A DNA stretch of 64,000 nucleotides, taken from Candidatus Margulisiibacteriota bacterium (lineage in GTDB: Bacteria > Margulisbacteria > WOR-1 > JAHJIW01). The notes under the pieces were generated by a model. It saw only the letters and a list, made by a program, of their open reading frames with translations, made no database searches and was not told the origin of the DNA. The position numbers and the translations under genes were made by a program. Shown piece by piece: positions 1 to 64,000 of this stretch (positions within the stretch are counted from its first letter, which is position 1; each line of letters opens with the position of its first letter). The DNA is taken from positions 1 through 64,000 of the forward strand of contig JAHJIW010000011.1 of NCBI GenBank assembly GCA_018823125.1, read 5' to 3'.

Positions 1-1535
<1,535 letters not shown>

Positions 1536-2247
1536 AAAAAAAGTGGACTTTGCTGTCTATAAATTTGACTAAATGCTGGAAAGTCTGGTTAGATTTCGTG
1601 CTACCAATGAGGTAAAATATCTCAGAGGTAAAAATGCATGAATGCAGACAATCAGCAGGAAAGACTAACAATAGGTTTTTACATCGCAGGTTTTACAGAT
1701 GGAGAAGGGAGTTTTCACGTCGCCTTTGAAAAAAGGCCAAGCGTGACACTCGGTTGGCAAATCATTCCAGAGTTTCATATCAGCCAACACAAAAATGATT
1801 TAAAACTACTCCACTTTATTCAAAAATATCTAGGTTGTGGGACAATTCGTCCAAACCATAGAGGAAACCAAGGTGATGAAAATCAGGTTTTGGTAGTAAG
1901 AAACCGAAAAGATTTGACAAATCTTATCATTCCATTCTTTATGAAGTTTAAGCTTCGCTCATCTAAAGCCAAAGACTTCGAAAAGTTTAAAACAATCTTG
2001 GCATTACTAAATAAAGATTGTCATAAAACAAAAACTGGCTTTAACAAAATTGTAGAGCTAGCTTATGCTATGAATAAAAATGGAAAGTATCGGAAAAGAA
2101 ATAAACATATATTGTTAGAATCCTCAGAGACTATACGTCAAACAACTAAAACCAAATAGTTGAAGATATAGTCCGAACTGCATGGCGACATGCAGAATCA
2201 GTTAGAAATAATTGATCCTTTGTAATAAACAAAGAGTAACATAATTG
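1536..2247 (+). mobile_element. Group I intron in 23S rRNA (I-CreI-type insertion site)
   Basis: The rRNA is interrupted between gagacagt and tcggtccatatcc. The 5' exon ends in U and the intron ends in G (2247), as in group I introns. A guide sequence gctgtct at 1552-1558 can pair with the exon end agacagt over 7 bp, with the usual U-G pair at the splice site (P1). A P4-like aaatgctggaaa lies near 1572, an R-element-like cagagactatacg at 2125-2137 and an S-element-like aagatatagtcc near 2163-2174; caacta/tagttg forms a likely P8. The insertion point matches the well-known LSU site of the Chlamydomonas chloroplast intron encoding I-CreI (about E. coli 2593; from memory). The intron encodes one LAGLIDADG protein. 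Confidence 0.93.
1638..2159 (+). CDS. LAGLIDADG homing endonuclease, single motif
   Basis: This 173-residue protein lies inside the 23S intron. Residues about 14-26 (FYIAGFTDGEGSF) are the LAGLIDADG helix with its catalytic acidic residue. There is only one such motif, so the enzyme should act as a homodimer, like I-CreI. It would cut intronless 23S genes at the insertion site and drive intron spread. The last dozen codons overlap the R-element and P8 of the ribozyme, so protein and RNA structure constrain each other there. No strong Shine-Dalgarno precedes the ATG, which fits expression from a processed rRNA precursor. Frame is intact, suggesting a recently active element. Activity is inferred. 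Confidence 0.93.
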   Translation: MNADNQQERLTIGFYIAGFTDGEGSFHVAFEKRPSVTLGWQIIPEFHISQHKNDLKLLHFIQKYLGCGTIRPNHRGNQGDENQVLVVRNRKDLTNLIIPFFMKFKLRSSKAKDFEKFKTILALLNKDCHKTKTGFNKIVELAYAMNKNGKYRKRNKHILLESSETIRQTTKTK

Positions 2248-2544
2248 TCGGTCCATATCCGGTGCAGGCGCAGGATTTTTGAGGAAGGCTCTTCCTAGTA
2301 CGAGAGGACCGGAAGGGACGAACCTCTAGTGTACCAGTTGTGTCGCCAGATGCAAACGCTGGGTAGCTATGTTCGGTCGGGATAAACGCTGAAGGCATCT
2401 AAGCGTCAAGCCCATTCCAAGATTAGAAATCCCACCCCCTCGGGGGGGGTAAGATCACTTGTAGACTACAAGTTTGATAGGCTGGAGGTGTAAGCACAGT
2501 AATGTGTTCAGCTGACCAGTACTAATCGATCGAGGACTTGATCC
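2248..2544 (+). rRNA. rrl: 23S ribosomal RNA, exon 2 (3' end)
   Basis: Starts at tcggtccatatcc immediately after the intron. It contains the sarcin-ricin loop segment cctagtacgagaggaccgg at about 2295-2313, and ends near cgaggacttgatcc. The exact 3' end is placed by resemblance to other 23S genes and may be off by a few bases. Confidence 0.96.
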
Positions 2545-2663
2545 TTCTTTTTTCATTGATACGATATTCGCTTTGGTTTGGATACCTAAAAAACTACATA
2601 ACTTTCAATTTTCTATTGCGCCGTAGTGCGCTTGAAGATTTTATAATTAATTATATTTAAAAT

Positions 2664-2783
2664 TCCCTAGTGACAATACTGAAGGGGGTACACCTGATCC
2701 CATTTCGAACTCAGCAGTTAAGCCCTTCAAGGCCGATGGTACTTACTGTTAACAGCGGTTGGGAGAGTAGGTAGTTGCTAGGG
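2664..2783 (+). rRNA. rrf: 5S ribosomal RNA
   Basis: The ends ccctag (2665-2670) and ctaggg (2778-2783) pair as helix I. The conserved ccatttcgaactcagcagttaa region and the gatggtact segment are present. A run of seven T follows directly (2784 onward), so helix I plus the U-tract may also serve as terminator. No tRNA lies between 23S and 5S. Confidence 0.96.
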
Positions 2784-2898
2784 TTTTTTTATGTCTAATT
2801 TGCTCCCCTATTCCAATTTTACTAAAAAAACCCTCAAGAGAAGCTTAGGTAGTTGCCGAGGAAATCTTATTTTTACATTAATTCATATAATAGTGCTT

Positions 2899-2917
2899 GC
2901 CCCGATCTGATCGGGGC
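2899..2917. repeat. Perfect 9-bp palindrome GCCCCGATC-T-GATCGGGGC
   Basis: Two 9-base arms are separated by one base, in the gap between 5S rRNA and the convergent methyltransferase gene. Similar CCCCGAT...ATCGGGG or CCGAT...ATCGG palindromes occur inside the tRNA intron (7759-7775), at 8206-8224 and, with a different centre, at 11363-11384. It could act as a bidirectional terminator stem but has no adjacent T-run, so it may simply be a dispersed repeat. Confidence 0.6.
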
Positions 2918-2958
2918 GGGCAAAACAAGATTTACGAGCTGGGTTTTTTATTGTTTAC

Positions 2959-3837
2959 CTAAGACCGTGGTCCAACATCAAACTGATGATATTCGGCTAT
3001 CACTCTTTGTCTTGCTGTGTGCACTTGTCCACGTTTTGCTTTCTGGGCTACAACTATCGGACAAGAATGCCCTGCAGTTTTAAAAACACCGTTAAGCATA
3101 AAACCAGCCTCTTCGAGAACATATGCCATCCCTTTTATTGAATAAATCATCACATGCTCCCAACTATGGTTTTGAGAAAAAGCTGGCCAACCAAGCAAAC
3201 TCTTGCCTGATTGTGGATCCGTAAACGAATCGGTCTCTGGAAATCCGTTATCGTAGTAAATACTCTGAATAAAAAGCAACCCTCTTCGTTGCAGCAAATT
3301 ATTAACAGCACGTAAATTAGCAATTGGATCAAGCATGTGCTCCAGTGCATCCAGGATCGTAATAGTTGCAAAGGAATCTCGGGGTAAATCAACATCACTA
3401 ATCGTACCAGCAATTAATCTATCCCTTAGATGCGGAAAATTTCTCACTGCACTCTCAATCCCGGATGATTCAAAATCAAAACCAAAACCATCAAATCCTT
3501 CTCGCAGTGCAACATCCACAAAATAACCCGACCCACAGGCAACATCTAATAAAGAAGCAGGTCTTACGCGGTTTCTTGCTAAATAAGCTTTCATGCCAGA
3601 CAGTTGGGCAATAGCTTTTCTTTCGCTACCACTATAATCTGATTCTGTCGCTGTATCTCCACTGTATCGCCCAGCATAAAATGCTCTCGTTTCCGCTGCC
3701 GTGGGATATGGAGAAACAAAAAGCACGTTTCGTCGTCTATCTTCAACAAGAGAATATTTTTTACCCAGATGACTACGCTTCTCACCGCGAACGCGCAGCT
3801 GTCTTGCCGGAGTACCAAACGGAGAAACAATAGCCAT
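2959..3837 (-). CDS. Class I SAM-dependent methyltransferase
   Basis: A 292-residue protein with the SAM-binding motif I at about residues 96-106 (LLDVACGSGYF), an acidic post-motif around GFDFES, and a motif-IV-like ITILDALEHM. This is the Methyltransf_11/23 fold; the substrate is unknown. An extended N-terminus with several basic residues may bind the substrate. A ribosome site (gaggag) lies 7 bases before the ATG. It is 27 bases downstream of the 205-codon orphan gene on the same strand, and is probably co-transcribed with it. A TTTAACGATAAAT segment (3858-3869) precedes it and matches the -10 half of the promoters of neighbouring orphan genes, but the upstream half is missing. Confidence 0.85.
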   Translation of the reverse strand: MAIVSPFGTPARQLRVRGEKRSHLGKKYSLVEDRRRNVLFVSPYPTAAETRAFYAGRYSGDTATESDYSGSERKAIAQLSGMKAYLARNRVRPASLLDVACGSGYFVDVALREGFDGFGFDFESSGIESAVRNFPHLRDRLIAGTISDVDLPRDSFATITILDALEHMLDPIANLRAVNNLLQRRGLLFIQSIYYDNGFPETDSFTDPQSGKSLLGWPAFSQNHSWEHVMIYSIKGMAYVLEEAGFMLNGVFKTAGHSCPIVVAQKAKRGQVHTARQRVIAEYHQFDVGPRS

Positions 3838-3864
3838 ATGCTCATCTCCTCTACATATTTATCG

Positions 3865-4482
3865 TTAAATCGACACGTTGGGATAAATTAATTCTTCACG
3901 CAGTACAACGCTAAACACATCTTTCGCAAGCTCATCGCGGGCCATTCCTACGCAGCCATCAAATTTATTGCTATGTGAATAACCAGTTTCTCCAAATAAA
4001 TGAACCGTAGATATCGAAAGCTCCTCTAAAACATACCGTAAGTAGGTCCAAGTATTACGGGGCTCAACTTCATTTCCCCAAAGCGGGCGCGGTTGTCCTT
4101 TTGCGGTAACAACGCTGATCAACGTACGATCCGCAAGCCCCTTATCCGCTAACCACCTCTGGGTAAGTTCAAATTGCCCATCTTCTATAAAAAGCAATAG
4201 AGGTAAACTAGCCTGCTCTAAAAATCCTGGCAAACCATCACAATATCTTTGATAGTGATTTGAATCAGTATGGCGCATAAGTGGGCTACGCTGCCATTCT
4301 TTTCGCACTTTACCTTCAGTATCATAAACATGAAGACGAGAAAAGCCTGGATGCATCCACATGGCAACTCTGCCACCGTGTCGGTAAATTTCCTGCTTCA
4401 CTTTACGATGTAAAGCTCGATTAAACCTACTGCGATCAGGCCTCAATTCGTTAATCGATATTAATCTAAGTACAGCGGACAT
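3865..4482 (-). CDS. Orphan protein, unknown function (205 aa)
   Basis: I do not recognise this family. The protein is soluble, begins with a basic N-terminus (MSAVLRLISINELRPDRSR), and has alternating hydrophobic and polar strands (LPLLLFIEDGQF, STVHLFGETGYSHSNKFDG) that suggest an alpha/beta fold, perhaps Rossmann-like. No signal peptide or membrane segment is visible. aaggag lies close before the ATG. Its promoter region carries the shared CTGCAATTT-N14-CGATAAA element (4501-4530). It is transcribed divergently from the 136-codon orphan gene and lies just upstream of the methyltransferase. Confidence 0.75.
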   Translation of the reverse strand: MSAVLRLISINELRPDRSRFNRALHRKVKQEIYRHGGRVAMWMHPGFSRLHVYDTEGKVRKEWQRSPLMRHTDSNHYQRYCDGLPGFLEQASLPLLLFIEDGQFELTQRWLADKGLADRTLISVVTAKGQPRPLWGNEVEPRNTWTYLRYVLEELSISTVHLFGETGYSHSNKFDGCVGMARDELAKDVFSVVLREELIYPNVSI

Positions 4483-4500
4483 ATTAACTCCTTATATATA

Positions 4501-4530
4501 TTTATCGTTAAAATTAAGGCGAAATTGCAG
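4501..4530 (-). promoter_or_regulatory. Shared CTGCAATTT-N14-CGATAAA element upstream of 205-aa gene
   Basis: On the minus strand CTGCAATTT (4530-4522) is followed by exactly 14 bases (4521-4508) and CGATAAA (4507-4501), 18 bases before the ATG. The same two half-sites at the same spacing precede four other orphan genes in the window. The -10-like CGATAA resembles promoters of the sigma-28/WhiG group, but the upstream half matches TAAA only partly, so the factor is unidentified. Confidence 0.65.
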
Positions 4531-4538
4531 GATTTAAT

Positions 4539-4568
4539 GTGAAATTTTCATCAAAATTGCACGATATA
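4539..4568 (+). promoter_or_regulatory. Shared GTGAAATTT-N14-CGATATA element upstream of 136-aa gene
   Basis: GTGAAATTT (4539-4547), 14 bases, then CGATATA (4562-4568). Only seven bases separate the second half from the ATG at 4576, and no Shine-Dalgarno is present, so this transcript would be leaderless if transcription starts as expected for a -10 box. A TATAAT also overlaps the second half (4567-4572), so a sigma-70 reading cannot be excluded. It lies back to back with the element of the divergent 205-aa gene. Confidence 0.6.
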
Positions 4569-4575
4569 TAATCAA

Positions 4576-4986
4576 ATGGCAAAACCACACATTATAAGCT
4601 CACATCTTGCAAGAAGCACTGGTTATCTTGCGCCAGTTAGAAGAAGAAAACTAGCTACAATGCCCCGGCTTGCTTCTGTAATACTGGTTTTTAAAAACGG
4701 CAATATGGATTTATATTGCGCAAAAAACATATTTTCTCAATTTCAAATTATTTCCCTAAGAGAAGTTATTAATAGACTTAGATCCCGGCCACACACCCAA
4801 CATTTACTCTACGGAGAAAAAATTAATGGTGAATTTACTTTTAAAAATTGGAATCCATTAGAAATTTCAGATGCATCAGCTAATCTTTCTCAAGACACCC
4901 TTGAACAAATCGCCGATTCTTTTGAGGTAAACCGGATAACCAGAATTTCCGCTGATCAGTCGGTAGTAGAACTTTTTATTAGATAA
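4576..4986 (+). CDS. Orphan protein, unknown function (136 aa)
   Basis: I do not recognise it. The N-terminal 30 residues are basic (RRRK near 22-25), followed by a hydrophobic strand (RLASVILVFKNGNMDLYCAKN) and a mixed alpha/beta body ending in QSVVELFIR. No export signal is evident. The ATG at 4576 has no ribosome-binding site, and the promoter-like CGATATA ends seven bases upstream. A later in-frame ATG (residue 29) is possible but also lacks a good Shine-Dalgarno. It ends five bases before the convergent pentein-like gene. Confidence 0.65.
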   Translation: MAKPHIISSHLARSTGYLAPVRRRKLATMPRLASVILVFKNGNMDLYCAKNIFSQFQIISLREVINRLRSRPHTQHLLYGEKINGEFTFKNWNPLEISDASANLSQDTLEQIADSFEVNRITRISADQSVVELFIR

Positions 4987-4991
4987 TCCTC

Positions 4992-6179
4992 CTACCCCGC
5001 ATCCCTTACCCATAAAAAAGTTGTCGAGCAGCGTGCTCCACCATTGCCTCCCATAATACCGTGTTTTTCTTCGGTAAGATGAACATTCCACCCGTCACGA
5101 ACAAAGGCAGCCGCAACACTGGTTGAAGCGCGATCAAATAATAGTCCGCCTAAAGGAAGATCAGATGGATTAGCTAAAAATGAACTTACATCCGGCCAAA
5201 GGGTAACCGTATCAAATTTTAATCTATCTAAGATCGCATCAATACGATCAGAATTTGCTCTATAATAAGCTTCGTTAAACGCAATTCGACTGCCACCCTT
5301 ATCCAATACCGCTTCTAAATCAACGTGATCGGTATATGAGAAAATCCTTCTTTTTAAACCAATTAATTTCATAAGTTCCGGAGGACAAATATCTTGAATC
5401 TGCATCGGCAAATGAAATATTCTTCCAGTTCTGATTCCCGCATCAAAAAAATCGCGATTAATACTACCTTGAAAGTCATGTTTCATGGTCGGGCGGCCAT
5501 CTGATAAGCCGCAACTAGACATTAAGGCAAAATCTTCCCCAAATAAATATCCTCCCCCGGTTCCCAAATAACTGATCCGCACTTCACCATCCAAATTTAA
5601 TGCCTGGGGATATACCCAATCAATCCGTCCGGCATTGCCAGTAACAAATATTTTATCTCCGATATGCACCGCCATATCTCTCAACCAGGAAAGGCTATCA
5701 ATTTCCCGAGGATTTTTTATTTCTACGGGAATCAATCTATCAACTCCAAACCCCCGCAGTTCAGCCAGTAAACTTTCATCAACAAGCGGCAGGCCTATCC
5801 CCATACTATCCACGTAAACAAACCAGGTTTCATACCCTAATCTTTTCAAAGCTTTTGCTAACCCAATCCTTGACCCATACATTTGACGATCTAAAACTCG
5901 AGGAAGGGTATGCACTTTTTCCCATAATTTCAGATCTGTAATAATAAAACCGCGTTCCGTTTCGGTTACTCCTTTTCCGTTAAATTCTCCTCGGGTAATT
6001 TTATGAGCAAGTTTAACTTGCTTAGCAAAGTAGGGCTGTACTAACTGATGACTAGTTGAAGCAAAAACTCTCCCCCGCTCAATATTTCCAAGTGCAAAAA
6101 GAGCAGGCGAAGTTAACATAACCGGCTTTCTTTTTGGCCTGCATCTAATCATACTTCTATTTACTGATGATACGCTCAT
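4992..6179 (-). CDS. Divergent pentein-fold (guanidino-group-modifying) protein
   Basis: This 395-residue protein has the outline of the arginine deiminase/amidinotransferase (pentein) superfamily. The HxD motif is at residues 285-287 (TDHVDLEA) and a C-terminal GGARC motif supplies a candidate nucleophile Cys384. The strand that normally carries EGGD reads TGGG at 207-210, so the usual acidic residue is missing. Activity may be altered, or another acid (FGED, 213-216) may replace it. The first 80 residues are basic and unlike known deiminases. It has its own shared-type promoter element and sits in the orphan gene cluster. Function and substrate are unknown. A bona fide pentein (EGGD intact) occurs at 24623. 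Confidence 0.65.
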   Translation of the reverse strand: MSVSSVNRSMIRCRPKRKPVMLTSPALFALGNIERGRVFASTSHQLVQPYFAKQVKLAHKITRGEFNGKGVTETERGFIITDLKLWEKVHTLPRVLDRQMYGSRIGLAKALKRLGYETWFVYVDSMGIGLPLVDESLLAELRGFGVDRLIPVEIKNPREIDSLSWLRDMAVHIGDKIFVTGNAGRIDWVYPQALNLDGEVRISYLGTGGGYLFGEDFALMSSCGLSDGRPTMKHDFQGSINRDFFDAGIRTGRIFHLPMQIQDICPPELMKLIGLKRRIFSYTDHVDLEAVLDKGGSRIAFNEAYYRANSDRIDAILDRLKFDTVTLWPDVSSFLANPSDLPLGGLLFDRASTSVAAAFVRDGWNVHLTEEKHGIMGGNGGARCSTTFLWVRDAG

Positions 6180-6200
6180 AATTTTTCACCCATACGATTT

Positions 6201-6230
6201 TTTATCGTTAAATCACCAAAAAAATTGCAG
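6201..6230 (-). promoter_or_regulatory. Shared CTGCAATTT-N14-CGATAAA element upstream of pentein-like gene
   Basis: Minus-strand CTGCAATTT (6230-6222), 14 bases (6221-6208), CGATAAA (6207-6201), 21 bases before the ATG at 6179. Both half-sites are identical to those of the 205-aa gene although the 14 spacer bases largely differ, which argues for selection on the half-sites. Confidence 0.65.
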
Positions 6231-6248
6231 AGAAATGACATATTTTTA

Positions 6249-6277
6249 TTGCACACCCTTCCCCGCTCTTCTATAAT
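6249..6277 (+). promoter_or_regulatory. Sigma-70-type promoter of the PorV/TraF-like gene
   Basis: TTGCAC (6249-6254), 17-base spacer, TATAAT (6272-6277). A 29-base gap with aaggagg (6295-6301) leads to the ATG at 6307. This gene uses an ordinary leader. Confidence 0.75.
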
Positions 6278-6306
6278 TGCCACTAGATTAATGTAAGGAG
6301 GCCCTT

Positions 6307-7587
6307 ATGAAAAAATATTTAGTCATTATTTCGGTCATAATTTTAATTTGTTTTGCTTCAACTGCCGTTTTTGCAAATTTTGGCGCCCGACCCATGGCAT
6401 TAGGTGGGGCTTTCACCGCTATTGCAGATGATGCTAACGCTGCCTACTGGAACCCGGCCGGTTTTGCCATTAATCCCGGCATCGAACTATTAGGTACCGC
6501 ACTAGTCGATCATCGCAACGAAACGATTGGCGATAATTACGTTGCTCTGAAAATGTGCTATGAAACACCCATGGATTCTCCTTTTGGATGGATTATTGGC
6601 GTTGGCGCACTTTCTGTCGTTGGGCTATATGCCGCACAATATCTTTCTGACCAGGGAGTTTTAAAGAAAAACTGGGGAAGAACCGGCGAAAAAACCGCTA
6701 AGGGCGAATCGATGGCCGAAGAAGTCAAAGCCGAAGATACCGGCGAAACCAAAGGTAGAAAAGAAATCATTGGAGAAGGAATCTCACGCATTTTTGGTGG
6801 CGGATCTCAACCCGCTCCTGCACCTGCTCCCCAACCTCAACCCGATGAAACCAAAACAGTGGTAGTAGAAAAACATGTATATCATCACGGGCCAACTTAT
6901 TATGGTCCGGTTCCGGTACAAAATCCAGGTTACAACCCGGATATGAATCGTCCTACTTACTATGAAGATCGAGAATATGCAGCGGTAGCTAAACTTACCC
7001 CAACCCAAAAGGCTCAATTTGCATTAGGTTTGACCTGGATGCGTGATAACAATTTCACCCCAGCTATCAATCAAAATACAAACTGGTATACCCTATCCAT
7101 CGCCACCGCCTGGGAAGAAACGGTTTCATTAGGAACAAACCTAAATTTTTATAACATAGAATTAGCCGACGGAACGGCCAGCGGCGTGGGTGGCGGTCTT
7201 GATTTTGGAATTCTAGTTCGCTCTTATGAAAGATTATTTTTAGGATTATATGCCCAAGAAATTTTAACCACGGATATTCAATGGACTAATGGCGCAGTCA
7301 CCCGCTACGAGATGTTAATCAATGGTGGGATTGCAGTTAAACCGATTAAAGAAATAACCTTATCCGCTGACATGCATAATTTGCTTTCACAAAACAATAA
7401 AAACTCAACCATGCACTTTGGTTTAGAACTTATTCCAATTCCAGGATTAGCGCTGCGGGGCGGATTAAATGATGGAAATAAAACGGCCGGGATTGGAATT
7501 GCAATCGGCGAATTAATGATTGATTATGCCATTTTAGGTGGCGTTTTCAACCGCACACAAATTGCCAGCTTAGCCTGGAAGTTTTAA
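6307..7587 (+). CDS. PorV/TraF-like outer-membrane protein
   Basis: A 426-residue secreted protein. Residues 1-23 form a signal peptide, then comes the typical start of FadL/PorV/TraF-like barrels (GARPMALGGAFTAIADDANA...WNPAG). The barrel is interrupted at about residues 125-230 by a charged and then Pro/Gln/His-rich low-complexity insert (APAPAPQPQP, VYHHGPTYYGP), probably an exposed or periplasmic loop. The C-terminal half returns to amphipathic strands and ends in an aromatic-Lys-Phe terminus (LAWKF), as barrel proteins do. Strong aaggagg ribosome site. Such proteins are often annotated as conjugal transfer protein TraF, but no conjugation genes are near. Specific role unknown. Confidence 0.75.
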   Translation: MKKYLVIISVIILICFASTAVFANFGARPMALGGAFTAIADDANAAYWNPAGFAINPGIELLGTALVDHRNETIGDNYVALKMCYETPMDSPFGWIIGVGALSVVGLYAAQYLSDQGVLKKNWGRTGEKTAKGESMAEEVKAEDTGETKGRKEIIGEGISRIFGGGSQPAPAPAPQPQPDETKTVVVEKHVYHHGPTYYGPVPVQNPGYNPDMNRPTYYEDREYAAVAKLTPTQKAQFALGLTWMRDNNFTPAINQNTNWYTLSIATAWEETVSLGTNLNFYNIELADGTASGVGGGLDFGILVRSYERLFLGLYAQEILTTDIQWTNGAVTRYEMLINGGIAVKPIKEITLSADMHNLLSQNNKNSTMHFGLELIPIPGLALRGGLNDGNKTAGIGIAIGELMIDYAILGGVFNRTQIASLAWKF

Positions 7588-7636
7588 AATCGATAGCTTT
7601 CTGATATAATTACCAAATCTTCAGTCGTATCGGCAT

Positions 7637-7982
7637 TCCCCGGTAGCGCAGTGGTAGCGCAGTTGACTGTAAGAAAGGAGGCATGAACAAGCAGTTCATG
7701 CCGGATTAGCAGCTTTCTCGGGAAACCGGGATTGAAAAATTGGGTGAATTCAGGGAAGCCCCGATATAATCGGGGTAATCCTGAGCGAAGCCTGTCGAAA
7801 GGAATCAAAGTAGACAGGAACGTGCAGAGACTAGAGAGTGAGGATCCTAACCAATAATCTCTCAATAAGCGCCCAATACCCTAACGTAAAGCCGAGGGTA
7901 ATGAGATAGTCCAGTCCTAGAAGTAATTTTAGGGTATCCTGTAATCAATTGGTCGCTGGTTCGAATCCAGCCCGGGGAGCCA
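7637..7982 (+). tRNA. tRNA-Asn(GUU), split by a group I intron
   Basis: The acceptor stem TCCCCGG (7637-7643) pairs with CCGGGGA (7972-7978), followed by G and an encoded CCA. The D stem GCGC/GCGC is at 7646-7660 and the T arm GCTGG-TTCGAAT-CCAGC ends at 7971. The anticodon stem is GTTGA/TCAAT. Exons 7637-7670 and 7942-7982 join to a 75-nt tRNA whose seven-base loop reads CTGTTAA, anticodon GTT. The flanks share ctgtaa, so splice sites elsewhere can be imagined. Only this choice gives a seven-base loop, a 5' exon ending in U and an intron ending in G. It also matches the usual gactGTTaatc context of bacterial tRNA-Asn. Confidence 0.92.
7671..7941 (+). mobile_element. Group I intron in tRNA-Asn anticodon (no ORF)
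   Basis: A 271-base intron lies between anticodon bases 35 and 36. A P4-like aattcaggga is at about 7748-7757 and a P7/R-like gtgcagagactaga at 7822-7835. An S-element-like gagatagtcc follows at about 7903-7912. The stem-loop CCCCGAT-ATA-ATCGGGG (7759-7775) may be P6. A guide gcagtt (7691-7696) can pair with exon gactgt using a U-G pair at the splice site, though it overlaps a perfect hairpin ggcatgaac/gttcatgcc (7680-7702) that would compete. It encodes no endonuclease. Confidence 0.85.
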
Positions 7983-8307
7983 TTTTCAAATAGTTTGCCA
8001 CGCAAACACGACGAGACACCTAGGCAGCTTGACTACATGTAGGTTTGCTTCAGGGCAACTGTGCGGATAATTATTTTTTGGGACGAGATTTATTATAACC
8101 CCACCCTACACACTATCACTGGATTCGAACGGGAAAAAGAGGAAGGCTTCATTGAGCGTAAGTGAAATGGAGGAAAAAAACGGGAGTTTTTTCTCCGGGG
8201 GAACAGGTCCGATGAAATCGGACCGTTGAGGGGGTTCACCCCCTCAAAGAGCGAACGAAGTGAGCGAGTGAGATTCCAGCCCGGGGAGTTTTCTTCTACA
8301 AAGCAAC
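7983..8307. other. Non-coding structured stretch with a duplicated tRNA 3' end
   Basis: No credible gene is present. The 14 bases TCCAGCCCGGGGAG that end the tRNA gene (7966-7979) recur at 8275-8288, as an attachment-site duplication would. Near 8120-8133 lies an inverted copy of the T-arm core (ggattcgaac). Between these are three hairpins in a row: 8169-8196 (GGAG..AAAAAA/TTTTTTCTCC), 8206-8224 (GGTCCGAT-GAA-ATCGGACC) and 8228-8245 (GAGGGGG-TTCA-CCCCCTC). A small GTTTGC-CAC-GCAAAC palindrome lies at about 7991-8005. It may be the scar of an excised or decayed element; that is inference. Confidence 0.55.
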
Positions 8308-8343
8308 AAAAAGGCTGAGTAAGTTTAATTACTCAGCCTTTTA
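8308..8343. terminator. Rho-independent terminator, likely bidirectional
   Basis: AAAGGCTGAGTAA and TTACTCAGCCTTT form a 13-bp stem around a short loop. A T-run follows on the minus strand (end of the 164-codon gene at 8363), and TTTTATTTT follows on the plus strand. Confidence 0.85.
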
Positions 8344-8362
8344 TTTTAGAAACAAAGTTTAT

Positions 8363-8857
8363 CTAGAGAATATCCGCCATTAAACCAACAGATATGGCGG
8401 TTGCATTAAGCGTAAAGCCAGCATAGGTTGCTTGATGTGATCTAAAATCAAAATTAAGTAAAAACTGATCAACCAACCGCCAGTTTAATCCAACACCATA
8501 AAAGAAACCAGAAGTAGATTCAAATCCACCGGGAAAATTAGCATAAACTTGTGCGAACCCAGCAGTTACATAAGGGGAAACGGCCCCAGTAACTTTATAG
8601 AAATTATAATTTAAGCCAATTGTCAAAAAAGACAGGGTTGTGCCCCAGTAGGATCCAGCCTCATAACGTCCGGCTATATCCAGCTCGTCCATTATTCCAT
8701 AGTGAACAACGGGCCCACCATAAGTTGTACTAATCCCCTCTCCATTAAAGCTGCCAAAAACACCTCCGACTGAGAGAGTATTCGCTTTAGCCAGACACAC
8801 CGAAGACGAAGCCACAACAAATAAACAAATCACCAGGAAAATAACAAATTTTTTCAT
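8363..8857 (-). CDS. Small outer-membrane beta-barrel-like protein (164 aa)
   Basis: Residues 1-23 are a signal peptide (MKKFVIFLVICLFVVASSSVCLA). The remainder is made of glycine- and aromatic-rich amphipathic strands (LDIAGRYEAGSYWGTTLSFLTIGLNYNF; VSPYVTAGFAQVYANF), the pattern of a small 8-strand porin or OmpA/OmpW-like barrel. No specific function is readable. It has a near-consensus promoter (8878-8905), an aggagg ribosome site and its own terminator, so it is a single-gene unit downstream of mtnA. Confidence 0.7.
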   Translation of the reverse strand: MKKFVIFLVICLFVVASSSVCLAKANTLSVGGVFGSFNGEGISTTYGGPVVHYGIMDELDIAGRYEAGSYWGTTLSFLTIGLNYNFYKVTGAVSPYVTAGFAQVYANFPGGFESTSGFFYGVGLNWRLVDQFLLNFDFRSHQATYAGFTLNATAISVGLMADIL

Positions 8858-8877
8858 TTTAAGTACCTCCTATAAAA

Positions 8878-8905
8878 ATTATATAGTACTAAGATTTATT
8901 GTCAA
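8878..8905 (-). promoter_or_regulatory. Consensus sigma-70 promoter of the barrel gene
   Basis: Minus-strand TTGACA (8905-8900), 16-base spacer, TATAAT (8883-8878). The -35 box overlaps the mtnA stop codon. A normal leader with aggagg follows before the ATG at 8857. Confidence 0.85.
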
Positions 8906-9957
8906 CCAATAAAGAGCCGCGTGATAATATCCATCGATGGCTTTATAATTCCTTTTTCAGTAATGATACCAGTAATATATTTAGCAGGGGTTACATCAAA
9001 AGCAGGGTTAATGGCGGATGATCCGGGTGAACAAACCAGTATTTTTTCTAATTTGCCTTCTTCGGAAGGACCGGTCTGATATAAAACTTCAGCAGCGTCT
9101 CTTTCTTCAATCGGAATATCTTTATCGCTTTTACAGTTTAAATCAAAAGTTGAGGTTGGAGCTGCTACATAAAAAGGAACGCCATATTCTTTAGCGCAAA
9201 TTGCCTTTTCTAAAGTGCCAATTTTATTCGCTACATCACCATTGGCTGCGATCCGGTCCGCTCCGACAATCATCATATCAATTTTACCTTGCGACATCAG
9301 ATAAGCTCCGGCATTGTCCGGAATAATAGTATGCTCGATATTTTCGTTACGGAGTTCCCAGGCAGTAAGTCTGGCACCCTGCCCCCGCGGCCGCGTCTCG
9401 TCAACATAAACAAAAACCTTTTTTCCTTGCTGACTCGCTATATAAATTGGTGACAAAGCAGAACCATAGTCAACAAAAGCTAACCAACCCGCATTACAAT
9501 GCGTTTCGATATTGGCTCCGTCTTTTATTAATTCACTGCCCAGCTCCCCAATCTTCTGGCAATTATCCGCATCTTCTTGGGCAATGTTTTGTGCCTCTTC
9601 TACACCAGCTTCACGTGGCTGTTTTGATTTTTTGGCAGCATCAAAAACTCGATTAACTGCAAAAAATAAATTTTGGGCGGTGGGTCGAGTAGCTTCTATC
9701 TCTACCTTAGCTTTTTCAACAAACTTCCAAAATCCTTCTTTAGGAGCTTCCTGCAGTGCCTGCGCTAAGGCAAATCCAGCGGTAGCTCCAATGGCGCCAG
9801 CACCACGCACCAACATAGATTTAATTGCATAACAAGTATCTTGATAAGACTTAGATTCAAAAATTTGAAAATCAAAAGGAAGGAGGTTTTGTTCGATTAA
9901 AAATACCGAGGAACCTTCAAGCCATACCGTTCTGTACTGTTGATTATTAACCTTAAT
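8902..9957 (-). CDS. mtnA: S-methyl-5-thioribose-1-phosphate isomerase, apparent AUU start
   Basis: MtnA converts methylthioribose-1-P to methylthioribulose-1-P in methionine salvage. The frame beginning at the first ATG (9816) lacks about 47 conserved N-terminal residues. Reading upstream in frame continues with KVNNQQYRTVW...SYQDTCYAIKSM, as in family members that start MKVN.KHYRT.W. The stop codon of apt (9961-9963) is two codons further up, with no ATG, GTG or TTG between. The codon directly before KVNN is ATT (9957-9955), 8 bases after ggag, so an AUU start is proposed, giving 351 residues, the usual length. The VRGAGAIG motif and the GADRIAANGDVANKIGT motif with its catalytic Asp are present. 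Last gene of the mtnP-apt-mtnA operon. Confidence 0.93.
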   Translation of the reverse strand: MKVNNQQYRTVWLEGSSVFLIEQNLLPFDFQIFESKSYQDTCYAIKSMLVRGAGAIGATAGFALAQALQEAPKEGFWKFVEKAKVEIEATRPTAQNLFFAVNRVFDAAKKSKQPREAGVEEAQNIAQEDADNCQKIGELGSELIKDGANIETHCNAGWLAFVDYGSALSPIYIASQQGKKVFVYVDETRPRGQGARLTAWELRNENIEHTIIPDNAGAYLMSQGKIDMMIVGADRIAANGDVANKIGTLEKAICAKEYGVPFYVAAPTSTFDLNCKSDKDIPIEERDAAEVLYQTGPSEEGKLEKILVCSPGSSAINPAFDVTPAKYITGIITEKGIIKPSMDIITRLFIG

Positions 9958-9960
9958 TGG

Positions 9961-10488
9961 TTATTCTCCTTCAAACTCGGTCTGGGCATACACCGAATAA
10001 CCGGCTTGTTCTAGTTTTTTTCTTCCACCGAGGTCCGGCAAGTCAACGATAAAAGCGAATTCAACGATTTTTCCTTGTAATTTTTTTACTAGTTTTGCCG
10101 CCGCGTTGGCCGTACCACCGGTAGCAATTAAATCATCAACAATGAGTACTTTTTGCCCTTTTTCAATTGCGTCTTTATGAATTTCAACCACATCGGTGCC
10201 ATATTCCAGCGCATATTCTTCGCTTTCAGTTTCGGCAGGCAATTTACCTTTCTTTCTTACCGGCACAAAACCTTTATCTAATAAATAAGCGATGGCACCG
10301 CCTAAAATAAAACCACGGGAATCAATCCCCACCACAACGTCAATCTCCATATCTTTATAGCGCTTAACAAAGTCATCAATACAAATTTTAAGTCCGACTG
10401 GATCTTTTAGTAAAGTAGTGATATCCCTAAACATGATTCCTTTTTTGGGCCAATGGGGAACGGTACGAATCCTTGATTTAATCGGCAT
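9961..10488 (-). CDS. apt: Adenine phosphoribosyltransferase
   Basis: This 175-residue enzyme makes AMP from adenine and PRPP. The PRPP-binding motif VLIVDDLIATGGTA is near residues 114-127, and VVVGIDSRGFILG lies in the N-terminal half. Length is normal for the family. Its ATG overlaps the mtnP stop codon by one base (TAATG), with gggagg just upstream inside mtnP, so the two are translationally coupled. In this operon it recovers the adenine that MtnP releases from methylthioadenosine. Confidence 0.97.
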   Translation of the reverse strand: MPIKSRIRTVPHWPKKGIMFRDITTLLKDPVGLKICIDDFVKRYKDMEIDVVVGIDSRGFILGGAIAYLLDKGFVPVRKKGKLPAETESEEYALEYGTDVVEIHKDAIEKGQKVLIVDDLIATGGTANAAAKLVKKLQGKIVEFAFIVDLPDLGGRKKLEQAGYSVYAQTEFEGE

Positions 10489-11222
10489 TAGATCCTCCCA
10501 ACAACTTTGATAAGAAGAGTTTTAACTTTATCTGCATTTTCCTTCATGCGTTTCAATATCATTTCAAAGGTTACCGGTTCTTCGTCTTCTTTCCAACAAT
10601 CATAATCGGTAGACATCGCAATGGTTTGATAAGGAATGCCTAATTCGTTAGCAATAATTACTTCCGGACAAGTAGACATATTAATAATATCCGCCCCCCA
10701 CTGCCGAAACATATGACTCTCTGCTTTAGTAGAAAAACGCGGACCCTCAATCGTAACTACCGTCACATCCCGATTATATTCAAAATCCAATTCATCACAG
10801 GTCTTACAAAGCAGATCAGTAATTTTTTGGTCATAGGGTTGGCTCATTGGAGTATGTACTACTTTATCGGTATAAACGGTCAAATTGCGGTGACGGGTAA
10901 AATCAATAAATTGTGAAGGGAAAACTAAATTTCCCGGTTTAATTTCTTCTCTTAACGAGCCCACCGCCGTGGCGGCTAAGATATGCGTACAACCTTCTTC
11001 TTTTAAAGCCTGAATATTTGCGCGGAAATTTACTCTAGTGGGCATAATTTCATGCGCTCTTCCATGCCGTGCAATAATTACAACTTCCACACCATTGATC
11101 TGACCGCATTTTAAGGGCGAGGATGGTGTTCCGTATCGATTATTAGCCTCTTTATCAACTGGCTGCATGAGGATTTGAGGATCATCTAAGCCTGAGCCAC
11201 CAATTATTCCAATTTTTACCAT
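10488..11222 (-). CDS. mtnP: S-methyl-5'-thioadenosine phosphorylase
   Basis: MtnP splits methylthioadenosine with phosphate into adenine and methylthioribose-1-P. The 244-residue protein starts with IGIIGGSGLDDP, and has the purine-phosphorylase-2 motifs RHGRAHEIMPTRVNFRANI and VVTIEGPRFSTKAES, followed by INMSTCPEVIIANELG. Methionine in the last motif and Asp in STDYDCW are typical of the MTAP-type active site. It is the first gene of mtnP-apt-mtnA. A strong promoter ends six bases before the ATG and there is no Shine-Dalgarno, so the operon transcript is probably leaderless. Confidence 0.95.
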   Translation of the reverse strand: MVKIGIIGGSGLDDPQILMQPVDKEANNRYGTPSSPLKCGQINGVEVVIIARHGRAHEIMPTRVNFRANIQALKEEGCTHILAATAVGSLREEIKPGNLVFPSQFIDFTRHRNLTVYTDKVVHTPMSQPYDQKITDLLCKTCDELDFEYNRDVTVVTIEGPRFSTKAESHMFRQWGADIINMSTCPEVIIANELGIPYQTIAMSTDYDCWKEDEEPVTFEMILKRMKENADKVKTLLIKVVGRI

Positions 11223-11228
11223 GTAGAA

Positions 11229-11256
11229 ATTATAACTTTAATTAATAACATGTCAA
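11229..11256 (-). promoter_or_regulatory. mtnP promoter, leaderless geometry
   Basis: Minus-strand TTGACA (11256-11251), 16-base spacer, TATAAT (11234-11229). Six bases (ttctac) then separate the -10 box from the ATG, so transcription should begin at or next to the start codon. Confidence 0.85.
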
Positions 11257-11270
11257 GAATAACAGTACGT

Positions 11271-11450
11271 GAGTTTCCCCAACATCCTACAATGCAATGG
11301 CCCGCGCAAACACGCCCTCAAACCCCAGCGTGGTTTTCGGGCTCTCATTTCGGGCTCGCTCTCCCCCCGACCTTGGTCGGGGGGAACCATGCCCGCTCAC
11401 CCTCATGAAGGTTTGCTTTGGGCCATTGCTTCTAATTGTTGGGGAAACTC
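11271..11450. mobile_element. MITE-like element with long imperfect inverted repeat
   Basis: A 180-base stretch is bounded by perfect 13-base inverted repeats GAGTTTCCCCAAC (11271-11283) and GTTGGGGAAACTC (11438-11450). Inside are further matching arms: CAATGGCCC (11295-11303) with GGGCCATTG (11420-11428), and GCAAAC (11306-11311) with GTTTGC (11411-11416). At the core is a perfect 10-bp hairpin CCCCCCGACC-TT-GGTCGGGGGG (11363-11384). No coding capacity is credible. It fills the gap between mtnP and rlmN and is visibly richer in G and C than its flanks. No clear target-site duplication is visible. Confidence 0.65.
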
Positions 11451-11502
11451 TACATAAAAACGATAAAATTAAAGCTAAATTCCACGATCCACAAACTACT
11501 TT

Positions 11503-11531
11503 TTGTAAACCTCCCCCATTTATGCTATAAA
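11503..11531 (+). promoter_or_regulatory. rlmN promoter, leaderless geometry
   Basis: TTGTAA (11503-11508), 17 bases, TATAAA (11526-11531), then seven bases (ttcatct) to the ATG at 11539, with no Shine-Dalgarno. Confidence 0.75.
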
Positions 11532-11538
11532 TTCATCT

Positions 11539-12549
11539 ATGAAAACCGATTTAAGAAGCCTTACCTTAAATGAACTAGAAGCTAAAGTTTTAGCGCTTAA
11601 CGAGTCTAAGTTTAGGGCTAAACAGATATTTTCCCAGGTACAGAAAAAAGGGGCTAGTTCTTTTGATAAAATGACTGAACTGAGCCATGAACTGCGTGAA
11701 AAATTAAGCCAGCATTTTCAAATCTCCACCTTAAAAACCATAAAAGTACTGACCGCAACCGACGGCACAAAAAAGTATCTCTTTGAACTACCGGATAGAC
11801 TTAGGATTGAAGCAGTACTTTTAATTGATAAAGATCGACGCACGATTTGCCTCTCAACACAGGTTGGCTGTCGCATGAAGTGTGTTTTTTGCGCCACCGG
11901 CAAAATGCAATTTAAAAGAAATCTAACCGCCGGAGAAATTGTAAGCCAGGTTATCCAAATTGAAGCTGAAAACGGTAGAATTTCAAATTTAGTTTATATG
12001 GGAATGGGTGAACCGCTGGATAATTACGACGAAGTACTGAAAAGTATCCGAATTTTAATCCACCCGCTCGGAAAAAACATTGGACAGCGTAAAATTACGG
12101 TTTCAACCTGCGGCCTGATTCCAGAAATCAATCGGCTAGCTCAGGAAAAACTTCAAATAAGATTAGCCGTAGCATTAAATGGTGCCAATGACAAAATCAG
12201 AAGCGAACTGATGCCAATTAATAAAAAATATCCGCTGCGAGAATTGATCCCTGCCATTAAAAACTTTGTCAGACAAACTAATCGCCGGGTTACGATCGAG
12301 TATGTACTGATCGGCGGACAAAACGACTCTCCCCTGGATGCCGATGCCCTGGCAAACCTAATCCGGGGAATTAAGGTCAACATTAATTTAATCCCCTGTA
12401 ATCCGTTTCCAAAAAGCACTCTCAAACGAACCACCGTTGAAAATATCAAAGAGTTTAAAAAGATTTTAGAAGATATCGGTTTTGAGGTAGCCCAACGTTA
12501 CCGTCGCGGGGAAAGTATCGCCGCTGCATGTGGTCAGCTAGCTGGTTGA
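11539..12549 (+). CDS. rlmN: Dual-specificity RNA methyltransferase RlmN
   Basis: A radical SAM enzyme that methylates C2 of A2503 in 23S rRNA and A37 in some tRNAs. The 336-residue length is normal. The CxxxCxxC iron-sulfur motif is at residues 111-118 (CRMKCVFC), followed by GKMQFKRNLTAGEIVSQV and the LVYMGMGEPLDNYDEVLKS signature. The resolving Cys is near the C-terminus (SIAAACGQL). The gene overlaps the convergent transporter gene by 12 bases at its 3' end. It is likely expressed from a leaderless promoter. Confidence 0.97.
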   Translation: MKTDLRSLTLNELEAKVLALNESKFRAKQIFSQVQKKGASSFDKMTELSHELREKLSQHFQISTLKTIKVLTATDGTKKYLFELPDRLRIEAVLLIDKDRRTICLSTQVGCRMKCVFCATGKMQFKRNLTAGEIVSQVIQIEAENGRISNLVYMGMGEPLDNYDEVLKSIRILIHPLGKNIGQRKITVSTCGLIPEINRLAQEKLQIRLAVALNGANDKIRSELMPINKKYPLRELIPAIKNFVRQTNRRVTIEYVLIGGQNDSPLDADALANLIRGIKVNINLIPCNPFPKSTLKRTTVENIKEFKKILEDIGFEVAQRYRRGESIAAACGQLAG

Positions 12550-13425
12550 AGACCTCGCCCGCGGAAAAGTAGACAGTATTGCGCTAGCAATAACTATCAC
12601 TGCCCCCACTACCGTCATTAAATGTGGAATTTGATGCCACACCATCCAATCCACCACCCCCGAAAATATCACTACCAAATAGATAAACGGCGCGATCGTG
12701 ATTGCGGAAGCAAACTTGAGTGCTAACATAAATAGTATCTGAAAAGCAGCAAACAACACTCCCGCCCCCGCCAAATATATCCAAAAAATTCCGTGTGGCG
12801 TTTTCCATACCGGGATTGACCATAAGCCCGTGATTAATATGGTAATGGCCAGAAAATACAATAAAATAGTTTGAGCGGATTCACCCTTATTTTCTAAGCG
12901 ACCTACAATAATAGTGGTTACTGCCGAGCAGAGTCCGGCCGCCAGCGCAATTATATTCCCCATCCTTAAGAATCCCTGCCCCGGATTAAGCACCAGGATC
13001 ACCCCAATAAATCCAACCGCAATGGTAGCCCAAACCCGCAAAGCTATCTTCTTTCTTAAAAGTATTAGACCCAAAAGCGGTATAAAAAATGGCGTTGTGT
13101 TTTGCAATAACACCGCATTAACCAAAGGCACCAGCTTCACTGCAACAAAAAACAAATAAAACGAAAGCAATCCAAAAATGGCTCTCCCCGCCGTCAACCA
13201 TTTATTTTTAGGAACTAGCTCCTGCCCGGCATATTTAATAAACCAGGGCGAAAGCACCAATAACGCTACCAGAACTTGAAAAAACATGATTTCCTGAGAC
13301 GGCAAAGCAGCGAGGGAGCAAGCCTTAACAAATCCGGACATGATGGCATAACCCAGAAAAGCTAATGTAATAAATATGATTCCTAATAGTGGTTTTCTTA
13401 CTTGATCTTGATCAGGCATATTCAT
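12538..13425 (-). CDS. DMT-superfamily (EamA) transporter
   Basis: A 295-residue membrane protein with about ten hydrophobic segments arranged as two EamA repeats, typical of drug/metabolite exporters (RhaT/YdcZ/SAM-carrier relatives). Recognisable features are LLSFYLFFVAVKLVPLVNAVLLQNTTPFFIPLLGLI in the first half (about residues 88-123) and FQILFMLALKFASAITIAPFIYLVVIFSGV in the second. Substrate cannot be assigned. Start may be ATG residue 1 or 3. It is divergent from the orphan membrane gene at 13464 and converges on rlmN with a 12-base overlap. Confidence 0.85.
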   Translation of the reverse strand: MNMPDQDQVRKPLLGIIFITLAFLGYAIMSGFVKACSLAALPSQEIMFFQVLVALLVLSPWFIKYAGQELVPKNKWLTAGRAIFGLLSFYLFFVAVKLVPLVNAVLLQNTTPFFIPLLGLILLRKKIALRVWATIAVGFIGVILVLNPGQGFLRMGNIIALAAGLCSAVTTIIVGRLENKGESAQTILLYFLAITILITGLWSIPVWKTPHGIFWIYLAGAGVLFAAFQILFMLALKFASAITIAPFIYLVVIFSGVVDWMVWHQIPHLMTVVGAVIVIASAILSTFPRARSSTS

Positions 13426-13453
13426 TGGATATATTATACATATTTGCTATGAT
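13425..13453 (+). promoter_or_regulatory. Promoter with near-leaderless geometry before the gene at 13464
   Basis: TTGGAT (13425-13430), 17 bases, TATGAT (13448-13453), then ten bases to ATG 13464. This supports 13464 rather than the upstream in-frame start at 13389, which would lie inside the divergent transporter gene. Confidence 0.6.
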
Positions 13454-13463
13454 ATTAGCCATC

Positions 13464-14207
13464 ATGAAAAAAATATTTAACTGGCAGGTTTTATTAGGAA
13501 TATTATTAATTGCCGCCTCGGCGGCAGTTTATTATATTCACTTTTTAATCTTTCGCGACCCACATCATATTTTTATCTATTTAATTGGTGATGTGGCTTT
13601 TGTTTTTATTGAAGTTTTGCTGGTCACCATGGTATTACATCAATTACTGCACTACCGCGACCGGAAATCTATGTTAAATAAGCTAAATATGGTAATCGGG
13701 GCATTTTTTAGTGAGGTTGGTACCGATTTGCTTAAACTTTGCGCGGCTTTTGATAACACCTCTTTCCAAGTCACCCAAAATTTAGTCATCAATAATGACT
13801 GGTCAGAAAAAGATTTCCTTAAAATGTATCGAAACGTTAGGTCCTACCAATGTGACATCGATTGCAAAAAAGGCGATTTAGAAGCGGTGCGAAATTTCTT
13901 AAAGGAAAAACGAAGTTTTATGCTCAATCTTTTAGGAAACCCAAATCTATTAGAACACGAATCATTCACAAATTTACTCTGGGCAGTAATGCATCTAGCC
14001 GAAGAGTTAATTCACCGCAAAAACATCAGAAACATATCCGATAAGGATCGCGAACACCTGGCTGGAGATATCAAGCGGGTTTATCACCACCTAATTGTTG
14101 AGTGGTTAAACTACATGAAACACCTAAAAAAGAGCTATCCCTATCTCTTTTCGCTGGCAATGCGAACTAACCCTTTCGATAAAAACGCCACAGTAGAAGT
14201 AAAGTAA
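13464..14207 (+). CDS. Orphan membrane-anchored protein (247 aa)
   Basis: I do not recognise this family. Two transmembrane helices occupy residues about 7-25 and 35-58 (LLGILLIAASAAVYYIHFLIF; LIGDVAFVFIEVLLVTMVLHQLLHY). A cytosolic helical domain of about 185 residues follows, rich in acidic, basic and aromatic residues. It includes the motif MVIGAFFSEVGTDLLKLCAAFD and a His-rich C-terminal part (VYHHLIVEWLNYMKHLKKSYPYLFSLAMR). The open frame extends upstream to 13389 but the promoter at 13425-13453 favours the start given. It stands alone between divergent and downstream genes. No enzyme motif is visible. Confidence 0.75.
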   Translation: MKKIFNWQVLLGILLIAASAAVYYIHFLIFRDPHHIFIYLIGDVAFVFIEVLLVTMVLHQLLHYRDRKSMLNKLNMVIGAFFSEVGTDLLKLCAAFDNTSFQVTQNLVINNDWSEKDFLKMYRNVRSYQCDIDCKKGDLEAVRNFLKEKRSFMLNLLGNPNLLEHESFTNLLWAVMHLAEELIHRKNIRNISDKDREHLAGDIKRVYHHLIVEWLNYMKHLKKSYPYLFSLAMRTNPFDKNATVEVK

Positions 14208-14288
14208 ATCCATAAAGTTAGACCTCGGACAATAGCCTTATTTCTGATATAATAATAAGGTTTTTCAAAGAAAAAAAGGAGCAAAACT

Positions 14289-15239
14289 ATGTTCAGGGAA
14301 AAAATTAAAGTACTGGATTGCACGGTTCGCGACGGAGGGCTAATTAATAACCACGACTTTGATGACCGGTTTGTCCGCGAAGTTTACAAAGCCGTTTCTG
14401 CCGCCGGCATCGACTATATTGAACTCGGCTATAAAAATTCGCGAAAACTCTTTTCCCCCAAAGAATACGGTAAGTGGAAATTTTGCGACGATGAAGACAT
14501 TAAAAAAATTATCGACGGCATCGAATCCAACACCAAAATCTCAGTCATGGTAGATATTGGCAGAGTTGATCTCGAGGACGTTAAACTCGCCAAAGACAGC
14601 CCCGTCGATATGGTCAGAGTAGCTTCCTATGTGAAAGATATCGATAAAGCCATTTTTCATATTAATCATTTTGCGGAAAAAGGCTATGAAACCACCGTCA
14701 ACATCATGGCTATCTCCAGAGCATTAGACAATGAATTAAACGAAGCTCTGCATCAGTTAGAAGAACAAAGCCAAGCCAAAGTTATCTACATTGTCGATAG
14801 CTTCGGGGCACTTTACCAAGAAACCACCGAATTCCTAATCAAAAAAGCCAAAAAATACATAAAAACCAAAGAAGTGGGTATTCATTGCCATAATAATCAG
14901 CAACTTGCCTTTGGTAATACGATCGAAGCCATAATTCATGACGCAAATTATGTAGACGGGACTGTATTTGGAATCGGAAGAGCCGCCGGCAACTGCCCGC
15001 TGGAATTACTTTTAGGTTTTCTAAAAAATCCAAAGTATGATATCCGCCCTATTCTGGATCTCATCTCCAAAGAATTTATTCCTTTAAGAAATAAAATTGA
15101 ATGGGGATATATTATTCCTTACGCCATCACCGGCATCATGGATGAACATCCCAGAGCCGCGATGGCGCTGCGTAAAGGCAAAGAAAAAGAAAACTATAAA
15201 GAATTTTACGAAAGCTTAGTCAGCGACGAAGAGCTTTAA
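14289..15239 (+). CDS. HMGL-like aldolase (4-hydroxy-2-oxovalerate aldolase family)
   Basis: A 316-residue TIM-barrel enzyme of the HMG-CoA lyase-like group. The N-terminal LDCTVRDGGLINNHDFD carries the conserved Arg-Asp, and GIHCHNNQQLAFGNT supplies the metal-binding HxH. It resembles the catalytic half of DmpG/MhpE-type aldolases but lacks their C-terminal communication domain; similar stand-alone proteins occur near sugar-acid or cell-surface sugar genes. aaaggag lies before the ATG and a TATAAT at 14248-14253. Its stop is two bases from the start of the KDPG-aldolase-like gene, so both enzymes are co-expressed and probably act in one pathway. The exact substrate is unknown. Confidence 0.85.
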   Translation: MFREKIKVLDCTVRDGGLINNHDFDDRFVREVYKAVSAAGIDYIELGYKNSRKLFSPKEYGKWKFCDDEDIKKIIDGIESNTKISVMVDIGRVDLEDVKLAKDSPVDMVRVASYVKDIDKAIFHINHFAEKGYETTVNIMAISRALDNELNEALHQLEEQSQAKVIYIVDSFGALYQETTEFLIKKAKKYIKTKEVGIHCHNNQQLAFGNTIEAIIHDANYVDGTVFGIGRAAGNCPLELLLGFLKNPKYDIRPILDLISKEFIPLRNKIEWGYIIPYAITGIMDEHPRAAMALRKGKEKENYKEFYESLVSDEEL

Positions 15240-15241
15240 GC

Positions 15242-15862
15242 ATGGATGTTAAAAAATTTAAACGAAAACCCGTTTTGGGGATTTTAAGAGGCGGAAATCT
15301 ATCCACCATCGAACCTCTGGTTGAAACCGTAATCGAAAGCGGACTCGAAACCCTAGAAATAACCATGAATACTCCGGATGCCCCGGCTCTCATTCAAAAA
15401 GCCGTGGAAACAGCTAAAGGACGGCTTACGATTGGCGCCGGAACCGTAATTAATATGGATAGCTTAAAAGCGGCACTCGCTGCCGGAGCTACCTTTATTG
15501 TCATGCCGGTCATCATCAAAGATGTAATCCACTACTGTGTTAAAAAAAATATTCCGGTATTTCCGGGGGCTTTGACCCCTAACGAAATATATTGGGCCTG
15601 GGGATTAGGTGCTACCATGGTTAAAGTTTTCCCTGCTAAAGCATTAGGCCCGGAATATTTTAAAAAAATTAAAGGGCCCTTCAGCCAAGTTAAACTTTTA
15701 GCTTGCGGAGGAGTAACCCCTAAAAACATGCAGGATTATTTTACCAACGGCGCGGATGCCATTGCAATTGGCGGAAGCGTATTTAAAAAAGAATGGATAG
15801 AAAAAGGAGATTTTAAGAGCATAAGGAAAAGCTTAAATAGTTATCTGGGCCGGTATAAGTAA
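15242..15862 (+). CDS. eda: KDPG/KHG aldolase
   Basis: Cleaves 2-keto-3-deoxy-6-phosphogluconate or 4-hydroxy-2-oxoglutarate to pyruvate plus an aldehyde. In the 206-residue protein the Schiff-base lysine is K128 (MVKVFPA) and the catalytic glutamate E39 (LEITMNTP). The phosphate-binding elements GAGTVINMDSL, FPGALTPNEI and LACGGVTPKN are present. Length and order of motifs are those of Eda. It starts two bases after the HMGL-like aldolase. No 6-phosphogluconate dehydratase is nearby, so an Entner-Doudoroff role is not shown by context. Confidence 0.93.
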   Translation: MDVKKFKRKPVLGILRGGNLSTIEPLVETVIESGLETLEITMNTPDAPALIQKAVETAKGRLTIGAGTVINMDSLKAALAAGATFIVMPVIIKDVIHYCVKKNIPVFPGALTPNEIYWAWGLGATMVKVFPAKALGPEYFKKIKGPFSQVKLLACGGVTPKNMQDYFTNGADAIAIGGSVFKKEWIEKGDFKSIRKSLNSYLGRYK

Positions 15863-15883
15863 TTTTCTCGGGGAGGGAAAATT

Positions 15884-18379
15884 ATGTCTAAAAAAATAAT
15901 CGTTTCTGTTATTTGTTTCATTTTAGGTTTATTAGTGATCAACGCCAACCCTGGGCACGCTTCCCCACCCCACCTCATTCTCAATAAAATCTCCATCAAC
16001 CCTACCGAAAACATATTAAAAACAGGTGACAAAGTAAATATTGGGGTTGAAGTAGAAAATACCAGCGACACTAACATGACTAAGGATTATGATATCTACT
16101 TGTACGTTGATGACCAGCTTTTAAGTCAGATTCTGCACGGTCAGTTAGATGCCAGAAGAAAACGCACCGAATGGGCTCCGCAGGTTTGGACCGCGGCTCC
16201 CGGTCAACACATAATTAAAGCACGTTTAGATATCGCAGATACCAATTATGAAGTCGAAATTGAAAATCCCATCATTACCAAAACCATCATGCTCCAAGGA
16301 TCTGATTTAGGAATAGCATCGGAAGACATTAAATTTAAACCGGATCCACCCAAAGTAGATGAAGAGGCTGAAATTTTGATTAAAGTTCACAACTTCGGCG
16401 ATAAAGAAGCGCCTGCCGGAAGTTTTGATTTGGTTATTTACCAAGAAGTTAATAATACTTGGAAAAAAATTGATCGCCTCCGCCAAAACGATCCGGTCTC
16501 TGCCAACGGAATATTAACTTTTGTTAAAAAGTGGACACCTAAGGCCGCCGAAAGTTACAAATTTATGGCCGAAATTGAAATATCAGCTACCCGACCCGAA
16601 GTTGACGTTGAAGCCGGCAATAACCGCGCCATTGCCTCTGCTAAAACAGCCGAAGGCGGCACTGGTCTTCAATTTAGCAAAGGCGACCTTAAAGTTTTAG
16701 GGACCAGGACCGAAGGAAACACGCTAACCATAGTTGGCGGTCTCTATAACAAAGGAACTCAAATTTCACCTTCCGATACTAAAGTTTTAGTGTATATCGA
16801 CAACAAAGAGATTGGTGAATATCCGTTGGGCAGTATTGCTCCTCAAAAATCAAAATCCTTTCATTTTGAATGGGAATGCACTGCCGGAACTCATCCCATT
16901 AAACTAGCAGCCAAACCCGGAGATAGCGAACACCAGTTATCAATTGAAGTTGGAGAAGTAAAAGAATCCGACAAAATGGTAACCTTCACCGAAAACGACA
17001 TCGAACTTAAAGAAATTAAAAATTTTGAAGGGGCGATCCTCAGCTTACAAATCCAGGCCAAAATCCAAAATCTTCTAGATCGGAAACTTGATAAGGGATC
17101 GTACCTAATTGAAGTATCCATTGATCCCGGAAAAACCGGCTACGTTAACCTGGGCAGATATGACGGCCCGGAAATTGCCGCTAATGGTACAGTTCTTTTT
17201 CCGGTAAGCCCAATCCAATGGCCACCCGCTACCGGCATCCATGAAATACTTTTTCACGTCCGGCCCAAAATTGGCCACCAGGGTGAGTTTTACGTAAAGA
17301 AACGCTTTTCCATCGCCAAGGTTCCCTCATTATTATCAATCGCTAGTTTAGTAGTTCAACCTACAAAAGTACCGCTGGAAGAAGACGTATTGGTTACCGT
17401 AATCATACGCAATATGGGAACCCGCCTATCTCCGCGCGGCAACTTACAAATACGCCGGGAAGGAACTACTTCCTATGTTGCCTGGGCCAGCATTCCGCAA
17501 ATTGAGTCTCAAGCCGTGACCACGGTTCGCACCAACATAAATACAGCATTACTAAAAGTAGGCCAGAACAAATTAGAATTAATCTTGAGCAGCGGAAAAG
17601 ATACGTCCCCTACCATGCAAACATTTCAACTTGAAGTTTTAAAAAAATCTACGGTTTACACAATGACCCAAGCGGACCTAAATGGCCTGCTAGAAATCGC
17701 AAAAAAGAGAAAAACCGCCTGGGAAGAAACCCGGGAAGTTTACCAGGCTTTTCGTGGGTCTATGGACAGAAACAAAGTGCTAAGTGGATTAGGCCAAAAC
17801 ATGGAAAACTTTAAAATTGAAGCTCTAAATAAATTTGTAGAAGAAGTTTCCGAAACACCCCTCGGCTGGATTACCAAAGATATCAGTGACATCAAGAGTC
17901 TGGTGGAAATCGATGCCTTTGTGCGTAAAGTTTTTAGCACCGTGCAAGCCGCCGGTGATAACCTAATGTTCATCTCTTTCTGGGAATCGCCCCCCACTCC
18001 TGATGAAATGTTCCGGGAAAAATACGGCGATACCCGCCTCTACGAAGGATCCAACCGCGAATTTAACTCGGTAGACAGCACCATTAATTATCAAATTGAG
18101 CTAATTGGCAACGAAATTAGTATTTTAGAAAAACTACTCTCCGATAAAGACCCCAGCATTGTCCAGCAACTGCAAAAAAATTATGAAACCCAGCAAGCCA
18201 TGGATTCGGCCATGCCCGCGGCTATTGTAGATTGCTTCTTATTTCAATTAAGATCCGGAAAAAATAACCCTGAAGTTAGCAAACTCGAAGACGCGGCTTA
18301 CAACACCTATTTAAGACTAAAGCTGCAATTTCAAATTGATTCGGATTTATTACAAGTTATGGAAAATAATATTTTCTAA
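15884..18379 (+). CDS. Large secreted protein with CARDB-like repeats (831 aa)
   Basis: Residues 1-26 are a signal peptide (ending near GHASPP). Residues about 27-590 contain four or more Ig-like units typical of CARDB/APHP domains, e.g. LKTGDKVNIGVEVENTSDT, VDEEAEILIKVHNFGDKEAPAGSFDLVIY and EEDVLVTVIIRNMGTRLSPRG. The last 220 residues are alpha-helical and charged, without a membrane anchor. It is probably a surface or periplasmic adhesion/scaffold protein; function unknown. A ribosome site (gggaggg) precedes the ATG. It follows the aldolase pair by 21 bases but need not share function. Its stop abuts the stop of the convergent hydrolase gene. Confidence 0.75.
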   Translation: MSKKIIVSVICFILGLLVINANPGHASPPHLILNKISINPTENILKTGDKVNIGVEVENTSDTNMTKDYDIYLYVDDQLLSQILHGQLDARRKRTEWAPQVWTAAPGQHIIKARLDIADTNYEVEIENPIITKTIMLQGSDLGIASEDIKFKPDPPKVDEEAEILIKVHNFGDKEAPAGSFDLVIYQEVNNTWKKIDRLRQNDPVSANGILTFVKKWTPKAAESYKFMAEIEISATRPEVDVEAGNNRAIASAKTAEGGTGLQFSKGDLKVLGTRTEGNTLTIVGGLYNKGTQISPSDTKVLVYIDNKEIGEYPLGSIAPQKSKSFHFEWECTAGTHPIKLAAKPGDSEHQLSIEVGEVKESDKMVTFTENDIELKEIKNFEGAILSLQIQAKIQNLLDRKLDKGSYLIEVSIDPGKTGYVNLGRYDGPEIAANGTVLFPVSPIQWPPATGIHEILFHVRPKIGHQGEFYVKKRFSIAKVPSLLSIASLVVQPTKVPLEEDVLVTVIIRNMGTRLSPRGNLQIRREGTTSYVAWASIPQIESQAVTTVRTNINTALLKVGQNKLELILSSGKDTSPTMQTFQLEVLKKSTVYTMTQADLNGLLEIAKKRKTAWEETREVYQAFRGSMDRNKVLSGLGQNMENFKIEALNKFVEEVSETPLGWITKDISDIKSLVEIDAFVRKVFSTVQAAGDNLMFISFWESPPTPDEMFREKYGDTRLYEGSNREFNSVDSTINYQIELIGNEISILEKLLSDKDPSIVQQLQKNYETQQAMDSAMPAAIVDCFLFQLRSGKNNPEVSKLEDAAYNTYLRLKLQFQIDSDLLQVMENNIF

Positions 18380-20362
18380 TTATCCCTCCGGAATCACCGG
18401 CAGCTCGATATGCGACGGATATTTCGCATTATGGTAAATCGTTACGGTTGGCACAATAGTATCCGCAGCCTTTGGATCATTTTTAGGTGATAACTTTGGA
18501 TTGAGCTCAAAAGTTGGCCAATCGGCACCGGCAATTGAAATTCTGATTTTATGTCCGGCCTTAAAAACCCAAGCGGTGGGCAACATATCAATCACTAATT
18601 TTACAACTTTACCGCCGGCAAAAACTGTATCTTTGTAATCCGATTTTTTAAAACCGTGCCAGGGAAGATTAGGAAGTACATCAACCCCTTTTCCGGAAAG
18701 CAGGATACCCTCATTAGATTTTAGTGCCGCAAAACCAGCCCTAAGTGTCCCTTCGGTAACGTATAAAGCTTCACCCTTTTCGTCCACATCTTCCAAATAT
18801 ATATAGAAGTCGCCATCATCTGCAGTAGAAGAAACATAAAGTGTTATGATTGGATGCCCGGTAACCTCGGCATCTTTTTCAAGCGGAGCAGTAGTATAAG
18901 TAAAACACTGAAGATCTTTCTCGGTGCGGTCCATAATCACGCTGGGATTCTCGCCCGGAATCCATCGGGTACCCTTATTTGATCCGTAAGTAGCAGAGTG
19001 AGTAAGATCAACTTTATATTTACTAAACCCTTCTGACAGATGCGTAGCAAGGGCATTATCCGCACCGAAATAATAATCGGTTAACTTTTGACGCGCCAGG
19101 GGCCACTCTTTTTCTTCCCTCCATTCATCACCATTCATTACATAAAAACGGATCGGGGGATCATTTTCAAAGTCGTTTTCTTCTTCTTTTAAATAACGAT
19201 CAAAGAAACGCAGACCCTCATTAAAACGCCAATCATCATATTCTTTAACATTAATCTTAAAATAATCCCAGTATGGCCCACCGCTCTCGGCATGAAATGA
19301 AGGATGCATTAAAATCTTGCACGGATTAGTTGTTTTAAGGGTATCGTACCATTGAAAACTTCCGCGCGTAAAAAGATCAAACCAACCCCCCACCACGTAA
19401 ACCGGAATTTTTGATTCAGCAATGATAGTTGGCCAATCATTGGGACCTTTTTCTGCCATGGAAGTTCCCGCCACTTTATCATCCCGAAATTTAACTTTGC
19501 CCCACTCCCCCATAGTAAGATTAGCTTTATGTGCCGCAGTAGCCTGGTAGTAAACATTATTTTTTCGCACTTTCCCATCACGATATTGAGGCGGATAACC
19601 ATCATCTAAGAAATTTCCACTTTGATTAACATCCACCGGAATTTCGTCGGCCAAATTTCCATCCCGATCTTCGTCAACGACCGGCAAGGTTGGCCATATT
19701 TTTGCATCCGGAATTGCAGAATCAGGAATAAAAGAATTAACATCAATCGAACCAAAAAGCTCACTCAGATTATCCAAAGTTCCCTTGTTTTGGATACCCC
19801 CCATAAAGAAAGCATCGTTATAAAGATCAAAGGCAATAATCTCGGGCATAATGCACTTTAAAGCCTTTGGTCTGTGTCCGGCGGTAGCAAACTGGGACCA
19901 GCCTACGTAAGACCCGCCGGTCATGCCTACGTTGCCATCGCACCAGGCTTGCGATGCAATCCAATCAATAATTTCTTTTCCGTCTTGGCCAAGTTGGGGA
20001 GACATCGCTAGCCTATTTCCAGATGAAGCTCCGCTGCCGCGCATGTCGGCAATTACAAATATATAACCGTTATCAATGTATTTTTTTACCCGATCCTGTT
20101 GTGAAAGGAAAAACTGCGTTTCTCCCGTTTCTGGATTAATTATGTATCGGCGGTAAGGAAGATATTGGAAGATAACCGGACGCGACCCTTTTAATTGGGC
20201 CGGGAAAATGATGGTGGCCGCAATATATATTCCATCACTCATCGGTATATATTGTTGCGTCACCTTATATTTATCAAGAGGGAAATCTTTGGTAATTTGA
20301 GCATAAGCAGCAGTACCTATAAACAGCAGGATCAAAAGAGCAATTACGATTTTACGTTTCAT
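18380..20362 (-). CDS. CocE/NonD-family alpha/beta hydrolase (X-Pro dipeptidyl-peptidase-like), exported
   Basis: A 660-residue protein with a signal peptide (residues 1-21, IALLILLFIGTAAYA). The alpha/beta hydrolase domain has the S15-family nucleophile motif GGSYVGWSQF and the preceding DMRGSGASSG oxyanion region. A C-terminal jelly-roll (PepX_C-like) domain includes YLEDVDEKGEALYVTEGTLRA and AGHKIRISIAGADWP. Between them is an extended helical cap with DEDRDGNLADEIPVDVNQSGNFLDD, whose Asp-rich loops may bind calcium. The family acts as esterases, peptidases or beta-lactam acylases; the substrate here is unknown. cctcc on the plus strand marks a good Shine-Dalgarno. Confidence 0.9.
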   Translation of the reverse strand: MKRKIVIALLILLFIGTAAYAQITKDFPLDKYKVTQQYIPMSDGIYIAATIIFPAQLKGSRPVIFQYLPYRRYIINPETGETQFFLSQQDRVKKYIDNGYIFVIADMRGSGASSGNRLAMSPQLGQDGKEIIDWIASQAWCDGNVGMTGGSYVGWSQFATAGHRPKALKCIMPEIIAFDLYNDAFFMGGIQNKGTLDNLSELFGSIDVNSFIPDSAIPDAKIWPTLPVVDEDRDGNLADEIPVDVNQSGNFLDDGYPPQYRDGKVRKNNVYYQATAAHKANLTMGEWGKVKFRDDKVAGTSMAEKGPNDWPTIIAESKIPVYVVGGWFDLFTRGSFQWYDTLKTTNPCKILMHPSFHAESGGPYWDYFKINVKEYDDWRFNEGLRFFDRYLKEEENDFENDPPIRFYVMNGDEWREEKEWPLARQKLTDYYFGADNALATHLSEGFSKYKVDLTHSATYGSNKGTRWIPGENPSVIMDRTEKDLQCFTYTTAPLEKDAEVTGHPIITLYVSSTADDGDFYIYLEDVDEKGEALYVTEGTLRAGFAALKSNEGILLSGKGVDVLPNLPWHGFKKSDYKDTVFAGGKVVKLVIDMLPTAWVFKAGHKIRISIAGADWPTFELNPKLSPKNDPKAADTIVPTVTIYHNAKYPSHIELPVIPEG

Positions 20363-20486
20363 ATGTGCCTCCTATATTTACCGTGTTTTTCATTATATAT
20401 TTTCCATCAATAGATTCAACAATATTCTTGCTAAATAGCACCTCGGATGATAACATTTTCATATAATTATTTTTAGAGGTGGATTG

Positions 20487-21959
20487 ATGAAACGTTCAAA
20501 AGCAAAGTCTCACTGGAAAATTATTTCGGTTTTTCTTTTCGTTATACTAGCCATTCTAGCCTTAGCCGCAGTTATCATTCCAGGCTGTTCAGCCGCATCC
20601 AGTGATGGTGGTGGCGGAGGCGGTGGAGGCGGGATTGCCGCCCCTACCGGCGTAGCGGCAACCGCATACAGTAGACGTAATGTAATTTCGTGGAATGCAG
20701 TAACCGACGCCACTAAATATTATATTTATTGGAGCACCAGCTCAGATATTTCAAAAACCACCGGCACCAAAATTACCAACAGAGGCAGCGGACCAGTTAT
20801 TGTAGATATCACCGGAACCAGCTACACTCAAACCGGGCTTACCAATGGCACAACTTATTACTACATTGTAACTGCAGTAGACACAGACGGTAACGAATCG
20901 GATGCATCTTCATCTGCAAATGCGGCTCCGGCCTGGGGAATTACAACTTCAACCATAAATTCCGGCACATCATCTGTGGTTTACGGAAGATACTGTTCTT
21001 TAGCTCTGGATAGCAGTGATTATTTACACGTTGCTCAAAAGTATGTGTCAGGTTCAACCACTAATCGTGTTTACGAAACCACCAACACATCCGGATCGTG
21101 GGTAAATAATCAAGCCGATACGGTTGCCGTACTGACCAGCACTTCAATCGCCGTAGACTCGAGCGGCGGAATTCATATTTCGTATTATTCAACCAGTGGT
21201 TATGATCTTAAATATGCCTATAAAGCTTCCGGAGCAACCAGCTTTACTACTGAAACACCAGATTCAACCGGCACTACCGGTCAATATAGTGTTCTTTGCG
21301 TTGATAGCAGCGGCAATCCTCACATTTTTTATAAAGACGGCAGCGACAACCTCAAACATGCCTATAAATCCGGTGGTTCGTGGAGCTTTGAAACTGTAGA
21401 TACTTCCGGGGCCCCAACTTCTATATCGGTTGCCATTGATAGTTCTAATACCATGTATATCGCCTGGATTAATGGCAATATCGTTAAATTTAGATCCGGC
21501 ACTACTGGTTCTTGGGGCACGGCGGCCACGATCGACTCAGGCACAACCATGCGCGGAGTATCCGTAGCATTAGACTCTTCTAACGTTCCCCACGTTGCAT
21601 ATTTCCGTTATAACGGAGCATCTAGTGATATAAGATATGCTGAGAAAACTACCGGGGCCTGGTCAACGCCAGTCGCCCTGACCGATTCTTATCCCGGCAC
21701 ATCGGGTGGATATTATTCTTCCATGGCCATCGACAGCTCAGGTAACATCTTTTATTCTTATTATAAGGAAACCAGTTCATCTTCAGGGTTAAAACTGGCT
21801 ATAAAAACCGGCAGCACCTGGTCCATCAAAACCATTGAAGACGGAGACGAAACTGACAACATCGGTTACTACAACTCTCTTGCACTGGGCAGCGACGGAA
21901 GAGTTCATATTGTTTACTATGCTGACGGCAGGGATCTAAAGTACGCTTTAGAAGATTAA
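20487..21959 (+). CDS. Lipoprotein with fibronectin III domain and beta-propeller repeats
   Basis: Start set at ATG 20487, because agaggtgg is correctly spaced; a TTG one codon upstream is also possible. The N-terminal membrane segment ends in a lipobox (IIPGC), followed by a Ser/Gly linker with nine consecutive glycines. A fibronectin type III domain covers about residues 50-145 (PTGVAATAYSRRNVISWNAV...GLTNGTTYYYIVTAVDTDGNES). The rest consists of about six repeats of 45-55 residues with SxxDSSGxxHIxYxDxxxxxLKYA, the blade pattern of sialidase/BNR-like propellers. Probably surface-anchored and ligand-binding. Thr/Ser/Asp-rich composition. It is followed 15 bases later by a second lipoprotein gene. 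Confidence 0.8.
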   Translation: MKRSKAKSHWKIISVFLFVILAILALAAVIIPGCSAASSDGGGGGGGGGIAAPTGVAATAYSRRNVISWNAVTDATKYYIYWSTSSDISKTTGTKITNRGSGPVIVDITGTSYTQTGLTNGTTYYYIVTAVDTDGNESDASSSANAAPAWGITTSTINSGTSSVVYGRYCSLALDSSDYLHVAQKYVSGSTTNRVYETTNTSGSWVNNQADTVAVLTSTSIAVDSSGGIHISYYSTSGYDLKYAYKASGATSFTTETPDSTGTTGQYSVLCVDSSGNPHIFYKDGSDNLKHAYKSGGSWSFETVDTSGAPTSISVAIDSSNTMYIAWINGNIVKFRSGTTGSWGTAATIDSGTTMRGVSVALDSSNVPHVAYFRYNGASSDIRYAEKTTGAWSTPVALTDSYPGTSGGYYSSMAIDSSGNIFYSYYKETSSSSGLKLAIKTGSTWSIKTIEDGDETDNIGYYNSLALGSDGRVHIVYYADGRDLKYALED

Positions 21960-21974
21960 ATTAAGAGAAAATTT

Positions 21975-23330
21975 ATGAAACAAGATCCAAATCGAATAAA
22001 ATATTGGTTTGCGATCTTTTTTTCAATCCTGTTTTTAACCGGTTGCGGAGCGGCACAGCATATTGACCCCGGCCCCCAACCCGACACCCGCCCCAAACTT
22101 TACTGGAGCGGCCGCACTATTACCGGCGCTGAAAGTTTTTCTTCAAAAAGAATTTATTGTACGGGCAATATTTCAATTGAATCCGGCGGCAGTTTATCCC
22201 TTGATTACGTAACCCTTTATATGAGCTGCGAATCAGATGCGCAGTATGGAATTTTTGTTAATTCTGGCGGCACACTGATAATAATCGATAACAGCATTAT
22301 CACGGCGCACAGTACCGCTGAAGGCTACTATCAATTCTGGTTCAAAAGCGGCAGCACCGGACAAATCACCAATTCTACGGTCGAAGGCACCTGGACCCCC
22401 AACCCCGCCGGTAAATCTCAATTTAATGAAGCCGGCATGTTTGTTGAAGCCAATAATTTCTCAACCAGCGGATCCACATTTCAAAACTCAAAAGGAAACG
22501 GCATTGAAGCCTACTGGTTTAATACCTTCTCGGCTACTAATTCAAACTTCATCAACAACGGAGCCAATGGATTATTAATCAGAAATGTTGATAACTTTAC
22601 GGTTTCCGGCTGCAATTTAAGTCATAACGGAATTCTTACCACTCGTACCGATGGCTGCGGTCTCATCTTCATGGTTGGGACCGGAACAATAACTAATAAT
22701 ACTATCAATAATAACCGTTTTACGGGCATGGAAGGCAGCGGAGCATATAACGTAGCTATTAATACTAACCAGGCCAATAACAACGGTCATTTTGGCATAT
22801 TTTTACATGATGAATTCAGTAGTTCCTATGCTGAAGTATATAACAATACCTGTGAAGCCAACGCTTTAAGTTCCACCATCCATACCGGCTTAAGTGTTGA
22901 AAATGCGGTGGCAGTTTATGCCCACGATAATACATTTAACGGAAATTATATTGGCCTAAGACTCCTCAGTAACTCCTTAACCACCACGATTGAAGGTAAT
23001 ATCATCACTAACAACATTACTCACGGAGTACATATCGATAATTCAAGTCCTACTTTTTATCGAAATACTATTACCGGAAATGACAAAGGAGTGTTTATTC
23101 AAGATTTACACGGCACCCCAAATCCTAACTTCGGTGATACATCAATTTCACGTAGCGGCTATAATAATCTCTCAAGTAATACCACCAATGGTATTTACAA
23201 CAACACCACTCAAAATATAATGGCGGAAAATAATTTTTGGGGGTATTATAGTAAAGGTTCCATTAATGGATATAACGATGATACTAGTTCCAGAATAGAT
23301 GTTATTCCGTTTTTAACTGCTGTACCATAA
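21975..23330 (+). CDS. Lipoprotein with right-handed parallel beta-helix
   Basis: This 451-residue protein has a lipobox (FLTGCGAAQH, Cys near residue 24). It then has repeated 20-25-residue turns rich in Asn, Gly, Ser and Thr (NNTINNNRFTGMEGSGAYNVAINTNQANNNGHFGIFLHD; NGIYNNTTQNIMAENNFWG), the NosD/PbH1 beta-helix pattern ending in the NNFWG motif common in this family. Such proteins bind or cleave polysaccharides, or form surface spikes. No catalytic triad can be assigned. It forms a likely two-gene unit with the preceding propeller lipoprotein. Confidence 0.8.
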   Translation: MKQDPNRIKYWFAIFFSILFLTGCGAAQHIDPGPQPDTRPKLYWSGRTITGAESFSSKRIYCTGNISIESGGSLSLDYVTLYMSCESDAQYGIFVNSGGTLIIIDNSIITAHSTAEGYYQFWFKSGSTGQITNSTVEGTWTPNPAGKSQFNEAGMFVEANNFSTSGSTFQNSKGNGIEAYWFNTFSATNSNFINNGANGLLIRNVDNFTVSGCNLSHNGILTTRTDGCGLIFMVGTGTITNNTINNNRFTGMEGSGAYNVAINTNQANNNGHFGIFLHDEFSSSYAEVYNNTCEANALSSTIHTGLSVENAVAVYAHDNTFNGNYIGLRLLSNSLTTTIEGNIITNNITHGVHIDNSSPTFYRNTITGNDKGVFIQDLHGTPNPNFGDTSISRSGYNNLSSNTTNGIYNNTTQNIMAENNFWGYYSKGSINGYNDDTSSRIDVIPFLTAVP

Positions 23331-23351
23331 AAAATAAAAGGAGGAATAATC

Positions 23352-23636
23352 ATGGCTAAAAAGAAAGTTAACACAACCCAGGAAGAATTTAAAGTTAAGG
23401 GTGAACTATTGCTGAAAAAGGTAAAAGATTTGATCAAAGAAGGCAATATCCGAAAAATTACCATCAAAGATAAAAGGAATAAAGTTTTACTTGAATTCCC
23501 GCTGACCATTGGAGTCATCGGTGCAGTACTCCTTCCGCTTTTTGCCGCCATTGGCGCGGTAGCCGCGCTGGTAACCGAATGCACTATTTCGGTCGAAAGA
23601 CAAATACCTAAAAAGAAAACCAGGAAGAAAAAATAA
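23352..23636 (+). CDS. DUF4342 family protein (94 aa)
   Basis: The sequence matches the DUF4342 pattern: EEFKVKGELLLKKVKDLIKEGN, a basic strand KITIKDKRNKVLLEFPLTIGV, one hydrophobic segment IGAVLLPLFAAIGAVAALVTECTISVE and a Lys/Arg tail. The N-terminal part resembles a small UBA-like helical domain next to a membrane-associated hairpin. Function unknown. Start is supported by aaaggagg. The stop codon overlaps the ATG of the next small gene (TAATG), so the two are coupled. Confidence 0.8.
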   Translation: MAKKKVNTTQEEFKVKGELLLKKVKDLIKEGNIRKITIKDKRNKVLLEFPLTIGVIGAVLLPLFAAIGAVAALVTECTISVERQIPKKKTRKKK

Positions 23637-23770
23637 TGCACAAAAAAACAATTAAATGGTTTACGATTTTAGTAATTGTAGTAGCCATTCTATTTGGAAT
23701 CTTTATGATGCTGACCGTTCCCGAAATTAACTTTTTTCAAGCAGAAGAAGAAGCCGAAGAACTACAATAG
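23636..23770 (+). CDS. Small single-pass membrane protein (44 aa)
   Basis: Its ATG overlaps the DUF4342 stop codon by one base. It encodes a basic N-terminus (MHKKTIKW), one transmembrane helix (FTILVIVVAILFGIFMML) and an acidic tail (AEEEAEELQ). The overlap, the clean positive-inside topology and the 17-base gap to the next gene make it a plausible real gene, although it is short. No family recognised. It may partner the DUF4342 protein. Confidence 0.6.
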   Translation: MHKKTIKWFTILVIVVAILFGIFMMLTVPEINFFQAEEEAEELQ

Positions 23771-23787
23771 TTAGGAGCATCAACAAC

Positions 23788-24594
23788 GTGCCTTTAAAAA
23801 AGGTAATCACCTATACCATTCTCGTATATCTCTTAAGCATTCCTGGATATTTGCTGTCAATTTTTGCCAAAAAAATCGGATTCAACCCCTTTCTGGCAAT
23901 TTTTATATTAATGTGGACCCCCGCTCTATCGGCCTTTATCACCAAGCTCCTGTTCGACCGAAATTTGCGGGGCCTCGGTTGGTCACAGGGTCAACCACGC
24001 TGGTTAGCCCTGGGTTATTTACTGCCCATCGCCTACGGTGCTGCGGCTTTTGGTTTTTTACAATTTTCAGGAATGGCAAAAATCAATCCGGATTATCACA
24101 TCGGGCTATATTCGTTAATTATTTTTGGTACTTTTTTTAATATTGCTTTTGCGGCTGGTGAAGAGATTGGCTGGCGGGGATTTTTGGTGCCCGAGCTTAA
24201 TAAAATAACCAATTTTACGGTGACCGCATTTACCAGCGGAATTATCTGGGCGCTTTGGCATTTTCCTTTGCTGCTTTTTGCCGGCTACGTAGGAACCATC
24301 CCCTTGGCAGAGCGGCTGCCGTTTTTTGTTATTTCGGTAACCGCCATGGCTTTTGCCCTGGCCTGGCTGCGGTTAAAATCATTAAGCGTGTGGCCGGCAA
24401 TCCTGTTACATGCCAGCCATAACAATTATATCCAGAGATTATTTGATCCGTTATCTGCTCCGGTCAACAAATTTTCAAAATACTTTATCGGTGAAACCGG
24501 AATCGCACTATTAATCATGACTGTAATCGTGGCGGTCGTCTTCTGGAGCATGCGCAAAAATCTTCCGGGAGAAATCCAGGCAGCCAGGTTTTAA
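23788..24594 (+). CDS. CPBP-family intramembrane glutamic endopeptidase
   Basis: A 268-residue protein with about seven or eight membrane segments and the CAAX-prenyl-protease/Abi motifs: EEIGWRGFLVP (motif 1, about residues 126-136), WALWHFPLL (motif 2) and LHASHNN (motif 3). The glutamates and histidines form the metal-independent glutamic protease site. The family includes bacteriocin self-immunity and protein-processing enzymes. Here no bacteriocin gene is seen, only the small membrane genes upstream. Start codon is GTG at 23788, preceded by taggagc; it is the first start after the 44-aa gene. Confidence 0.9.
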   Translation: MPLKKVITYTILVYLLSIPGYLLSIFAKKIGFNPFLAIFILMWTPALSAFITKLLFDRNLRGLGWSQGQPRWLALGYLLPIAYGAAAFGFLQFSGMAKINPDYHIGLYSLIIFGTFFNIAFAAGEEIGWRGFLVPELNKITNFTVTAFTSGIIWALWHFPLLLFAGYVGTIPLAERLPFFVISVTAMAFALAWLRLKSLSVWPAILLHASHNNYIQRLFDPLSAPVNKFSKYFIGETGIALLIMTVIVAVVFWSMRKNLPGEIQAARF

Positions 24595-24622
24595 TGGGGA
24601 CCATGTTAATAAGGAGAGCAAA

Positions 24623-25651
24623 ATGAAAGTAATTGTGCTGGTATTAGTTTGTTTTATCATTATCCTTTCGAGTTGCGCCTCAACACCTCCCTCACCCGTT
24701 TCCGTTCACCACGAGTGGGGAACACTAAAAGAAGTAATTTTAGGCTCCGGAAAAGATCTTACCCTACCGCCTTGGCTACCTGACATGCGCTCCCCAGACC
24801 CCAACTTTACCGAATTTTTAAAAAAATACGGCGGCATGAAATATAAAGACGTTAATCCGGAATCAGCCAAAAAGGTAATTGAACAACAGGATCACCTGGC
24901 AAAAGTATTGGAAAGTAGAGGCGTAATCGTGCACCGGGTTGATCATTTTCCCTTTCCGGAAGAAGAAAATTATGTTGCCAAAGGGATAAATTTTGTTTTT
25001 CCGAGGGATCCGATTCTGGTAATCGATAATAATTTTATAGAAATCTCTTTGCGGTCCCCCTTTAGAAGAAAAGAAAAATTTGCGATTCGCCCATTTGTAG
25101 AAAAATTTATCGATGATCCCAGGGTAAACTTTGTATCCATTCCTCCGGCCTCCCCGCATCTGGATGAAAGAGGGCCTTTTTTAGAAGGTGGGGATGTATT
25201 ACTCAATGGCTATGAAATCTACGTTGGCAATTCGGGAGTAGCCTCTGACCAAAACGGCACTGCCTGGCTGCAAAATTATTTAGGACCAAAATATAAAGTG
25301 CATGAAATTAAATTAAAACCGGATGTTTTACATCTGGATTGCGCCATGGCACTGCTCCGTCCGGGTTTGGGTCTTTTATATAAGGACGGCATCCTCAGTG
25401 AACTACCCGACTCTCTCAAAGGATGGGATTGGATTACCGTTACGAAAGAAGAAGCAGATAAACTTGGCTGTAACGTACTAATCCTAGACGATAAAACCGT
25501 AATTGCCGACCCGCAGCACGCCCGCATTATAAAAGAAATGCGCAAAAAGGGCGTTGAAGTTATCGAAGTGCCTTACGATGAGGTTAGTAAATTTTTAGGA
25601 GCTTTCCGTTGCTCACATCACCCGCTAATTCGAGAAAGCAAATTAAAATAA
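24623..25651 (+). CDS. Amidinotransferase/arginine deiminase-family lipoprotein
   Basis: A pentein-fold enzyme of 342 residues with a lipobox (IILSSC, Cys18), so it is likely anchored in the periplasm, which is unusual for this family. Catalytic elements are intact: FPRDP at 126-130, EGGD with Asp191, HLD with His237 and Asp239, and the nucleophile Cys330 in GAFRCSHHPL. These resemble glycine/inosamine amidinotransferases and related deiminases, which act on guanidino groups of arginine-like substrates; which reaction applies is not readable. aaggag precedes the ATG. It follows the CPBP gene by 28 bases and is followed closely by a VIT-like gene. Confidence 0.85.
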   Translation: MKVIVLVLVCFIIILSSCASTPPSPVSVHHEWGTLKEVILGSGKDLTLPPWLPDMRSPDPNFTEFLKKYGGMKYKDVNPESAKKVIEQQDHLAKVLESRGVIVHRVDHFPFPEEENYVAKGINFVFPRDPILVIDNNFIEISLRSPFRRKEKFAIRPFVEKFIDDPRVNFVSIPPASPHLDERGPFLEGGDVLLNGYEIYVGNSGVASDQNGTAWLQNYLGPKYKVHEIKLKPDVLHLDCAMALLRPGLGLLYKDGILSELPDSLKGWDWITVTKEEADKLGCNVLILDDKTVIADPQHARIIKEMRKKGVEVIEVPYDEVSKFLGAFRCSHHPLIRESKLK

Positions 25652-25661
25652 AGGAGTAAAA

Positions 25662-26141
25662 ATGCTAAATCATTCAATTAGAGTCGGATTCAGCTTCGGT
25701 TTAACCTCTGGAATAATTACAACCCTTGGATTAATGGTGGGGCTAAGCTCAAGCACTAATTCAAAGCTGGTGGTAATCGGCGGCATTTTAACGATTGCTA
25801 TCGCCGATGCTTTTTCGGATGCACTGGGCATCCACGTTTCCGAAGAATCCGAAAATAAACATACCACCAAAGAAATCTGGGAATCAACGCTGGCCACCCT
25901 TTTTTCCAAATTCATTTTTGCGCTTACGTTTGTAATTCCGGTTTTGCTTTTCAACCTGGTCACCGCACAGATCGTAAGTGTAATCTGGGGCCTGGCAATG
26001 CTTAGTATTTTTAGTTACAGCATGGCCAACCTGCAGAAAGAAAACCCCTGGAAGGTTGTTGGTGAACATGTAATGATTGCCCTGGTGGTCATTGTCTTAA
26101 CCCACTACGTTGGGGATTGGATAGCAGCAACTTTTAGTTAG
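25662..26141 (+). CDS. VIT1/CCC1-family membrane transporter (short)
   Basis: A 159-residue membrane protein with four or five helices. The N-terminal GLTSGIITTLGLMVGL and the IADAFSDALGIHVSEESE segment are typical of the VIT1/CCC1 iron/manganese transporter family, where these acidic residues contribute to the metal path. It is shorter than most VIT members (about 200-250 residues), mainly because the cytosolic metal-binding insert is reduced. Starts 10 bases after the amidinotransferase gene, with aaggag. Metal specificity is unknown. Confidence 0.75.
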   Translation: MLNHSIRVGFSFGLTSGIITTLGLMVGLSSSTNSKLVVIGGILTIAIADAFSDALGIHVSEESENKHTTKEIWESTLATLFSKFIFALTFVIPVLLFNLVTAQIVSVIWGLAMLSIFSYSMANLQKENPWKVVGEHVMIALVVIVLTHYVGDWIAATFS

Positions 26142-26156
26142 AATAAACCGTGGTCG

Positions 26157-26963
26157 TTACTTCACAATCCTCCGTAAAGCACTAATATATCTTTTCGCAA
26201 CGATAAGATCGTTGTGGCTGCCCTCTTCTAGTAAAATTAGCTGTTTAGGATCAGCAGCTTTTCCATAGAGAGCTTCTGACATTGTATAAGGTATAGTTTC
26301 GTCTTTCTTAGAGTGAACAATTAGCTTAGGAGCACTAATTTTATTAATTCTTTCCAGAGAATCAAATTTACTTCTGATCCAGATAAAGGGACGCCGGTAA
26401 AGGGGCATCGTCAGTTGCGCCATATCTCGGGCCGAAGTAAAGGATCTTAAAAGTACTAACCCTCCCACCTTTTCCTTTTCAGCCAAATATGTTGCCACTG
26501 CCCCACCCAAGGAAGACCCCATCACAATTATTTGATCCGGCTGATACTCTTTTACTTCAATCAGATAATTATAAGCAGCATCAGCATCCAGATAGAGGTT
26601 TTTCTCTGCTGGTTTGCCTTCACTTTTGCCGTAGCCGTGGTAATCGATAATAAAAATACTGGCCGGCAATCGGTACAACAAACTAATTAAAGGCAGGCGG
26701 TAGCTGATATTGCCGCCATTACCATGAAAAAGAAGAATAACTTTGTCAGCCGCTTTATTTTCGACAAACCAACCATTAATTTTCACGTCATCTTTACAAG
26801 TAACAAATACATCTTCATACGGCAAACCAATCGAGCGGGGATTCGCCCCCATCCCCCGGGTGGGTAAATAAATCATGGTAGGTTCCATCACTGGCACTAA
26901 GAAGAGGTTAATTAAAACCAAGGCCCCAACGATTAACAGTAAATAATATATGATTCTTTTCAT
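26157..26963 (-). CDS. Alpha/beta hydrolase, membrane-anchored
   Basis: One N-terminal transmembrane helix (RIIYYLLLIVGALVLINLFLV) precedes an alpha/beta-hydrolase domain: oxyanion segment LLFHGNGGNISYRL, nucleophile motif GSSLGGAV, Asp in HSKKDETIPY and His near the C-terminus (EGSHNDL). This is the BEM46/ABHD13-like group; substrates are typically esters, but none can be named. The frame is open to 27008. Two starts, at 26969 and 26963, are equally plausible; neither has a well-placed Shine-Dalgarno, and a GATAAAAT box lies directly upstream. It is divergent from the 216-aa gene. Confidence 0.85.
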   Translation of the reverse strand: MKRIIYYLLLIVGALVLINLFLVPVMEPTMIYLPTRGMGANPRSIGLPYEDVFVTCKDDVKINGWFVENKAADKVILLFHGNGGNISYRLPLISLLYRLPASIFIIDYHGYGKSEGKPAEKNLYLDADAAYNYLIEVKEYQPDQIIVMGSSLGGAVATYLAEKEKVGGLVLLRSFTSARDMAQLTMPLYRRPFIWIRSKFDSLERINKISAPKLIVHSKKDETIPYTMSEALYGKAADPKQLILLEEGSHNDLIVAKRYISALRRIVK

Positions 26964-26995
26964 CACCATTATTTTATCATTTTTTCCTTCATAAA

Positions 26996-27027
26996 CTGAA
27001 ATTATCATCGCTAAATTTCGATATAAA
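26996..27027 (+). promoter_or_regulatory. Shared CTGAAATTA-N14-CGATATAAA element upstream of 216-aa gene
   Basis: CTGAAATTA (26996-27004), 14 bases, CGATATAAA (27019-27027), then 18 bases including gagg to ATG 27046. It is the fourth instance of the same bipartite element, more than 20 kb from the first three. Confidence 0.65.
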
Positions 27028-27045
27028 CATAGAGGATGAATTATT

Positions 27046-27696
27046 ATGCCGTTTAAAACTTGTTCAACAGAAGCAAGATTTACCAGGCTATGGTCTTTTC
27101 CGCCTGCATGGAAACCAAAGCCTAGAATTACGATTGAAGAACGGGCTCAAAAAGCCAGAAACAATCGGGTCATAAGCTTAGAGCAAGCACAGACCCATAG
27201 CCATCTAGAAAGATTTGAGCTCGGTGATGCACGTTTCCAAATATTCCGCCTCGATGGATCTGACAGAGCAGAATTAACCGCATTAATGATTTCATGCCTC
27301 GGATCCGCTTTTAGCAATCACACCATTGGATTTTACTTTACTGCAGATGGCTGCCAAAACAGCTATGTCACAGTTAAGGTTGCACCGTACGAAATTGAAC
27401 TTTCTTCCAACCTTTATGGTCCAGCCACCGTAGGACACGAACTTTTGAACTTGAATTTTCAAGTTTATTCAAACTATATTCACTTAAGCAGATTAGGAAC
27501 CCACCCCCAAGGAGCTGGTCGCGGCGGCTTGGCACTGACCGCACTTTATAATATTGCCAGTGGATTAAATATCAGGAGTATTAATTTTGGCGTGCATGAT
27601 CACAACAAAGCTGCCATGCGCTTTTATTTCCACATGGACTTTGGCCATCCAACTAATGACAGATGCACAGAGTGGCAGGTTGAAGTGCACAATTAA
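27046..27696 (+). CDS. GNAT-like N-acetyltransferase, orphan (216 aa)
   Basis: The C-terminal half looks like a GNAT domain. QGAGRGGLAL (155-164) fits the acetyl-CoA-binding R/Q-x-x-G-x-G/A loop, and NFGVHDHNKAAMRFYFHMDFG (180-200) fits the strand 5 plus helix with the N-xx-A-xx-xY motif. The first 50 residues are basic and unrelated to known acetyltransferases. The gene carries the shared CGATA-type promoter element, linking it with orphan genes at 4-6 kb and 54.5 kb. Its stop codon shares four bases with that of the convergent gene. Substrate unknown. Confidence 0.65.
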   Translation: MPFKTCSTEARFTRLWSFPPAWKPKPRITIEERAQKARNNRVISLEQAQTHSHLERFELGDARFQIFRLDGSDRAELTALMISCLGSAFSNHTIGFYFTADGCQNSYVTVKVAPYEIELSSNLYGPATVGHELLNLNFQVYSNYIHLSRLGTHPQGAGRGGLALTALYNIASGLNIRSINFGVHDHNKAAMRFYFHMDFGHPTNDRCTEWQVEVHN

Positions 27697-28265
27697 TTTA
27701 TCAAAGCAACTTTATACTCTAAAAATCGGACGGTAAAATCATCATAAAGGTAATCAAACGAACCGAGTGGCCCCAGCACTTCAATACTATTGGGTTTACC
27801 TAATATTGCAATAACCTCATCCTTTGTCATTCCTCCCCTGATACCGTGCTTTCCAATTTCATAAAACTCAATAATCTCGATAACTCCCAGCTCAACTTCC
27901 GCCGCTTGGCTGCTTTTCACCCGATAAATATTTTCGGTGACATAGGTTCCCCAGGGACGCTTAAATTTTTCCGGATTAGGTATGTACCGCGCGGTAAAAA
28001 AGTACAGGTAGTCCCGGTCAAATTCTTTAAAAAACCACTTTAGACGACCTTCCAGATAAACTTGCTGCTCAAGATCCAGGGCTTCATCTAAAGTAAGGTC
28101 AATCGTCTTTACTTCATCACTGCAGACAAACCGTACGCCAACGATTCCCTGTGGAATAGTATGTTTTACGTTGATCACTTTGCTGGTGTCCTGAGGCGCA
28201 GCGCCGAAACCACACAAGACGATCATCAGTACCGGAATACTTAATAATAAGAAGAATTTACGCAC
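27693..28265 (-). CDS. Exported protein with BamE/SmpA-like C-terminal domain
   Basis: A 190-residue protein with GTG start and an N-terminal signal (FFLLLSIPVLMIVLCGFGAA; the Cys could be a lipobox). The last 55 residues, GIRGGMTKDEVIAILGKPNSIE...FDYLYDDFTVRF, match the SmpA/OmlA (BamE-like) fold with its GMTKxEV...LGxP signature. The middle part is unassigned. The start overlaps the stop of the upstream carboxylesterase gene by one base (TAGTG), so translation is coupled. Possible envelope role, not proven. Confidence 0.7.
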   Translation of the reverse strand: MRKFFLLLSIPVLMIVLCGFGAAPQDTSKVINVKHTIPQGIVGVRFVCSDEVKTIDLTLDEALDLEQQVYLEGRLKWFFKEFDRDYLYFFTARYIPNPEKFKRPWGTYVTENIYRVKSSQAAEVELGVIEIIEFYEIGKHGIRGGMTKDEVIAILGKPNSIEVLGPLGSFDYLYDDFTVRFLEYKVALIN

Positions 28266-29818
28266 TACTTTCCTACTATCCTATCTAAAAGGTCCGAAGC
28301 TTGCTTTAAAAGATGTTTTTTTACGATAACCGTATCTCCCAATTCTAAATATTGATCCGACGCACTGTAATAGGCTGGCCAGTTAGTCCTTCCTTCGCCG
28401 TTTGGATTGCCCGTTTTTGCAAAGGTTACCCAATAATCCATAATCATATCGGATAGAGCAAAATCCTTTTCATCATAGCCTTCCGACTTCTCCAAATTTC
28501 CAAACACGTAGCCTAATTCAATGCCATGATAAGCTCCGTCTTGTTTAGCTGACTTAGTATTAGGAACCCGGGTAAATTGATAAAGATAGGCCTTGGATTT
28601 CTTTTTCCCCATCGCGCGGGCTAAATATCTACCAGGTTCGGCAAACAAGCATACCGCTAAAAGCTTATTAAATGCCGGCCGAACTTCTGCGTCTTTTGCA
28701 GCAGGAAATAAAGTATAAATTTGATCTGCATATTTCCCGAAATAATTTTTTATCCAGGATTTATACTTTCCCACTGAGGTTTCAGGAATAAATACATTTC
28801 CCTCATCCGCATTGGAGCCGATGATAATCGGCACATCATGCTGTTTTCCTTTAGCCAAAAAAGCTGCCGGATTTTCCGGAATAACCCAACCATCATTAAT
28901 CAGTGAAAATTGCGGTCTTTCGTCAAACAAACCAAATCCCGGATCAATTTTTTTAAGCAACTCCACCGCAGAAACCTTGCGCATAGCCTTTAATACATTT
29001 GGCGCATCAGCGCAGTCTAATAGCTTTTCCACTTGCTTTCCGGTAGCGAGTGCTTCTGACATAGATCCCGTAGCTTTTGGAAGTGCGTATTGTTGCCCAA
29101 AGGCCGATCCGCTTTCGCAAATGGCCTGCTGGAAAAGACCTTTAGATAGAGGGCTAATCATATGCGTGGCAACACTGACCGAACCCGCCGACTCCCCAAA
29201 AATGGTTACGTTATCCGGATTCCCGCCAAAAACCGCAATATTTTTTTGGACCCATTTAAGTGCTGCAACTTGATCCAAAAAACCGTAATTTCCTGAAACT
29301 CCATGCGGCGATTCTTTTGCCAGCAGTGGATGCGCCATAAATCCATAAGGTCCCAAGCGATAATTAATGGTTACTACCACTACCCCTTTTTTCGCCAGGT
29401 TTTCAGCATCATATAGCTTTTGGGAAGCCGCACCCGCTAAAAATCCTCCGCCATGAATAAAAAACATCACCGGCAATTTAGCATCTGCATTTTTAGCCGG
29501 CGTCCAGACATTTAAATACAGGCAATCTTCATTCTCCCTGCCAACATCATGCAATTTAGGTTGCGGGCACGCCGGGCCAAATTTGGTGCAGGCTTTAACA
29601 TTTTTCCAGGGGCGCGGAGGATACGGGGGCTTCCAGCGCCGCGCTCCTACCGGAGGAGCAGCAAAAGGAATCCCTAAGTAAACCCGGACCCCATCTTCTA
29701 CTTTTCCACTGATGGGACCACTCTTAATATTAACAACGGTATCCGGCGGTTTTTGACAACCGACTGATATTAGCAGTACCAAACAAAAAACGAAGAGCCA
29801 ACTTAATTTTTTATTCAT
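28265..29818 (-). CDS. Type B carboxylesterase, lipoprotein
   Basis: The open frame reaches 29989, but the first 57 codons overlap the upstream HdeD-like gene in another frame. The ATG at 29818 directly opens a signal peptide with lipobox (LLISVGC). The resulting 517-residue protein is a carboxylesterase/lipase type B: GIPFAAPPVGARRWKPP, EDCLYLNVWTP, HGGGF oxyanion hole, FGESAGSVSV nucleophile elbow, and catalytic His in GAYHGIELGYVFG. Probably exported and acting on esters in the envelope. No clear Shine-Dalgarno, and only five bases separate it from the upstream gene, so coupling is likely. Confidence 0.9.
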   Translation of the reverse strand: MNKKLSWLFVFCLVLLISVGCQKPPDTVVNIKSGPISGKVEDGVRVYLGIPFAAPPVGARRWKPPYPPRPWKNVKACTKFGPACPQPKLHDVGRENEDCLYLNVWTPAKNADAKLPVMFFIHGGGFLAGAASQKLYDAENLAKKGVVVVTINYRLGPYGFMAHPLLAKESPHGVSGNYGFLDQVAALKWVQKNIAVFGGNPDNVTIFGESAGSVSVATHMISPLSKGLFQQAICESGSAFGQQYALPKATGSMSEALATGKQVEKLLDCADAPNVLKAMRKVSAVELLKKIDPGFGLFDERPQFSLINDGWVIPENPAAFLAKGKQHDVPIIIGSNADEGNVFIPETSVGKYKSWIKNYFGKYADQIYTLFPAAKDAEVRPAFNKLLAVCLFAEPGRYLARAMGKKKSKAYLYQFTRVPNTKSAKQDGAYHGIELGYVFGNLEKSEGYDEKDFALSDMIMDYWVTFAKTGNPNGEGRTNWPAYYSASDQYLELGDTVIVKKHLLKQASDLLDRIVGK

Positions 29819-29823
29819 ACTAT

Positions 29824-30342
29824 TTAGGCAACAATATTCTTTAAATTGAAATACAGGACCAGCTGTAAAATTCCAAAGAATAGAGCATAGAAACCAATCA
29901 CCCACATATAGGCAATCACGCCCACCATGGGCAATGCAACCAATAACATCGCAAATAATATGGATACGATTCCGGATAGCAGCATCCAAAACTCATCTTT
30001 AACTGACTTTCTAATCGCAAAAGCAGTTACAATTTGGGAAATACCACTAAACAGCGCCCAGATCGCTACTACGTAAATTAAGAACAATACGTAGACTCCC
30101 GGCCAAAGCGCAATAAATAATCCAACAAAAAAGCTGACGATTCCTTCTAGCAAAAGCAGCGGATATTGGGTATTTAATGCCGCAATGACGGTAGCAATAC
30201 CGCCGATAATCGCAAAAGCAGCAAATAAATAAATCAAAACCTCAAGCGTAAGTCCCGGCCAAAAAATCGCCAATAATCCAAAGATAATCGCAAACAGTCC
30301 TCGAAAACCTAAAGCCGTCAGGGTCCTTTTTGTAATACTCAT
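29824..30342 (-). CDS. HdeD-family (DUF308) membrane protein
   Basis: Six transmembrane helices in three repeats, with the DUF308/HdeD pattern RGLFAIIFGLLAIFWPGLTLEVLIYLFAAFAIIGGI and WALFSGISQIVTAFAIRK. Start set at ATG 30342, because aggagg is correctly spaced; the frame is open 12 codons further. In E. coli HdeD is linked to acid resistance, but most homologues are uncharacterised. It lies between small membrane genes and the esterase on the same strand. Confidence 0.85.
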   Translation of the reverse strand: MSITKRTLTALGFRGLFAIIFGLLAIFWPGLTLEVLIYLFAAFAIIGGIATVIAALNTQYPLLLLEGIVSFFVGLFIALWPGVYVLFLIYVVAIWALFSGISQIVTAFAIRKSVKDEFWMLLSGIVSILFAMLLVALPMVGVIAYMWVIGFYALFFGILQLVLYFNLKNIVA

Positions 30343-30381
30343 AACTTCCTCCTTGATTTTATTCATACCAGCTGCCAAATG

Positions 30382-30708
30382 TTACTTCTTATTAACTACG
30401 TCTAAAAGAATACTGAGACCAATAATGATTACAATAATTGGGAAGATAGGTAATCTTACGCCATAAAAGCCAGCAAACCCGATTAACATAGCCACGGCAC
30501 CCAGGATCACCGAAAACCAGCTCATCATGATGCCATTTAGATAGCGCACGATGTTCAGCCCTAAAAGAATAATACCAACCCCTAATAGCCAAGTAGATTC
30601 TGGGACTTGTCCGGCCGGAGCCAGCCACAATCCACCAATCATAATCAAAAACAGGGACCAACTAATGGTAACCAGGTTCTTATCGACCGCTGCTTTACTC
30701 TTTGTCAT
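30382..30708 (-). CDS. Small membrane protein, three helices (108 aa)
   Basis: Helices at about residues 14-32, 40-58 and 66-101 (ISWSLFLIMIGGLWLAP; WLLGVGIILLGLNIVRYL; VILGAVAMLIGFAGF...FPIIVIIIGLSIL). This resembles the LiaF/DUF5668-like transmembrane modules found in envelope-stress proteins, but without their C-terminal domain. Good Shine-Dalgarno (ggaggc). Function unknown. Part of a run of small membrane protein genes downstream of pilT. Confidence 0.65.
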   Translation of the reverse strand: MTKSKAAVDKNLVTISWSLFLIMIGGLWLAPAGQVPESTWLLGVGIILLGLNIVRYLNGIMMSWFSVILGAVAMLIGFAGFYGVRLPIFPIIVIIIGLSILLDVVNKK

Positions 30709-30719
30709 ATTTTGCCTCC

Positions 30720-30983
30720 TTATTTTTTACTTCCAAAAAATCCACTCCCGGCATCCATCATAATCGCCAGGATCAAAACTAAAATTTGAGGGAAATCCCA
30801 CTGCCCGTCCCACCAGTGCTGCACCGCACTATACCAAAGCATGGTATGCGGCATACAAAGAAATCCGAGCAGGGGCCAATACCAGGTTTGAAAAACTCCG
30901 TTAAACCAGCCAGAAAATAACCAGAGTAATATAATGATCAAGCGCGGTAAAACTAACGAAACGGCCCCGATTAAAAAAATCAT
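30720..30983 (-). CDS. Small membrane protein (87 aa)
   Basis: Two hydrophobic helices (LIGAVSLVLPRLIIILLWLF; FQTWYWPLLGFLCMPHTMLWYSAV) followed by a Trp-rich stretch and a hydrophobic C-terminus. The TWYWPLLGFLxxPxTxLxY motif occurs in many small conserved membrane proteins of unknown function. It begins seven bases after pilT and may be co-transcribed with it. Confidence 0.65.
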   Translation of the reverse strand: MIFLIGAVSLVLPRLIIILLWLFSGWFNGVFQTWYWPLLGFLCMPHTMLWYSAVQHWWDGQWDFPQILVLILAIMMDAGSGFFGSKK

Positions 30984-30990
30984 ACGATCC

Positions 30991-32043
30991 CTACCCTATT
31001 CTCTTTTTAAAAGCTTCCGGATCGGTTGATCGGACCAAGGCCTGATCCATGCTAATTAAATCTTTTTTGTAAAGATTAGCCAAAGATTCATCCATAGACT
31101 GCATTCCGTATTTTTTACCCACTGCCATCAGCGAAGGAATCTCATAAGTTTGATTGCGGCGAATTAAATTTTGCACGGCCGGAGTGACTTTTAGATATTC
31201 TACCGCAATAATCAAACCAGATTTATCGATTTTGGGAATCAGTTGTTGCGCGATAACGGCCTGTAAACATAAAGCCAGCTGATTTCGAATTTGATTTTGC
31301 TGATGGGAAGGAAAAACATCAATAATACGATCGATGGCATTAGTAGCATTGGCAGTATGTAAATTAGATAGGATCAAATGCCCGGTTTCGGCTGCCGTAA
31401 CTGCGGTAGAAATGGTTTCTAAATCGCGCATCTCCCCGATCAGTATCACGTCCGGGTTTTCACGAACCGCCGCCCGAAGTGCGCTCGGAAAATCATTTGC
31501 ATCCGACCCGATTTCTCTTTGTTCAATGACACTTTTATTATTTTTAAACATATATTCGATTGGGTCTTCAATGGTAATAATATGGGCCGCCCGTTTTCGA
31601 TTAATTAACTCAACGATACTGGCCTGGGTGGTAGTTTTACCTGATCCGGTTGGTCCGGTAACAATAATTAAGCCGCTTTCAAGATTAGCCAGGTCTTCCA
31701 CTACTTCCGGTAAATGCAGTATCTTTCGGTCAGGCAAAACATTGGGTACCGCACGAATTGCAGCCGCGAGGGAGCCCCTTTGATAATGAACATTCGATCG
31801 AAAACGTTCACCACTGGGTAGTTCGTAAGAAAAATCAATTTGTCGATCTTTTTCGAGACGCGCCTGCTGCTCAGGGGATAGCATCGAAAGCAGCAACGTT
31901 TTAAGTTCGGCAGCCGCATAAGGCTTGCGGTCGAAGCGCAGGTCACCATTTATTCTTAAAGCGGCCGGGGCGCCCGCTTCCAGAATTAAATCAGACGCAT
32001 TTTCCTTAACCATTTTATTTAGAAGATCTTCGATTTTTTCCAT
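30991..32043 (-). CDS. pilT: Type IV pilus retraction ATPase PilT
   Basis: A 350-residue hexameric ATPase powering pilus retraction and twitching. Walker A is GPTGSGKTTT; the Asp box is DVILIGEMRDLETI, and the His box HLILSNLHTANA, typical of PilT, follows. The N-terminal PAS-like domain begins NKMVKENASDLILEAGAPAALRINGDL. Length is standard. The C-terminal AIRNR-like segment (NLIRRNQTYEIPSLMAVGKKYGMQSMDESLANLY) supports PilT rather than PilB. Its ATG overlaps the stop of the secretin gene by one base. Confidence 0.95.
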   Translation of the reverse strand: MEKIEDLLNKMVKENASDLILEAGAPAALRINGDLRFDRKPYAAAELKTLLLSMLSPEQQARLEKDRQIDFSYELPSGERFRSNVHYQRGSLAAAIRAVPNVLPDRKILHLPEVVEDLANLESGLIIVTGPTGSGKTTTQASIVELINRKRAAHIITIEDPIEYMFKNNKSVIEQREIGSDANDFPSALRAAVRENPDVILIGEMRDLETISTAVTAAETGHLILSNLHTANATNAIDRIIDVFPSHQQNQIRNQLALCLQAVIAQQLIPKIDKSGLIIAVEYLKVTPAVQNLIRRNQTYEIPSLMAVGKKYGMQSMDESLANLYKKDLISMDQALVRSTDPEAFKKRIG

Positions 32044-33131
32044 TAGCGTATCAGTTTTTTTTCTTCGGCAGCCTTTTTGTTTTTTTCCTCAAACTCCTTG
32101 GCTTGTTTTTCCATTTCAGCTAGGTACTCGGCATCCACAATGCGGGGAGTAATAATAATCATAATGTCTCTTTTTTCGGATACTAGTTCGGTACGTTTGA
32201 ATAAATTTCCTAGATACGGAATATGCATAATGATTGGAATGCCAATTTCTACTTCCTGGTTATAGTTTTTAGTTAATCCACCAATTACAATGGCCTGGCC
32301 ATTTTTAACTAAAACCTTATTTTGGGTTTCGGTGGTATTTTCTTGGGGAAGCTCGTTCACTACCGATCCTTCACTGATCGATGGATAAATATCCATAATA
32401 ATGTAACCGTCTTCATTGATGTGCGGAGTAAATGTTAATTTAGTACCTACCTCTAAAAAGTTTACTTCCTGAACGGTTGAGGTTTCGGTAATAACTGAAG
32501 TTTTGTAACCGTATTTTGAACCAATTAATATTTGAGCCTGCTCGTGATTAAGTGCAGTTACCCAGGGAGAAGCAATTAAATCATAGCCTACGGTTTTATT
32601 TAATGCTTCCAGATAGGCTTCGACATTGCCGCTGATCAGCTGCGCATATAAACCCAAAGACGTATTCCCCATGTCCGCCGAATGCAACTGAACGTAATCA
32701 TTGGTACTGTGCGAATATTTCCAGTTTACCCCGATGGTTGAAGGATCAGTAGAATCTCCGATATTAGATTTTAGCTCAATAATTTTAGCTTCAACTCTAA
32801 CCTGGGATGGGGCCTTGTCCATCTCTGCAATTAAGCCTGCAATGCGCTTCATTGATTGTGGTGAAGCTTTTACCACTATGGTGTTCATTTTGATATTAAC
32901 TGAAGCTTTTTCATCTGCAGTTAATAGATCAGAGATATTGGTTTTAAGCGCTTCGGCATTGGCATATTTAAGTTTAAACGATCTGACAACTTGTTCCTCT
33001 TCATTAATCACGCCCGCCGCACTTCCGGTAGTGGCCCTTTCTTTGGTTTCTATAAACAACTGCCGTGCGGAGGCCGGCATACTTATAAAGATAGCCAGCA
33101 ACAACCACCCACAAAATATTTTTTTTATCAT
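32043..33131 (-). CDS. pilQ: Short secretin of the type IV pilus (PilQ-like)
   Basis: A 362-residue outer-membrane channel with a signal peptide (residues 1-22). A single N-type periplasmic domain (VRSFKLKYANAEALKTNISDLL...KMNTIVVKASPQSMKRIAGLIAEMD) is followed by the secretin domain. The latter carries VEAKIIEL, GQAIVIGGLTKNY and PYLGNLFKRTELVSEKRDIMIIITPRIV. AMIN domains usual in PilQ are absent, so the protein is about half the usual length. A coiled, charged C-terminal tail follows. No PilP-like pilotin is adjacent. aggag precedes the ATG. Confidence 0.9.
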   Translation of the reverse strand: MIKKIFCGWLLLAIFISMPASARQLFIETKERATTGSAAGVINEEEQVVRSFKLKYANAEALKTNISDLLTADEKASVNIKMNTIVVKASPQSMKRIAGLIAEMDKAPSQVRVEAKIIELKSNIGDSTDPSTIGVNWKYSHSTNDYVQLHSADMGNTSLGLYAQLISGNVEAYLEALNKTVGYDLIASPWVTALNHEQAQILIGSKYGYKTSVITETSTVQEVNFLEVGTKLTFTPHINEDGYIIMDIYPSISEGSVVNELPQENTTETQNKVLVKNGQAIVIGGLTKNYNQEVEIGIPIIMHIPYLGNLFKRTELVSEKRDIMIIITPRIVDAEYLAEMEKQAKEFEEKNKKAAEEKKLIR

Positions 33132-33150
33132 ATTTACTCCTCCATAAATA

Positions 33151-33654
33151 TTATCGATATTCGCTTAACAGGCGCAAGTGCGTAGTGAGCTGATCGCCGT
33201 CCTGAATAATTTCGGCACTGTCAATCACCAACATGGTTTTTAGCTCAGAAAAGGACCTCAAAAATCCGAGTAATTGTTTGGTATTGGAAGAAAAGGTCAG
33301 GGTAATTAAAATCTTGTCTTCTTCGTCGTACTGGCGCAGTGACGTCAAATCAATCCCGAACCAGCGAAACTCGTAATCGATAAAGTCCATAATACGATCT
33401 AGCTGTTCCTCCTTAGGAGAAATCAGCTCTTTTTCTTTGGCTTGAAGTTCCATCACTTCTCTGCGCGCTAAATCTTCCTGGTTTTTGCTGAGCGCCAGCA
33501 AATTATTTAATTGGGTCCTTAACGAATTGATATCATCTCTGCGTTTAGCAATATCAGACAAAACAGGGTTAAGCACCATGCTCCAGTAAAAGTAAAATAT
33601 CAGGGAAACGATTACCACAAATACTATAATTCTTTCGCGACTTGAAAATTTCAT
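33151..33654 (-). CDS. pilO: PilO-like pilus alignment protein
   Basis: Start set at ATG 33654, two bases after the PilM-PilN stop, giving 167 residues. One N-terminal transmembrane helix (IIVFVVIVSLIFYFYWSMVL), a coiled coil (about 33-75) and a ferredoxin-like C-terminal domain (FRWFGIDLTSLRQYDEEDKILITLTFSSNTKQLLGFLRSF) are the PilO/GspM layout. It should pair with the PilN part of the upstream protein to link the inner-membrane platform and the secretin. Confidence 0.8.
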   Translation of the reverse strand: MKFSSRERIIVFVVIVSLIFYFYWSMVLNPVLSDIAKRRDDINSLRTQLNNLLALSKNQEDLARREVMELQAKEKELISPKEEQLDRIMDFIDYEFRWFGIDLTSLRQYDEEDKILITLTFSSNTKQLLGFLRSFSELKTMLVIDSAEIIQDGDQLTTHLRLLSEYR

Positions 33655-33656
33655 AT

Positions 33657-35279
33657 TTACGGTTGACTCCTTCCCACTAAGATACATTTGATCTGAAAAT
33701 CATAAGTGGGAACCGAATAAGCATCTGACTCGCTGAGAAAAACCAAATCAATGGTTTCAAAGTACTGACTGCGGCTTAACCGCTGATAAAAATTAGCAAC
33801 TCCAATTTTCTTTTTGCCTTTAACCACTACCCCATCGATTAACAACAAACTGGTATTGTTATCGTATTTGACGCTCTTGAAATATACATCCTGAGGAGTG
33901 ATGCGATCCAGCTCCTGCATGACCAGCGGAAAACGATAAAGTGCGCCGTACTTTGAAATATCCAGCTTTGGAATTTCTCCTTTTATTTCTGCAAGCACCT
34001 TACTCAATTTAACTTTTTGAGAGCTGTATTCTTGCTGCAAAGATTGATAACTTTTAACTAAATTTTCACGCTGGGCTTCAAACCAACCGAAAACCACCGT
34101 TAAAACCAGTAAATAAACAAAAATAAAAGAAATATACACCAGCCAGCGGCGGTTAAATCTTTCGACAATTTTTGAAAATAAGGGGGTAACATTGATTGAA
34201 AGGACGCCTTTTTTCTCTTCGGGCATCAGGCTTAATTGATCGGCCCCGGACAAAGCCGCCCCCATCGCCAGGGTCAAAGCCGGCTTATCTTCGGCAAAGC
34301 CCTCTACCTCAGACGAAACTTCAGGTTCTACTAACGCAACGTCCGCTCCCAGCTGCTGCTTTAAGTATTGAACCAGGTTTTTAGTTTTGGATCCGCCGCC
34401 GCTGATCAATACTTTGGTAAATTCGGTGTCATCGCCGATTTCGGCGCGATAATAATCAAACGTATTCCAGATTTCTCCGGTTAATTTTTCGAGAGCCGGG
34501 CGCATCAACCCCAAAAGCTCGGCCGCCGGAACCCCGGATTCCTTAGAATATTCTTCCAGATGAAACGGGATGCCAAATTTATCTTTAATTTCTTCAGCAC
34601 GCTTATAATCAAGTTCGAGCGGGCCTTGTTCGGTTTGAACCGCCCCGACCATCGCCTGAGTAATATCATCTCCTCCGACAGTAACTTCGCGGGCAAAAAC
34701 CACTTGTCCTTCTTTAATCAACAGAATTAAACTCGAATATTTGCCTAAATATATAGCAGCTGAAGGTTGGGCCTGCTCTTTGGCTAAAATATTTCTTAAG
34801 GCAGTGGAAGGAGGAACCACATTTTTAACGGATAGTCCGGTCGCATTAATCGCTTCTACTACATTTAATATATTGGGACGCGGCACCGCGGCCACAAAAT
34901 ACAAACTGGATTGGCGGTCGCCCGATCTTTTAATTTTATAATAATCGACAATAATATCTTTAAAAGAAAAAGGCAAAACGGCTTTAAGTTTGAAGCGCAA
35001 AGCTGAGGATACATCCCCTGCCGCCATTTCGGGAAGTTCAAGCAGTTTATATATGGTATCCGCCCCAAAAATCACCACGTGGGCATCTTTAGTATGGATC
35101 TTTTTGAGTTTAATGCCGGAGAGTAAGGTTTTGACTTGAGAATGAGGCTCGGCAGACTCTTCGCGTGGAAGATAATTGACTAAATAATTTAATACCTTAA
35201 GCTTACCAGCTTGGTGTTCTAGTTCAACAACTTTTAGCGCACCGGGCGCTAGGTGTATGCCTAGTTTTTTATTTGTCAT
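33657..35279 (-). CDS. PilM-PilN fusion protein
   Basis: Residues about 1-350 are PilM, an actin-like ATPase fold (KKLGIHLAPGALKVVEL, phosphate loops near VTVGGDDITQAM, VLISGGGSKTKNL, LTLAMGAALSG). Residues about 365-540 are PilN: the INVTPLF motif that normally forms the N-terminus of PilN, a transmembrane helix (LVYISFIFVYLLVLTVVFGWF), a coiled coil and a PilN C-terminal domain. The two are separate proteins in model pili and interact through that same peptide, so fusion fixes the contact. No stop codon or frameshift separates them. Next gene is pilO. Confidence 0.9.
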   Translation of the reverse strand: MTNKKLGIHLAPGALKVVELEHQAGKLKVLNYLVNYLPREESAEPHSQVKTLLSGIKLKKIHTKDAHVVIFGADTIYKLLELPEMAAGDVSSALRFKLKAVLPFSFKDIIVDYYKIKRSGDRQSSLYFVAAVPRPNILNVVEAINATGLSVKNVVPPSTALRNILAKEQAQPSAAIYLGKYSSLILLIKEGQVVFAREVTVGGDDITQAMVGAVQTEQGPLELDYKRAEEIKDKFGIPFHLEEYSKESGVPAAELLGLMRPALEKLTGEIWNTFDYYRAEIGDDTEFTKVLISGGGSKTKNLVQYLKQQLGADVALVEPEVSSEVEGFAEDKPALTLAMGAALSGADQLSLMPEEKKGVLSINVTPLFSKIVERFNRRWLVYISFIFVYLLVLTVVFGWFEAQRENLVKSYQSLQQEYSSQKVKLSKVLAEIKGEIPKLDISKYGALYRFPLVMQELDRITPQDVYFKSVKYDNNTSLLLIDGVVVKGKKKIGVANFYQRLSRSQYFETIDLVFLSESDAYSVPTYDFQIKCILVGRSQP

Positions 35280-35365
35280 TTATTTTCTTTAAATAAAAAT
35301 TTACGATTCTAATCAAAGTTTACACCACAAAATTACTATATTCAAGCCAAAAATTATCAGCTTTT

Positions 35366-36502
35366 TCAATATAGTTCGGACCATTCGGATATGGTAACAA
35401 TAAACCCTTCGGATCCCGTAACGCCAACAATGGAATCAATATCAACTACATCTGCCACATAAGTAATAGATGCATTATTTTCCACGTCTATGTCCCCCGC
35501 AATAATAATTCCTTCAAACACCGCATTATTAGTTATCGTGACTGTTCCCTCCGCAAAAATAAAACCATAGACCGAGGAGTTATTGGATAAATCAACATCT
35601 CCCGGCGTTAAAAATACAGTACCCTCTCCTACCACCACCGATCCCGCTTCAATATTATTTCCAACTTCAAAGCCAATCGAAGAAAACCAAACGCCGTTAT
35701 TACCAATGGTTGAATTATTTTTTATGGTGACAAATCCATCCGCAATTACGGTTAGCTTATTTCCCAGGGCGACATTATTGGAAACCAGGACGGTTCCGGT
35801 GGCGACAATGGTGGCGCTGCCGGTCACGGTTATATTTGCTCCGTTATTAAAAGTTACATTGCCATTGACATAATACCAACCAGACATGGCGCCGCTATCG
35901 TAACCTACAGCTCCCGCCGGAAAAGTAGAGGCAATAGTGATTTGTCCGTCATAATAGGTGGTATCCAGATCCGGAGGATCAGGCGGAGGAGCAATATTAT
36001 CGTTTACTTCTCCTGAAATACTGGCACCCGGATCAATCGTAATGTCCCCCATAGCACTAATATCGCCGGTAATATCCGCCTTATCAATCGTGATGGACCC
36101 CAAAGCATATAAAGCACCACCCCCCAGCGGAATTTCTTCCTGCAAAAGCTCAACCTGAATTCCTCTTTGATAGGTAATGCCTTCACTCGTCACTATGCCG
36201 TATGATATTAAACTAATGGCATCTTCAGTTGCATTGGCAGTGCTAAGCGTAAAACAGCCCCCGCCAAAAGTTTTAGTAAAAGGAAAGCCCATCTCTGCCG
36301 ACCAGTCAGAATACGAGGTAAGATATTTTATTCCATAGGCCTTTCCCGCTTCGGCAATGTAAAAGGCTTTATTATAACGGTACTCACTAATCGCCATGCG
36401 GCTTTCGTAAAAAAGCAATGAAACAAAGACCGCGGCCAATCCTCCCAGGACAATAATAATGTAAACGGTTGCCAAAAGCGCAAAGCCCTTATTTTTTTTC
36501 AT
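35366..36502 (-). CDS. PilX-like pilus protein with beta-helix/bactofilin-like repeats
   Basis: A 378-residue protein. The N-terminus (KKNKGFALLATVYIIIVLGGLAAVFVSLLFYESRMA...YIAEAG) is the PilX_N pattern with one membrane helix. After about residue 125 it has short repeated strands with I/V-x-G/N turns (ITIDKADITGDISAMGDITIDPGASISGEV; VFLTPGDVDLSNNSSVYGFIFAEGTVTITNN), resembling bactofilins or a beta-helix. Probably a minor pilus component, possibly a tip adhesin or polymer-forming part. Its start overlaps the GspJ-like gene by four bases. Confidence 0.75.
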   Translation of the reverse strand: MKKNKGFALLATVYIIIVLGGLAAVFVSLLFYESRMAISEYRYNKAFYIAEAGKAYGIKYLTSYSDWSAEMGFPFTKTFGGGCFTLSTANATEDAISLISYGIVTSEGITYQRGIQVELLQEEIPLGGGALYALGSITIDKADITGDISAMGDITIDPGASISGEVNDNIAPPPDPPDLDTTYYDGQITIASTFPAGAVGYDSGAMSGWYYVNGNVTFNNGANITVTGSATIVATGTVLVSNNVALGNKLTVIADGFVTIKNNSTIGNNGVWFSSIGFEVGNNIEAGSVVVGEGTVFLTPGDVDLSNNSSVYGFIFAEGTVTITNNAVFEGIIIAGDIDVENNASITYVADVVDIDSIVGVTGSEGFIVTISEWSELY

Positions 36503-36981
36503 TCGTTTCTGATCCTTGCCGAAGATTGTAATCGAATGCGATTGTCTCCGTCCTCAACGATCAATTTGATTCGAACCGACCGAATATCTGCGCGGGTAGC
36601 AGTAACGGCCCCGCTTTCGTCCAAATATTCAAACTCCAGCCCTCCCGGATTTTTTAGATGCTCCAGCAAAACTAAATCATTACGCTCCAAATTGGTTCCA
36701 TCCTGCTGGTAATTAATGGTGCTATCTTCAATATCCATAAATTCGTATTCCGTAGAGGTAAAAGTAATAATACTTGAAGCTGTATGGTCCTTGGTTCTTC
36801 TGATTTCGCGTACCATGCGCTTAATGGCGCCCCGCGTTTCCATCATTAATGTTTTTTGACTGCCCACAAATAAATAAATATTAATTCCGGTATTAATTAC
36901 AAACGAGAAAGCTCCTACCAAAATCCCGGCAATTACGATGGCCATAATTAATTCAACTAAAGTAAAGCCTTTTTTATTCAT
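36499..36981 (-). CDS. Prepilin-like protein (GspJ/PilW type)
   Basis: 160 residues with the prepilin peptidase site NKKGFTLVELIMAIVIAG (cleavage before Phe, Glu at +5) at the N-terminus and a long hydrophobic helix. The body (RGAIKRMVREIRRTKDHTASSIITFTSTEYEFMDIEDSTINYQ) resembles GspJ/PilW minor pseudopilins. Overlaps both neighbours by a few bases (eight with the upstream gene), so it is part of a tightly coupled minor pilin operon. Confidence 0.85.
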   Translation of the reverse strand: MNKKGFTLVELIMAIVIAGILVGAFSFVINTGINIYLFVGSQKTLMMETRGAIKRMVREIRRTKDHTASSIITFTSTEYEFMDIEDSTINYQQDGTNLERNDLVLLEHLKNPGGLEFEYLDESGAVTATRADIRSVRIKLIVEDGDNRIRLQSSARIRNE

Positions 36982-37378
36982 TTGATATATCCGTAACTAA
37001 AGTTATTACTTCTATCGAAGCCGGCAAAAGCCCGGAACTCACATAAACCGCAATTTTTTTATAACCCGCATCGATCCCAACCACCTGATCCAGGGCTTCA
37101 AAAGAAACAAAATTTACCACCACTTGCCCGCTAAAATCGCTAAAATCTCCGCCAAAAGAAAACGGCGCTTCAGAAACAATATTAGCATAACTTTTACTGC
37201 TAACTTCTTCCAGCTTACTGTTCGCTAAGTGGGCCGCCATGCTGACGGCCTCTAAATCTACGTTGCGGGTAGCAACATTGAGAAAAATTGCAATTATTGA
37301 ATAAACCGCGATCCCGGCGATCACGATCGTCATAATTAATTCGATGATGGTAAATCCTTTTTTAGCTTGTTTTACCAT
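36974..37378 (-). CDS. Prepilin-like protein (GspI/PilV type)
   Basis: 134 residues; prepilin signal KKGFTIIELIMTIVIAG followed by AVYSIIAIFLNVATRNVDLEAVSMAAHLANSKLEEV, the region typical of GspI/PilV minor pilins. Overlaps the GspH-like gene by seven bases and the GspJ-like gene by eight bases. Confidence 0.83.
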   Translation of the reverse strand: MVKQAKKGFTIIELIMTIVIAGIAVYSIIAIFLNVATRNVDLEAVSMAAHLANSKLEEVSSKSYANIVSEAPFSFGGDFSDFSGQVVVNFVSFEALDQVVGIDAGYKKIAVYVSSGLLPASIEVITLVTDISNE

Positions 37379-37902
37379 TCGACGTACACCCTTCCGGTTT
37401 CCGGCGCCACCCTAACATAAATTGACGGAGATGATCCCCCACACCCAAACCATCCCCCGCCGTAATTTAATTCTACCGTAAAAGTAGAAGCAAAAGGTGA
37501 ACCATTTTTATCATCGTAAGGAACTCCCAGCGGACTAAATTCTATCTTATCGGATATTCCAGTTACCGAATCAATTTCAACATCCTGAAATTCTGCCGGT
37601 AAGTCCACCGCAAAATTCTGTGATGGATCTTCTGGTTTTTTAATCACGGTATCGGTTGACCCGTCGGTTACATACACTTCATATTCCTCATCCCAGGTAT
37701 CAAACTTCACCCCGTGCCATTGAGAACTACTCAACGCCAAATTTTTTGCGTAACGGAGATCGGCAGCAACTTTTTCGGCCGCGGCATAAAGATTTTGATT
37801 GGGCAAAGAATCGAGAGAGATAAAACCAACCGCAGCCACAATACCTAAGAGGACCATCACAATTACCAGTTCAATCAAGGTGAAGGCTTGTTTACGCTTC
37901 AT
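37372..37902 (-). CDS. Prepilin-like protein (GspH/FimT type)
   Basis: 176 residues; prepilin signal KQAFTLIELVIVMVLLGIVAAVGF, then AAEKVAADLRYAKNLALSSSQWHGVKFD, the GspH/FimT signature. The C-terminal beta-rich domain ends in VAPETGRVYVEW, as is usual for the family. First of three overlapping minor pilin genes. A weak ribosome site is present. Confidence 0.87.
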   Translation of the reverse strand: MKRKQAFTLIELVIVMVLLGIVAAVGFISLDSLPNQNLYAAAEKVAADLRYAKNLALSSSQWHGVKFDTWDEEYEVYVTDGSTDTVIKKPEDPSQNFAVDLPAEFQDVEIDSVTGISDKIEFSPLGVPYDDKNGSPFASTFTVELNYGGGWFGCGGSSPSIYVRVAPETGRVYVEW

Positions 37903-37951
37903 GCACGGATTTTAACACCTTAAATTTGAGATAGCAATCTGAAAAATTAAA

Positions 37952-38317
37952 CTACATAAAAGTGCGGGATGCATCGTTGGATTCGACCGATCCGGTAGAT
38001 GAATAGTATACCCACCCGCCCGTGCCGTCATAAGCATCGACTACACTATTTCCCGATGGAGCAAGTTGATTTTTGGGCATAACTCCCTCCAGAAACATAC
38101 TCTCCACAATTTCAACAGGATATCCAGGTGATCCCGCTATCGCATTTTCGGCATAGGCAAAGGCAATCGCCGCCCGCATGCTGCAGATGGATGCTTTGGT
38201 GGCATCCAGCTCCGCCGTAGCAGACAAATCAACGTAGCGGATCATGCCAATGGTAGCTAAAATGCCTAAAATCACAATAACGATAACTAATTCGATGAGG
38301 GTAAAACCTTTTTTCAT
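37952..38317 (-). CDS. Type IV pilin, paralogue 2 (121 aa)
   Basis: Prepilin with MKKGFTLIELVIVIVILGILATIGMIRYVDLSATAELDATKAS and a small beta domain ending in GGWVYYSSTGSVESNDASRTFM. It is clearly a duplicate of the next pilin upstream: many positions are identical and the C-terminal motif is shared. It has one Cys (near residue 43) that the paralogue lacks, and a Met-Phe-Leu-Glu stretch in place of Leu-Phe-Val-Glu. It lies downstream of the terminator that follows paralogue 1, so it is probably expressed at a lower level. Confidence 0.88.
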   Translation of the reverse strand: MKKGFTLIELVIVIVILGILATIGMIRYVDLSATAELDATKASICSMRAAIAFAYAENAIAGSPGYPVEIVESMFLEGVMPKNQLAPSGNSVVDAYDGTGGWVYYSSTGSVESNDASRTFM

Positions 38318-38359
38318 GAAATTGATCTTAACATTTCAGATTTTATTATTCAACCAAAT

Positions 38360-38388
38360 AAAAAGCCCAGCTTAAAGCCAGGCTTTTT
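38360..38388 (-). terminator. Terminator after pilin paralogue 1
   Basis: On the minus strand AAAAAGCCTGGC and GCTGGGCTTTTT form a 12-bp stem, with G-U pairs, around five bases and ending in a T-run. It separates the two pilin genes, favouring strong expression of the first one. Confidence 0.8.
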
Positions 38389-38409
38389 AAAGATATATCT
38401 TTAACGTCA

Positions 38410-38778
38410 CTACATTTGAGTTCGAGCTGCGTCGTTGGATTCAAGTGTTCCGGAAGCTGAATAATACACCCATCCACCGAGTCCATCGTACGCGCCAACT
38501 ACAGTATTACTTGATGGAGTAAGCTGGTTGGTTGGTACCACATTTTCTACGAACAAGCTTCCGGTAATACTGGCAGGATAAGCTGCTGTTCCGGCCGCTG
38601 CCGCTTCAGCATAAGCTACGGCAACTGCCGCACGGATACTTCCCATAGAAGCTTTGGTTGCATTAAGTTTTGCCATCGAAGACAAATCAACATACCTTGG
38701 AATAGCTATGGCAGCCAAAATACCTAAAATAACAATTACCATAACCAACTCGATAAGCGTAAAACCGCGTTTTTTCAT
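38410..38778 (-). CDS. pilA: Type IV pilin, probable major pilin (122 aa)
   Basis: Prepilin with the short leader MKKRG, cleavage before FTLIELVMVIVILGILAAIAIPRYVDLS, Glu at +5, a helical spine and a compact beta domain. A strong Shine-Dalgarno (ggggaggtg) and a terminator directly after suggest high expression and a major pilin role. It follows pilB and pilC in the same direction. pilA naming is by position and composition. Confidence 0.9.
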   Translation of the reverse strand: MKKRGFTLIELVMVIVILGILAAIAIPRYVDLSSMAKLNATKASMGSIRAAVAVAYAEAAAAGTAAYPASITGSLFVENVVPTNQLTPSSNTVVGAYDGLGGWVYYSASGTLESNDAARTQM

Positions 38779-38842
38779 TGTTCACCTCCCCTTAAAAAAA
38801 AATTATACTCTTGCGCCTGTACATGTCAAGCAAAATATTGAA

Positions 38843-40075
38843 TTAATGCGTATAAAGCTGCATCACACTCCACATCGGTAAAAATATCCCCAGAGCTAAG
38901 AGAGCCACAAATAATGCCATAAAAAAGATTAAGAATGGCTCAAGTAACGTCATTAAATTGCCAATGGTATAGTCGGTTTCTTCGTTAAAATACTCGGCGC
39001 TCTTCATTAACATATTTTCTAGACTTCCTGATTTTTCTCCGATGGCCACCATATGAATTGAGCTCGGCGGAAAAATTGGGAAATCTTTCATCCCGTCGGA
39101 CAAAGATACTCCGCCGATCACTTTTTCTTTAATTTGAGAGATGGCATTGGCGATCACCATATTATCCGCCGTATCTGCGGTAATTTCCAAACCGTCAACA
39201 ATCGGAATGCCGCTGCTGATCATGGCCGAAAGCATGGTGAAAAACCTGGCTAAAGAAATTTTGGTGATCAGCATTCCAAAAACCGGCAATTTTAAAGTTA
39301 GCTGGTCAAAACGCAGCCTGCCGGCCGGCGTTTTGCGATAGGTTCTTAATGCAAAGTAACCTCCACAGAATATAATGATAATCAACCACCAATAATGGAC
39401 CGCTACATAATTAATCCATAAAAGAATACGCGTGGGTAAAGGCAGCTTGGTCTTAAATGAAGAAAAAACCGAACTAAACTTAGGAATAATGGCTACTACG
39501 GCAAAAATAAAAGCAATAATTAAGACCGAAAAAACCATAATCGGATAACGCAGCGCACCGTGGAGCTTGGATTGCATTTGAGTTTCTTTTTCTAAATAAG
39601 TTGAAATTCTTTTTAAAACGCTGTCCATGGCCCCGGCTTTCTCCCCCGCCGCCACCATGGCCACAATTAAATCCGAAAAAACGTCCGGATATTTTGCCAG
39701 GGATCCCGAAAAAGTATTACCGCCGGCAACGTCATCTTTAATTTTAATAATGATCTTTCTGATTTTTTCATCGTTAAATTGTTCTTCCATGGCCACTAAC
39801 GCATCAAACAAAGGCACCCCGGCCGAAAAAAGAGCAGAAAGCTGTCTGAAGAATATACTTAAATCGCGGGTTTTCATCTTGCGGAATTTAAAAATATTTA
39901 TAAGGGTTATTCCTAATTTTGAGAAATCAATCGTATCTTTTTCTTCATCAATGCTAATCGTGGTAAAACCTTTAGCATGTAAACCACTGGCGACCTCATC
40001 TAAGGAGGCCGCTTCAATGGCCTCCTGAATCATTTTGCCGTCCTGATCAATTGCTTTATATCTAAATTTGCTCAA
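38843..40075 (-). CDS. pilC: Type IV pilus inner-membrane platform protein PilC
   Basis: A 410-residue protein with two T2SSF domains. The first contains FFRQLSALFSAGVPLFDALVAME and VAAGEKAGAMDSVLKRISTYLEKE; the second contains RFFTMLSAMISSGIPIVDGLEI and VAIGEKSGSLENMLMKSAEYFNEE. Three or so membrane helices follow the usual pattern, with one at the C-terminus. An N-terminal FRYKAIDQDGK segment is typical. Its start overlaps the end of pilB by 14 bases. Confidence 0.95.
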   Translation of the reverse strand: MSKFRYKAIDQDGKMIQEAIEAASLDEVASGLHAKGFTTISIDEEKDTIDFSKLGITLINIFKFRKMKTRDLSIFFRQLSALFSAGVPLFDALVAMEEQFNDEKIRKIIIKIKDDVAGGNTFSGSLAKYPDVFSDLIVAMVAAGEKAGAMDSVLKRISTYLEKETQMQSKLHGALRYPIMVFSVLIIAFIFAVVAIIPKFSSVFSSFKTKLPLPTRILLWINYVAVHYWWLIIIIFCGGYFALRTYRKTPAGRLRFDQLTLKLPVFGMLITKISLARFFTMLSAMISSGIPIVDGLEITADTADNMVIANAISQIKEKVIGGVSLSDGMKDFPIFPPSSIHMVAIGEKSGSLENMLMKSAEYFNEETDYTIGNLMTLLEPFLIFFMALFVALLALGIFLPMWSVMQLYTH

Positions 40076-41564
40076 GTTCAGTCACCCTTAAAACTTCGTC
40101 AATGGTAGTGATGCCGGCTTTTACCTTTTCCATACCGTCTTCTAAAAGTGTTTTCATGCCGCGAGAGATGGCATATTTTCGGATTTCATCCGACGAAACT
40201 TTACTGGTAATCATTTTACGGATCTCTTCATCAATAATTAAAAGCTCAAAGATGCCAACGCGGCCCCGGTAACCGGTATTTTTACAGGCTTTGCATCCCT
40301 TGCCGTGATTGACCGTTTTTATTTCCGGATATTTTTGCTTAACCGGCGCCGGTGCCGGAATTTTTTCTACACATTTATCACAAATCTTACGCACCAGGCG
40401 CTGGGCTAAAACTGCCTCTACAGAGGAAGAAATCAAAAAGGGTTCCACGCCCATATCAATTAAACGGGTCAGTGCTCCCGGAGCATCATTGGTATGTAAA
40501 CTGGAAAAAACCAAATGCCCCGTCATCGCAGATTGAATGGCAATACTGGCAGTTTCGATATCCCTAATTTCTCCGATAAAAATTATATCCGGATCCTGAC
40601 GCAAAATTGAACGCAAAGCAGAAGCAAAAGTAAGCCCGGCCTTTACGTTGACCTGCGCCTGGGTAACGCCCGGCAGCTCATATTCGATCGGGTCTTCAAC
40701 TGTCACCATATTTAATTCTTCGTTATTAACCACCGACAGCGCGGCGTATAAAGTAGTGGTTTTACCTGATCCGGTAGGTCCGGTAACTAAAACAATGCCG
40801 TGCGGCTTGCGGATCACCGCGGAAAACTTTTTTAAATTTTCTTTGGAAAAACCGATTTCCGCTAATTCGTACAGCATGGCGGACTTGTCTAAAATGCGGA
40901 GCACCATTTTTTCGCCGTAACTGGAAGGGAAAGAAGAAAGGCGGAGATCCACTTTTTTGCCTTCCTGGTCCACCTCAAAACGGCCGTCCTGGGGAACACG
41001 TGATTCGGCAATATTCATGTTTCCTAAAATCTTGATGCGGGAAATCACCGGCGCGTGCATATGCTTAGGCAAAGAAAGTTCTTCGTGCAGAACCCCGTCT
41101 ACGCGGTAGCGTACCCTTAAATCCTTGGCCTCGGGTTCGATATGAATATCGGAAGCCCTTTCCCGAATGGCCTGCGAAATAATTACGTCCACCAGTTTCA
41201 TGATGGGGGCTTCCGCCGCAACATCGAGCTTAGCTCTTTTACCGGTGGGCGGAACATAATCCTGGATGACCGTATCCACTGCTCCCGAAATCCCATAAAA
41301 TTCAGTGATGGCATCCTGGATATCATTTAAAGCCGCTTTTACTACCGAAAGATCCATTTTGGTGACCGAGCGCACTTCGTCTAAAGCACTAATGTTTTTG
41401 GGGTCGGCCATGGCAATGGTTAAGGTATCGCCAACTTTAAACAAGGGGATTAAATTGTGCTTACGCACCACAGAGGCAGGAATTAGATTTAAAAGCTTAG
41501 CATCGATCTTATAGCTAGCTAAATCTACTTCGGGAACCCGGTCATATTCATTTCTTCCGTGCAT
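40062..41564 (-). CDS. pilB: Type IV pilus extension ATPase PilB
   Basis: The 500-residue protein from ATG 41564 has the MshEN/T2SSE_N domain (LLNLIPASVVRKHNLIPLFKVGDTLTIAMADP) and the Walker A motif at about 262-270 (GPTGSGKTT). It also has the Asp box IFIGEIRDIETA, the His box HLVFSSLHTNDA and a tetracysteine zinc site (CDKC...CKAC). These distinguish PilB/GspE from PilT. A TTG ten codons upstream is open, but TTGACT-N17-TATAAT ends six bases before ATG 41564, so the transcript is probably leaderless. Heads the pilB-pilC-pilA unit. Confidence 0.95.
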   Translation of the reverse strand: MHGRNEYDRVPEVDLASYKIDAKLLNLIPASVVRKHNLIPLFKVGDTLTIAMADPKNISALDEVRSVTKMDLSVVKAALNDIQDAITEFYGISGAVDTVIQDYVPPTGKRAKLDVAAEAPIMKLVDVIISQAIRERASDIHIEPEAKDLRVRYRVDGVLHEELSLPKHMHAPVISRIKILGNMNIAESRVPQDGRFEVDQEGKKVDLRLSSFPSSYGEKMVLRILDKSAMLYELAEIGFSKENLKKFSAVIRKPHGIVLVTGPTGSGKTTTLYAALSVVNNEELNMVTVEDPIEYELPGVTQAQVNVKAGLTFASALRSILRQDPDIIFIGEIRDIETASIAIQSAMTGHLVFSSLHTNDAPGALTRLIDMGVEPFLISSSVEAVLAQRLVRKICDKCVEKIPAPAPVKQKYPEIKTVNHGKGCKACKNTGYRGRVGIFELLIIDEEIRKMITSKVSSDEIRKYAISRGMKTLLEDGMEKVKAGITTIDEVLRVTELEQI

Positions 41565-41570
41565 ACGCCA

Positions 41571-41599
41571 ATTATATTTTTTTAAACCCGGCAAGTCAA
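41571..41599 (-). promoter_or_regulatory. pilB promoter, leaderless geometry
   Basis: Minus-strand TTGACT (41599-41594), 17 bases, TATAAT (41576-41571), six bases (tggcgt) to the ATG at 41564, and no Shine-Dalgarno. It is arranged back to back with the promoter of the divergent histidine kinase. Confidence 0.85.
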
Positions 41600-41613
41600 G
41601 GTTTATGCAATTA

Positions 41614-41641
41614 TTGACTTCAAATCCGAAAAGTGTATAAT
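41614..41641 (+). promoter_or_regulatory. Histidine kinase promoter, leaderless geometry
   Basis: TTGACT (41614-41619), 16 bases, TATAAT (41636-41641), seven bases (aaatttt) to the ATG at 41649, and no Shine-Dalgarno. This and the pilB promoter are divergent, with their -35 boxes only 14 bases apart, so a regulator bound there could affect both. Confidence 0.85.
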
Positions 41642-41648
41642 AAATTTT

Positions 41649-43019
41649 ATGGCAATTGTATCCAATTATTCACAAGATGAACACCAATTAATTATCCAGG
41701 ATCTGAAAAATAAATTCAGCTGGGCCCTCTGGTCAAGGTATATCATTGCCGCTTTCGCCATCGTTTTAATCTATTTAGGTTTAATTTCGGACGCCTACAT
41801 GCAGTATAGTTTAGGCTTAGTCACCTTTTTAATTACTTACAATATTATTGCGCATATAATTTCCCTGGTTAAAACCAAATATTCTTTGTGGCAAATAACC
41901 ACCCTGGCAATTATTTTTCAAGTTTTTGATATTATCTCTATCACCGTACTAATATATATTACCGGCTGGTTAGACAGTCCGTTTTGGTATTTATATTTAG
42001 TATTAATTGTTTTCTCCGGCTTCGGCATGTTTTCGTACTATTCTTTCACCGTATTTTTAATTGCCATCTGCTCCGCCGTGTTTTATACCGGACTGCTTTT
42101 TTCTGCATATATTGGTATTTTCCCGCTTTACGGGCCCAGCTTTAATTTAACGCCGAACGAACTTTTAATTTCGATCAACAACAAAGCGGTATTTACCCTG
42201 GCTTCTTTCTTTATTTTTGCCAGCACCATTTACTACTTTTCCAAATTATTAGCCGAACACCGCGCCGAACTCTCCAGGAAAAATTACGAGCTCCTGAAAA
42301 CCATGGAAGAAATGAAAGATATTGACCGCATGAAAGACGAATTTGTTTCTACCGCATCGCACGAGCTCAGAACTCCCCTCTCCGTTGCCCGGGAAAACAT
42401 GTCTTTAATTAAGGACGGGGTCATTGGAGACGTAAACGAGCAACAGAAAAAACTTTTGTCAACCTCCCTGACTAATGTTGACCGACTCTCCGGAATTTTA
42501 AACAACCTCCTGGATCTCTCCAAAATCGAATCGCGTTCCTTAGATCTTTTCCCTCAAATAAATGACCTGGGCGAAATGGCCAAAAAAGCCATCGAGCTAT
42601 TACAAGAAAAAGCCGATCACAAGAAAATTAAATTTGAGCTTTATTGTCCTCAACCGGTAAACACTTTAGTGGATCCAGATCAAATCCTCAGGGTTTTCAT
42701 CAACTTAATCGACAACGCGATAAAATACACCGAGAAAAACGGCAAAATTACCATCGGCGTTGAGTCAACCGATAATAAAGCCATTGCCTACGTCAGCGAC
42801 AACGGCAAAGGCATTCCCAAAAAAGATTTTTCCAGAATTTTTGTCCGTTTTTCCAGGTTATCCGATTTTGACGAACCTGCCGAAAAAGGATCGGGACTGG
42901 GTCTTTCAATTTGCAGGGGTATCGTTGAAATGCACCACGGCAAAATATGGGTCGAAAGTGAGTTTGGCAAAGGATCCAAATTTATTTTTACATTACCGAA
43001 AGTAGGAGAAAAAAAATGA
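41649..43019 (+). CDS. Membrane sensor histidine kinase
   Basis: 456 residues. Six transmembrane helices (about 30-200) resemble a membrane-embedded sensor without a periplasmic domain. After a short coiled coil comes the HisKA domain with His238 (FVSTASHELRTPLSVARENMSLI), then HATPase with N box NLIDNAIKYTEKNGK, G1 DNGKGIPK and G2 GSGLGLSICRGIVEMHHGKIWVES. It should pass phosphate to the response regulator gene that overlaps its 3' end by four bases (ATGA). Signal unknown. It is divergent from pilB, so a link with pilus control is possible but unproven. Confidence 0.92.
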   Translation: MAIVSNYSQDEHQLIIQDLKNKFSWALWSRYIIAAFAIVLIYLGLISDAYMQYSLGLVTFLITYNIIAHIISLVKTKYSLWQITTLAIIFQVFDIISITVLIYITGWLDSPFWYLYLVLIVFSGFGMFSYYSFTVFLIAICSAVFYTGLLFSAYIGIFPLYGPSFNLTPNELLISINNKAVFTLASFFIFASTIYYFSKLLAEHRAELSRKNYELLKTMEEMKDIDRMKDEFVSTASHELRTPLSVARENMSLIKDGVIGDVNEQQKKLLSTSLTNVDRLSGILNNLLDLSKIESRSLDLFPQINDLGEMAKKAIELLQEKADHKKIKFELYCPQPVNTLVDPDQILRVFINLIDNAIKYTEKNGKITIGVESTDNKAIAYVSDNGKGIPKKDFSRIFVRFSRLSDFDEPAEKGSGLGLSICRGIVEMHHGKIWVESEFGKGSKFIFTLPKVGEKK

Positions 43020-43399
43020 GCGAAAAAAAACCGCATATATTAGTAATCGAAGATGATCCGGACATGGTAGAGGCGATTAAAATAAGGTTTGAGGCTAATA
43101 ATTTCGACGTCAGCGTGGCCCTGGACGGCATCGAGGGTTTAAGTAAAGCCCGCACCAAAAATCCGGACCTCATCATTTTAGACATCATGCTGCCTAAACT
43201 GGATGGTTTTAAACTTTGCCGCATGCTCAAGTACGACGAAAAATATAAATCGATCCCGATTATCATGTTAACCGCTAAAATTCAAAAATCGGATGTCTCT
43301 AGAGGCAAAGAAGTAGGCGCCGATGCCTATATTACTAAACCTTTTAAATCTGAAGAACTAATTGAAAAAGTAAAAGAATTTTTAGCGAAGCCTGCTTAG
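43016..43399 (+). CDS. Single-domain response regulator (CheY-like)
   Basis: 127 residues form only a receiver domain: acidic pocket IEDDPD (about 11-16), phospho-acceptor Asp56 (LIILDIMLPKLDGF), switch Thr (IIMLTAK) and conserved Lys (ITKPFKSEELI). There is no DNA-binding or output domain, so it must act by protein contact or as a phosphorelay step. Coupled by ATGA overlap to the kinase gene. Its stop shares four bases with the stop of the convergent second kinase. Confidence 0.93.
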   Translation: MSEKKPHILVIEDDPDMVEAIKIRFEANNFDVSVALDGIEGLSKARTKNPDLIILDIMLPKLDGFKLCRMLKYDEKYKSIPIIMLTAKIQKSDVSRGKEVGADAYITKPFKSEELIEKVKEFLAKPA

Positions 43400-45069
43400 G
43401 TTTTTTGAGCAGCTTTAGGAAGAATAAAAGTAAACTTGGTGCCCTGCCCCAGTTTTGATTCCACCCCAATCCTGCCGCCGTGTTTCGCCAGCAACCCTTT
43501 GGTGATGGCTAACCCCAACCCGGTACCTTTATTACCCGTTTCCGGGTCGTGATTGAGCTGCTCAAATTTTTCAAAAAGCTTGGGCATATCTGAAGGGGCA
43601 ATGCCGCAGCCGGTATCAATGATTTCTACTTCGGCTTCGTTTTCTTTATCAAAGACATTAATCGTAATTTTTCCCCGATTCCGGGTGAACTTTAACGCAT
43701 TGGAAATTAAGTTATCGAAGATCTGAATTAGTTTATCTGGATCCGCCTTAACCCAGAGCGGCTTTTTAGGATACTGCGCTAAAGTTAACTTTATATTTTT
43801 TTCTAAAGCCTCCCCGTCCCATTCTTTAACAATTTCCTTGGCTACTTTAATTATGTCCATAGTTTTTAAAACCAGCAAATTGCTATGGGATTCGATCTTG
43901 GAAATATCAAGCAGATTATCAATCAAGCGGGTCAGGCGGCTGATGTTATTAACGGCAATCGAGAGCAGCCGCTTTTGCTTTTGATTTACTTTGCCGGAAA
44001 TTTCATCCAAAACGATGGATACGCTTTCGCGGATAACCGCCAAGGGAGTGCGCAACTCATGCGAAGCAGTAGAAACAAAATCGGATTTCATTTCACTGAT
44101 TTCCTTTAACGCTTTTTCTTCCCGTTTGCTTTCGGTAATATCACGCAAGTGAGTTAATAATGCCAGCTCACCCTCCCACTCTATCTCTACCATCCGCAAC
44201 TCAACAATTCTTTCGACGCCTGCTTTATCATGAACTTTTAAGTTAAAAACTTCCCCCGCTCTAGCCGGACACTCAAGCTTTTCTCCAATCAATTTTCCCG
44301 GCGTTTTAGAAAAAATTACTTCGGCCGCCGGATTAGCAAAACGAACCACACCCTTTTCATCAACGACCACGATACCGTCAATGCTGTTAGTAATCAGTTT
44401 TCTTAAATTTTCCTGAGCGGCGGTGATTATCTGGTCACGCACCATTAGCTGGGCATTAAGTACGGTTAGTTTTTTTTCGCGCTCTCTTAAAAGTGACGCA
44501 ACATTATAAGCTAAAACCGAAATTGATATGGCAACAATAAATTCCACCGGAGTAACGATCCGCAAATAATTTGACTGCAGATATAACTCACGGGGAACAA
44601 ATTCCTTAAAAATTATTACCTGCGGAAGAAAACCATAAACTTCTAATCCTAATTCGACCAGATAACACAATGAAGACATAGTCAGAACACCCAGAAATCC
44701 CCAAAACGGCAAAGTTAAAGCCGCCAACATTGAAACGACTACATATACAATCGGCATGAAGCTGGCAGGTCCTCCGGTGTAGTAAGTGAAAGCGGCTACA
44801 ATAATACAGCTAACCAATAATCTACAGAAAAAAGCAATGTGTGCCGGAAGATATCCTTTTTTAATCATCCAAGATGTAATCGCGGTATATAAAGCATAAA
44901 TTATAAATATAGTTAAAACTTGCTTGAGGGGATATGGAACCCCATAATAGGCGGCGATCAGCGATACCACCAAGAGCAGAGGAGCCATCATGAAACGAGT
45001 GATGCGATCCAAAGGTTGAAAAACTTCTACGAATTCCTGGTTCTCTTTAAAATATTTACCGTTTTGCAT
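43396..45069 (-). CDS. Membrane histidine kinase with PAS domain
   Basis: 557 residues: six transmembrane helices (about 28-195), a coiled coil, a PAS domain (about 220-315, TNSIDGIVVVDEKGVVRFANPAAEVIFSKTPGKLIG), HisKA with His337 (FVSTASHELRTPLAVIRES) and HATPase (NLISNALKFTRNRGK, DTGCGIAPSDMPKLFEKFEQ, GTGLGLAITKGLLAKHGG). The catalytic half resembles the kinase at 41649, especially around the phospho-His. The N-terminal membrane part differs in detail but has the same helix count. It begins seven bases after aspT, suggesting co-transcription with aspartate/alanine exchange genes, and no regulator is adjacent on its strand. Confidence 0.92.
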   Translation of the reverse strand: MQNGKYFKENQEFVEVFQPLDRITRFMMAPLLLVVSLIAAYYGVPYPLKQVLTIFIIYALYTAITSWMIKKGYLPAHIAFFCRLLVSCIIVAAFTYYTGGPASFMPIVYVVVSMLAALTLPFWGFLGVLTMSSLCYLVELGLEVYGFLPQVIIFKEFVPRELYLQSNYLRIVTPVEFIVAISISVLAYNVASLLREREKKLTVLNAQLMVRDQIITAAQENLRKLITNSIDGIVVVDEKGVVRFANPAAEVIFSKTPGKLIGEKLECPARAGEVFNLKVHDKAGVERIVELRMVEIEWEGELALLTHLRDITESKREEKALKEISEMKSDFVSTASHELRTPLAVIRESVSIVLDEISGKVNQKQKRLLSIAVNNISRLTRLIDNLLDISKIESHSNLLVLKTMDIIKVAKEIVKEWDGEALEKNIKLTLAQYPKKPLWVKADPDKLIQIFDNLISNALKFTRNRGKITINVFDKENEAEVEIIDTGCGIAPSDMPKLFEKFEQLNHDPETGNKGTGLGLAITKGLLAKHGGRIGVESKLGQGTKFTFILPKAAQKT

Positions 45070-45076
45070 GATTACC

Positions 45077-46759
45077 TCACCACATCACATGGATCAGTAC
45101 GGTTCCCCAAACCGTAAGAATAACATTACCAAAAGCATAGGGCACGGCAAATCCTAACGCCGGAGTAGAACTGTTAGCCACTTCCTTAACCGCATTCAGT
45201 GCCGGGGATGCGGTTTCTGCCCCGGTCAGCGCCCCCATCAGTAAAACCGGATTCAATTTAAAAACCATCCGGCCAAATATATATCCAATGATGGTCGGCA
45301 TCAAAGTAATTATGGCGCCGGCTAAAAACACCGCTCCTCCAGAAGTCTTTAACGCCTGCACCGCCTGCGGCCCTGCAGTTAAACCCACACAGGCAATAAA
45401 AAGATTTAGTCCGAGATCCGTAAAAATCCACTGCGCACCGGTCGAAATTTGTCCAAAAGTAGGATGCACCGCTCTTAACCATCCAAATATCAGCCCTACC
45501 AATAAAACTCCGCCGCCCATCCCCAATGTGACCGGAATTTTCAGCACGTTAATCGTAATCAATCCGATCAGCGAGCCCACCACGCAACCCAGCGCCACCA
45601 TAATTAAATCGGTGGTTGAGGTAGGCCGCTCAACATATCCCAGGTATTTTATATATTTTTCCACATCCTCGCGCGCTCCAACAATGGTTAAAATATCACA
45701 CTTGTTGATCTCCGTATCCCGGGTCAGCGGCAGTTCATGCTCCTGCCGTTTTAATCTCCTTAAAAAACAGCCGTGACCGATCGCTTGGCTGAGTTCTCCC
45801 AGGGTTTGCCCGACCACCTTGGAATTTAACACACAAACATCCATTATTTCGCCCATAATATCAATTAAACCCTGATCATCAATTTCGGGGCCGATTATTT
45901 TTTCGCCCTGAATCAACCCCTTAAGCCCGCCCGCCAGCGCAATTTCGTCTCCGTTTTCAATAACCGTATTCGGGTCAAAATCCATCAGTGTATCCCCGCG
46001 TTTAATTTTTTCTACTGCAACTTTGGCCGGAAACATACTCTCCAGATCGCTTATTTTTTTACCCACGATTGCGTTATTTGCAACCCTGAAACCACGTAGA
46101 ATTAAACTTTTGTACCAAGAAAAAAGCTCGGGCCGGGAAGCGTCATCAGCCGCCCCCGACATTTTAGCTTCCAACGCTGCCGCTTCTTTTTTAAGATCAA
46201 TACCAAACAGGCGCGGAACAATTTTATAAAACATAATTAATCCGGCCACGCCAAAAATGTACGAAATCGCGTAGGCTACCGCCACGTTATTCTGGAGGAT
46301 TGTTTTTTGAGCAGCAGAAATAGGCAGCCCCAGAATGGCCCCGTCCGCAGTACCGATTACCGCCGACTGGGTCATGGCTCCGCCTAAAAGGCCGGCCGTA
46401 GTTCCCGCGTCAAATCCAAATATTTTCCCTAAAACAATGGCGGTGATCAAACCGGTTACCGCAACCACCAGCGAGATCCAGATATAATGCAGACCTTCCT
46501 TTTTTAAGGCGCCAAAAAAGGCCGGACCAACCTTATACCCAATGGCAAAAAGAAACAATGCGAAGCTGACCGATTGCAGCAGCGGATTAATTTCGATACT
46601 CATCTGCCCTAAAACCAGTGCCGCCAGCAGAACCCCGGCAGTCGAGCCCAGGCTAAATCCAAAAAACTTTAATTTACCCACAAAATACCCAATGGCAATT
46701 GCCAAAAATATTAATATTTCTGGATGGGCCCGGCAGATCTCGATAAATCCTTTTAGCAT
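45077..46759 (-). CDS. aspT: Aspartate:alanine antiporter AspT
   Basis: 560 residues with the AAE (YidE/YbjL duplication) fold: two membrane halves of about five helices each (residues 1-170 and 380-560), separated by a soluble part with two TrkA-C (RCK_C) domains (LESMFPAKVAVEKIKRGDTL; VGQTLGELSQAIGHGCFLRRLKRQ). Each half has the glycine-rich GAMTQSAVIGTADGA or GALTGAETASPALNAV motif that lines the path. It exchanges aspartate for alanine electrogenically. The aspartate decarboxylase gene lies three bases upstream, as in the known AspD-AspT pair. Confidence 0.92.
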   Translation of the reverse strand: MLKGFIEICRAHPEILIFLAIAIGYFVGKLKFFGFSLGSTAGVLLAALVLGQMSIEINPLLQSVSFALFLFAIGYKVGPAFFGALKKEGLHYIWISLVVAVTGLITAIVLGKIFGFDAGTTAGLLGGAMTQSAVIGTADGAILGLPISAAQKTILQNNVAVAYAISYIFGVAGLIMFYKIVPRLFGIDLKKEAAALEAKMSGAADDASRPELFSWYKSLILRGFRVANNAIVGKKISDLESMFPAKVAVEKIKRGDTLMDFDPNTVIENGDEIALAGGLKGLIQGEKIIGPEIDDQGLIDIMGEIMDVCVLNSKVVGQTLGELSQAIGHGCFLRRLKRQEHELPLTRDTEINKCDILTIVGAREDVEKYIKYLGYVERPTSTTDLIMVALGCVVGSLIGLITINVLKIPVTLGMGGGVLLVGLIFGWLRAVHPTFGQISTGAQWIFTDLGLNLFIACVGLTAGPQAVQALKTSGGAVFLAGAIITLMPTIIGYIFGRMVFKLNPVLLMGALTGAETASPALNAVKEVANSSTPALGFAVPYAFGNVILTVWGTVLIHVMW

Positions 46760-46762
46760 AAC

Positions 46763-48352
46763 CTACCTCCCTGCCTTAAATTCTTGATTATATTTTTCTA
46801 ACAATTCACTAATCGCTTTCCCGATTTTGGCATACGCTTCGAGCTGGAGATTAGCTAATGACACCCGGACAGACATATTGGGAGCATCAAATCCTCCCCC
46901 ATCCATTAATACCACCCCATATTCGTCTGCTAATCGCCAAACATAATCGATGGGTTCATGATTTTTAACCAACCATTTGGCAAACTCATCGCCGTATCTT
47001 TGTTTGGCCAGTTTTGGAACATCCACCATAGTATAGTAATGCGCATCCAGCGGATGACGCGGGCAAGGAATCCCGATATTTTTATAAAGGGTTTCAAATC
47101 TTTCGTAAACAATGGATTGAGCTTCTTCTTTATAAGCACCTTTTTTATCAGTTAAGCAATAAAGTGAGAAAAACACCATTAAAACCTGCTGAGGAGTTGA
47201 AAGCCCGGAAGTATGGTGCAGCGCAACCGATCGACTGTCGGCAACCATGCGGTCAATTAATTTCATGTTCTCAGGAACAGTCACAACCGTACTATAACGC
47301 TTATTTAACTCTTTTCTAAATTTTAGGGGTAGCTTTTTAATCATTTTGTCAAAAACGTTATTTTCGTGCAGACCAATGACCCCTAAACGCCAACCGGTAG
47401 CCCCAAAGTATTTTGAAAATGAATAAACCAATATGGTATTGAGCGGGGCAATGGCCGCTAAAGATTTAAATTCGTTTACAAAGGTGCCGTAAACATCATC
47501 GGTCAAAAGAATTAGATCTTTACGTTTGGTTTTTACCAGCTGGGCAACTTTATTTAATGATTTTTGATGCATGGCTACCGAAGAAGGATTAGATGGATGC
47601 ACTAAAAAGAAAGCTTTGATTTTGGGATCTTCTAATTTTTTAAGTTCGGCATCCGGATACTGCCAATCATTATTTTCATCTTGCAAAATATTAATTTCTA
47701 CAAATTTATAATCGTTTAAACGCGGAATTTCGATATAAGGAGTAAAAATTGGAGTACCCAGCGCAATTTTATCTCCCTTATGGGTTAGATGATTTTCCAT
47801 TAGAGAATTAAAAATATAATCCATGGCGGCCGTGCCGCCTTCGGTTGCAAAGAGATCAAACTTGCCACCGGGGACTTTACCCTTAAACATTTCTTGCTCT
47901 AAGTATTTATGAACAATTTGTTCTGAAATGGATAACATGCGATCCGGAGTTGGATAATGATCACCTAAAATCGCATCACACATTTCCAGCACAAAGGAAT
48001 CGGCATCGATTTTCATCTCATTCACAACATAATCCAGGGCAATCCCGATAAATTTGGGCCCCGCTTGATCTTCTTTGCCCTTTATAAATTCTCTCAGTCT
48101 TTTGGCAATGCCTTTTTTTACCGGTACATTGCCCAGGCGGCGGCGGTGGGGATTGCTTTCGGATTCCTGCAGCGCAAAATGCATAAAATCAGCAAATGCG
48201 CGGCGCGGAGTGATAGTTACCCAGTTAGGGTTCCCCCTACCTGCATTGAGCATCATTTTGGCACCTCGATCAGTGGCCATCGAAATCAATTTATCTTTTA
48301 ATTCAAAGGGACTGAGGGCCAGATACTTTTTTTCTCTTGCTGAACGTTGCAT
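46763..48352 (-). CDS. asd: Aspartate 4-decarboxylase / aspartate aminotransferase, bifunctional
   Basis: A 529-residue PLP enzyme of fold type I that converts aspartate to alanine plus CO2. The length is that of the AspD family, longer than ordinary aminotransferases (about 400). The PLP lysine is K314 (SFSKYFGATGWRLG). VHPSNPSS (251-258) and LTDDVYGTF (283-291) bind cofactor, and NAGRGNPNWVTITPRRAF forms the N-terminal signature. With AspT it forms a metabolic cycle that uses up protons inside the cell and generates proton-motive force. aaaggag precedes the ATG. Confidence 0.93.
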   Translation of the reverse strand: MQRSAREKKYLALSPFELKDKLISMATDRGAKMMLNAGRGNPNWVTITPRRAFADFMHFALQESESNPHRRRLGNVPVKKGIAKRLREFIKGKEDQAGPKFIGIALDYVVNEMKIDADSFVLEMCDAILGDHYPTPDRMLSISEQIVHKYLEQEMFKGKVPGGKFDLFATEGGTAAMDYIFNSLMENHLTHKGDKIALGTPIFTPYIEIPRLNDYKFVEINILQDENNDWQYPDAELKKLEDPKIKAFFLVHPSNPSSVAMHQKSLNKVAQLVKTKRKDLILLTDDVYGTFVNEFKSLAAIAPLNTILVYSFSKYFGATGWRLGVIGLHENNVFDKMIKKLPLKFRKELNKRYSTVVTVPENMKLIDRMVADSRSVALHHTSGLSTPQQVLMVFFSLYCLTDKKGAYKEEAQSIVYERFETLYKNIGIPCPRHPLDAHYYTMVDVPKLAKQRYGDEFAKWLVKNHEPIDYVWRLADEYGVVLMDGGGFDAPNMSVRVSLANLQLEAYAKIGKAISELLEKYNQEFKAGR

Positions 48353-48428
48353 ATATTTTCTCCTTTCGAGAAAGCTTTAAAAAGATTCTACCGTGCAAAA
48401 TCGATCAAGACAAGCTAAAATGTATATT

Positions 48429-48944
48429 ATGAAAAAATTAGCCTTAGCCGCAATTATTCTGCTTTTGGTAGGAATAACTTTTATTTCCGTCAGATCCCTT
48501 TTCACGCATCCTAAAACCTATGTGGTCACCGAGATAATAAAAGGCGCAGATTTCGATTATGAAATGATAAAAAACATCGATTCAATTCCTCCTCCCTACC
48601 CGCCCGATTCCAGCTATCAGATTGGGGATATTAAAACCAAAGAAGGTAACTTCGTAGTTTATAAATTAATCAGCAAGTATCGCGGTCGTTCAAAATTTTC
48701 TTCACGTCCCGTGCCCCTGCATGATCTTTTGGTACTCAAAGTTGATGACGACGAAAAAATCATCGACGCCTTTCACTACACTTTAGAATGGACTGATAGT
48801 CCTTCACTTGATTTATATAAACTTAATAATTCAAATGCATATCTTAAAAACGGAATGGACATTGCAGGACTGGATTTAATTAACGTTAATGACGGAAAAA
48901 AATTGGAGGAAAATGCCATCCTTGATTTAAAATCCAAAAATTAA
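48429..48944 (+). CDS. Exported or anchored protein of unknown function (171 aa)
   Basis: An N-terminal hydrophobic segment (KKLALAAIILLLVGITFISV) is followed by a soluble beta-rich domain with YVVTEIIKGADFDYEMIKNIDSIPPPYPPDSS and LLVLKVDDDEKIIDAFHYTLEWTDSPS. The open frame begins at 48393, but the ATG at 48429 opens the signal segment and has a TAAAAT box seven bases upstream with no Shine-Dalgarno, suggesting a leaderless start. I recognise no family. Its stop shares four bases with the convergent AsmA-like gene. Confidence 0.65.
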   Translation: MKKLALAAIILLLVGITFISVRSLFTHPKTYVVTEIIKGADFDYEMIKNIDSIPPPYPPDSSYQIGDIKTKEGNFVVYKLISKYRGRSKFSSRPVPLHDLLVLKVDDDEKIIDAFHYTLEWTDSPSLDLYKLNNSNAYLKNGMDIAGLDLINVNDGKKLEENAILDLKSKN

Positions 48945-51118
48945 TCATTCCACAATTTTTTCAACGTATAGCGATTAGGATCAAACTGACTTCCGCCATC
49001 TAACAACTTTTGGAACCAGGACAAAGGTTGAACTTCATTGGTTTGGCTTAGATTCGGCCATATGCCGGTGACCTTTAATTTAAGTGAATCTGAAAGAATA
49101 TCAAGCCCAAAAGTAATCGGCACAAATATCTGCCACCATCCGCCTTTAAACAGTTTTACCCCTAAGGTTAGATCGGTATCTCCCGTAAAAGTAATTGAGC
49201 CTACAATATTTATATTTAAATTCGAAGCATTACACAAAGCATTTTCGATGGTAACTTTTTCATCACTGATGTTAAAGTTCCCCTCAATCTTTTTAAAATT
49301 AGGCAGTTTAAAATCTTTAACGTGTTTGCCAATGCCTTTTTCGGTTTCCTTAAAGATCGGAGCGCGGCTCAAATCACTATCCGAAAGATCAAAATAGCCT
49401 CCGCCGTTGAGGGTAGACACTTTACCCCACTCCCCCACACACGCAATATTTCCCACAAAAGTACCTTTCATGCCGGCAAAGCGTTCGTCGGTTTTGCCTA
49501 ACGTTGCAATATCACATTTATCAATATCCAGTTCTGCTCCCCAGCGCGAAAAATCCATGACAATCGCTCCGTAAAGAGTACCTTTGTAAAATTCGGTTCT
49601 GGGAATTTCGGCGGCAAATTCGCCGGCGTTAACTTTCATCCGCAAATCAAAATCGCGGGGTTGAAGCTTAGCAAAAGAAAAATTCCTGAAATTAAGCATC
49701 ATCCTGCCGGAAAGTGATTTGGGTTTATCAATTTCCCCCGTCAGGCGACCCCTAAAATTTAAATTGCCGTTAAAACTATCCTTATTAACTTTAAAAGTTG
49801 CTTCCCGGGTAGTCCCTAAATCGAGATGAAAACCTCCGCCCTGCCCGGTAAACTTTAGTTTACCTTCAATATCCGACTGAAAAGCCAAATTCTTGATATC
49901 GGTTAGGTTTGCATTAATTTTAAAATAGGATGAATCCGCATGCGCATACCAATAAAGCACCCCGCGATTATTCCCTACCAGGCTCATTTTTAGATCATTA
50001 TCAACATCTCCGATCTTTCCCGAAAGATTTAAAACCCGGCTTGGCGCAAAAGTAAATTTGCCTTTTAAATCTGCTTTTTGTTCGGCGTTAACTGCTGTCA
50101 ATCGCGTTAAAGTTACTTCCTGATCCGAAATTAAAACCGAACTTTTGCCCTGCTCAAAAATCTTAATCTTTCCGGCATAGGCCGCCAGATTACTGATTTC
50201 GACATCGATCCGTGTACTATCTTTTACTAATTTTTGATTACGGAATTGCTGCTGCTGAGTGATATCCGCACTGCCCGTAAAACTAAAATCGCCGTGCTCC
50301 AGGCTTCCCTGATCAACCTCGTAGTTACCTTTTATGCCAAAAATTTCTTTGGCAAAATAAAAATCAGCATTACCCGAAAGTCTTTGGGCCGAAAGTCTCC
50401 AGGGATAAAAAATGTCGTCTAAGTAATAATTCCAATATTCCTTAAGCTGTTGGGTATCAAATGCCAAACTGCCGGTAACCGCACCACTTTCAGCATCAAA
50501 ATCAAGTTTAAAGGAAATGGTTTCATTATCTTTATCTTTTCCGCTAAATTTCACGCGGTATTTTTGTCCGGCCAGATTATCAATATCCAAATCAATGTTT
50601 CTAAATGTTCTTTGCAGCGTATTTCCTTGTTTAAACCGATCCGCAAAGAAGATACGGCTGTCGTTAAAGCTAATTCTTTTGACCTCAAACCCAAATGCTC
50701 CGGCCTGATCGCCTTCTACCGCAGAAAATCCGAGCAGCGGCGCAAAATTCCATTTTCCGTAGCGGTTACGAATAATATTTAAATCCGCGCCATCAATATT
50801 GATCGACTTTATTTCAACGTGCTTCCAAAGCAGAGGAATAAAATTAAGATCGATATCGGCCAGCTTAGCCTGAAAAATAAGGGATTCTCCCGGCCCAGCT
50901 AACTTAACCTCTTCCAGCAGAAACCCTTTAAAGGGATGGAAAGAAAGGTCCTTAATAAATATTTTTACCGGGGATTTTTGATTAGACTGTTCAACGTATG
51001 ACATTATTTGGGGGATTACAAATCTGGGAATAACGATAAAATCTAAAATATACCACAAAGCTCCCCAGATAATCGCCGCGACAAGAATAATTATCGATAT
51101 CTTTAAAAAACGTTTCAT
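48941..51118 (-). CDS. AsmA/TamB-like envelope protein (DUF748 type)
   Basis: A 725-residue protein: one N-terminal membrane helix (ISIIILVAAIIWGALWYIL) and a long periplasmic beta-rich body. It starts with an AsmA-type segment (VKIFIKDLSFHPFKGFLLEEVKLAG...NFIPLLWKHVEIKSINIDGADLNIIRNRYGKWNF). It ends with an AsmA_2-like part (GKTDERFAGMKGTFVGNI; FNISDEKVTIENALCNASNLNINIVGSI). This group forms hydrophobic-groove bridges thought to move phospholipids between membranes. Start set at ATG 51118, where a TATGAT box ends seven bases upstream; the frame is open 13 codons further. Consistent with a diderm envelope. Confidence 0.85.
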   Translation of the reverse strand: MKRFLKISIIILVAAIIWGALWYILDFIVIPRFVIPQIMSYVEQSNQKSPVKIFIKDLSFHPFKGFLLEEVKLAGPGESLIFQAKLADIDLNFIPLLWKHVEIKSINIDGADLNIIRNRYGKWNFAPLLGFSAVEGDQAGAFGFEVKRISFNDSRIFFADRFKQGNTLQRTFRNIDLDIDNLAGQKYRVKFSGKDKDNETISFKLDFDAESGAVTGSLAFDTQQLKEYWNYYLDDIFYPWRLSAQRLSGNADFYFAKEIFGIKGNYEVDQGSLEHGDFSFTGSADITQQQQFRNQKLVKDSTRIDVEISNLAAYAGKIKIFEQGKSSVLISDQEVTLTRLTAVNAEQKADLKGKFTFAPSRVLNLSGKIGDVDNDLKMSLVGNNRGVLYWYAHADSSYFKINANLTDIKNLAFQSDIEGKLKFTGQGGGFHLDLGTTREATFKVNKDSFNGNLNFRGRLTGEIDKPKSLSGRMMLNFRNFSFAKLQPRDFDLRMKVNAGEFAAEIPRTEFYKGTLYGAIVMDFSRWGAELDIDKCDIATLGKTDERFAGMKGTFVGNIACVGEWGKVSTLNGGGYFDLSDSDLSRAPIFKETEKGIGKHVKDFKLPNFKKIEGNFNISDEKVTIENALCNASNLNINIVGSITFTGDTDLTLGVKLFKGGWWQIFVPITFGLDILSDSLKLKVTGIWPNLSQTNEVQPLSWFQKLLDGGSQFDPNRYTLKKLWND

Positions 51119-51142
51119 TGATTTAATCATAGCATATTGTTT

Positions 51143-51171
51143 TATACAAATCTTCAATCCCGTTGTATAAT
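51143..51171 (+). promoter_or_regulatory. Promoter of the ICMT-like gene, near-leaderless
   Basis: TATACA (51143-51148), 17 bases, TATAAT (51166-51171), nine bases to the ATG at 51181, and no Shine-Dalgarno. Divergent from the AsmA-like gene. Confidence 0.65.
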
Positions 51172-51180
51172 AACTGCAAG

Positions 51181-51831
51181 ATGAATAAAAAACTGATGGT
51201 TTGGATTATTACGACCGCCATTGCCTGGATCATCATCTATTTCGCTGGCGGCGGCATCTCCTTCATCCTCAAATCTTTAGGGGTTCTCTATTTATATACC
51301 TGGGCAATTTGGTTCTTAGTAATTATTTCATACCGCGCCAAAGGATCGCCCTCAAAATACCATCGCCAACAAACTTTGATCTTAACCCTTTCCAGTATGA
51401 TTATGGTTCCATTTATAATTATCCCGCCGTGGGAATTTAGCCAATTTTCCGGTCCCATCCCAAGAGATGGCTATGCCGCCTGGATCGGAATTATTATTTT
51501 TGCGATCGGGGTTTTTATTCAATTTCTTTCGATGAGAGCTCTGCAGAGCGGCTTTGGAGCCAGGCTTAGTGTTAAACGTAGTCAACCACTGATCACCAGC
51601 ATCCCATACAATATTATTCGCCATCCCGGATATTTTTCTCATATTTTAGCGATGTTAGGCGCATCGCTTGCAATGAGCAGTATCCTGGGCATTTTAATGA
51701 TCTTCTTACTAATTCCGTTGTTAGTAATACGGATTAATGATGAGGAAGCAATGTTATTAAAAGTATTTGGCAGGAAATATAGCAATTATCAAAAGAAAAC
51801 CAAGTGGCGGATGCTACCGTTTGTTTATTAA
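51181..51831 (+). CDS. Isoprenylcysteine carboxyl methyltransferase (ICMT)-family membrane protein
   Basis: A 216-residue protein with about five transmembrane helices. The C-terminal NIIRHPGYFSHILAMLGASLAMSS...INDEEAMLLKVFGRKYSNYQKKTKWRMLPFVY is the ICMT/PEMT/NnrU-like signature (R-HPxY and E...F...Y). Such enzymes methylate lipids, isoprenoids or small thiols using SAM; the substrate here is unknown. The open frame extends six codons upstream, but the promoter position supports ATG 51181. It precedes a TspO gene by 13 bases. Confidence 0.87.
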   Translation: MNKKLMVWIITTAIAWIIIYFAGGGISFILKSLGVLYLYTWAIWFLVIISYRAKGSPSKYHRQQTLILTLSSMIMVPFIIIPPWEFSQFSGPIPRDGYAAWIGIIIFAIGVFIQFLSMRALQSGFGARLSVKRSQPLITSIPYNIIRHPGYFSHILAMLGASLAMSSILGILMIFLLIPLLVIRINDEEAMLLKVFGRKYSNYQKKTKWRMLPFVY

Positions 51832-51844
51832 AAAGGAGTAAATC

Positions 51845-52324
51845 ATGAAAATAAAAAATATAATTACAATCTTAGTCTGGATCATTATCGCTTTCATCCC
51901 CGGGGCTTTTGGTGCATTATTTACGGCCCCGAACATCCAAAGCTGGTATATCACATTAAATCAGCCAGTCTTTACCCCTCCCAGCTGGCTTTTTGGACCG
52001 GTTTGGACCCTGCTTTACATCTCGATGGGCGTAGCGGCTACTTTGATTTGGGAAAAAAGAAAAGAAAATAAAATGGTCAAAGCCGCTTTGGTCATCTTTT
52101 TTGCCCAACTTTTCATTAACGGTCTTTGGTCAATGATATTTTTTGGGCAACACCAAATTCTGCAGGCCTTATTTCAAATCATACTGCTATGGTTCTTAAT
52201 TTTGGCAACGATTATCAAGTTTTATCAAATTAATACACTGGCGGGTTTAATCCTAATCCCCTATTTACTGTGGGTAAGCTTTGCCGCGCTGCTAAATTAT
52301 TCGTTTTGGACGCTTAATCGGTAA
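51845..52324 (+). CDS. tspO: TspO/MBR-family tryptophan-rich membrane protein
   Basis: 159 residues and five transmembrane helices with the family signature GALFTAPNIQSWYITLNQPVFTPPSWLFGPVWTLLYISMGVAA, LFINGLWSMIFFGQHQILQALF and the C-terminal LAGLILIPYLLWVSFAALLNYSFWTLN. TspO binds tetrapyrroles and responds to oxygen or stress in other bacteria. aaaaggag precedes the ATG. Its 3' end overlaps the convergent 213-codon gene by 11 bases. Confidence 0.95.
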   Translation: MKIKNIITILVWIIIAFIPGAFGALFTAPNIQSWYITLNQPVFTPPSWLFGPVWTLLYISMGVAATLIWEKRKENKMVKAALVIFFAQLFINGLWSMIFFGQHQILQALFQIILLWFLILATIIKFYQINTLAGLILIPYLLWVSFAALLNYSFWTLNR

Positions 52325-52955
52325 GGGGAATTTTAATTTTGATATATTTATGCTGGGCAGCATGGGGAAGATCGTCGCCGTAAAAAGACAATTCAACTTT
52401 ATCATCCTTGGTTAAGGCAACGCCTTGAGTAAGAATGGTTTTCACTTTTTCAGTTTCATTAAAATAGTTTTTTACGTAAAAATCTTTTTGCGTCCAGCTA
52501 AAATTCTTAATACGTGAGTCATCCGCTAAATTACCTTTATAAAAAGAACGAGCCATAACTTTTCCATCAGTGATATAAAATACAATTGGATGGGTGCCAA
52601 AATAATCGGCTCCGGTTTCGCCCCAACTGGTAACAATGGCACAATCTGAAGGGCCGCGTTTAATTACCTCAGCATTTTCTAGAAACAAAGGGCGCGGATA
52701 ATCAACCGACTTAGGAACTACCGGAGAAAATTTATAGACCGGTTTTGAGTTCTCATAGATCTCTATAAAAGACGCTGGGGTTTTATCTTTTGATGACGCC
52801 TTAATGGAATAACCATAAAGCACCCGATTCTCGCCCAAATCCTCTTTTAAAACCAGGCGATATTCTTTATCTAACCCCACGGTGCGCCACAAGCCAATCG
52901 CAATCAGCACCAATACGCCAATAATAACCAGCAATTGAATAGCTTTTGATTTCAT
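52314..52955 (-). CDS. Membrane-anchored protein of unknown function (213 aa)
   Basis: One N-terminal transmembrane helix (IQLLVIIGVLVLIAIGLW) then a beta-rich extracytoplasmic domain of about 185 residues (FIEIYENSKPVYKFSPVVP, CAIVTSWGETGADYFGTHPIVFYITDG). I recognise no family. No catalytic motif stands out. Divergent from the GCAxxG-type gene at 52972. Confidence 0.7.
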   Translation of the reverse strand: MKSKAIQLLVIIGVLVLIAIGLWRTVGLDKEYRLVLKEDLGENRVLYGYSIKASSKDKTPASFIEIYENSKPVYKFSPVVPKSVDYPRPLFLENAEVIKRGPSDCAIVTSWGETGADYFGTHPIVFYITDGKVMARSFYKGNLADDSRIKNFSWTQKDFYVKNYFNETEKVKTILTQGVALTKDDKVELSFYGDDLPHAAQHKYIKIKIPLTD

Positions 52956-52971
52956 GAGAATATGTTACCTG

Positions 52972-53313
52972 ATGCCAATTGAAAAAGCAAAAAAGCATTA
53001 TTTAGGTAAAGATAATCACGAACGGCTCAACTGCGCCGAATCAATATTGCGGGCATTTCCCGAACTTAGTAAAGATGCCAAAGACTCACTGTGTAAAGGC
53101 GGTGGCAGAGCCCCGGGAGGCAAATGTGGAGCCTATTGCGCAGCAAAATTTATTCTCGAAAAGCATGCCCCTGAAAAATTGAAAGAATTTGAAAACTATT
53201 TTAAGAACTTAGCCGGATCATTAAAATGTGATGAAATTAGGCGCAACCGAAAATTATCTTGTTTAGGCTGCGTTGAAAAAGCAGCCGAATATTTACATCA
53301 GCATAGCAGTTAA
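52972..53313 (+). CDS. C_GCAxxG_C_C-type cysteine-rich protein (113 aa)
   Basis: A small soluble protein with spaced cysteines: NCAESIL (first Cys), SLCKGGGRAPGGKCGAYCAAKFIL (cluster like the GCAxxG segment) and KLSCLGCVEKAAEYL at the end. This layout is that of the C_GCAxxG_C_C family, thought to bind metal or a redox cofactor. The frame is open six codons earlier, but ATG 52972 is a better match to the family start (IEKAKKHYLGKDNHERLNCAE). No clear ribosome site. Confidence 0.75.
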   Translation: MPIEKAKKHYLGKDNHERLNCAESILRAFPELSKDAKDSLCKGGGRAPGGKCGAYCAAKFILEKHAPEKLKEFENYFKNLAGSLKCDEIRRNRKLSCLGCVEKAAEYLHQHSS

Positions 53314-53316
53314 CTT

Positions 53317-53484
53317 TTATTTTTTCTTTTTACGTTTGACCGCTTTTACCATTCGATCAAAAGCCTGAATTTTGGTACGGCCTTCAGTAAGATGCTTCTG
53401 GTAAACCGCGCCATATCCCTTACGATTAGCAATTTTAAAAAACTTAACCTTTTTAATTGATAACTTTTTTTCTTTTTTTGCCAT
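53317..53484 (-). CDS. Small basic protein (55 aa)
   Basis: Start set at ATG 53484 because ggaggtg is well placed. The peptide is very basic (MAKKEKKLSIKKVKFFKIANRKGYGAVYQKHLTEGRTKIQAFDRMVKAVKRKKKK) without membrane segments. It may bind nucleic acid, but no family is recognised. It ends three bases from the convergent GCAxxG-type gene. Confidence 0.65.
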   Translation of the reverse strand: MAKKEKKLSIKKVKFFKIANRKGYGAVYQKHLTEGRTKIQAFDRMVKAVKRKKKK

Positions 53485-53541
53485 GGAACACCTCCGTAAA
53501 TTAAATTTTACGCTCAAGCATAAATAAAGACAAGTAGTATC

Positions 53542-53572
53542 AAAAAAAAGACCCCGAAATGAATCAGGGTCT
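53542..53572 (-). terminator. Terminator of the RRM protein gene
   Basis: On the minus strand AGACCC and GGGTCT form a stem around a 12-base loop and are followed by a run of eight T. Confidence 0.85.
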
Positions 53573-53596
53573 AATTTGTTGTTTAAGAACGATTAA

Positions 53597-53902
53597 CTAG
53601 AACGAGTAGCCAGAATCTCTAGAATCTCTTCTGGGTCTACGGTTGTCGTTAGATCTTTCGGTCTTAGGACGGGCTTCGTTACAGGTAACTTCGCGATCGC
53701 CCCATTTATAGCCTTGCATTGCAGCAACAGCTTTATCGGCATCAGCGTCTTCCATATCAACAAAACCAAATCCTCTGGATCTACCAGAAAACTTATCGGA
53801 AACAATTCTGGCTGATAAAACTGTACCGAATTCTGAAAACTTAGTTTTCAGGTCTTCGTCTTTAACCGTCCAGGGTAAATTTCCTACGAATAAACTTTTC
53901 AT
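53597..53902 (-). CDS. RRM-type RNA-binding protein
   Basis: 101 residues, a single RNA recognition motif with RNP2 LFVGNL (residues 4-9) and RNP1 RGFGFVDM (about 43-50), and an Arg/Asp/Ser-rich tail (NDNRRPRRDSRDSGYSF). Such short RRM proteins in bacteria are often induced by cold and act as RNA chaperones. aaggag precedes the ATG. It has its own terminator and a long upstream non-coding region (53903-54161), so regulation through the leader is possible. Confidence 0.93.
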   Translation of the reverse strand: MKSLFVGNLPWTVKDEDLKTKFSEFGTVLSARIVSDKFSGRSRGFGFVDMEDADADKAVAAMQGYKWGDREVTCNEARPKTERSNDNRRPRRDSRDSGYSF

Positions 53903-54161
53903 GTGAATGTACTCCTTTTTTAAATTTTTCTGCGATTAACGGAATGTTGAGGCTCAAAAATGAGGCGTCGACATGATTAAGATGCAGACTCTTAAATTCT
54001 CAATGTAACTAAAGTAACACTTACCATTAATTTCGACTTTTTGCATTTTGACAGATTTCCGTCCAAATGTAAAGGATTTATATCCTACAATCTATTATCG
54101 TCCATTCCTTTCGGAAATTTCACTTTATTTTTGATTTTCGGGCAAGCCCAGCCCCCTTTCC
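53903..54161 (-). promoter_or_regulatory. Probable long 5' untranslated region of the RRM gene
   Basis: A 259-base gene-free stretch lies upstream of the RRM gene. No credible ORF and no convincing promoter pair is visible. A small palindrome GGATATAAATCC is at about 54079-54090, and an imperfect gcctca/tgaggc-type repeat lies near 53951-53971. Long leaders are typical of cold-induced RNA-binding protein genes; this is inference from context. Confidence 0.35.
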
Positions 54162-54407
54162 CTACTTCACTACCGCCCTAAACAAAGCAATGATTACCAA
54201 TAAATAACCTAACATGCGTACAAATAAGAATAACGTTGCAAAAGCCGGTTCGATTCCAATTAAATAAGCTAGGTGCGACGATCCGAACAAACCAAACGCC
54301 AATGCAATATAAATGGCAATATCATTTTTATTTTTCTGGTAAGCCCATAACCCTAAGGCCAAAATCACGGCACAAAGAATCAGGTTCATAATATATATAT
54401 TTAACAT
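54162..54407 (-). CDS. Small membrane protein (81 aa)
   Basis: Three hydrophobic helices (LILCAVILALGLWAY, IAIYIALAFGLFGSSHLAYLIGI, ATLFLFVRMLGYLLVIIALFRAV). The last two resemble the conserved core of small membrane sensors with the H-xxY and R-xxGY residues, but no family name can be given. A GGGGGAA ribosome site precedes the ATG; an in-frame ATG six codons in is an alternative. Confidence 0.6.
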   Translation of the reverse strand: MLNIYIMNLILCAVILALGLWAYQKNKNDIAIYIALAFGLFGSSHLAYLIGIEPAFATLFLFVRMLGYLLVIIALFRAVVK

Positions 54408-54467
54408 TGTGTTCCCCCTTAACTTAAGATTGTACTTCCATATCTAAATAAAAATCAACATTAAAAA

Positions 54468-54497
54468 GTGAAATTATTTTGAATTTTGTTCGATAAC
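54468..54497 (+). promoter_or_regulatory. Shared GTGAAATTA-N14-CGATAAC element upstream of 232-aa gene
   Basis: GTGAAATTA (54468-54476), 14 bases, CGATAAC (54491-54497), then 37 bases with gaaagga to the ATG at 54535. Fifth instance of the bipartite element, 50 kb from the first. Confidence 0.6.
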
Positions 54498-54534
54498 AAA
54501 TTGAATAATCTATTTTAGACTGAAAGGAAATAAC

Positions 54535-55233
54535 ATGGGCGCACAAGCAACAATTTGTAAACCTTTAAGAAAAGCATATCAAGGAGCTAAAACACTTTTC
54601 TGGAGACCGGTTAATTATCTTTTTCGTAAACCTGCCTATCGAGCCGCGAGCCCGCACACCAGTTTACGAGGGTTGGAAAATATCTTCACTAACAATCAAT
54701 ACGTTCCTGAAATCAAAACCCGCCTCATCACAAATCTTGCCAATCGAATTCTAAGACAAAACATCACTCCATCAACTCAAGAATTTTATCATCTGCCCGA
54801 AAAACTGGTTAGATCCACTATTTTATATTTAGGTAGAACAGTTGCTGATAAAGATTCGATTCCGGCCGGAGAGTTAAGCATATTTATCAGATTCGGCATC
54901 GAAGGGCTTTGTTTTGGAGAAGTGTATAATTTTGTCCGCATCAATCGAATCATTCATGCGCCCGCTCTTCCCATATTAGAAGAATATTTATACAGCGGTC
55001 GACATTCGAACGGGCCCAGTCCGGTCCGCGTAGAAAAAAACTGGTTCGAAACTTCTTTTGAAGAAGGGCATAACGCTACCTGTTATCCCGAAAGATCCCG
55101 CGCCCAGAGAATTTTGAGTGCGATGGCAGATAACAATCCGTTGTTAAGAGCCTCCATTCACGAGATGCTCGGCAAAGCTCCATCTTATATCGAAATTCCA
55201 AGTCAAAATGAAATAGCAGCCGTACCGCGCTAG
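54535..55233 (+). CDS. Orphan protein, unknown function (232 aa)
   Basis: I do not recognise this family. The N-terminal 45 residues are basic and aromatic (KPLRKAYQGAKTLFWRPVNYLFRKPAYRAAS), followed by a mainly helical domain (EIKTRLITNLANRILRQN; LPEKLVRSTILYLGRTVADKD; ELSIFIRFGIEGLCFGEVYNFVRINRIIH). No signal peptide or membrane span is evident. It shares with the orphans at 3865-6179 and 27046 both the CGATA-type promoter and a basic N-terminal extension. Its stop shares four bases with the convergent barrel gene (CTAG). Confidence 0.65.
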   Translation: MGAQATICKPLRKAYQGAKTLFWRPVNYLFRKPAYRAASPHTSLRGLENIFTNNQYVPEIKTRLITNLANRILRQNITPSTQEFYHLPEKLVRSTILYLGRTVADKDSIPAGELSIFIRFGIEGLCFGEVYNFVRINRIIHAPALPILEEYLYSGRHSNGPSPVRVEKNWFETSFEEGHNATCYPERSRAQRILSAMADNNPLLRASIHEMLGKAPSYIEIPSQNEIAAVPR

Positions 55234-55811
55234 ATTTTAAACTCGGTTCCCACTTCTATAACGGTAGGCATACTTTTGCCTTCTTCGTAGGTAGTACCAA
55301 TGTGGCCGTATAAATCCATGAATTCCCAAGGTGTAGTATTAGCACCAAAATATACCGGAAAAGTTGTAGTAGAACCGGCACCACTGGAAGTATATCCAGC
55401 GCCGATCACTAAATATGGCGTATACCAGCTGGCCGGCATCGACATATCAACCAATAAGGAAAAAGAAAAGGCGGAAGCCTGTGCTGCATATGAAAGTGGA
55501 ACCGCCAGCGCCATATCAATGCCATTTTTTTCCATATCATATACTTCCCACTTAATTCCTAAGATGTAAGAGGTAGAATTCGTTCCCGCCGTATCCGAAA
55601 AGGTAGTACCTAATCTTAACTCTTTTCCTTCGGCAAAGCCCCACCCAAACCTAAGCGGCAATCCGTAAGTTTGACTATTTTGCATCAGCGAAGCCGAATA
55701 AATAATTTCAAAAACTTTTTCCCCTACCCCAAGCGTTTTTCCGTAAGGCACCGCGTAGGCCGCAACACTTAAAACAAAAATAAAAAGTACCGCAAAAATA
55801 ATTTTTCGCAT
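55230..55811 (-). CDS. Outer-membrane beta-barrel-like protein (193 aa)
   Basis: A signal peptide (residues 1-19, MRKIIFAVLFIFVLSVAAYA) is followed by alternating amphipathic strands with aromatic girdles (RFGWGFAEGKELRLGTTFSD; SYILGIKWEVYDMEKNGIDMALAVPLSYAAQ; WYTPYLVIGAGYTSSGAG). The C-terminal strand ends in TEFKI. This is consistent with a small barrel. No specific role readable. gaggaaa ribosome site. Confidence 0.7.
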   Translation of the reverse strand: MRKIIFAVLFIFVLSVAAYAVPYGKTLGVGEKVFEIIYSASLMQNSQTYGLPLRFGWGFAEGKELRLGTTFSDTAGTNSTSYILGIKWEVYDMEKNGIDMALAVPLSYAAQASAFSFSLLVDMSMPASWYTPYLVIGAGYTSSGAGSTTTFPVYFGANTTPWEFMDLYGHIGTTYEEGKSMPTVIEVGTEFKI

Positions 55812-55823
55812 TAAATTTCCTCC

Positions 55824-56438
55824 TTATTGCCTGAACCATTTTCTGGATAAGATTAACGGAATCAATAAATATACCCACGAGCTATAGGTTACATGGGCAA
55901 TCGCCATCGCCATCGCTACCAGCGCAACAACGGGAGTAACCAATGTTCTTCTTTTACCCAAGGCAACTTTGTCGGGATCGAGGTCTTTATCCACTAACCG
56001 TCGGTCCCGAGTCGCATAATCCCAGTTAATATAAAATAATCCACCTAAAATAAATAAATTGCCACCAAAAAACACATCCGCCACCCAATCGAAAGAAAAT
56101 TCACCAATTAATGACGTAGAAAAAGGGATCAAGGCAATAAACATCAGAATAAAAATATTAATCCAGATATGATGACGATCGGTACGACGAATATAATGAA
56201 ATTGTTGATGGTGAACAATCCAATAGAGTCCCAATAGCATAAAGCTTAGTGCATAATCAAAAAAATAATAATATTGATCAGCTAACAACTGGTGTAATTT
56301 TGTAACCGTTATCCCGTCGCTCGGAGATGGCAACTCAAGATTCAATACTAAAAGCGTCATCGCAATTGCAAAAACTCCGTCGGTTAATGATACAATGCGT
56401 TGCGTAGTTAAACCAACCATTTGATTGCTTTCTGCCAT
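55824..56438 (-). CDS. TMEM175-family potassium channel (DUF1211)
   Basis: 204 residues, six membrane helices. The first helix contains RIVSLTDGVFAIAMTLLVLNLELP, the (R/K)xxxxxDGVFAIAxTLL signature that forms the selectivity constriction in TMEM175 channels. The third helix region WIVHHQQFHYIRRTDRHHIWINIFILMFIALIPFSTSLI is also typical. Bacterial members form tetrameric K+-permeable channels. Good Shine-Dalgarno (aaggagtg). Confidence 0.9.
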   Translation of the reverse strand: MAESNQMVGLTTQRIVSLTDGVFAIAMTLLVLNLELPSPSDGITVTKLHQLLADQYYYFFDYALSFMLLGLYWIVHHQQFHYIRRTDRHHIWINIFILMFIALIPFSTSLIGEFSFDWVADVFFGGNLFILGGLFYINWDYATRDRRLVDKDLDPDKVALGKRRTLVTPVVALVAMAMAIAHVTYSSWVYLLIPLILSRKWFRQ

Positions 56439-56532
56439 GCTTCACTCCTTATGTTTCGCAATGTTATAAAGATTATACGTACTCTATCTTGATTTTACAA
56501 ACCTAATCAGAGAAGTGCATTGCAGAAAATAA

Positions 56533-58518
56533 TTATACCGTTATTATCCCCTTGTCCTTCAAATATGCAAAGCGGTCAATAATTAATTTCCTATTACTAT
56601 TTGCCACATTGATATTATCAAAACTCAATTGAATTATATCTTTCATAGTTCGCTCACCATCACAAAGCAATAGCAAATCATAGGAAGAACTCAGCAGTGG
56701 TAAAGCTTTTGCGATTTGGCCAGGAATATATGCAATATAACTTTTTGATTTATTTATTTTATTCTTTTTTCCTGACTTTAGCTTTTCCATAAGCGAAAAA
56801 ATATCATAATTAAATATTTGAATTATTACATTGTCAGGGATTTTTGGCCGAGAAGCCAGCCTTATTGCCTTCTTAGAAGCAGATGAATTAGCGGCCGAAA
56901 AAGAACTCTCTTGAAATAACTTTTCATGTAAAAACACTTCTTTGATTACTGAATTTGAATTCTGTGCAACGAATTTCTTTAAAAATGGAAAATAAAGCTC
57001 AAACCATTTCTTTTCTTCAGAAACTTGTTTATGTATAAACCCATCTTGATCCATTAAAGAAATTATCTCTTTGCCAAAGTCTAAAGGGGAACACCCTGCA
57101 TATCCACACAATAATATAGTTGTAAGCGGGAATGCCTCAATTAAAAACACGTAAAGCTCACAAATTTTTTCTAAAAACTCATAAGATTTACCTTTTTTTA
57201 TTGGGCGATAAAATGACGGGAAAATATCAGGGTACTTCTGCACCAAAGTTTTCTCCTCGGGCAAGCTTGTTACTAACGAGGAAACATTCGTTTGTAAAAA
57301 TTCTGCATTGTTAAATTTTTCCTTATTTTTACAATATATTTCACTGCCCTTAAGATAAACAAATAAAGAAATATGAACTAGTGAAGAAGGACAATAAATC
57401 CTAGACATAAGAGCGGTTTTTAAAGTCTCATCCATTTGAGATTTATTTTCAAAAGGGAAACCAATTATAAATGTAAGGAAAGGGAAAATATCATTTTGAA
57501 AAAGCATTTCCAAAACATTTTTAAGCTTTGCTAATGGCAATCTTTTTTTGATCTTTTCCTGAACTTCTTTTGATCCCGATTCAATTCCAATCAAAATTCT
57601 CTTACAGCCAGCCTCTTTTAACTTTATTATTAGCTCTTCATCCAAAGCCTCTAAACGAGAACTACATCTCCATCGAATTCCTTTATTCTTAAGCCCGGAT
57701 AAAAACTCACCCGCAAACTTTTTGGAAGCTAAAAAATGATCATGTACAATATGAAAATCAAACCACCCATTATCTTTAATATAGTCTAAAGCTTTTTGCA
57801 TTTCTTCGATAAGCCGTTGAGGAGATTTCATTCGAAAATTTCTTTTCCACATCCTGCAAGTGGAGCAAAAAGTACATCTAAACGGGCATCCCCTGCCAGC
57901 TTCAATTTGCAATGCATTATACTTTTCTAAATGTGGGATTAGCGAAAAATCTAAAAACGGTAATTCATTCAGATTTTCAATAAACAAACGGTCAGGATTT
58001 CTTATTACCTTGCCTTCTTTTCTATACGTGATTCCCTGCACATTTTCGAGCAACCTTTTACCTCTCATTACTTCCAAAACTTCTACTAGGGTAATCTCCC
58101 CTTCCCCCCTAACGATAATATCAACTTGTTCAAATGTCTTCATAACTTCAATTTCATCAAAAGAAACTTCCGGACCACCCAAAATTATCGGGATTTCAGG
58201 AGCAATCTTTTTACATTCACGAGCGATAAGCAATACCCCCGGCAACGAATTACACATCACATTAAAACCAATACTCTTTGGATTAGAAGATAAAATCTTT
58301 TTAGCTGCATTAATAAAAAATCTTGAAGAAAACTTTTTATTTTCAAAAATTATTCCTAAATCAAGAATTTCTGATTGATACCCTAGTTGTTTAATATAGG
58401 TAGCCAAACTTAATAGGCCTAGTGGAATTTCTCGAAACACATCTTCAGAGGTATAAACTTGAACAAGTTCTATATCTGCATTAGTTTTCGCTTTTTGAAC
58501 CAGTCTTTTTGTCACCAT
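56533..58518 (-). CDS. B12-binding radical SAM enzyme with C-terminal PqqD-like domain
   Basis: 661 residues. A cobalamin-binding domain (about 25-145, IPLGLLSLATYIKQLGYQSEILDLG ... ILGGPEVSF) is followed by the radical SAM domain with CxxxCxxC at 211-218 (CPFRCTFC) and GIESGSKEVQEKI. A long linker leads to residues about 580-661 (SYIAYIPGQIAKALPLLSSSYDLLLLCDGERTMKDIIQLSF...RFAYLKDKGIITV). That last part has the pattern of a PqqD-like/RiPP-recognition winged helix. Similar domain orders occur in peptide-modifying radical SAM enzymes. A 48-codon gene lies immediately upstream, separated by a hairpin. Lacks a visible Shine-Dalgarno. AT-rich compared with neighbours, suggesting transfer. The PqqD assignment is by pattern, not alignment. 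Confidence 0.8.
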   Translation of the reverse strand: MVTKRLVQKAKTNADIELVQVYTSEDVFREIPLGLLSLATYIKQLGYQSEILDLGIIFENKKFSSRFFINAAKKILSSNPKSIGFNVMCNSLPGVLLIARECKKIAPEIPIILGGPEVSFDEIEVMKTFEQVDIIVRGEGEITLVEVLEVMRGKRLLENVQGITYRKEGKVIRNPDRLFIENLNELPFLDFSLIPHLEKYNALQIEAGRGCPFRCTFCSTCRMWKRNFRMKSPQRLIEEMQKALDYIKDNGWFDFHIVHDHFLASKKFAGEFLSGLKNKGIRWRCSSRLEALDEELIIKLKEAGCKRILIGIESGSKEVQEKIKKRLPLAKLKNVLEMLFQNDIFPFLTFIIGFPFENKSQMDETLKTALMSRIYCPSSLVHISLFVYLKGSEIYCKNKEKFNNAEFLQTNVSSLVTSLPEEKTLVQKYPDIFPSFYRPIKKGKSYEFLEKICELYVFLIEAFPLTTILLCGYAGCSPLDFGKEIISLMDQDGFIHKQVSEEKKWFELYFPFLKKFVAQNSNSVIKEVFLHEKLFQESSFSAANSSASKKAIRLASRPKIPDNVIIQIFNYDIFSLMEKLKSGKKNKINKSKSYIAYIPGQIAKALPLLSSSYDLLLLCDGERTMKDIIQLSFDNINVANSNRKLIIDRFAYLKDKGIITV

Positions 58519-58542
58519 GAGGAGTTACCTATCATTAAAACC

Positions 58543-58569
58543 AAAGGAATGCATAAAAAACATTCCTTT
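58543..58569 (-). terminator. Hairpin between the 48-aa gene and the radical SAM gene
   Basis: AAAGGAATG (58543-58551) and CATTCCTTT (58561-58569) form a perfect 9-bp stem with a nine-base T-rich loop on the minus strand. No long T-run follows, so it is probably a partial terminator or processing stem that would give more peptide mRNA than enzyme mRNA. Confidence 0.55.
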
Positions 58570-58600
58570 AGCTTAAAATTTACCTGAGTGAAAAATATTA

Positions 58601-58747
58601 CTATTTAAAAGCACTATTAATAGAAATTTTCTTTAATTTTTTAACTTCAGCATTGATATTCGAAACTCTTTGCGCTAATGCCTTGTTTTCTCTTTCTAAT
58701 CTTATGCATGCATTCTTTAGGCTTGCGATTTTTCTTTTTTCTGTCAT
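58601..58747 (-). CDS. Small coiled-coil peptide (48 aa), candidate precursor peptide
   Basis: Start set at ATG 58747, with ggggggtgaaac as ribosome site. The open frame reaches 58822, but that would include the promoter. The peptide is charged and helical with a leucine/isoleucine heptad (IASLKNACIRLERENKALA; INAEVKKLKKI), one Cys at position 14 and the tail ISINSAFK. A sigma-70 promoter lies at 58794-58822, and a hairpin lies downstream, before the radical SAM gene. This is the arrangement of a RiPP precursor followed by its maturase, but a structural or regulatory coiled-coil protein is equally possible from sequence alone. Confidence 0.6.
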   Translation of the reverse strand: MTEKRKIASLKNACIRLERENKALAQRVSNINAEVKKLKKISINSAFK

Positions 58748-58793
58748 TTGTTTCACCCCCCCTCTTATAATCAAAATGTACAACAATGTAACA

Positions 58794-58822
58794 ATTATAG
58801 TTCTCAGGTGTATCTTTTTCAA
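58794..58822 (-). promoter_or_regulatory. Promoter of the 48-aa gene
   Basis: Minus-strand TTGAAA (58822-58817), 17 bases, TATAAT (58799-58794). The expected transcript has a leader of about 40 bases before ATG 58747. It is back to back with the promoter of the divergent methyltransferase. Confidence 0.75.
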
Positions 58823-58824
58823 GG

Positions 58825-58853
58825 TTTACGGCATCTATTCTATTTGTTATACT
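58825..58853 (+). promoter_or_regulatory. Methyltransferase promoter, leaderless geometry
   Basis: TTTACG (58825-58830), 17 bases, TATACT (58848-58853), six bases (all T) to the ATG at 58860, and no Shine-Dalgarno. Confidence 0.6.
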
Positions 58854-58859
58854 TTTTTT

Positions 58860-59540
58860 ATGGATAGCGAAAATCTATCGAAAAGGTTTTTTGGGGGCAT
58901 TGGGGTCAAAGGATTAAAAGCCATATTGTCTCCCCAAAGAACATCCAATGACTTGAAACTAGCTATAAATTTTTGTTCAAAGCACGACAAAATATTAGAT
59001 CTGGCTTGTGGTTACGGACGTATTACATTACTGTTAGCCAAGCTAGGTTATGACATCCAAGGGATAGATATTGAATCAAAATACATTAAAAGTGCCAGGT
59101 CCAATGCAAAAAAGCAAAAACTCAGGGTCACCTTTGCTATTGGAAATATACGGAAAATGCCCTATACAAATGAATTTTTCGATAAAATAATATGCCTCTG
59201 GTCAAGTTTTAACTATATATTATTAAAAAACGAACAAATACAATCACTCAACGAAATATTTCGCGTTTTACGATCGGGCGGGCAAGCCATATTTGAAATG
59301 GACAACGCAGAAAAAAAAGGGTTAAAACAACTATTGGAAATAAAGGGAAAAGGCCCCGGGAGACGTTTATTACCACAAATGATTCGCTATAGCCAAAACA
59401 AATATTTACCAGAAATGCGCTATTTTCATGATCGACAAACTCTTACCAAAATCTGTAACGCTTCAAAATTTAAGCGGTTTAAAATTGGATTGAAAAACTT
59501 GTACGGTGAGAGAAGGTTAATATTGTATCTTTACAAATAA
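58860..59540 (+). CDS. Class I SAM-dependent methyltransferase (226 aa)
   Basis: Start set at ATG 58860 from the promoter position; the frame is open to 58653 but that part reads as membrane-like nonsense antisense to the 48-aa gene. Motif I DKILDLACGYGRITLLLAK (about 43-61), the acidic loop GIDIESKYI and motif IV DKIICLWSSFNYI are present, followed by LNEIFRVLRSGGQAIFEM. Substrate unknown. It is divergent from the peptide/radical SAM unit and shares its AT-rich composition, so it could act on the same product; that link is inference. Confidence 0.85.
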   Translation: MDSENLSKRFFGGIGVKGLKAILSPQRTSNDLKLAINFCSKHDKILDLACGYGRITLLLAKLGYDIQGIDIESKYIKSARSNAKKQKLRVTFAIGNIRKMPYTNEFFDKIICLWSSFNYILLKNEQIQSLNEIFRVLRSGGQAIFEMDNAEKKGLKQLLEIKGKGPGRRLLPQMIRYSQNKYLPEMRYFHDRQTLTKICNASKFKRFKIGLKNLYGERRLILYLYK

Positions 59541-59683
59541 ATCCGATTTAGCCCTTAATCTCCCCTGCGGAATTAATCCGTTTGCATGACAATAAAATTA
59601 TACAGATTCGCAGGTGAAGTGCAAAGGAAATTTGGAAAACTTCCTCTTGAAAGACAAATTACTTAAGAGTAAGATTTAATGCA

Positions 59684-60868
59684 ATGGAACTAATATTACA
59701 TTTAATTGTCGTCCTACTCTTGGCTTACCTGGTTGGAATTTTCTTTGAAAAAATAAAACTCACCAAAATTATCGGTTATATTCTAGTGGGCATACTGGTC
59801 GGCCCTTCGGTTATCAACTGGTTTACCGAAACCATGCTTTACACCTTGGATCCCTTAATTGTTTTTGCCCTCAGCTCCATCGCTTTTTTAATTGGATTTA
59901 AATTGCAGGTCCAGGAAATTAAAAAAATAAAAAAACAAGTTTTTGGAATAACTTTTTTTCAGGCATTTTTAACTTTTTTATCGGTAGCTTTTTTCACCTG
60001 TCTTTTCATGCAACTGTTCGGCTTAGCACATAGCTGGCCAACTTCAATTTTGTTGGGAGCGATGGCCATGGCCACCGCCCCGGCCACCGTTTATGCCGTA
60101 GTAGAAGAATTTAAATCGTCCGGCCCGCTCACCACCCTGCTTTTAGCCATTGTAGCGATCGACGATGTAATTGCAGTTTTAGTTTACAGCCTGAGTTTAA
60201 CTTTTGCCGTTTACCTGCTGCATGGCTATTCCTCTGCAACCTATATACTCCCCCTCAAAGAAATAGTGCTCCCCATATTAATCGGACTGTTGCTCGGAGG
60301 ATTTTTTATCCTGCTCAGCAAAAAAATAAAGGATCAAAATATTTGCATTATTTGCTTAATCATTACGCTGATCTTATTAATCTATATTTCCGATCATTTT
60401 CGTATTTCCCCATTAATTTCGGCCATGCTGCTGGGATTCATATCTGTTAATTTTAACGGAATAAATGAAAAAAGCATGAAAAGCTTAACTAAAGTAGAAG
60501 ATATTGTATTTATCTTTTTCTTTATGACCGCGGGCGCCAGTCTCAGGCTAAATTCACTACACAGTGCCGGTTTTTTGGCAGTCGTATACGTCTTGGCACG
60601 TTGGGGCGGTAAAGTTTTGGGCGGCACCTGGGGCGCAAAAATTTCGGGATCAGAAAAAAAGATCCAACGCTGGCTGGGATGGGGGCTTTTGCCTCAGGCC
60701 GGAGTGGCCATTGCCTTTGTGCACATGACCGCCAGAATTGTTCCCCAGATTTCTCAAACTATCATCGCCATTGTTCTCGCTTCCATTGTCTTAGATGAAA
60801 TCATTGGACCATTGGGTGTAGAATTAGCTATCTTCCGATCCGGGGAAGCCAAGGGAGCTAAAAAATGA
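59684..60868 (+). CDS. Cation:proton antiporter (CPA2/KefB type)
   Basis: 394 residues with 11-13 transmembrane helices of the Na_H_Exchanger fold: GYILVGILVGPSVINWF near the N-terminus, AMAMATAPATVYAVVEEF and AIVAIDDVIAVLVYS (ion-binding Asp pair region), and GLLPQAGVAIAFVHMTARIVPQ. No RCK domain. TTGAAA-N17-TAAGAT ends eight bases before the ATG (59647-59675), so this may be another leaderless transcript. It exchanges monovalent cations for protons; specificity unknown. Confidence 0.9.
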   Translation: MELILHLIVVLLLAYLVGIFFEKIKLTKIIGYILVGILVGPSVINWFTETMLYTLDPLIVFALSSIAFLIGFKLQVQEIKKIKKQVFGITFFQAFLTFLSVAFFTCLFMQLFGLAHSWPTSILLGAMAMATAPATVYAVVEEFKSSGPLTTLLLAIVAIDDVIAVLVYSLSLTFAVYLLHGYSSATYILPLKEIVLPILIGLLLGGFFILLSKKIKDQNICIICLIITLILLIYISDHFRISPLISAMLLGFISVNFNGINEKSMKSLTKVEDIVFIFFFMTAGASLRLNSLHSAGFLAVVYVLARWGGKVLGGTWGAKISGSEKKIQRWLGWGLLPQAGVAIAFVHMTARIVPQISQTIIAIVLASIVLDEIIGPLGVELAIFRSGEAKGAKK

Positions 60869-61126
60869 TTACTTTGCCTTCTCCAGTATTAATAAATATT
60901 GTAACTCTTTATAAACCTCTCTCTGAATTTTTATTAATACAAAAATAAAATATACGGTGGAAATAATTACCAGCAAAGTTAGTAGCAGCTTCCACTCCCT
61001 AGTGAATTTTGGGCTCCGGTAAAGGAGCGGCAGTGCCAAAGGGCCCAAGACAAAAAACAGCAATATCACAACCACCCACGGCCGCAAATACCATTTAATG
61101 TCTTCATTTTCTCTTATATCCATCAA
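60869..61126 (-). CDS. Small membrane protein (85 aa)
   Basis: Two transmembrane helices (VVVILLFFVLGPLALPLLY; LLTLLVIISTVYFIFVLI) flanked by WYLRPW at the start and a charged helical tail. The WYLRPWVVVILLFFVLGPLALPLLW-type motif is widespread in small proteins of unknown function. Its stop abuts the antiporter stop. It is divergent from the ATP synthase operon. Confidence 0.65.
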   Translation of the reverse strand: MMDIRENEDIKWYLRPWVVVILLFFVLGPLALPLLYRSPKFTREWKLLLTLLVIISTVYFIFVLIKIQREVYKELQYLLILEKAK

Positions 61127-61222
61127 TTTATATTATACATTACCTCGGCTGGCTTGAAAACTTATTCCACTAAGAGTAGAATTACGAATTGAATAACCAA
61201 AAGGAAAGAAGGTTTTAGTTAG

Positions 61223-61954
61223 ATGGATATCCTGCATCATTTTAAATACCCTTCGATGTTTGATCTTCAACTTTTTGGTGTCGATATTTCCGTTAACAAA
61301 GCTATTCTCACCCTCTGGATCGCCGCTTTTTGCGTACTGGCGCTGATATTGATCGCCAGCCGAAAACCAAAATTTGTTCCGGGCTTTTTCCAAAACCTCA
61401 TCGAAGTCAGCATTGATTTCATTAAAAACGAAATGCTGTTTGATATGCCCGAAAACCAAAAAAATGCCTGGATCCCGTTTTTACTGGCGCTTTTTGGCTT
61501 AATTTTTATTTGCAACATCATCAGCCTGGTTCCGGGAGCCGCCGCGGTTACCGCCAGCCTTAACTTTACCGGAACCTTAGCCGTAATTGTTTTTATTACC
61601 AGTCAAATTTTCTCTATAAAAACGCATGGCGTACGCGGCTATTTTGGCTCATTTGTTCCCAGGGATATTCCTCCTTTCATTCTGCCGCTCCTGGTTCCGA
61701 TCGAGGTCATAACCCGACTGGCCCGCCCCTTTTCGCTGGCCATCCGTTTATTCGCCAATATTTTTGCGGGACACACCATCATTCTGGTATTTTTTAGTCT
61801 GGCCATCATGCTGAAAAGCTACTTTACCGGAATGATTCCTCTACTGGGAAGTGTGCTGATCAGTGCATTTGAAATTTTCATTGGCTTTATTCAAGCCTTT
61901 ATATTCACTTATCTTTCTGCCATGTATATTACAGAGGCAGTAGGCGAACACTAA
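61223..61954 (+). CDS. atpB: ATP synthase F0 subunit a
   Basis: 243 residues, five or six membrane helices. The essential Arg lies in RPFSLAIRLFANIFAGH (about residues 172-188), and the last helices contain FEIFIGFIQAFIFTYLSAMYI. It forms the ion half-channels beside the c-ring. gaagg precedes the ATG. First gene of the operon; no atpI is seen upstream. Confidence 0.96.
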   Translation: MDILHHFKYPSMFDLQLFGVDISVNKAILTLWIAAFCVLALILIASRKPKFVPGFFQNLIEVSIDFIKNEMLFDMPENQKNAWIPFLLALFGLIFICNIISLVPGAAAVTASLNFTGTLAVIVFITSQIFSIKTHGVRGYFGSFVPRDIPPFILPLLVPIEVITRLARPFSLAIRLFANIFAGHTIILVFFSLAIMLKSYFTGMIPLLGSVLISAFEIFIGFIQAFIFTYLSAMYITEAVGEH

Positions 61955-61976
61955 AAATAAAAATGGAGGTGAAAAT

Positions 61977-62192
61977 ATGGGACCATTAACAATGTCCGGA
62001 TTAACCCTGGCAATTGCAGCTTTCGGCTGCGCTTTGGGCATCGGTTTTTTAGCCGGCAAAGGACTGGAAGCAATGGGCCGACAACCCGAAGCATCCGGAT
62101 CAATTCGAACTGCAATGCTAGTAGCCATTGCTTTTATTGAAGCTATCGCATTATATGCATTAGTTATCGAAATTTTAATTCTTTACAAGTAA
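61977..62192 (+). CDS. atpE: ATP synthase F0 subunit c
   Basis: 71 residues, two helices joined by the polar loop GRQPEASG. The ion-carrying Glu is in the second helix (AFIEAIALYALVI, about residue 56). The residues after it are Ala and Ile, not Ser-Thr as in Na+-binding rings such as Ilyobacter, so proton coupling is more likely. ggaggtg precedes the ATG. Confidence 0.95.
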   Translation: MGPLTMSGLTLAIAAFGCALGIGFLAGKGLEAMGRQPEASGSIRTAMLVAIAFIEAIALYALVIEILILYK

Positions 62193-62222
62193 ATAATATT
62201 AATTTAAAAGAAAAGGCTTAAA

Positions 62223-62711
62223 ATGTTTGAACTTGAAACATCTTTAATTTTCTGGAGTACGGTTTCATTTGCAATCTTACTGGCCCTGCTCTACAAGATT
62301 GCCCTGCCGCCGCTGATGCAGATCATGGAAGAACGCAAAGATCAAATCGCAAGCGATTTATCCACGGCGCAAACCTCTAAAGATACCGCTCAACAGCTGG
62401 TAATTTCCAGGCAAAAATCGCTGGAAGAAGCTTTGCAAAAGGGTGAAAAAATTATCACGGATTCGACCCTGAATGCCGAGGTGCAAAAAAAAGAAATTTT
62501 AGCCAAAGCCGAAAGTACGGCCAGCAAGGTTATTGCCCAGGCGCAAAATAAAATTGAAACTGAAGAAGAAAAAGCAAAACAGGAGCTGAAAGATTCGATC
62601 GCAACCTTTGTGGCTGAAGCATCCAGCAAACTCATCGGCAAAACTTTAACCGAAAAAGAACAGTTTAAATTAATTGACGAAAGCCTGAAGGAATTGAAAA
62701 ATAAATTATGA
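62223..62711 (+). CDS. atpF: ATP synthase F0 subunit b
   Basis: 162 residues: one N-terminal membrane helix (LIFWSTVSFAILLALLYKIAL) and a long charged coiled coil ending in ASSKLIGKTLTEKEQFKLIDESL, the usual b-subunit tail that contacts delta. Its end overlaps atpH by four bases (ATGA). Confidence 0.95.
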   Translation: MFELETSLIFWSTVSFAILLALLYKIALPPLMQIMEERKDQIASDLSTAQTSKDTAQQLVISRQKSLEEALQKGEKIITDSTLNAEVQKKEILAKAESTASKVIAQAQNKIETEEEKAKQELKDSIATFVAEASSKLIGKTLTEKEQFKLIDESLKELKNKL

Positions 62712-63241
62712 AACACTTCACGGTTGATTACAAAACCCTTTATGAGCTTACCGAACGCGAAGGTGAAACTTTGCGGGTGGAATCTGAACTTTTTGACGTA
62801 TTAAACCTGCTAAAAACCAACTTCGATCTAAAAACCACCCTAGAAGACGTACGCATCAGCCGTAAATTTAAAAAACGGCTACTGGCTGAAATTTTAAAAA
62901 ACTACTCCCCTGCCGTCCTGGAAATTGTTAATCTTTTAATTGAAGTCCGCAAATTATCCGAGCTTTATAACCTCTCCCATCATTTTAGTTTATTTGTGGC
63001 CGAAAAAAGAAACCACATGCTGGGAGAGTTTATCACTGCTATACGGGTTCCGGACAAATACAAAGAAAAAGCCGCCCGCATGCTTAGCGAAAAATACCAA
63101 AAAAATGTTTTACTGAAAAACCGGGTTGCCCCTGATATTCTGGGCGGTTTCATCATCAAAATACTAAACGGCAAAATCATTGACGCATCACTGCGGCAAA
63201 AACTAAATAACCTGAAGAAATGCATGAGTGAGGAGATGTAA
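62708..63241 (+). CDS. atpH: ATP synthase F1 subunit delta
   Basis: 177 residues of the OSCP/delta family: helical N-terminal domain, and a C-terminal part with [28 protein letters not shown], the family signature (GG-xx-I-xxG-xx-D-xS-xx-xL). Sits between atpF and atpA in the standard order, overlapping atpF and two bases from atpA. Confidence 0.93.
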
Positions 63242-63243
63242 AA

Positions 63244-64000
63244 GTGGGAATAACGTCAGAAGAAATTAAAAAAATTATCAAAAAGCACATTGCCGAATTT
63301 AAAACCGAAGTCTCCGCGGAAGAAATCGGCATTGTGGTTGAATCCGGGGACGGCATTGCACACATTACCGGACTGCCATCAGCAATGGCGGGCGAACTCA
63401 TTGAATTTCCGGGTCACGTATACGGATTAGTTTTCAACCTCGAACGTGAAATGATTACCGCCATAATTTTAGGGCGGCACACGCAAGTTATTGAAGGCGC
63501 CACCGCCAAGTGCACCGGCTACATCATGAGCACTCCGGTCGGCGAAGAGTTAATTGGCCGGGTCATCAACAGCTTAGGAAAACCAATCGACGGCAAAGGA
63601 AAAATAAATACCAAAAAATATCGACCGGTTGAGTTCACGGCTCCGGCGGTAATCGAGCGCGAACCGGTAACCGAACCCCTGCAAACCGGCTATAAATTAA
63701 TTGACGCGCTGGTTCCGATTGGTAAAGGCCAAAGAGAATTAATTATTGGAGACCGCCAGACCGGAAAAACCGCGATTGCGGTGGACACCATCCTGAATCA
63801 AAAAAATAAAAATGTGATCTGCATCTACGTGGCCACCGGGCAAAAGGCCAGTGATATTTCGGCTTTGGTAAAAACCCTGGAAAGCTACGATGCTATGGAT
63901 TACACCATTATCGTGGCGGCCCCGGCTTCCGACGCCGCCGCCCTGCAATACCTGGCCCCCTTTACCGGATGCGCCATTGCCGAAGATTTTATGTACAACG
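63244..64000 (+). CDS. atpA: ATP synthase F1 subunit alpha (3' end outside window)
   Basis: Starts with GTG at 63244 after gaggag, and runs open to the window end (252 codons). The reading shows the family N-terminal barrel ([25 protein letters not shown]), [25 protein letters not shown], the Walker [11 protein letters not shown] and the [13 protein letters not shown] segment. Non-catalytic nucleotide-binding subunit of F1. The 5' part is complete. Confidence 0.96.

Follow-up and report, generated by a model that had tools for sequence, protein, structure and literature searches.

Organization of the locus

The window, that is, the whole stretch of 64,000 nt analysed here, carried at nt 56533–59540 a gene for a B12-binding radical SAM enzyme, an upstream gene for a 48-aa peptide on the same strand and a divergent methyltransferase gene, all of which were confirmed as ORFs at or near the positions assigned to them in an earlier note on this DNA. 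The enzyme gene (nt 56533–58518, minus strand) encoded 661 aa, including a putative fused RRE; the ORF at nt 58601–58747 (minus strand) encoded a helical peptide (48-mer) that is a candidate precursor; and the ORF at nt 58860–59540 (plus strand) encoded a class I SAM-dependent methyltransferase of 226 aa, with an ATG at nt 58860 and Pfam matches to Methyltransf_31, Methyltransf_25 and Methyltransf_11. The region had a GC content of 0.329, compared with 0.411 ± 0.022 for 3-kb windows, and was the least G+C-rich 3 kb in the window, in agreement with the AT-richness remarked on earlier. Its neighbours in the window, as judged by Pfam, were a TMEM175-type channel and a Na/H exchanger. A short peptide gene adjoining a modifying enzyme, the arrangement that marks a RiPP locus, was present; a protease or exporter, usual though optional for such a locus, was not found here.

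The 48-mer gene looked coding by codon statistics, with log-odds of 0.22 per codon versus 0.29 ± 0.13 for real genes and -0.01 ± 0.15 for other frames of equal length, 5% of which reached the 48-mer value. The good promoter and strong Shine-Dalgarno sequence previously claimed for it were both recovered: GAGGGGGGGTG was located immediately upstream (nt 58754–58764, minus strand), and TTGAAA-17-TATAAT at nt 58822–58794 (minus strand) reached the top score of 11/12, the best among 18 promoter-like sites in the region, a count not far above that in shuffled sequences (13.3 ± 3.4). No other promoter-like site of comparable quality lay ahead of the enzyme gene. The hairpin previously placed between the two genes at nt 58543–58569 was found at nt 58538–58574 (minus strand) as a 15-bp stem, an inverted repeat unique within the window; it is real and modest (z = -2.45), as 5 of 200 shuffles folded equally well. 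An intrinsic terminator was considered and rejected because the stem was not followed by a U run, and no Rfam family was matched over the locus, hairpin included, indicating that no known cobalamin riboswitch is located here.

A B12-dependent radical SAM enzyme with a predicted RRE

The identification of the 661-aa protein as a B12-binding radical SAM enzyme was confirmed. Both the cobalamin-binding domain (PF02310, 53.4 bits; residues 28–147, nt 58078–58437) and the radical SAM core (PF04055, 82.2 bits; residues 206–368, nt 57415–57903) passed the Pfam cut-offs, and the CxxxCxxC motif (C211, C215 and C218) was invariant in an alignment of 11 family members. The AlphaFold model of the whole enzyme (pLDDT 86, pTM 0.86) had as its best solved matches in Foldseek CysS, MgmA, TokK, OxsB and TsrM, all B12 radical SAM enzymes, of which five most are methylases. 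Membership of the B12-dependent radical SAM class is thus well supported. Among NCBIfam models, ApyD (NF050148) ranked first with 253.6 bits over residues 33–437, far below its equivalog cut-off of 750 bits; rSAM_ocin_1 (TIGR03975), a RiPP maturation C-methyltransferase model, scored 103.8 bits, under its subfamily cut-off of 281.85, and HpnJ (132 bits) and BchE (116 bits) scored as well.

The C-terminal part, about residues 560–661 (nt 56536–56841, minus strand), had been taken for a PqqD-type peptide-recognition domain, a claim that would have been undermined by the absence of an RRE fold; structure prediction and Foldseek showed an RRE-like fold instead. The AlphaFold model contained a strand (565–571), a helix (573–582), two strands (590–597 and 606–608) and three helices (610–617, 625–634 and 641–655), that is, the strand-strand-strand-helix-helix-helix order by which RREs are defined (PMC12710340), with one additional helix after strand 1. 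When the isolated domain was searched with Foldseek, TglHI, 3DEE, TbiB1 and PadeB1 were among the leading matches, with E values of 0.002–0.5 that are not beyond doubt; TbiB1 and PadeB1 are lasso RREs solved with leader peptide. Pfam PqqD (PF05402) gave no match for this C-terminus, even as an isolated domain, and 15 bits against a cut-off of 23.4 in the relative L037; such a match is not strictly defining, as some accepted RREs lack it. The sole match of the C-terminal profile in a PDB sequence search was MePqqD (5sxy), with a weak E of 2. In the Omnitrophota locus L035, the enzyme had no C-terminal tail and a discrete PqqD gene that passed Pfam (51 bits) lay alongside; in hhalign, the window-family profile aligned in register with this PqqD (P = 0.006–0.0096). 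The order of elements, the Foldseek and MePqqD matches and this complementarity of fused and discrete forms argue strongly for a predicted RRE, on which we place high confidence. The enzyme is almost certainly an RRE-fused B12 radical SAM RiPP maturase of the ApyD-like kind, and modification of a ribosomal peptide by it is very probable.

Enzyme relatives and a larger cluster in the same genome

The enzyme family was above threshold in 4 of the 74 phylum genomes examined; a search with the family alignment matched records of Candidatus Saganbacteria and Margulisiibacteriota, and a single-protein search returned no named genomes. RRE-fused copies numbered four per genome in two genomes and three in a third. 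The source genome (G000, 1.73 Mb) possessed four copies, namely that in the window, one on contig C14 (50%) and a tandem pair on contig C17 (45–47%). In the tree, the window enzyme clustered with the other copies of G000 and those of G020 without finer order, which marks the copies as old paralogues.

On C17, in two further genomes of the Saganbacteria class and in one Omnitrophota genome, relatives of the enzyme had small ORFs beside them that were preceded by Shine-Dalgarno sequences; no small ORF was found in the 100-bp gap upstream of the C14 paralogue. In G018, a four-enzyme array with SPASM proteins was accompanied by three paralogous peptides of 71–77 aa, which were helix-ended, and in G013, three B12 radical SAM enzymes occurred with M16, U32 and SPASM proteins and a 59-aa peptide containing SWGYGYH. 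The conserved small ORF that the earlier note had looked for beside homologues was thus present by position, but none of these ORFs was detectably homologous to the 48-mer in sequence.

C17 carries a larger peptide-modification cluster that appears to be undescribed. Examined as locus L009 (C17:30000–49999), with genes on the minus strand, it comprised two 53-aa peptide genes (L009 nt 16897–17058 and 15212–15373), a SPASM radical SAM enzyme, a 91-aa protein of RRE-like aspect and an 801-aa B12 radical SAM protein. The tandem pair related to the window enzyme, a pair of M16 peptidases and the gene for a 66-aa peptide also belonged to the cluster, which was flanked by a U32-type peptidase. The M16 pair also resembled the YfmF/YfmH proteases, which are linked to EF-P modification, and an efp-like gene lay on C17 about 5 kb beyond the pair. 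The 53-mers were 77% identical and both ended in KGIARSVAYWI, with only synonymous differences in the last 18 codons; the 66-mer contained five GT[VL]G[YV]SR repeats, each written in different synonymous codons. Such synonymous-only variation in the tails and repeats indicates purifying selection and hence genuine peptide genes. Most genes of the C17 cluster had GC contents of 0.31–0.38, compared with 0.33 for the window locus and 0.40–0.46 for flanking genes.

Close paralogues of the methyltransferase were limited to two in this genome (51% and 50%; C17 nt 34164–34844 and 49424–50095), situated in and beside the C17 cluster; the next matches were short, at 28–38% and E values of 1.7e-6 or weaker. 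Since no close copy was found near the enzyme arrays of G018, G020 and G013, the methyltransferase appears specific to the system of the source genome. It is weakly tied to peptide chemistry, since its family is a generic one and one of its C17 copies belongs to a nucleotidyltransferase/aminotransferase operon.

Upstream block and comparison of the peptides

A common block, CCTTGAAAA..A.ACA.CTGAG...TATAAT...T.CATTGTT, was located upstream of the 48-mer gene (nt 58782–58824, minus strand) and of the C17 66-mer gene. Aligned ungapped, the two copies agreed at 32 of 43 positions and at 20 of 31 outside both hexamers, the latter with a binomial p of about 1e-4 under assumed base frequencies; the runner-up within 111 kb of sequence from this genome scored 26/43. 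Their pairwise score (p 0.002 versus shuffles) tied for the top among 153 pairs. A genome search over 1.73 Mb with a 22-base core pattern, allowing up to 3 mismatches, returned these two sites only; because the pattern was derived from both, their zero-mismatch matches are by construction, and the information lies in the absence of a third site and in the position of both sites ahead of small peptide genes. The promoter match between the loci is good rather than overwhelming.

The 48-mer had a heptad pattern and contained neither Trp nor Tyr; these residues are present in the tails of the C17 53-mers and the G013 peptide, unlike the 48-mer. No homologue was found in its own genome and 56 relatives, a comparison in which none of the relatives belonged to the source genus or family. 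Pairwise alignment and an HMM of the helical tails, evaluated against pattern-preserving shuffles, gave no significant match between the 48-mer and the C17 53-mers, the C17 66-mer or the G018 peptides (p 0.1–0.9). The 48-mer resembled no precursor in the 57 genomes or in the peptide comparisons. Leu/Lys spacing shared among the peptides was rejected as a sign of kinship, since coiled coils give such spacing.

Predicted substrate and pathway

The reading of these genes as a RiPP system draws on the RRE, on the catalytic motif and B12 domain and on the peptide context of the enzyme relatives on C17 and in G018, G013 and L035. We consider the window locus to be a dispersed satellite of a RiPP pathway that has its main cluster on C17, with the 48-mer as the most likely substrate, and assign this reading a probability of roughly 0.55. 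That the locus is a C17 satellite, taken alone, is probable, given the enzyme paralogues, the occurrence of close methyltransferase copies on C17 and in the window only, the promoter block and the AT-rich composition. A role for the 48-mer as a substrate of this enzyme is plausible at slightly better than even odds, as suggested by its position, promoter, Shine-Dalgarno sequence and length and by the small peptide genes beside several relatives of the enzyme. Points against the preferred explanation are that the 48-mer is unrelated to the other peptides and devoid of Trp and Tyr, that the C14 paralogue has no small ORF, that the methyltransferase is of a generic family and that the Foldseek matches of the RRE are not beyond doubt; however, as the C17 53-mers, the G018 triplet and the G013 and L035 precursors are themselves mutually unrelated, the dissimilarity of the 48-mer is weak counter-evidence.

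The same dissimilarity, together with the promoter shared with C17, would also fit an enzyme acting in trans on C17 precursors, either the 53-mers ending in ARSVAYWI or the GTVGYSR repeat peptide, the 48-mer then being an unmodified, co-controlled accessory. Two close paralogues (45–47%) adjoin the 53-mers in the C17 operon and the window lacks a protease of its own, though we rate this course as rather doubtful: the 48-mer gene lies directly upstream on the strand of the enzyme gene, no other comparable promoter-like site precedes the enzyme gene, and an RRE generally acts on the peptide of a neighbouring gene. Still less likely is a role for the 48-mer outside RiPP chemistry, whether as a small coiled-coil protein that regulates or scaffolds (FtsB-, ZapB- or zipper-like) or as a leader-type regulatory ORF. 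Its heptad pattern is in keeping with such a role and its sole family matches, all sub-threshold, were of coiled-coil type (bZIP, 20.6 bits; DivIC, 16.4 bits), but coiled-coil matches of such size arise from composition, a C17 gene that clearly encodes a repeat peptide has the promoter in common with it, and the G018 enzymes, too, are accompanied by helix-ended peptides. A substrate other than a peptide (a lipid, nucleotide or cofactor), as with enzymes of the HpnJ/BchE type whose models also scored and as the CDP-alcohol and nucleotidyl transferases near a C17 methyltransferase might suggest, is highly improbable in view of the far higher score of the peptide enzyme ApyD, the RRE and the peptide genes adjoining close paralogues.

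Under the preferred satellite reading, the RRE would take up a ribosomally synthesized peptide, most likely the product of the upstream 48-mer gene, as an additional strand and offer it to the active site. By analogy with ApyD and other B12 radical SAM enzymes, a 5'-deoxyadenosyl radical generated from SAM at the [4Fe-4S] cluster would abstract a hydrogen and methylcobalamin would supply a methyl group; the modification would by default be C-methylation, possibly a C-C cross-link as in PbsB. The methyltransferase may add a second methyl group. Peptidases encoded on C17 would excise the product, removal of the leader by the M16 pair being a guess, and the hairpin would reduce the enzyme transcript relative to the peptide transcript.

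A wider proposal, in which the parts of one RiPP system are distributed among several loci with a shared promoter type, expanded RRE-fused enzymes and unrelated peptides, some bearing a C-terminal recognition helix, is speculative and in our estimate unlikely. Such a helix would be found in the G018 triplet, the C17 66-mer and perhaps the 48-mer, and the modified part would precede or follow it, in contrast to the classical N-terminal leader.

Comparison with known systems

No described RiPP from this uncultured bacterial class was found in literature searches. To our knowledge, B12 radical SAM enzymes perform some of the hardest known peptide chemistry and few of their substrates are known. 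Several paralogues, likely peptides and a two-locus promoter in one small genome provide concrete enzyme-peptide pairs, and cluster-based mining would miss the part of such a pathway that is located on another contig.

ApyD of the aminopyruvatide (apy) cluster of Burkholderia is an RRE-containing B12 radical SAM enzyme that forms beta-methyltyrosine at the penultimate Tyr (PMC10635010). The window enzyme shares this architecture, and the methyltransferase ApyS of the apy cluster has a counterpart in the window methyltransferase; however, no MNIO or P450 is adjacent in the window, the precursor is unrelated and the 48-mer lacks Tyr. PbsB, a B12 radical SAM enzyme of biphenomycin-like RiPPs, cross-links ortho-tyrosines made by an MNIO (PMC12257519). 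It likewise acts on a RiPP precursor, and the pbs cluster includes an RRE-containing partner protein, whereas the window has no MNIO partner; the comparison here is with the published description.

The C17 cluster recalls other systems. WgkB, one of the SPASM radical SAM maturases of the tryglysin type (PMC8092268), was the top model of the C17 SPASM enzyme (275 bits, under the cut-off of 650), but the C17 tail ARSVAYWI lacks a W-G-K motif and the window enzyme belongs to another subfamily. The short precursors, the RRE-like 91-mer, the SPASM enzyme and the M16 pair of C17 resemble the PqqA-D-E-F/G logic of PQQ and mycofactocin, although the PqqE and mycofactocin models were not the best for C17 and three B12 radical SAM enzymes are present in addition.

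Peptide genes of the C17 cluster

The larger RiPP gene set on contig C17 of the same genome (G000), which carries two close paralogues of the window enzyme, included two paralogous 53-aa peptide genes (L009:15212-15373 and 16897-17058, minus strand, in segment L009 of C17). Their products are strong candidates for RiPP precursors and fit no precursor class known to us. The tail KGIARSVAYWI was invariant between them, and the stretch separating their genes encoded a SPASM radical SAM enzyme as well as an RRE-like protein. A 66-aa repeat peptide, encoded at L009:5635-5835 (C17:35634-35834, minus strand), possessed five copies of GT[VL]G[YV]SR followed by a C-terminal heptad helix; codon differences among the repeats were all synonymous, except those for V/L and Y/V, and the product looks like a multi-core peptide. 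Sharing the contig were an efp-like gene (L009:414-974) and an M16 peptidase pair (L009:5926-8639), the latter resembling YfmF/YfmH, proteases associated with EF-P modification.

Loci of other enzyme relatives

Three paralogous genes of the G018 array (L023:9633-9866, L024:458-673, and L024:3757-3972, minus strand) encoded 71-77-aa peptides with a conserved Arg-rich start and C-terminal helix and a variable middle, a layout different from the usual leader-core order. In G013, a 59-aa peptide gene (L026:10190-10369, minus strand; C-terminal end AAASWGYGYHSSSGGRDVAR) neighboured genes for U32 and M16 peptidases, a SPASM enzyme, and three B12 radical SAM enzymes. On an Omnitrophota contig, genes for a discrete PqqD and a 54-aa peptide with the tail NYLAAIFVGTALAGCTPAKS (L035:3062-3551, plus strand) lay immediately 5' of those for a window-enzyme relative that lacks an RRE and for a SPASM enzyme.

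Genes for an MsbA-like ABC transporter, extended at its C-terminus by an HTH-like segment, adjoined family members in three genomes (L010:3270-5267, L023:13060-15060, and L025:11337-13340) and were absent at the window locus; this transporter is possibly the exporter of the enzyme family's product. In L010:1-3169, the paralogue on contig C14 had its frame extended by a repeated tail (VVLPIFQAPTKRETWLS, twice), and an IS3-type element at the contig end adjoined its 3' end, which may represent an insertion or an assembly break. In the window, a 55-aa Lys-rich ORF (53317-53484, minus strand; MAKKEKKLSIKKVKFFKIANRKGYGAVYQKHLTEGRTKIQAFDRMVKAVKRKKKK) was preceded by a strong Shine-Dalgarno sequence.
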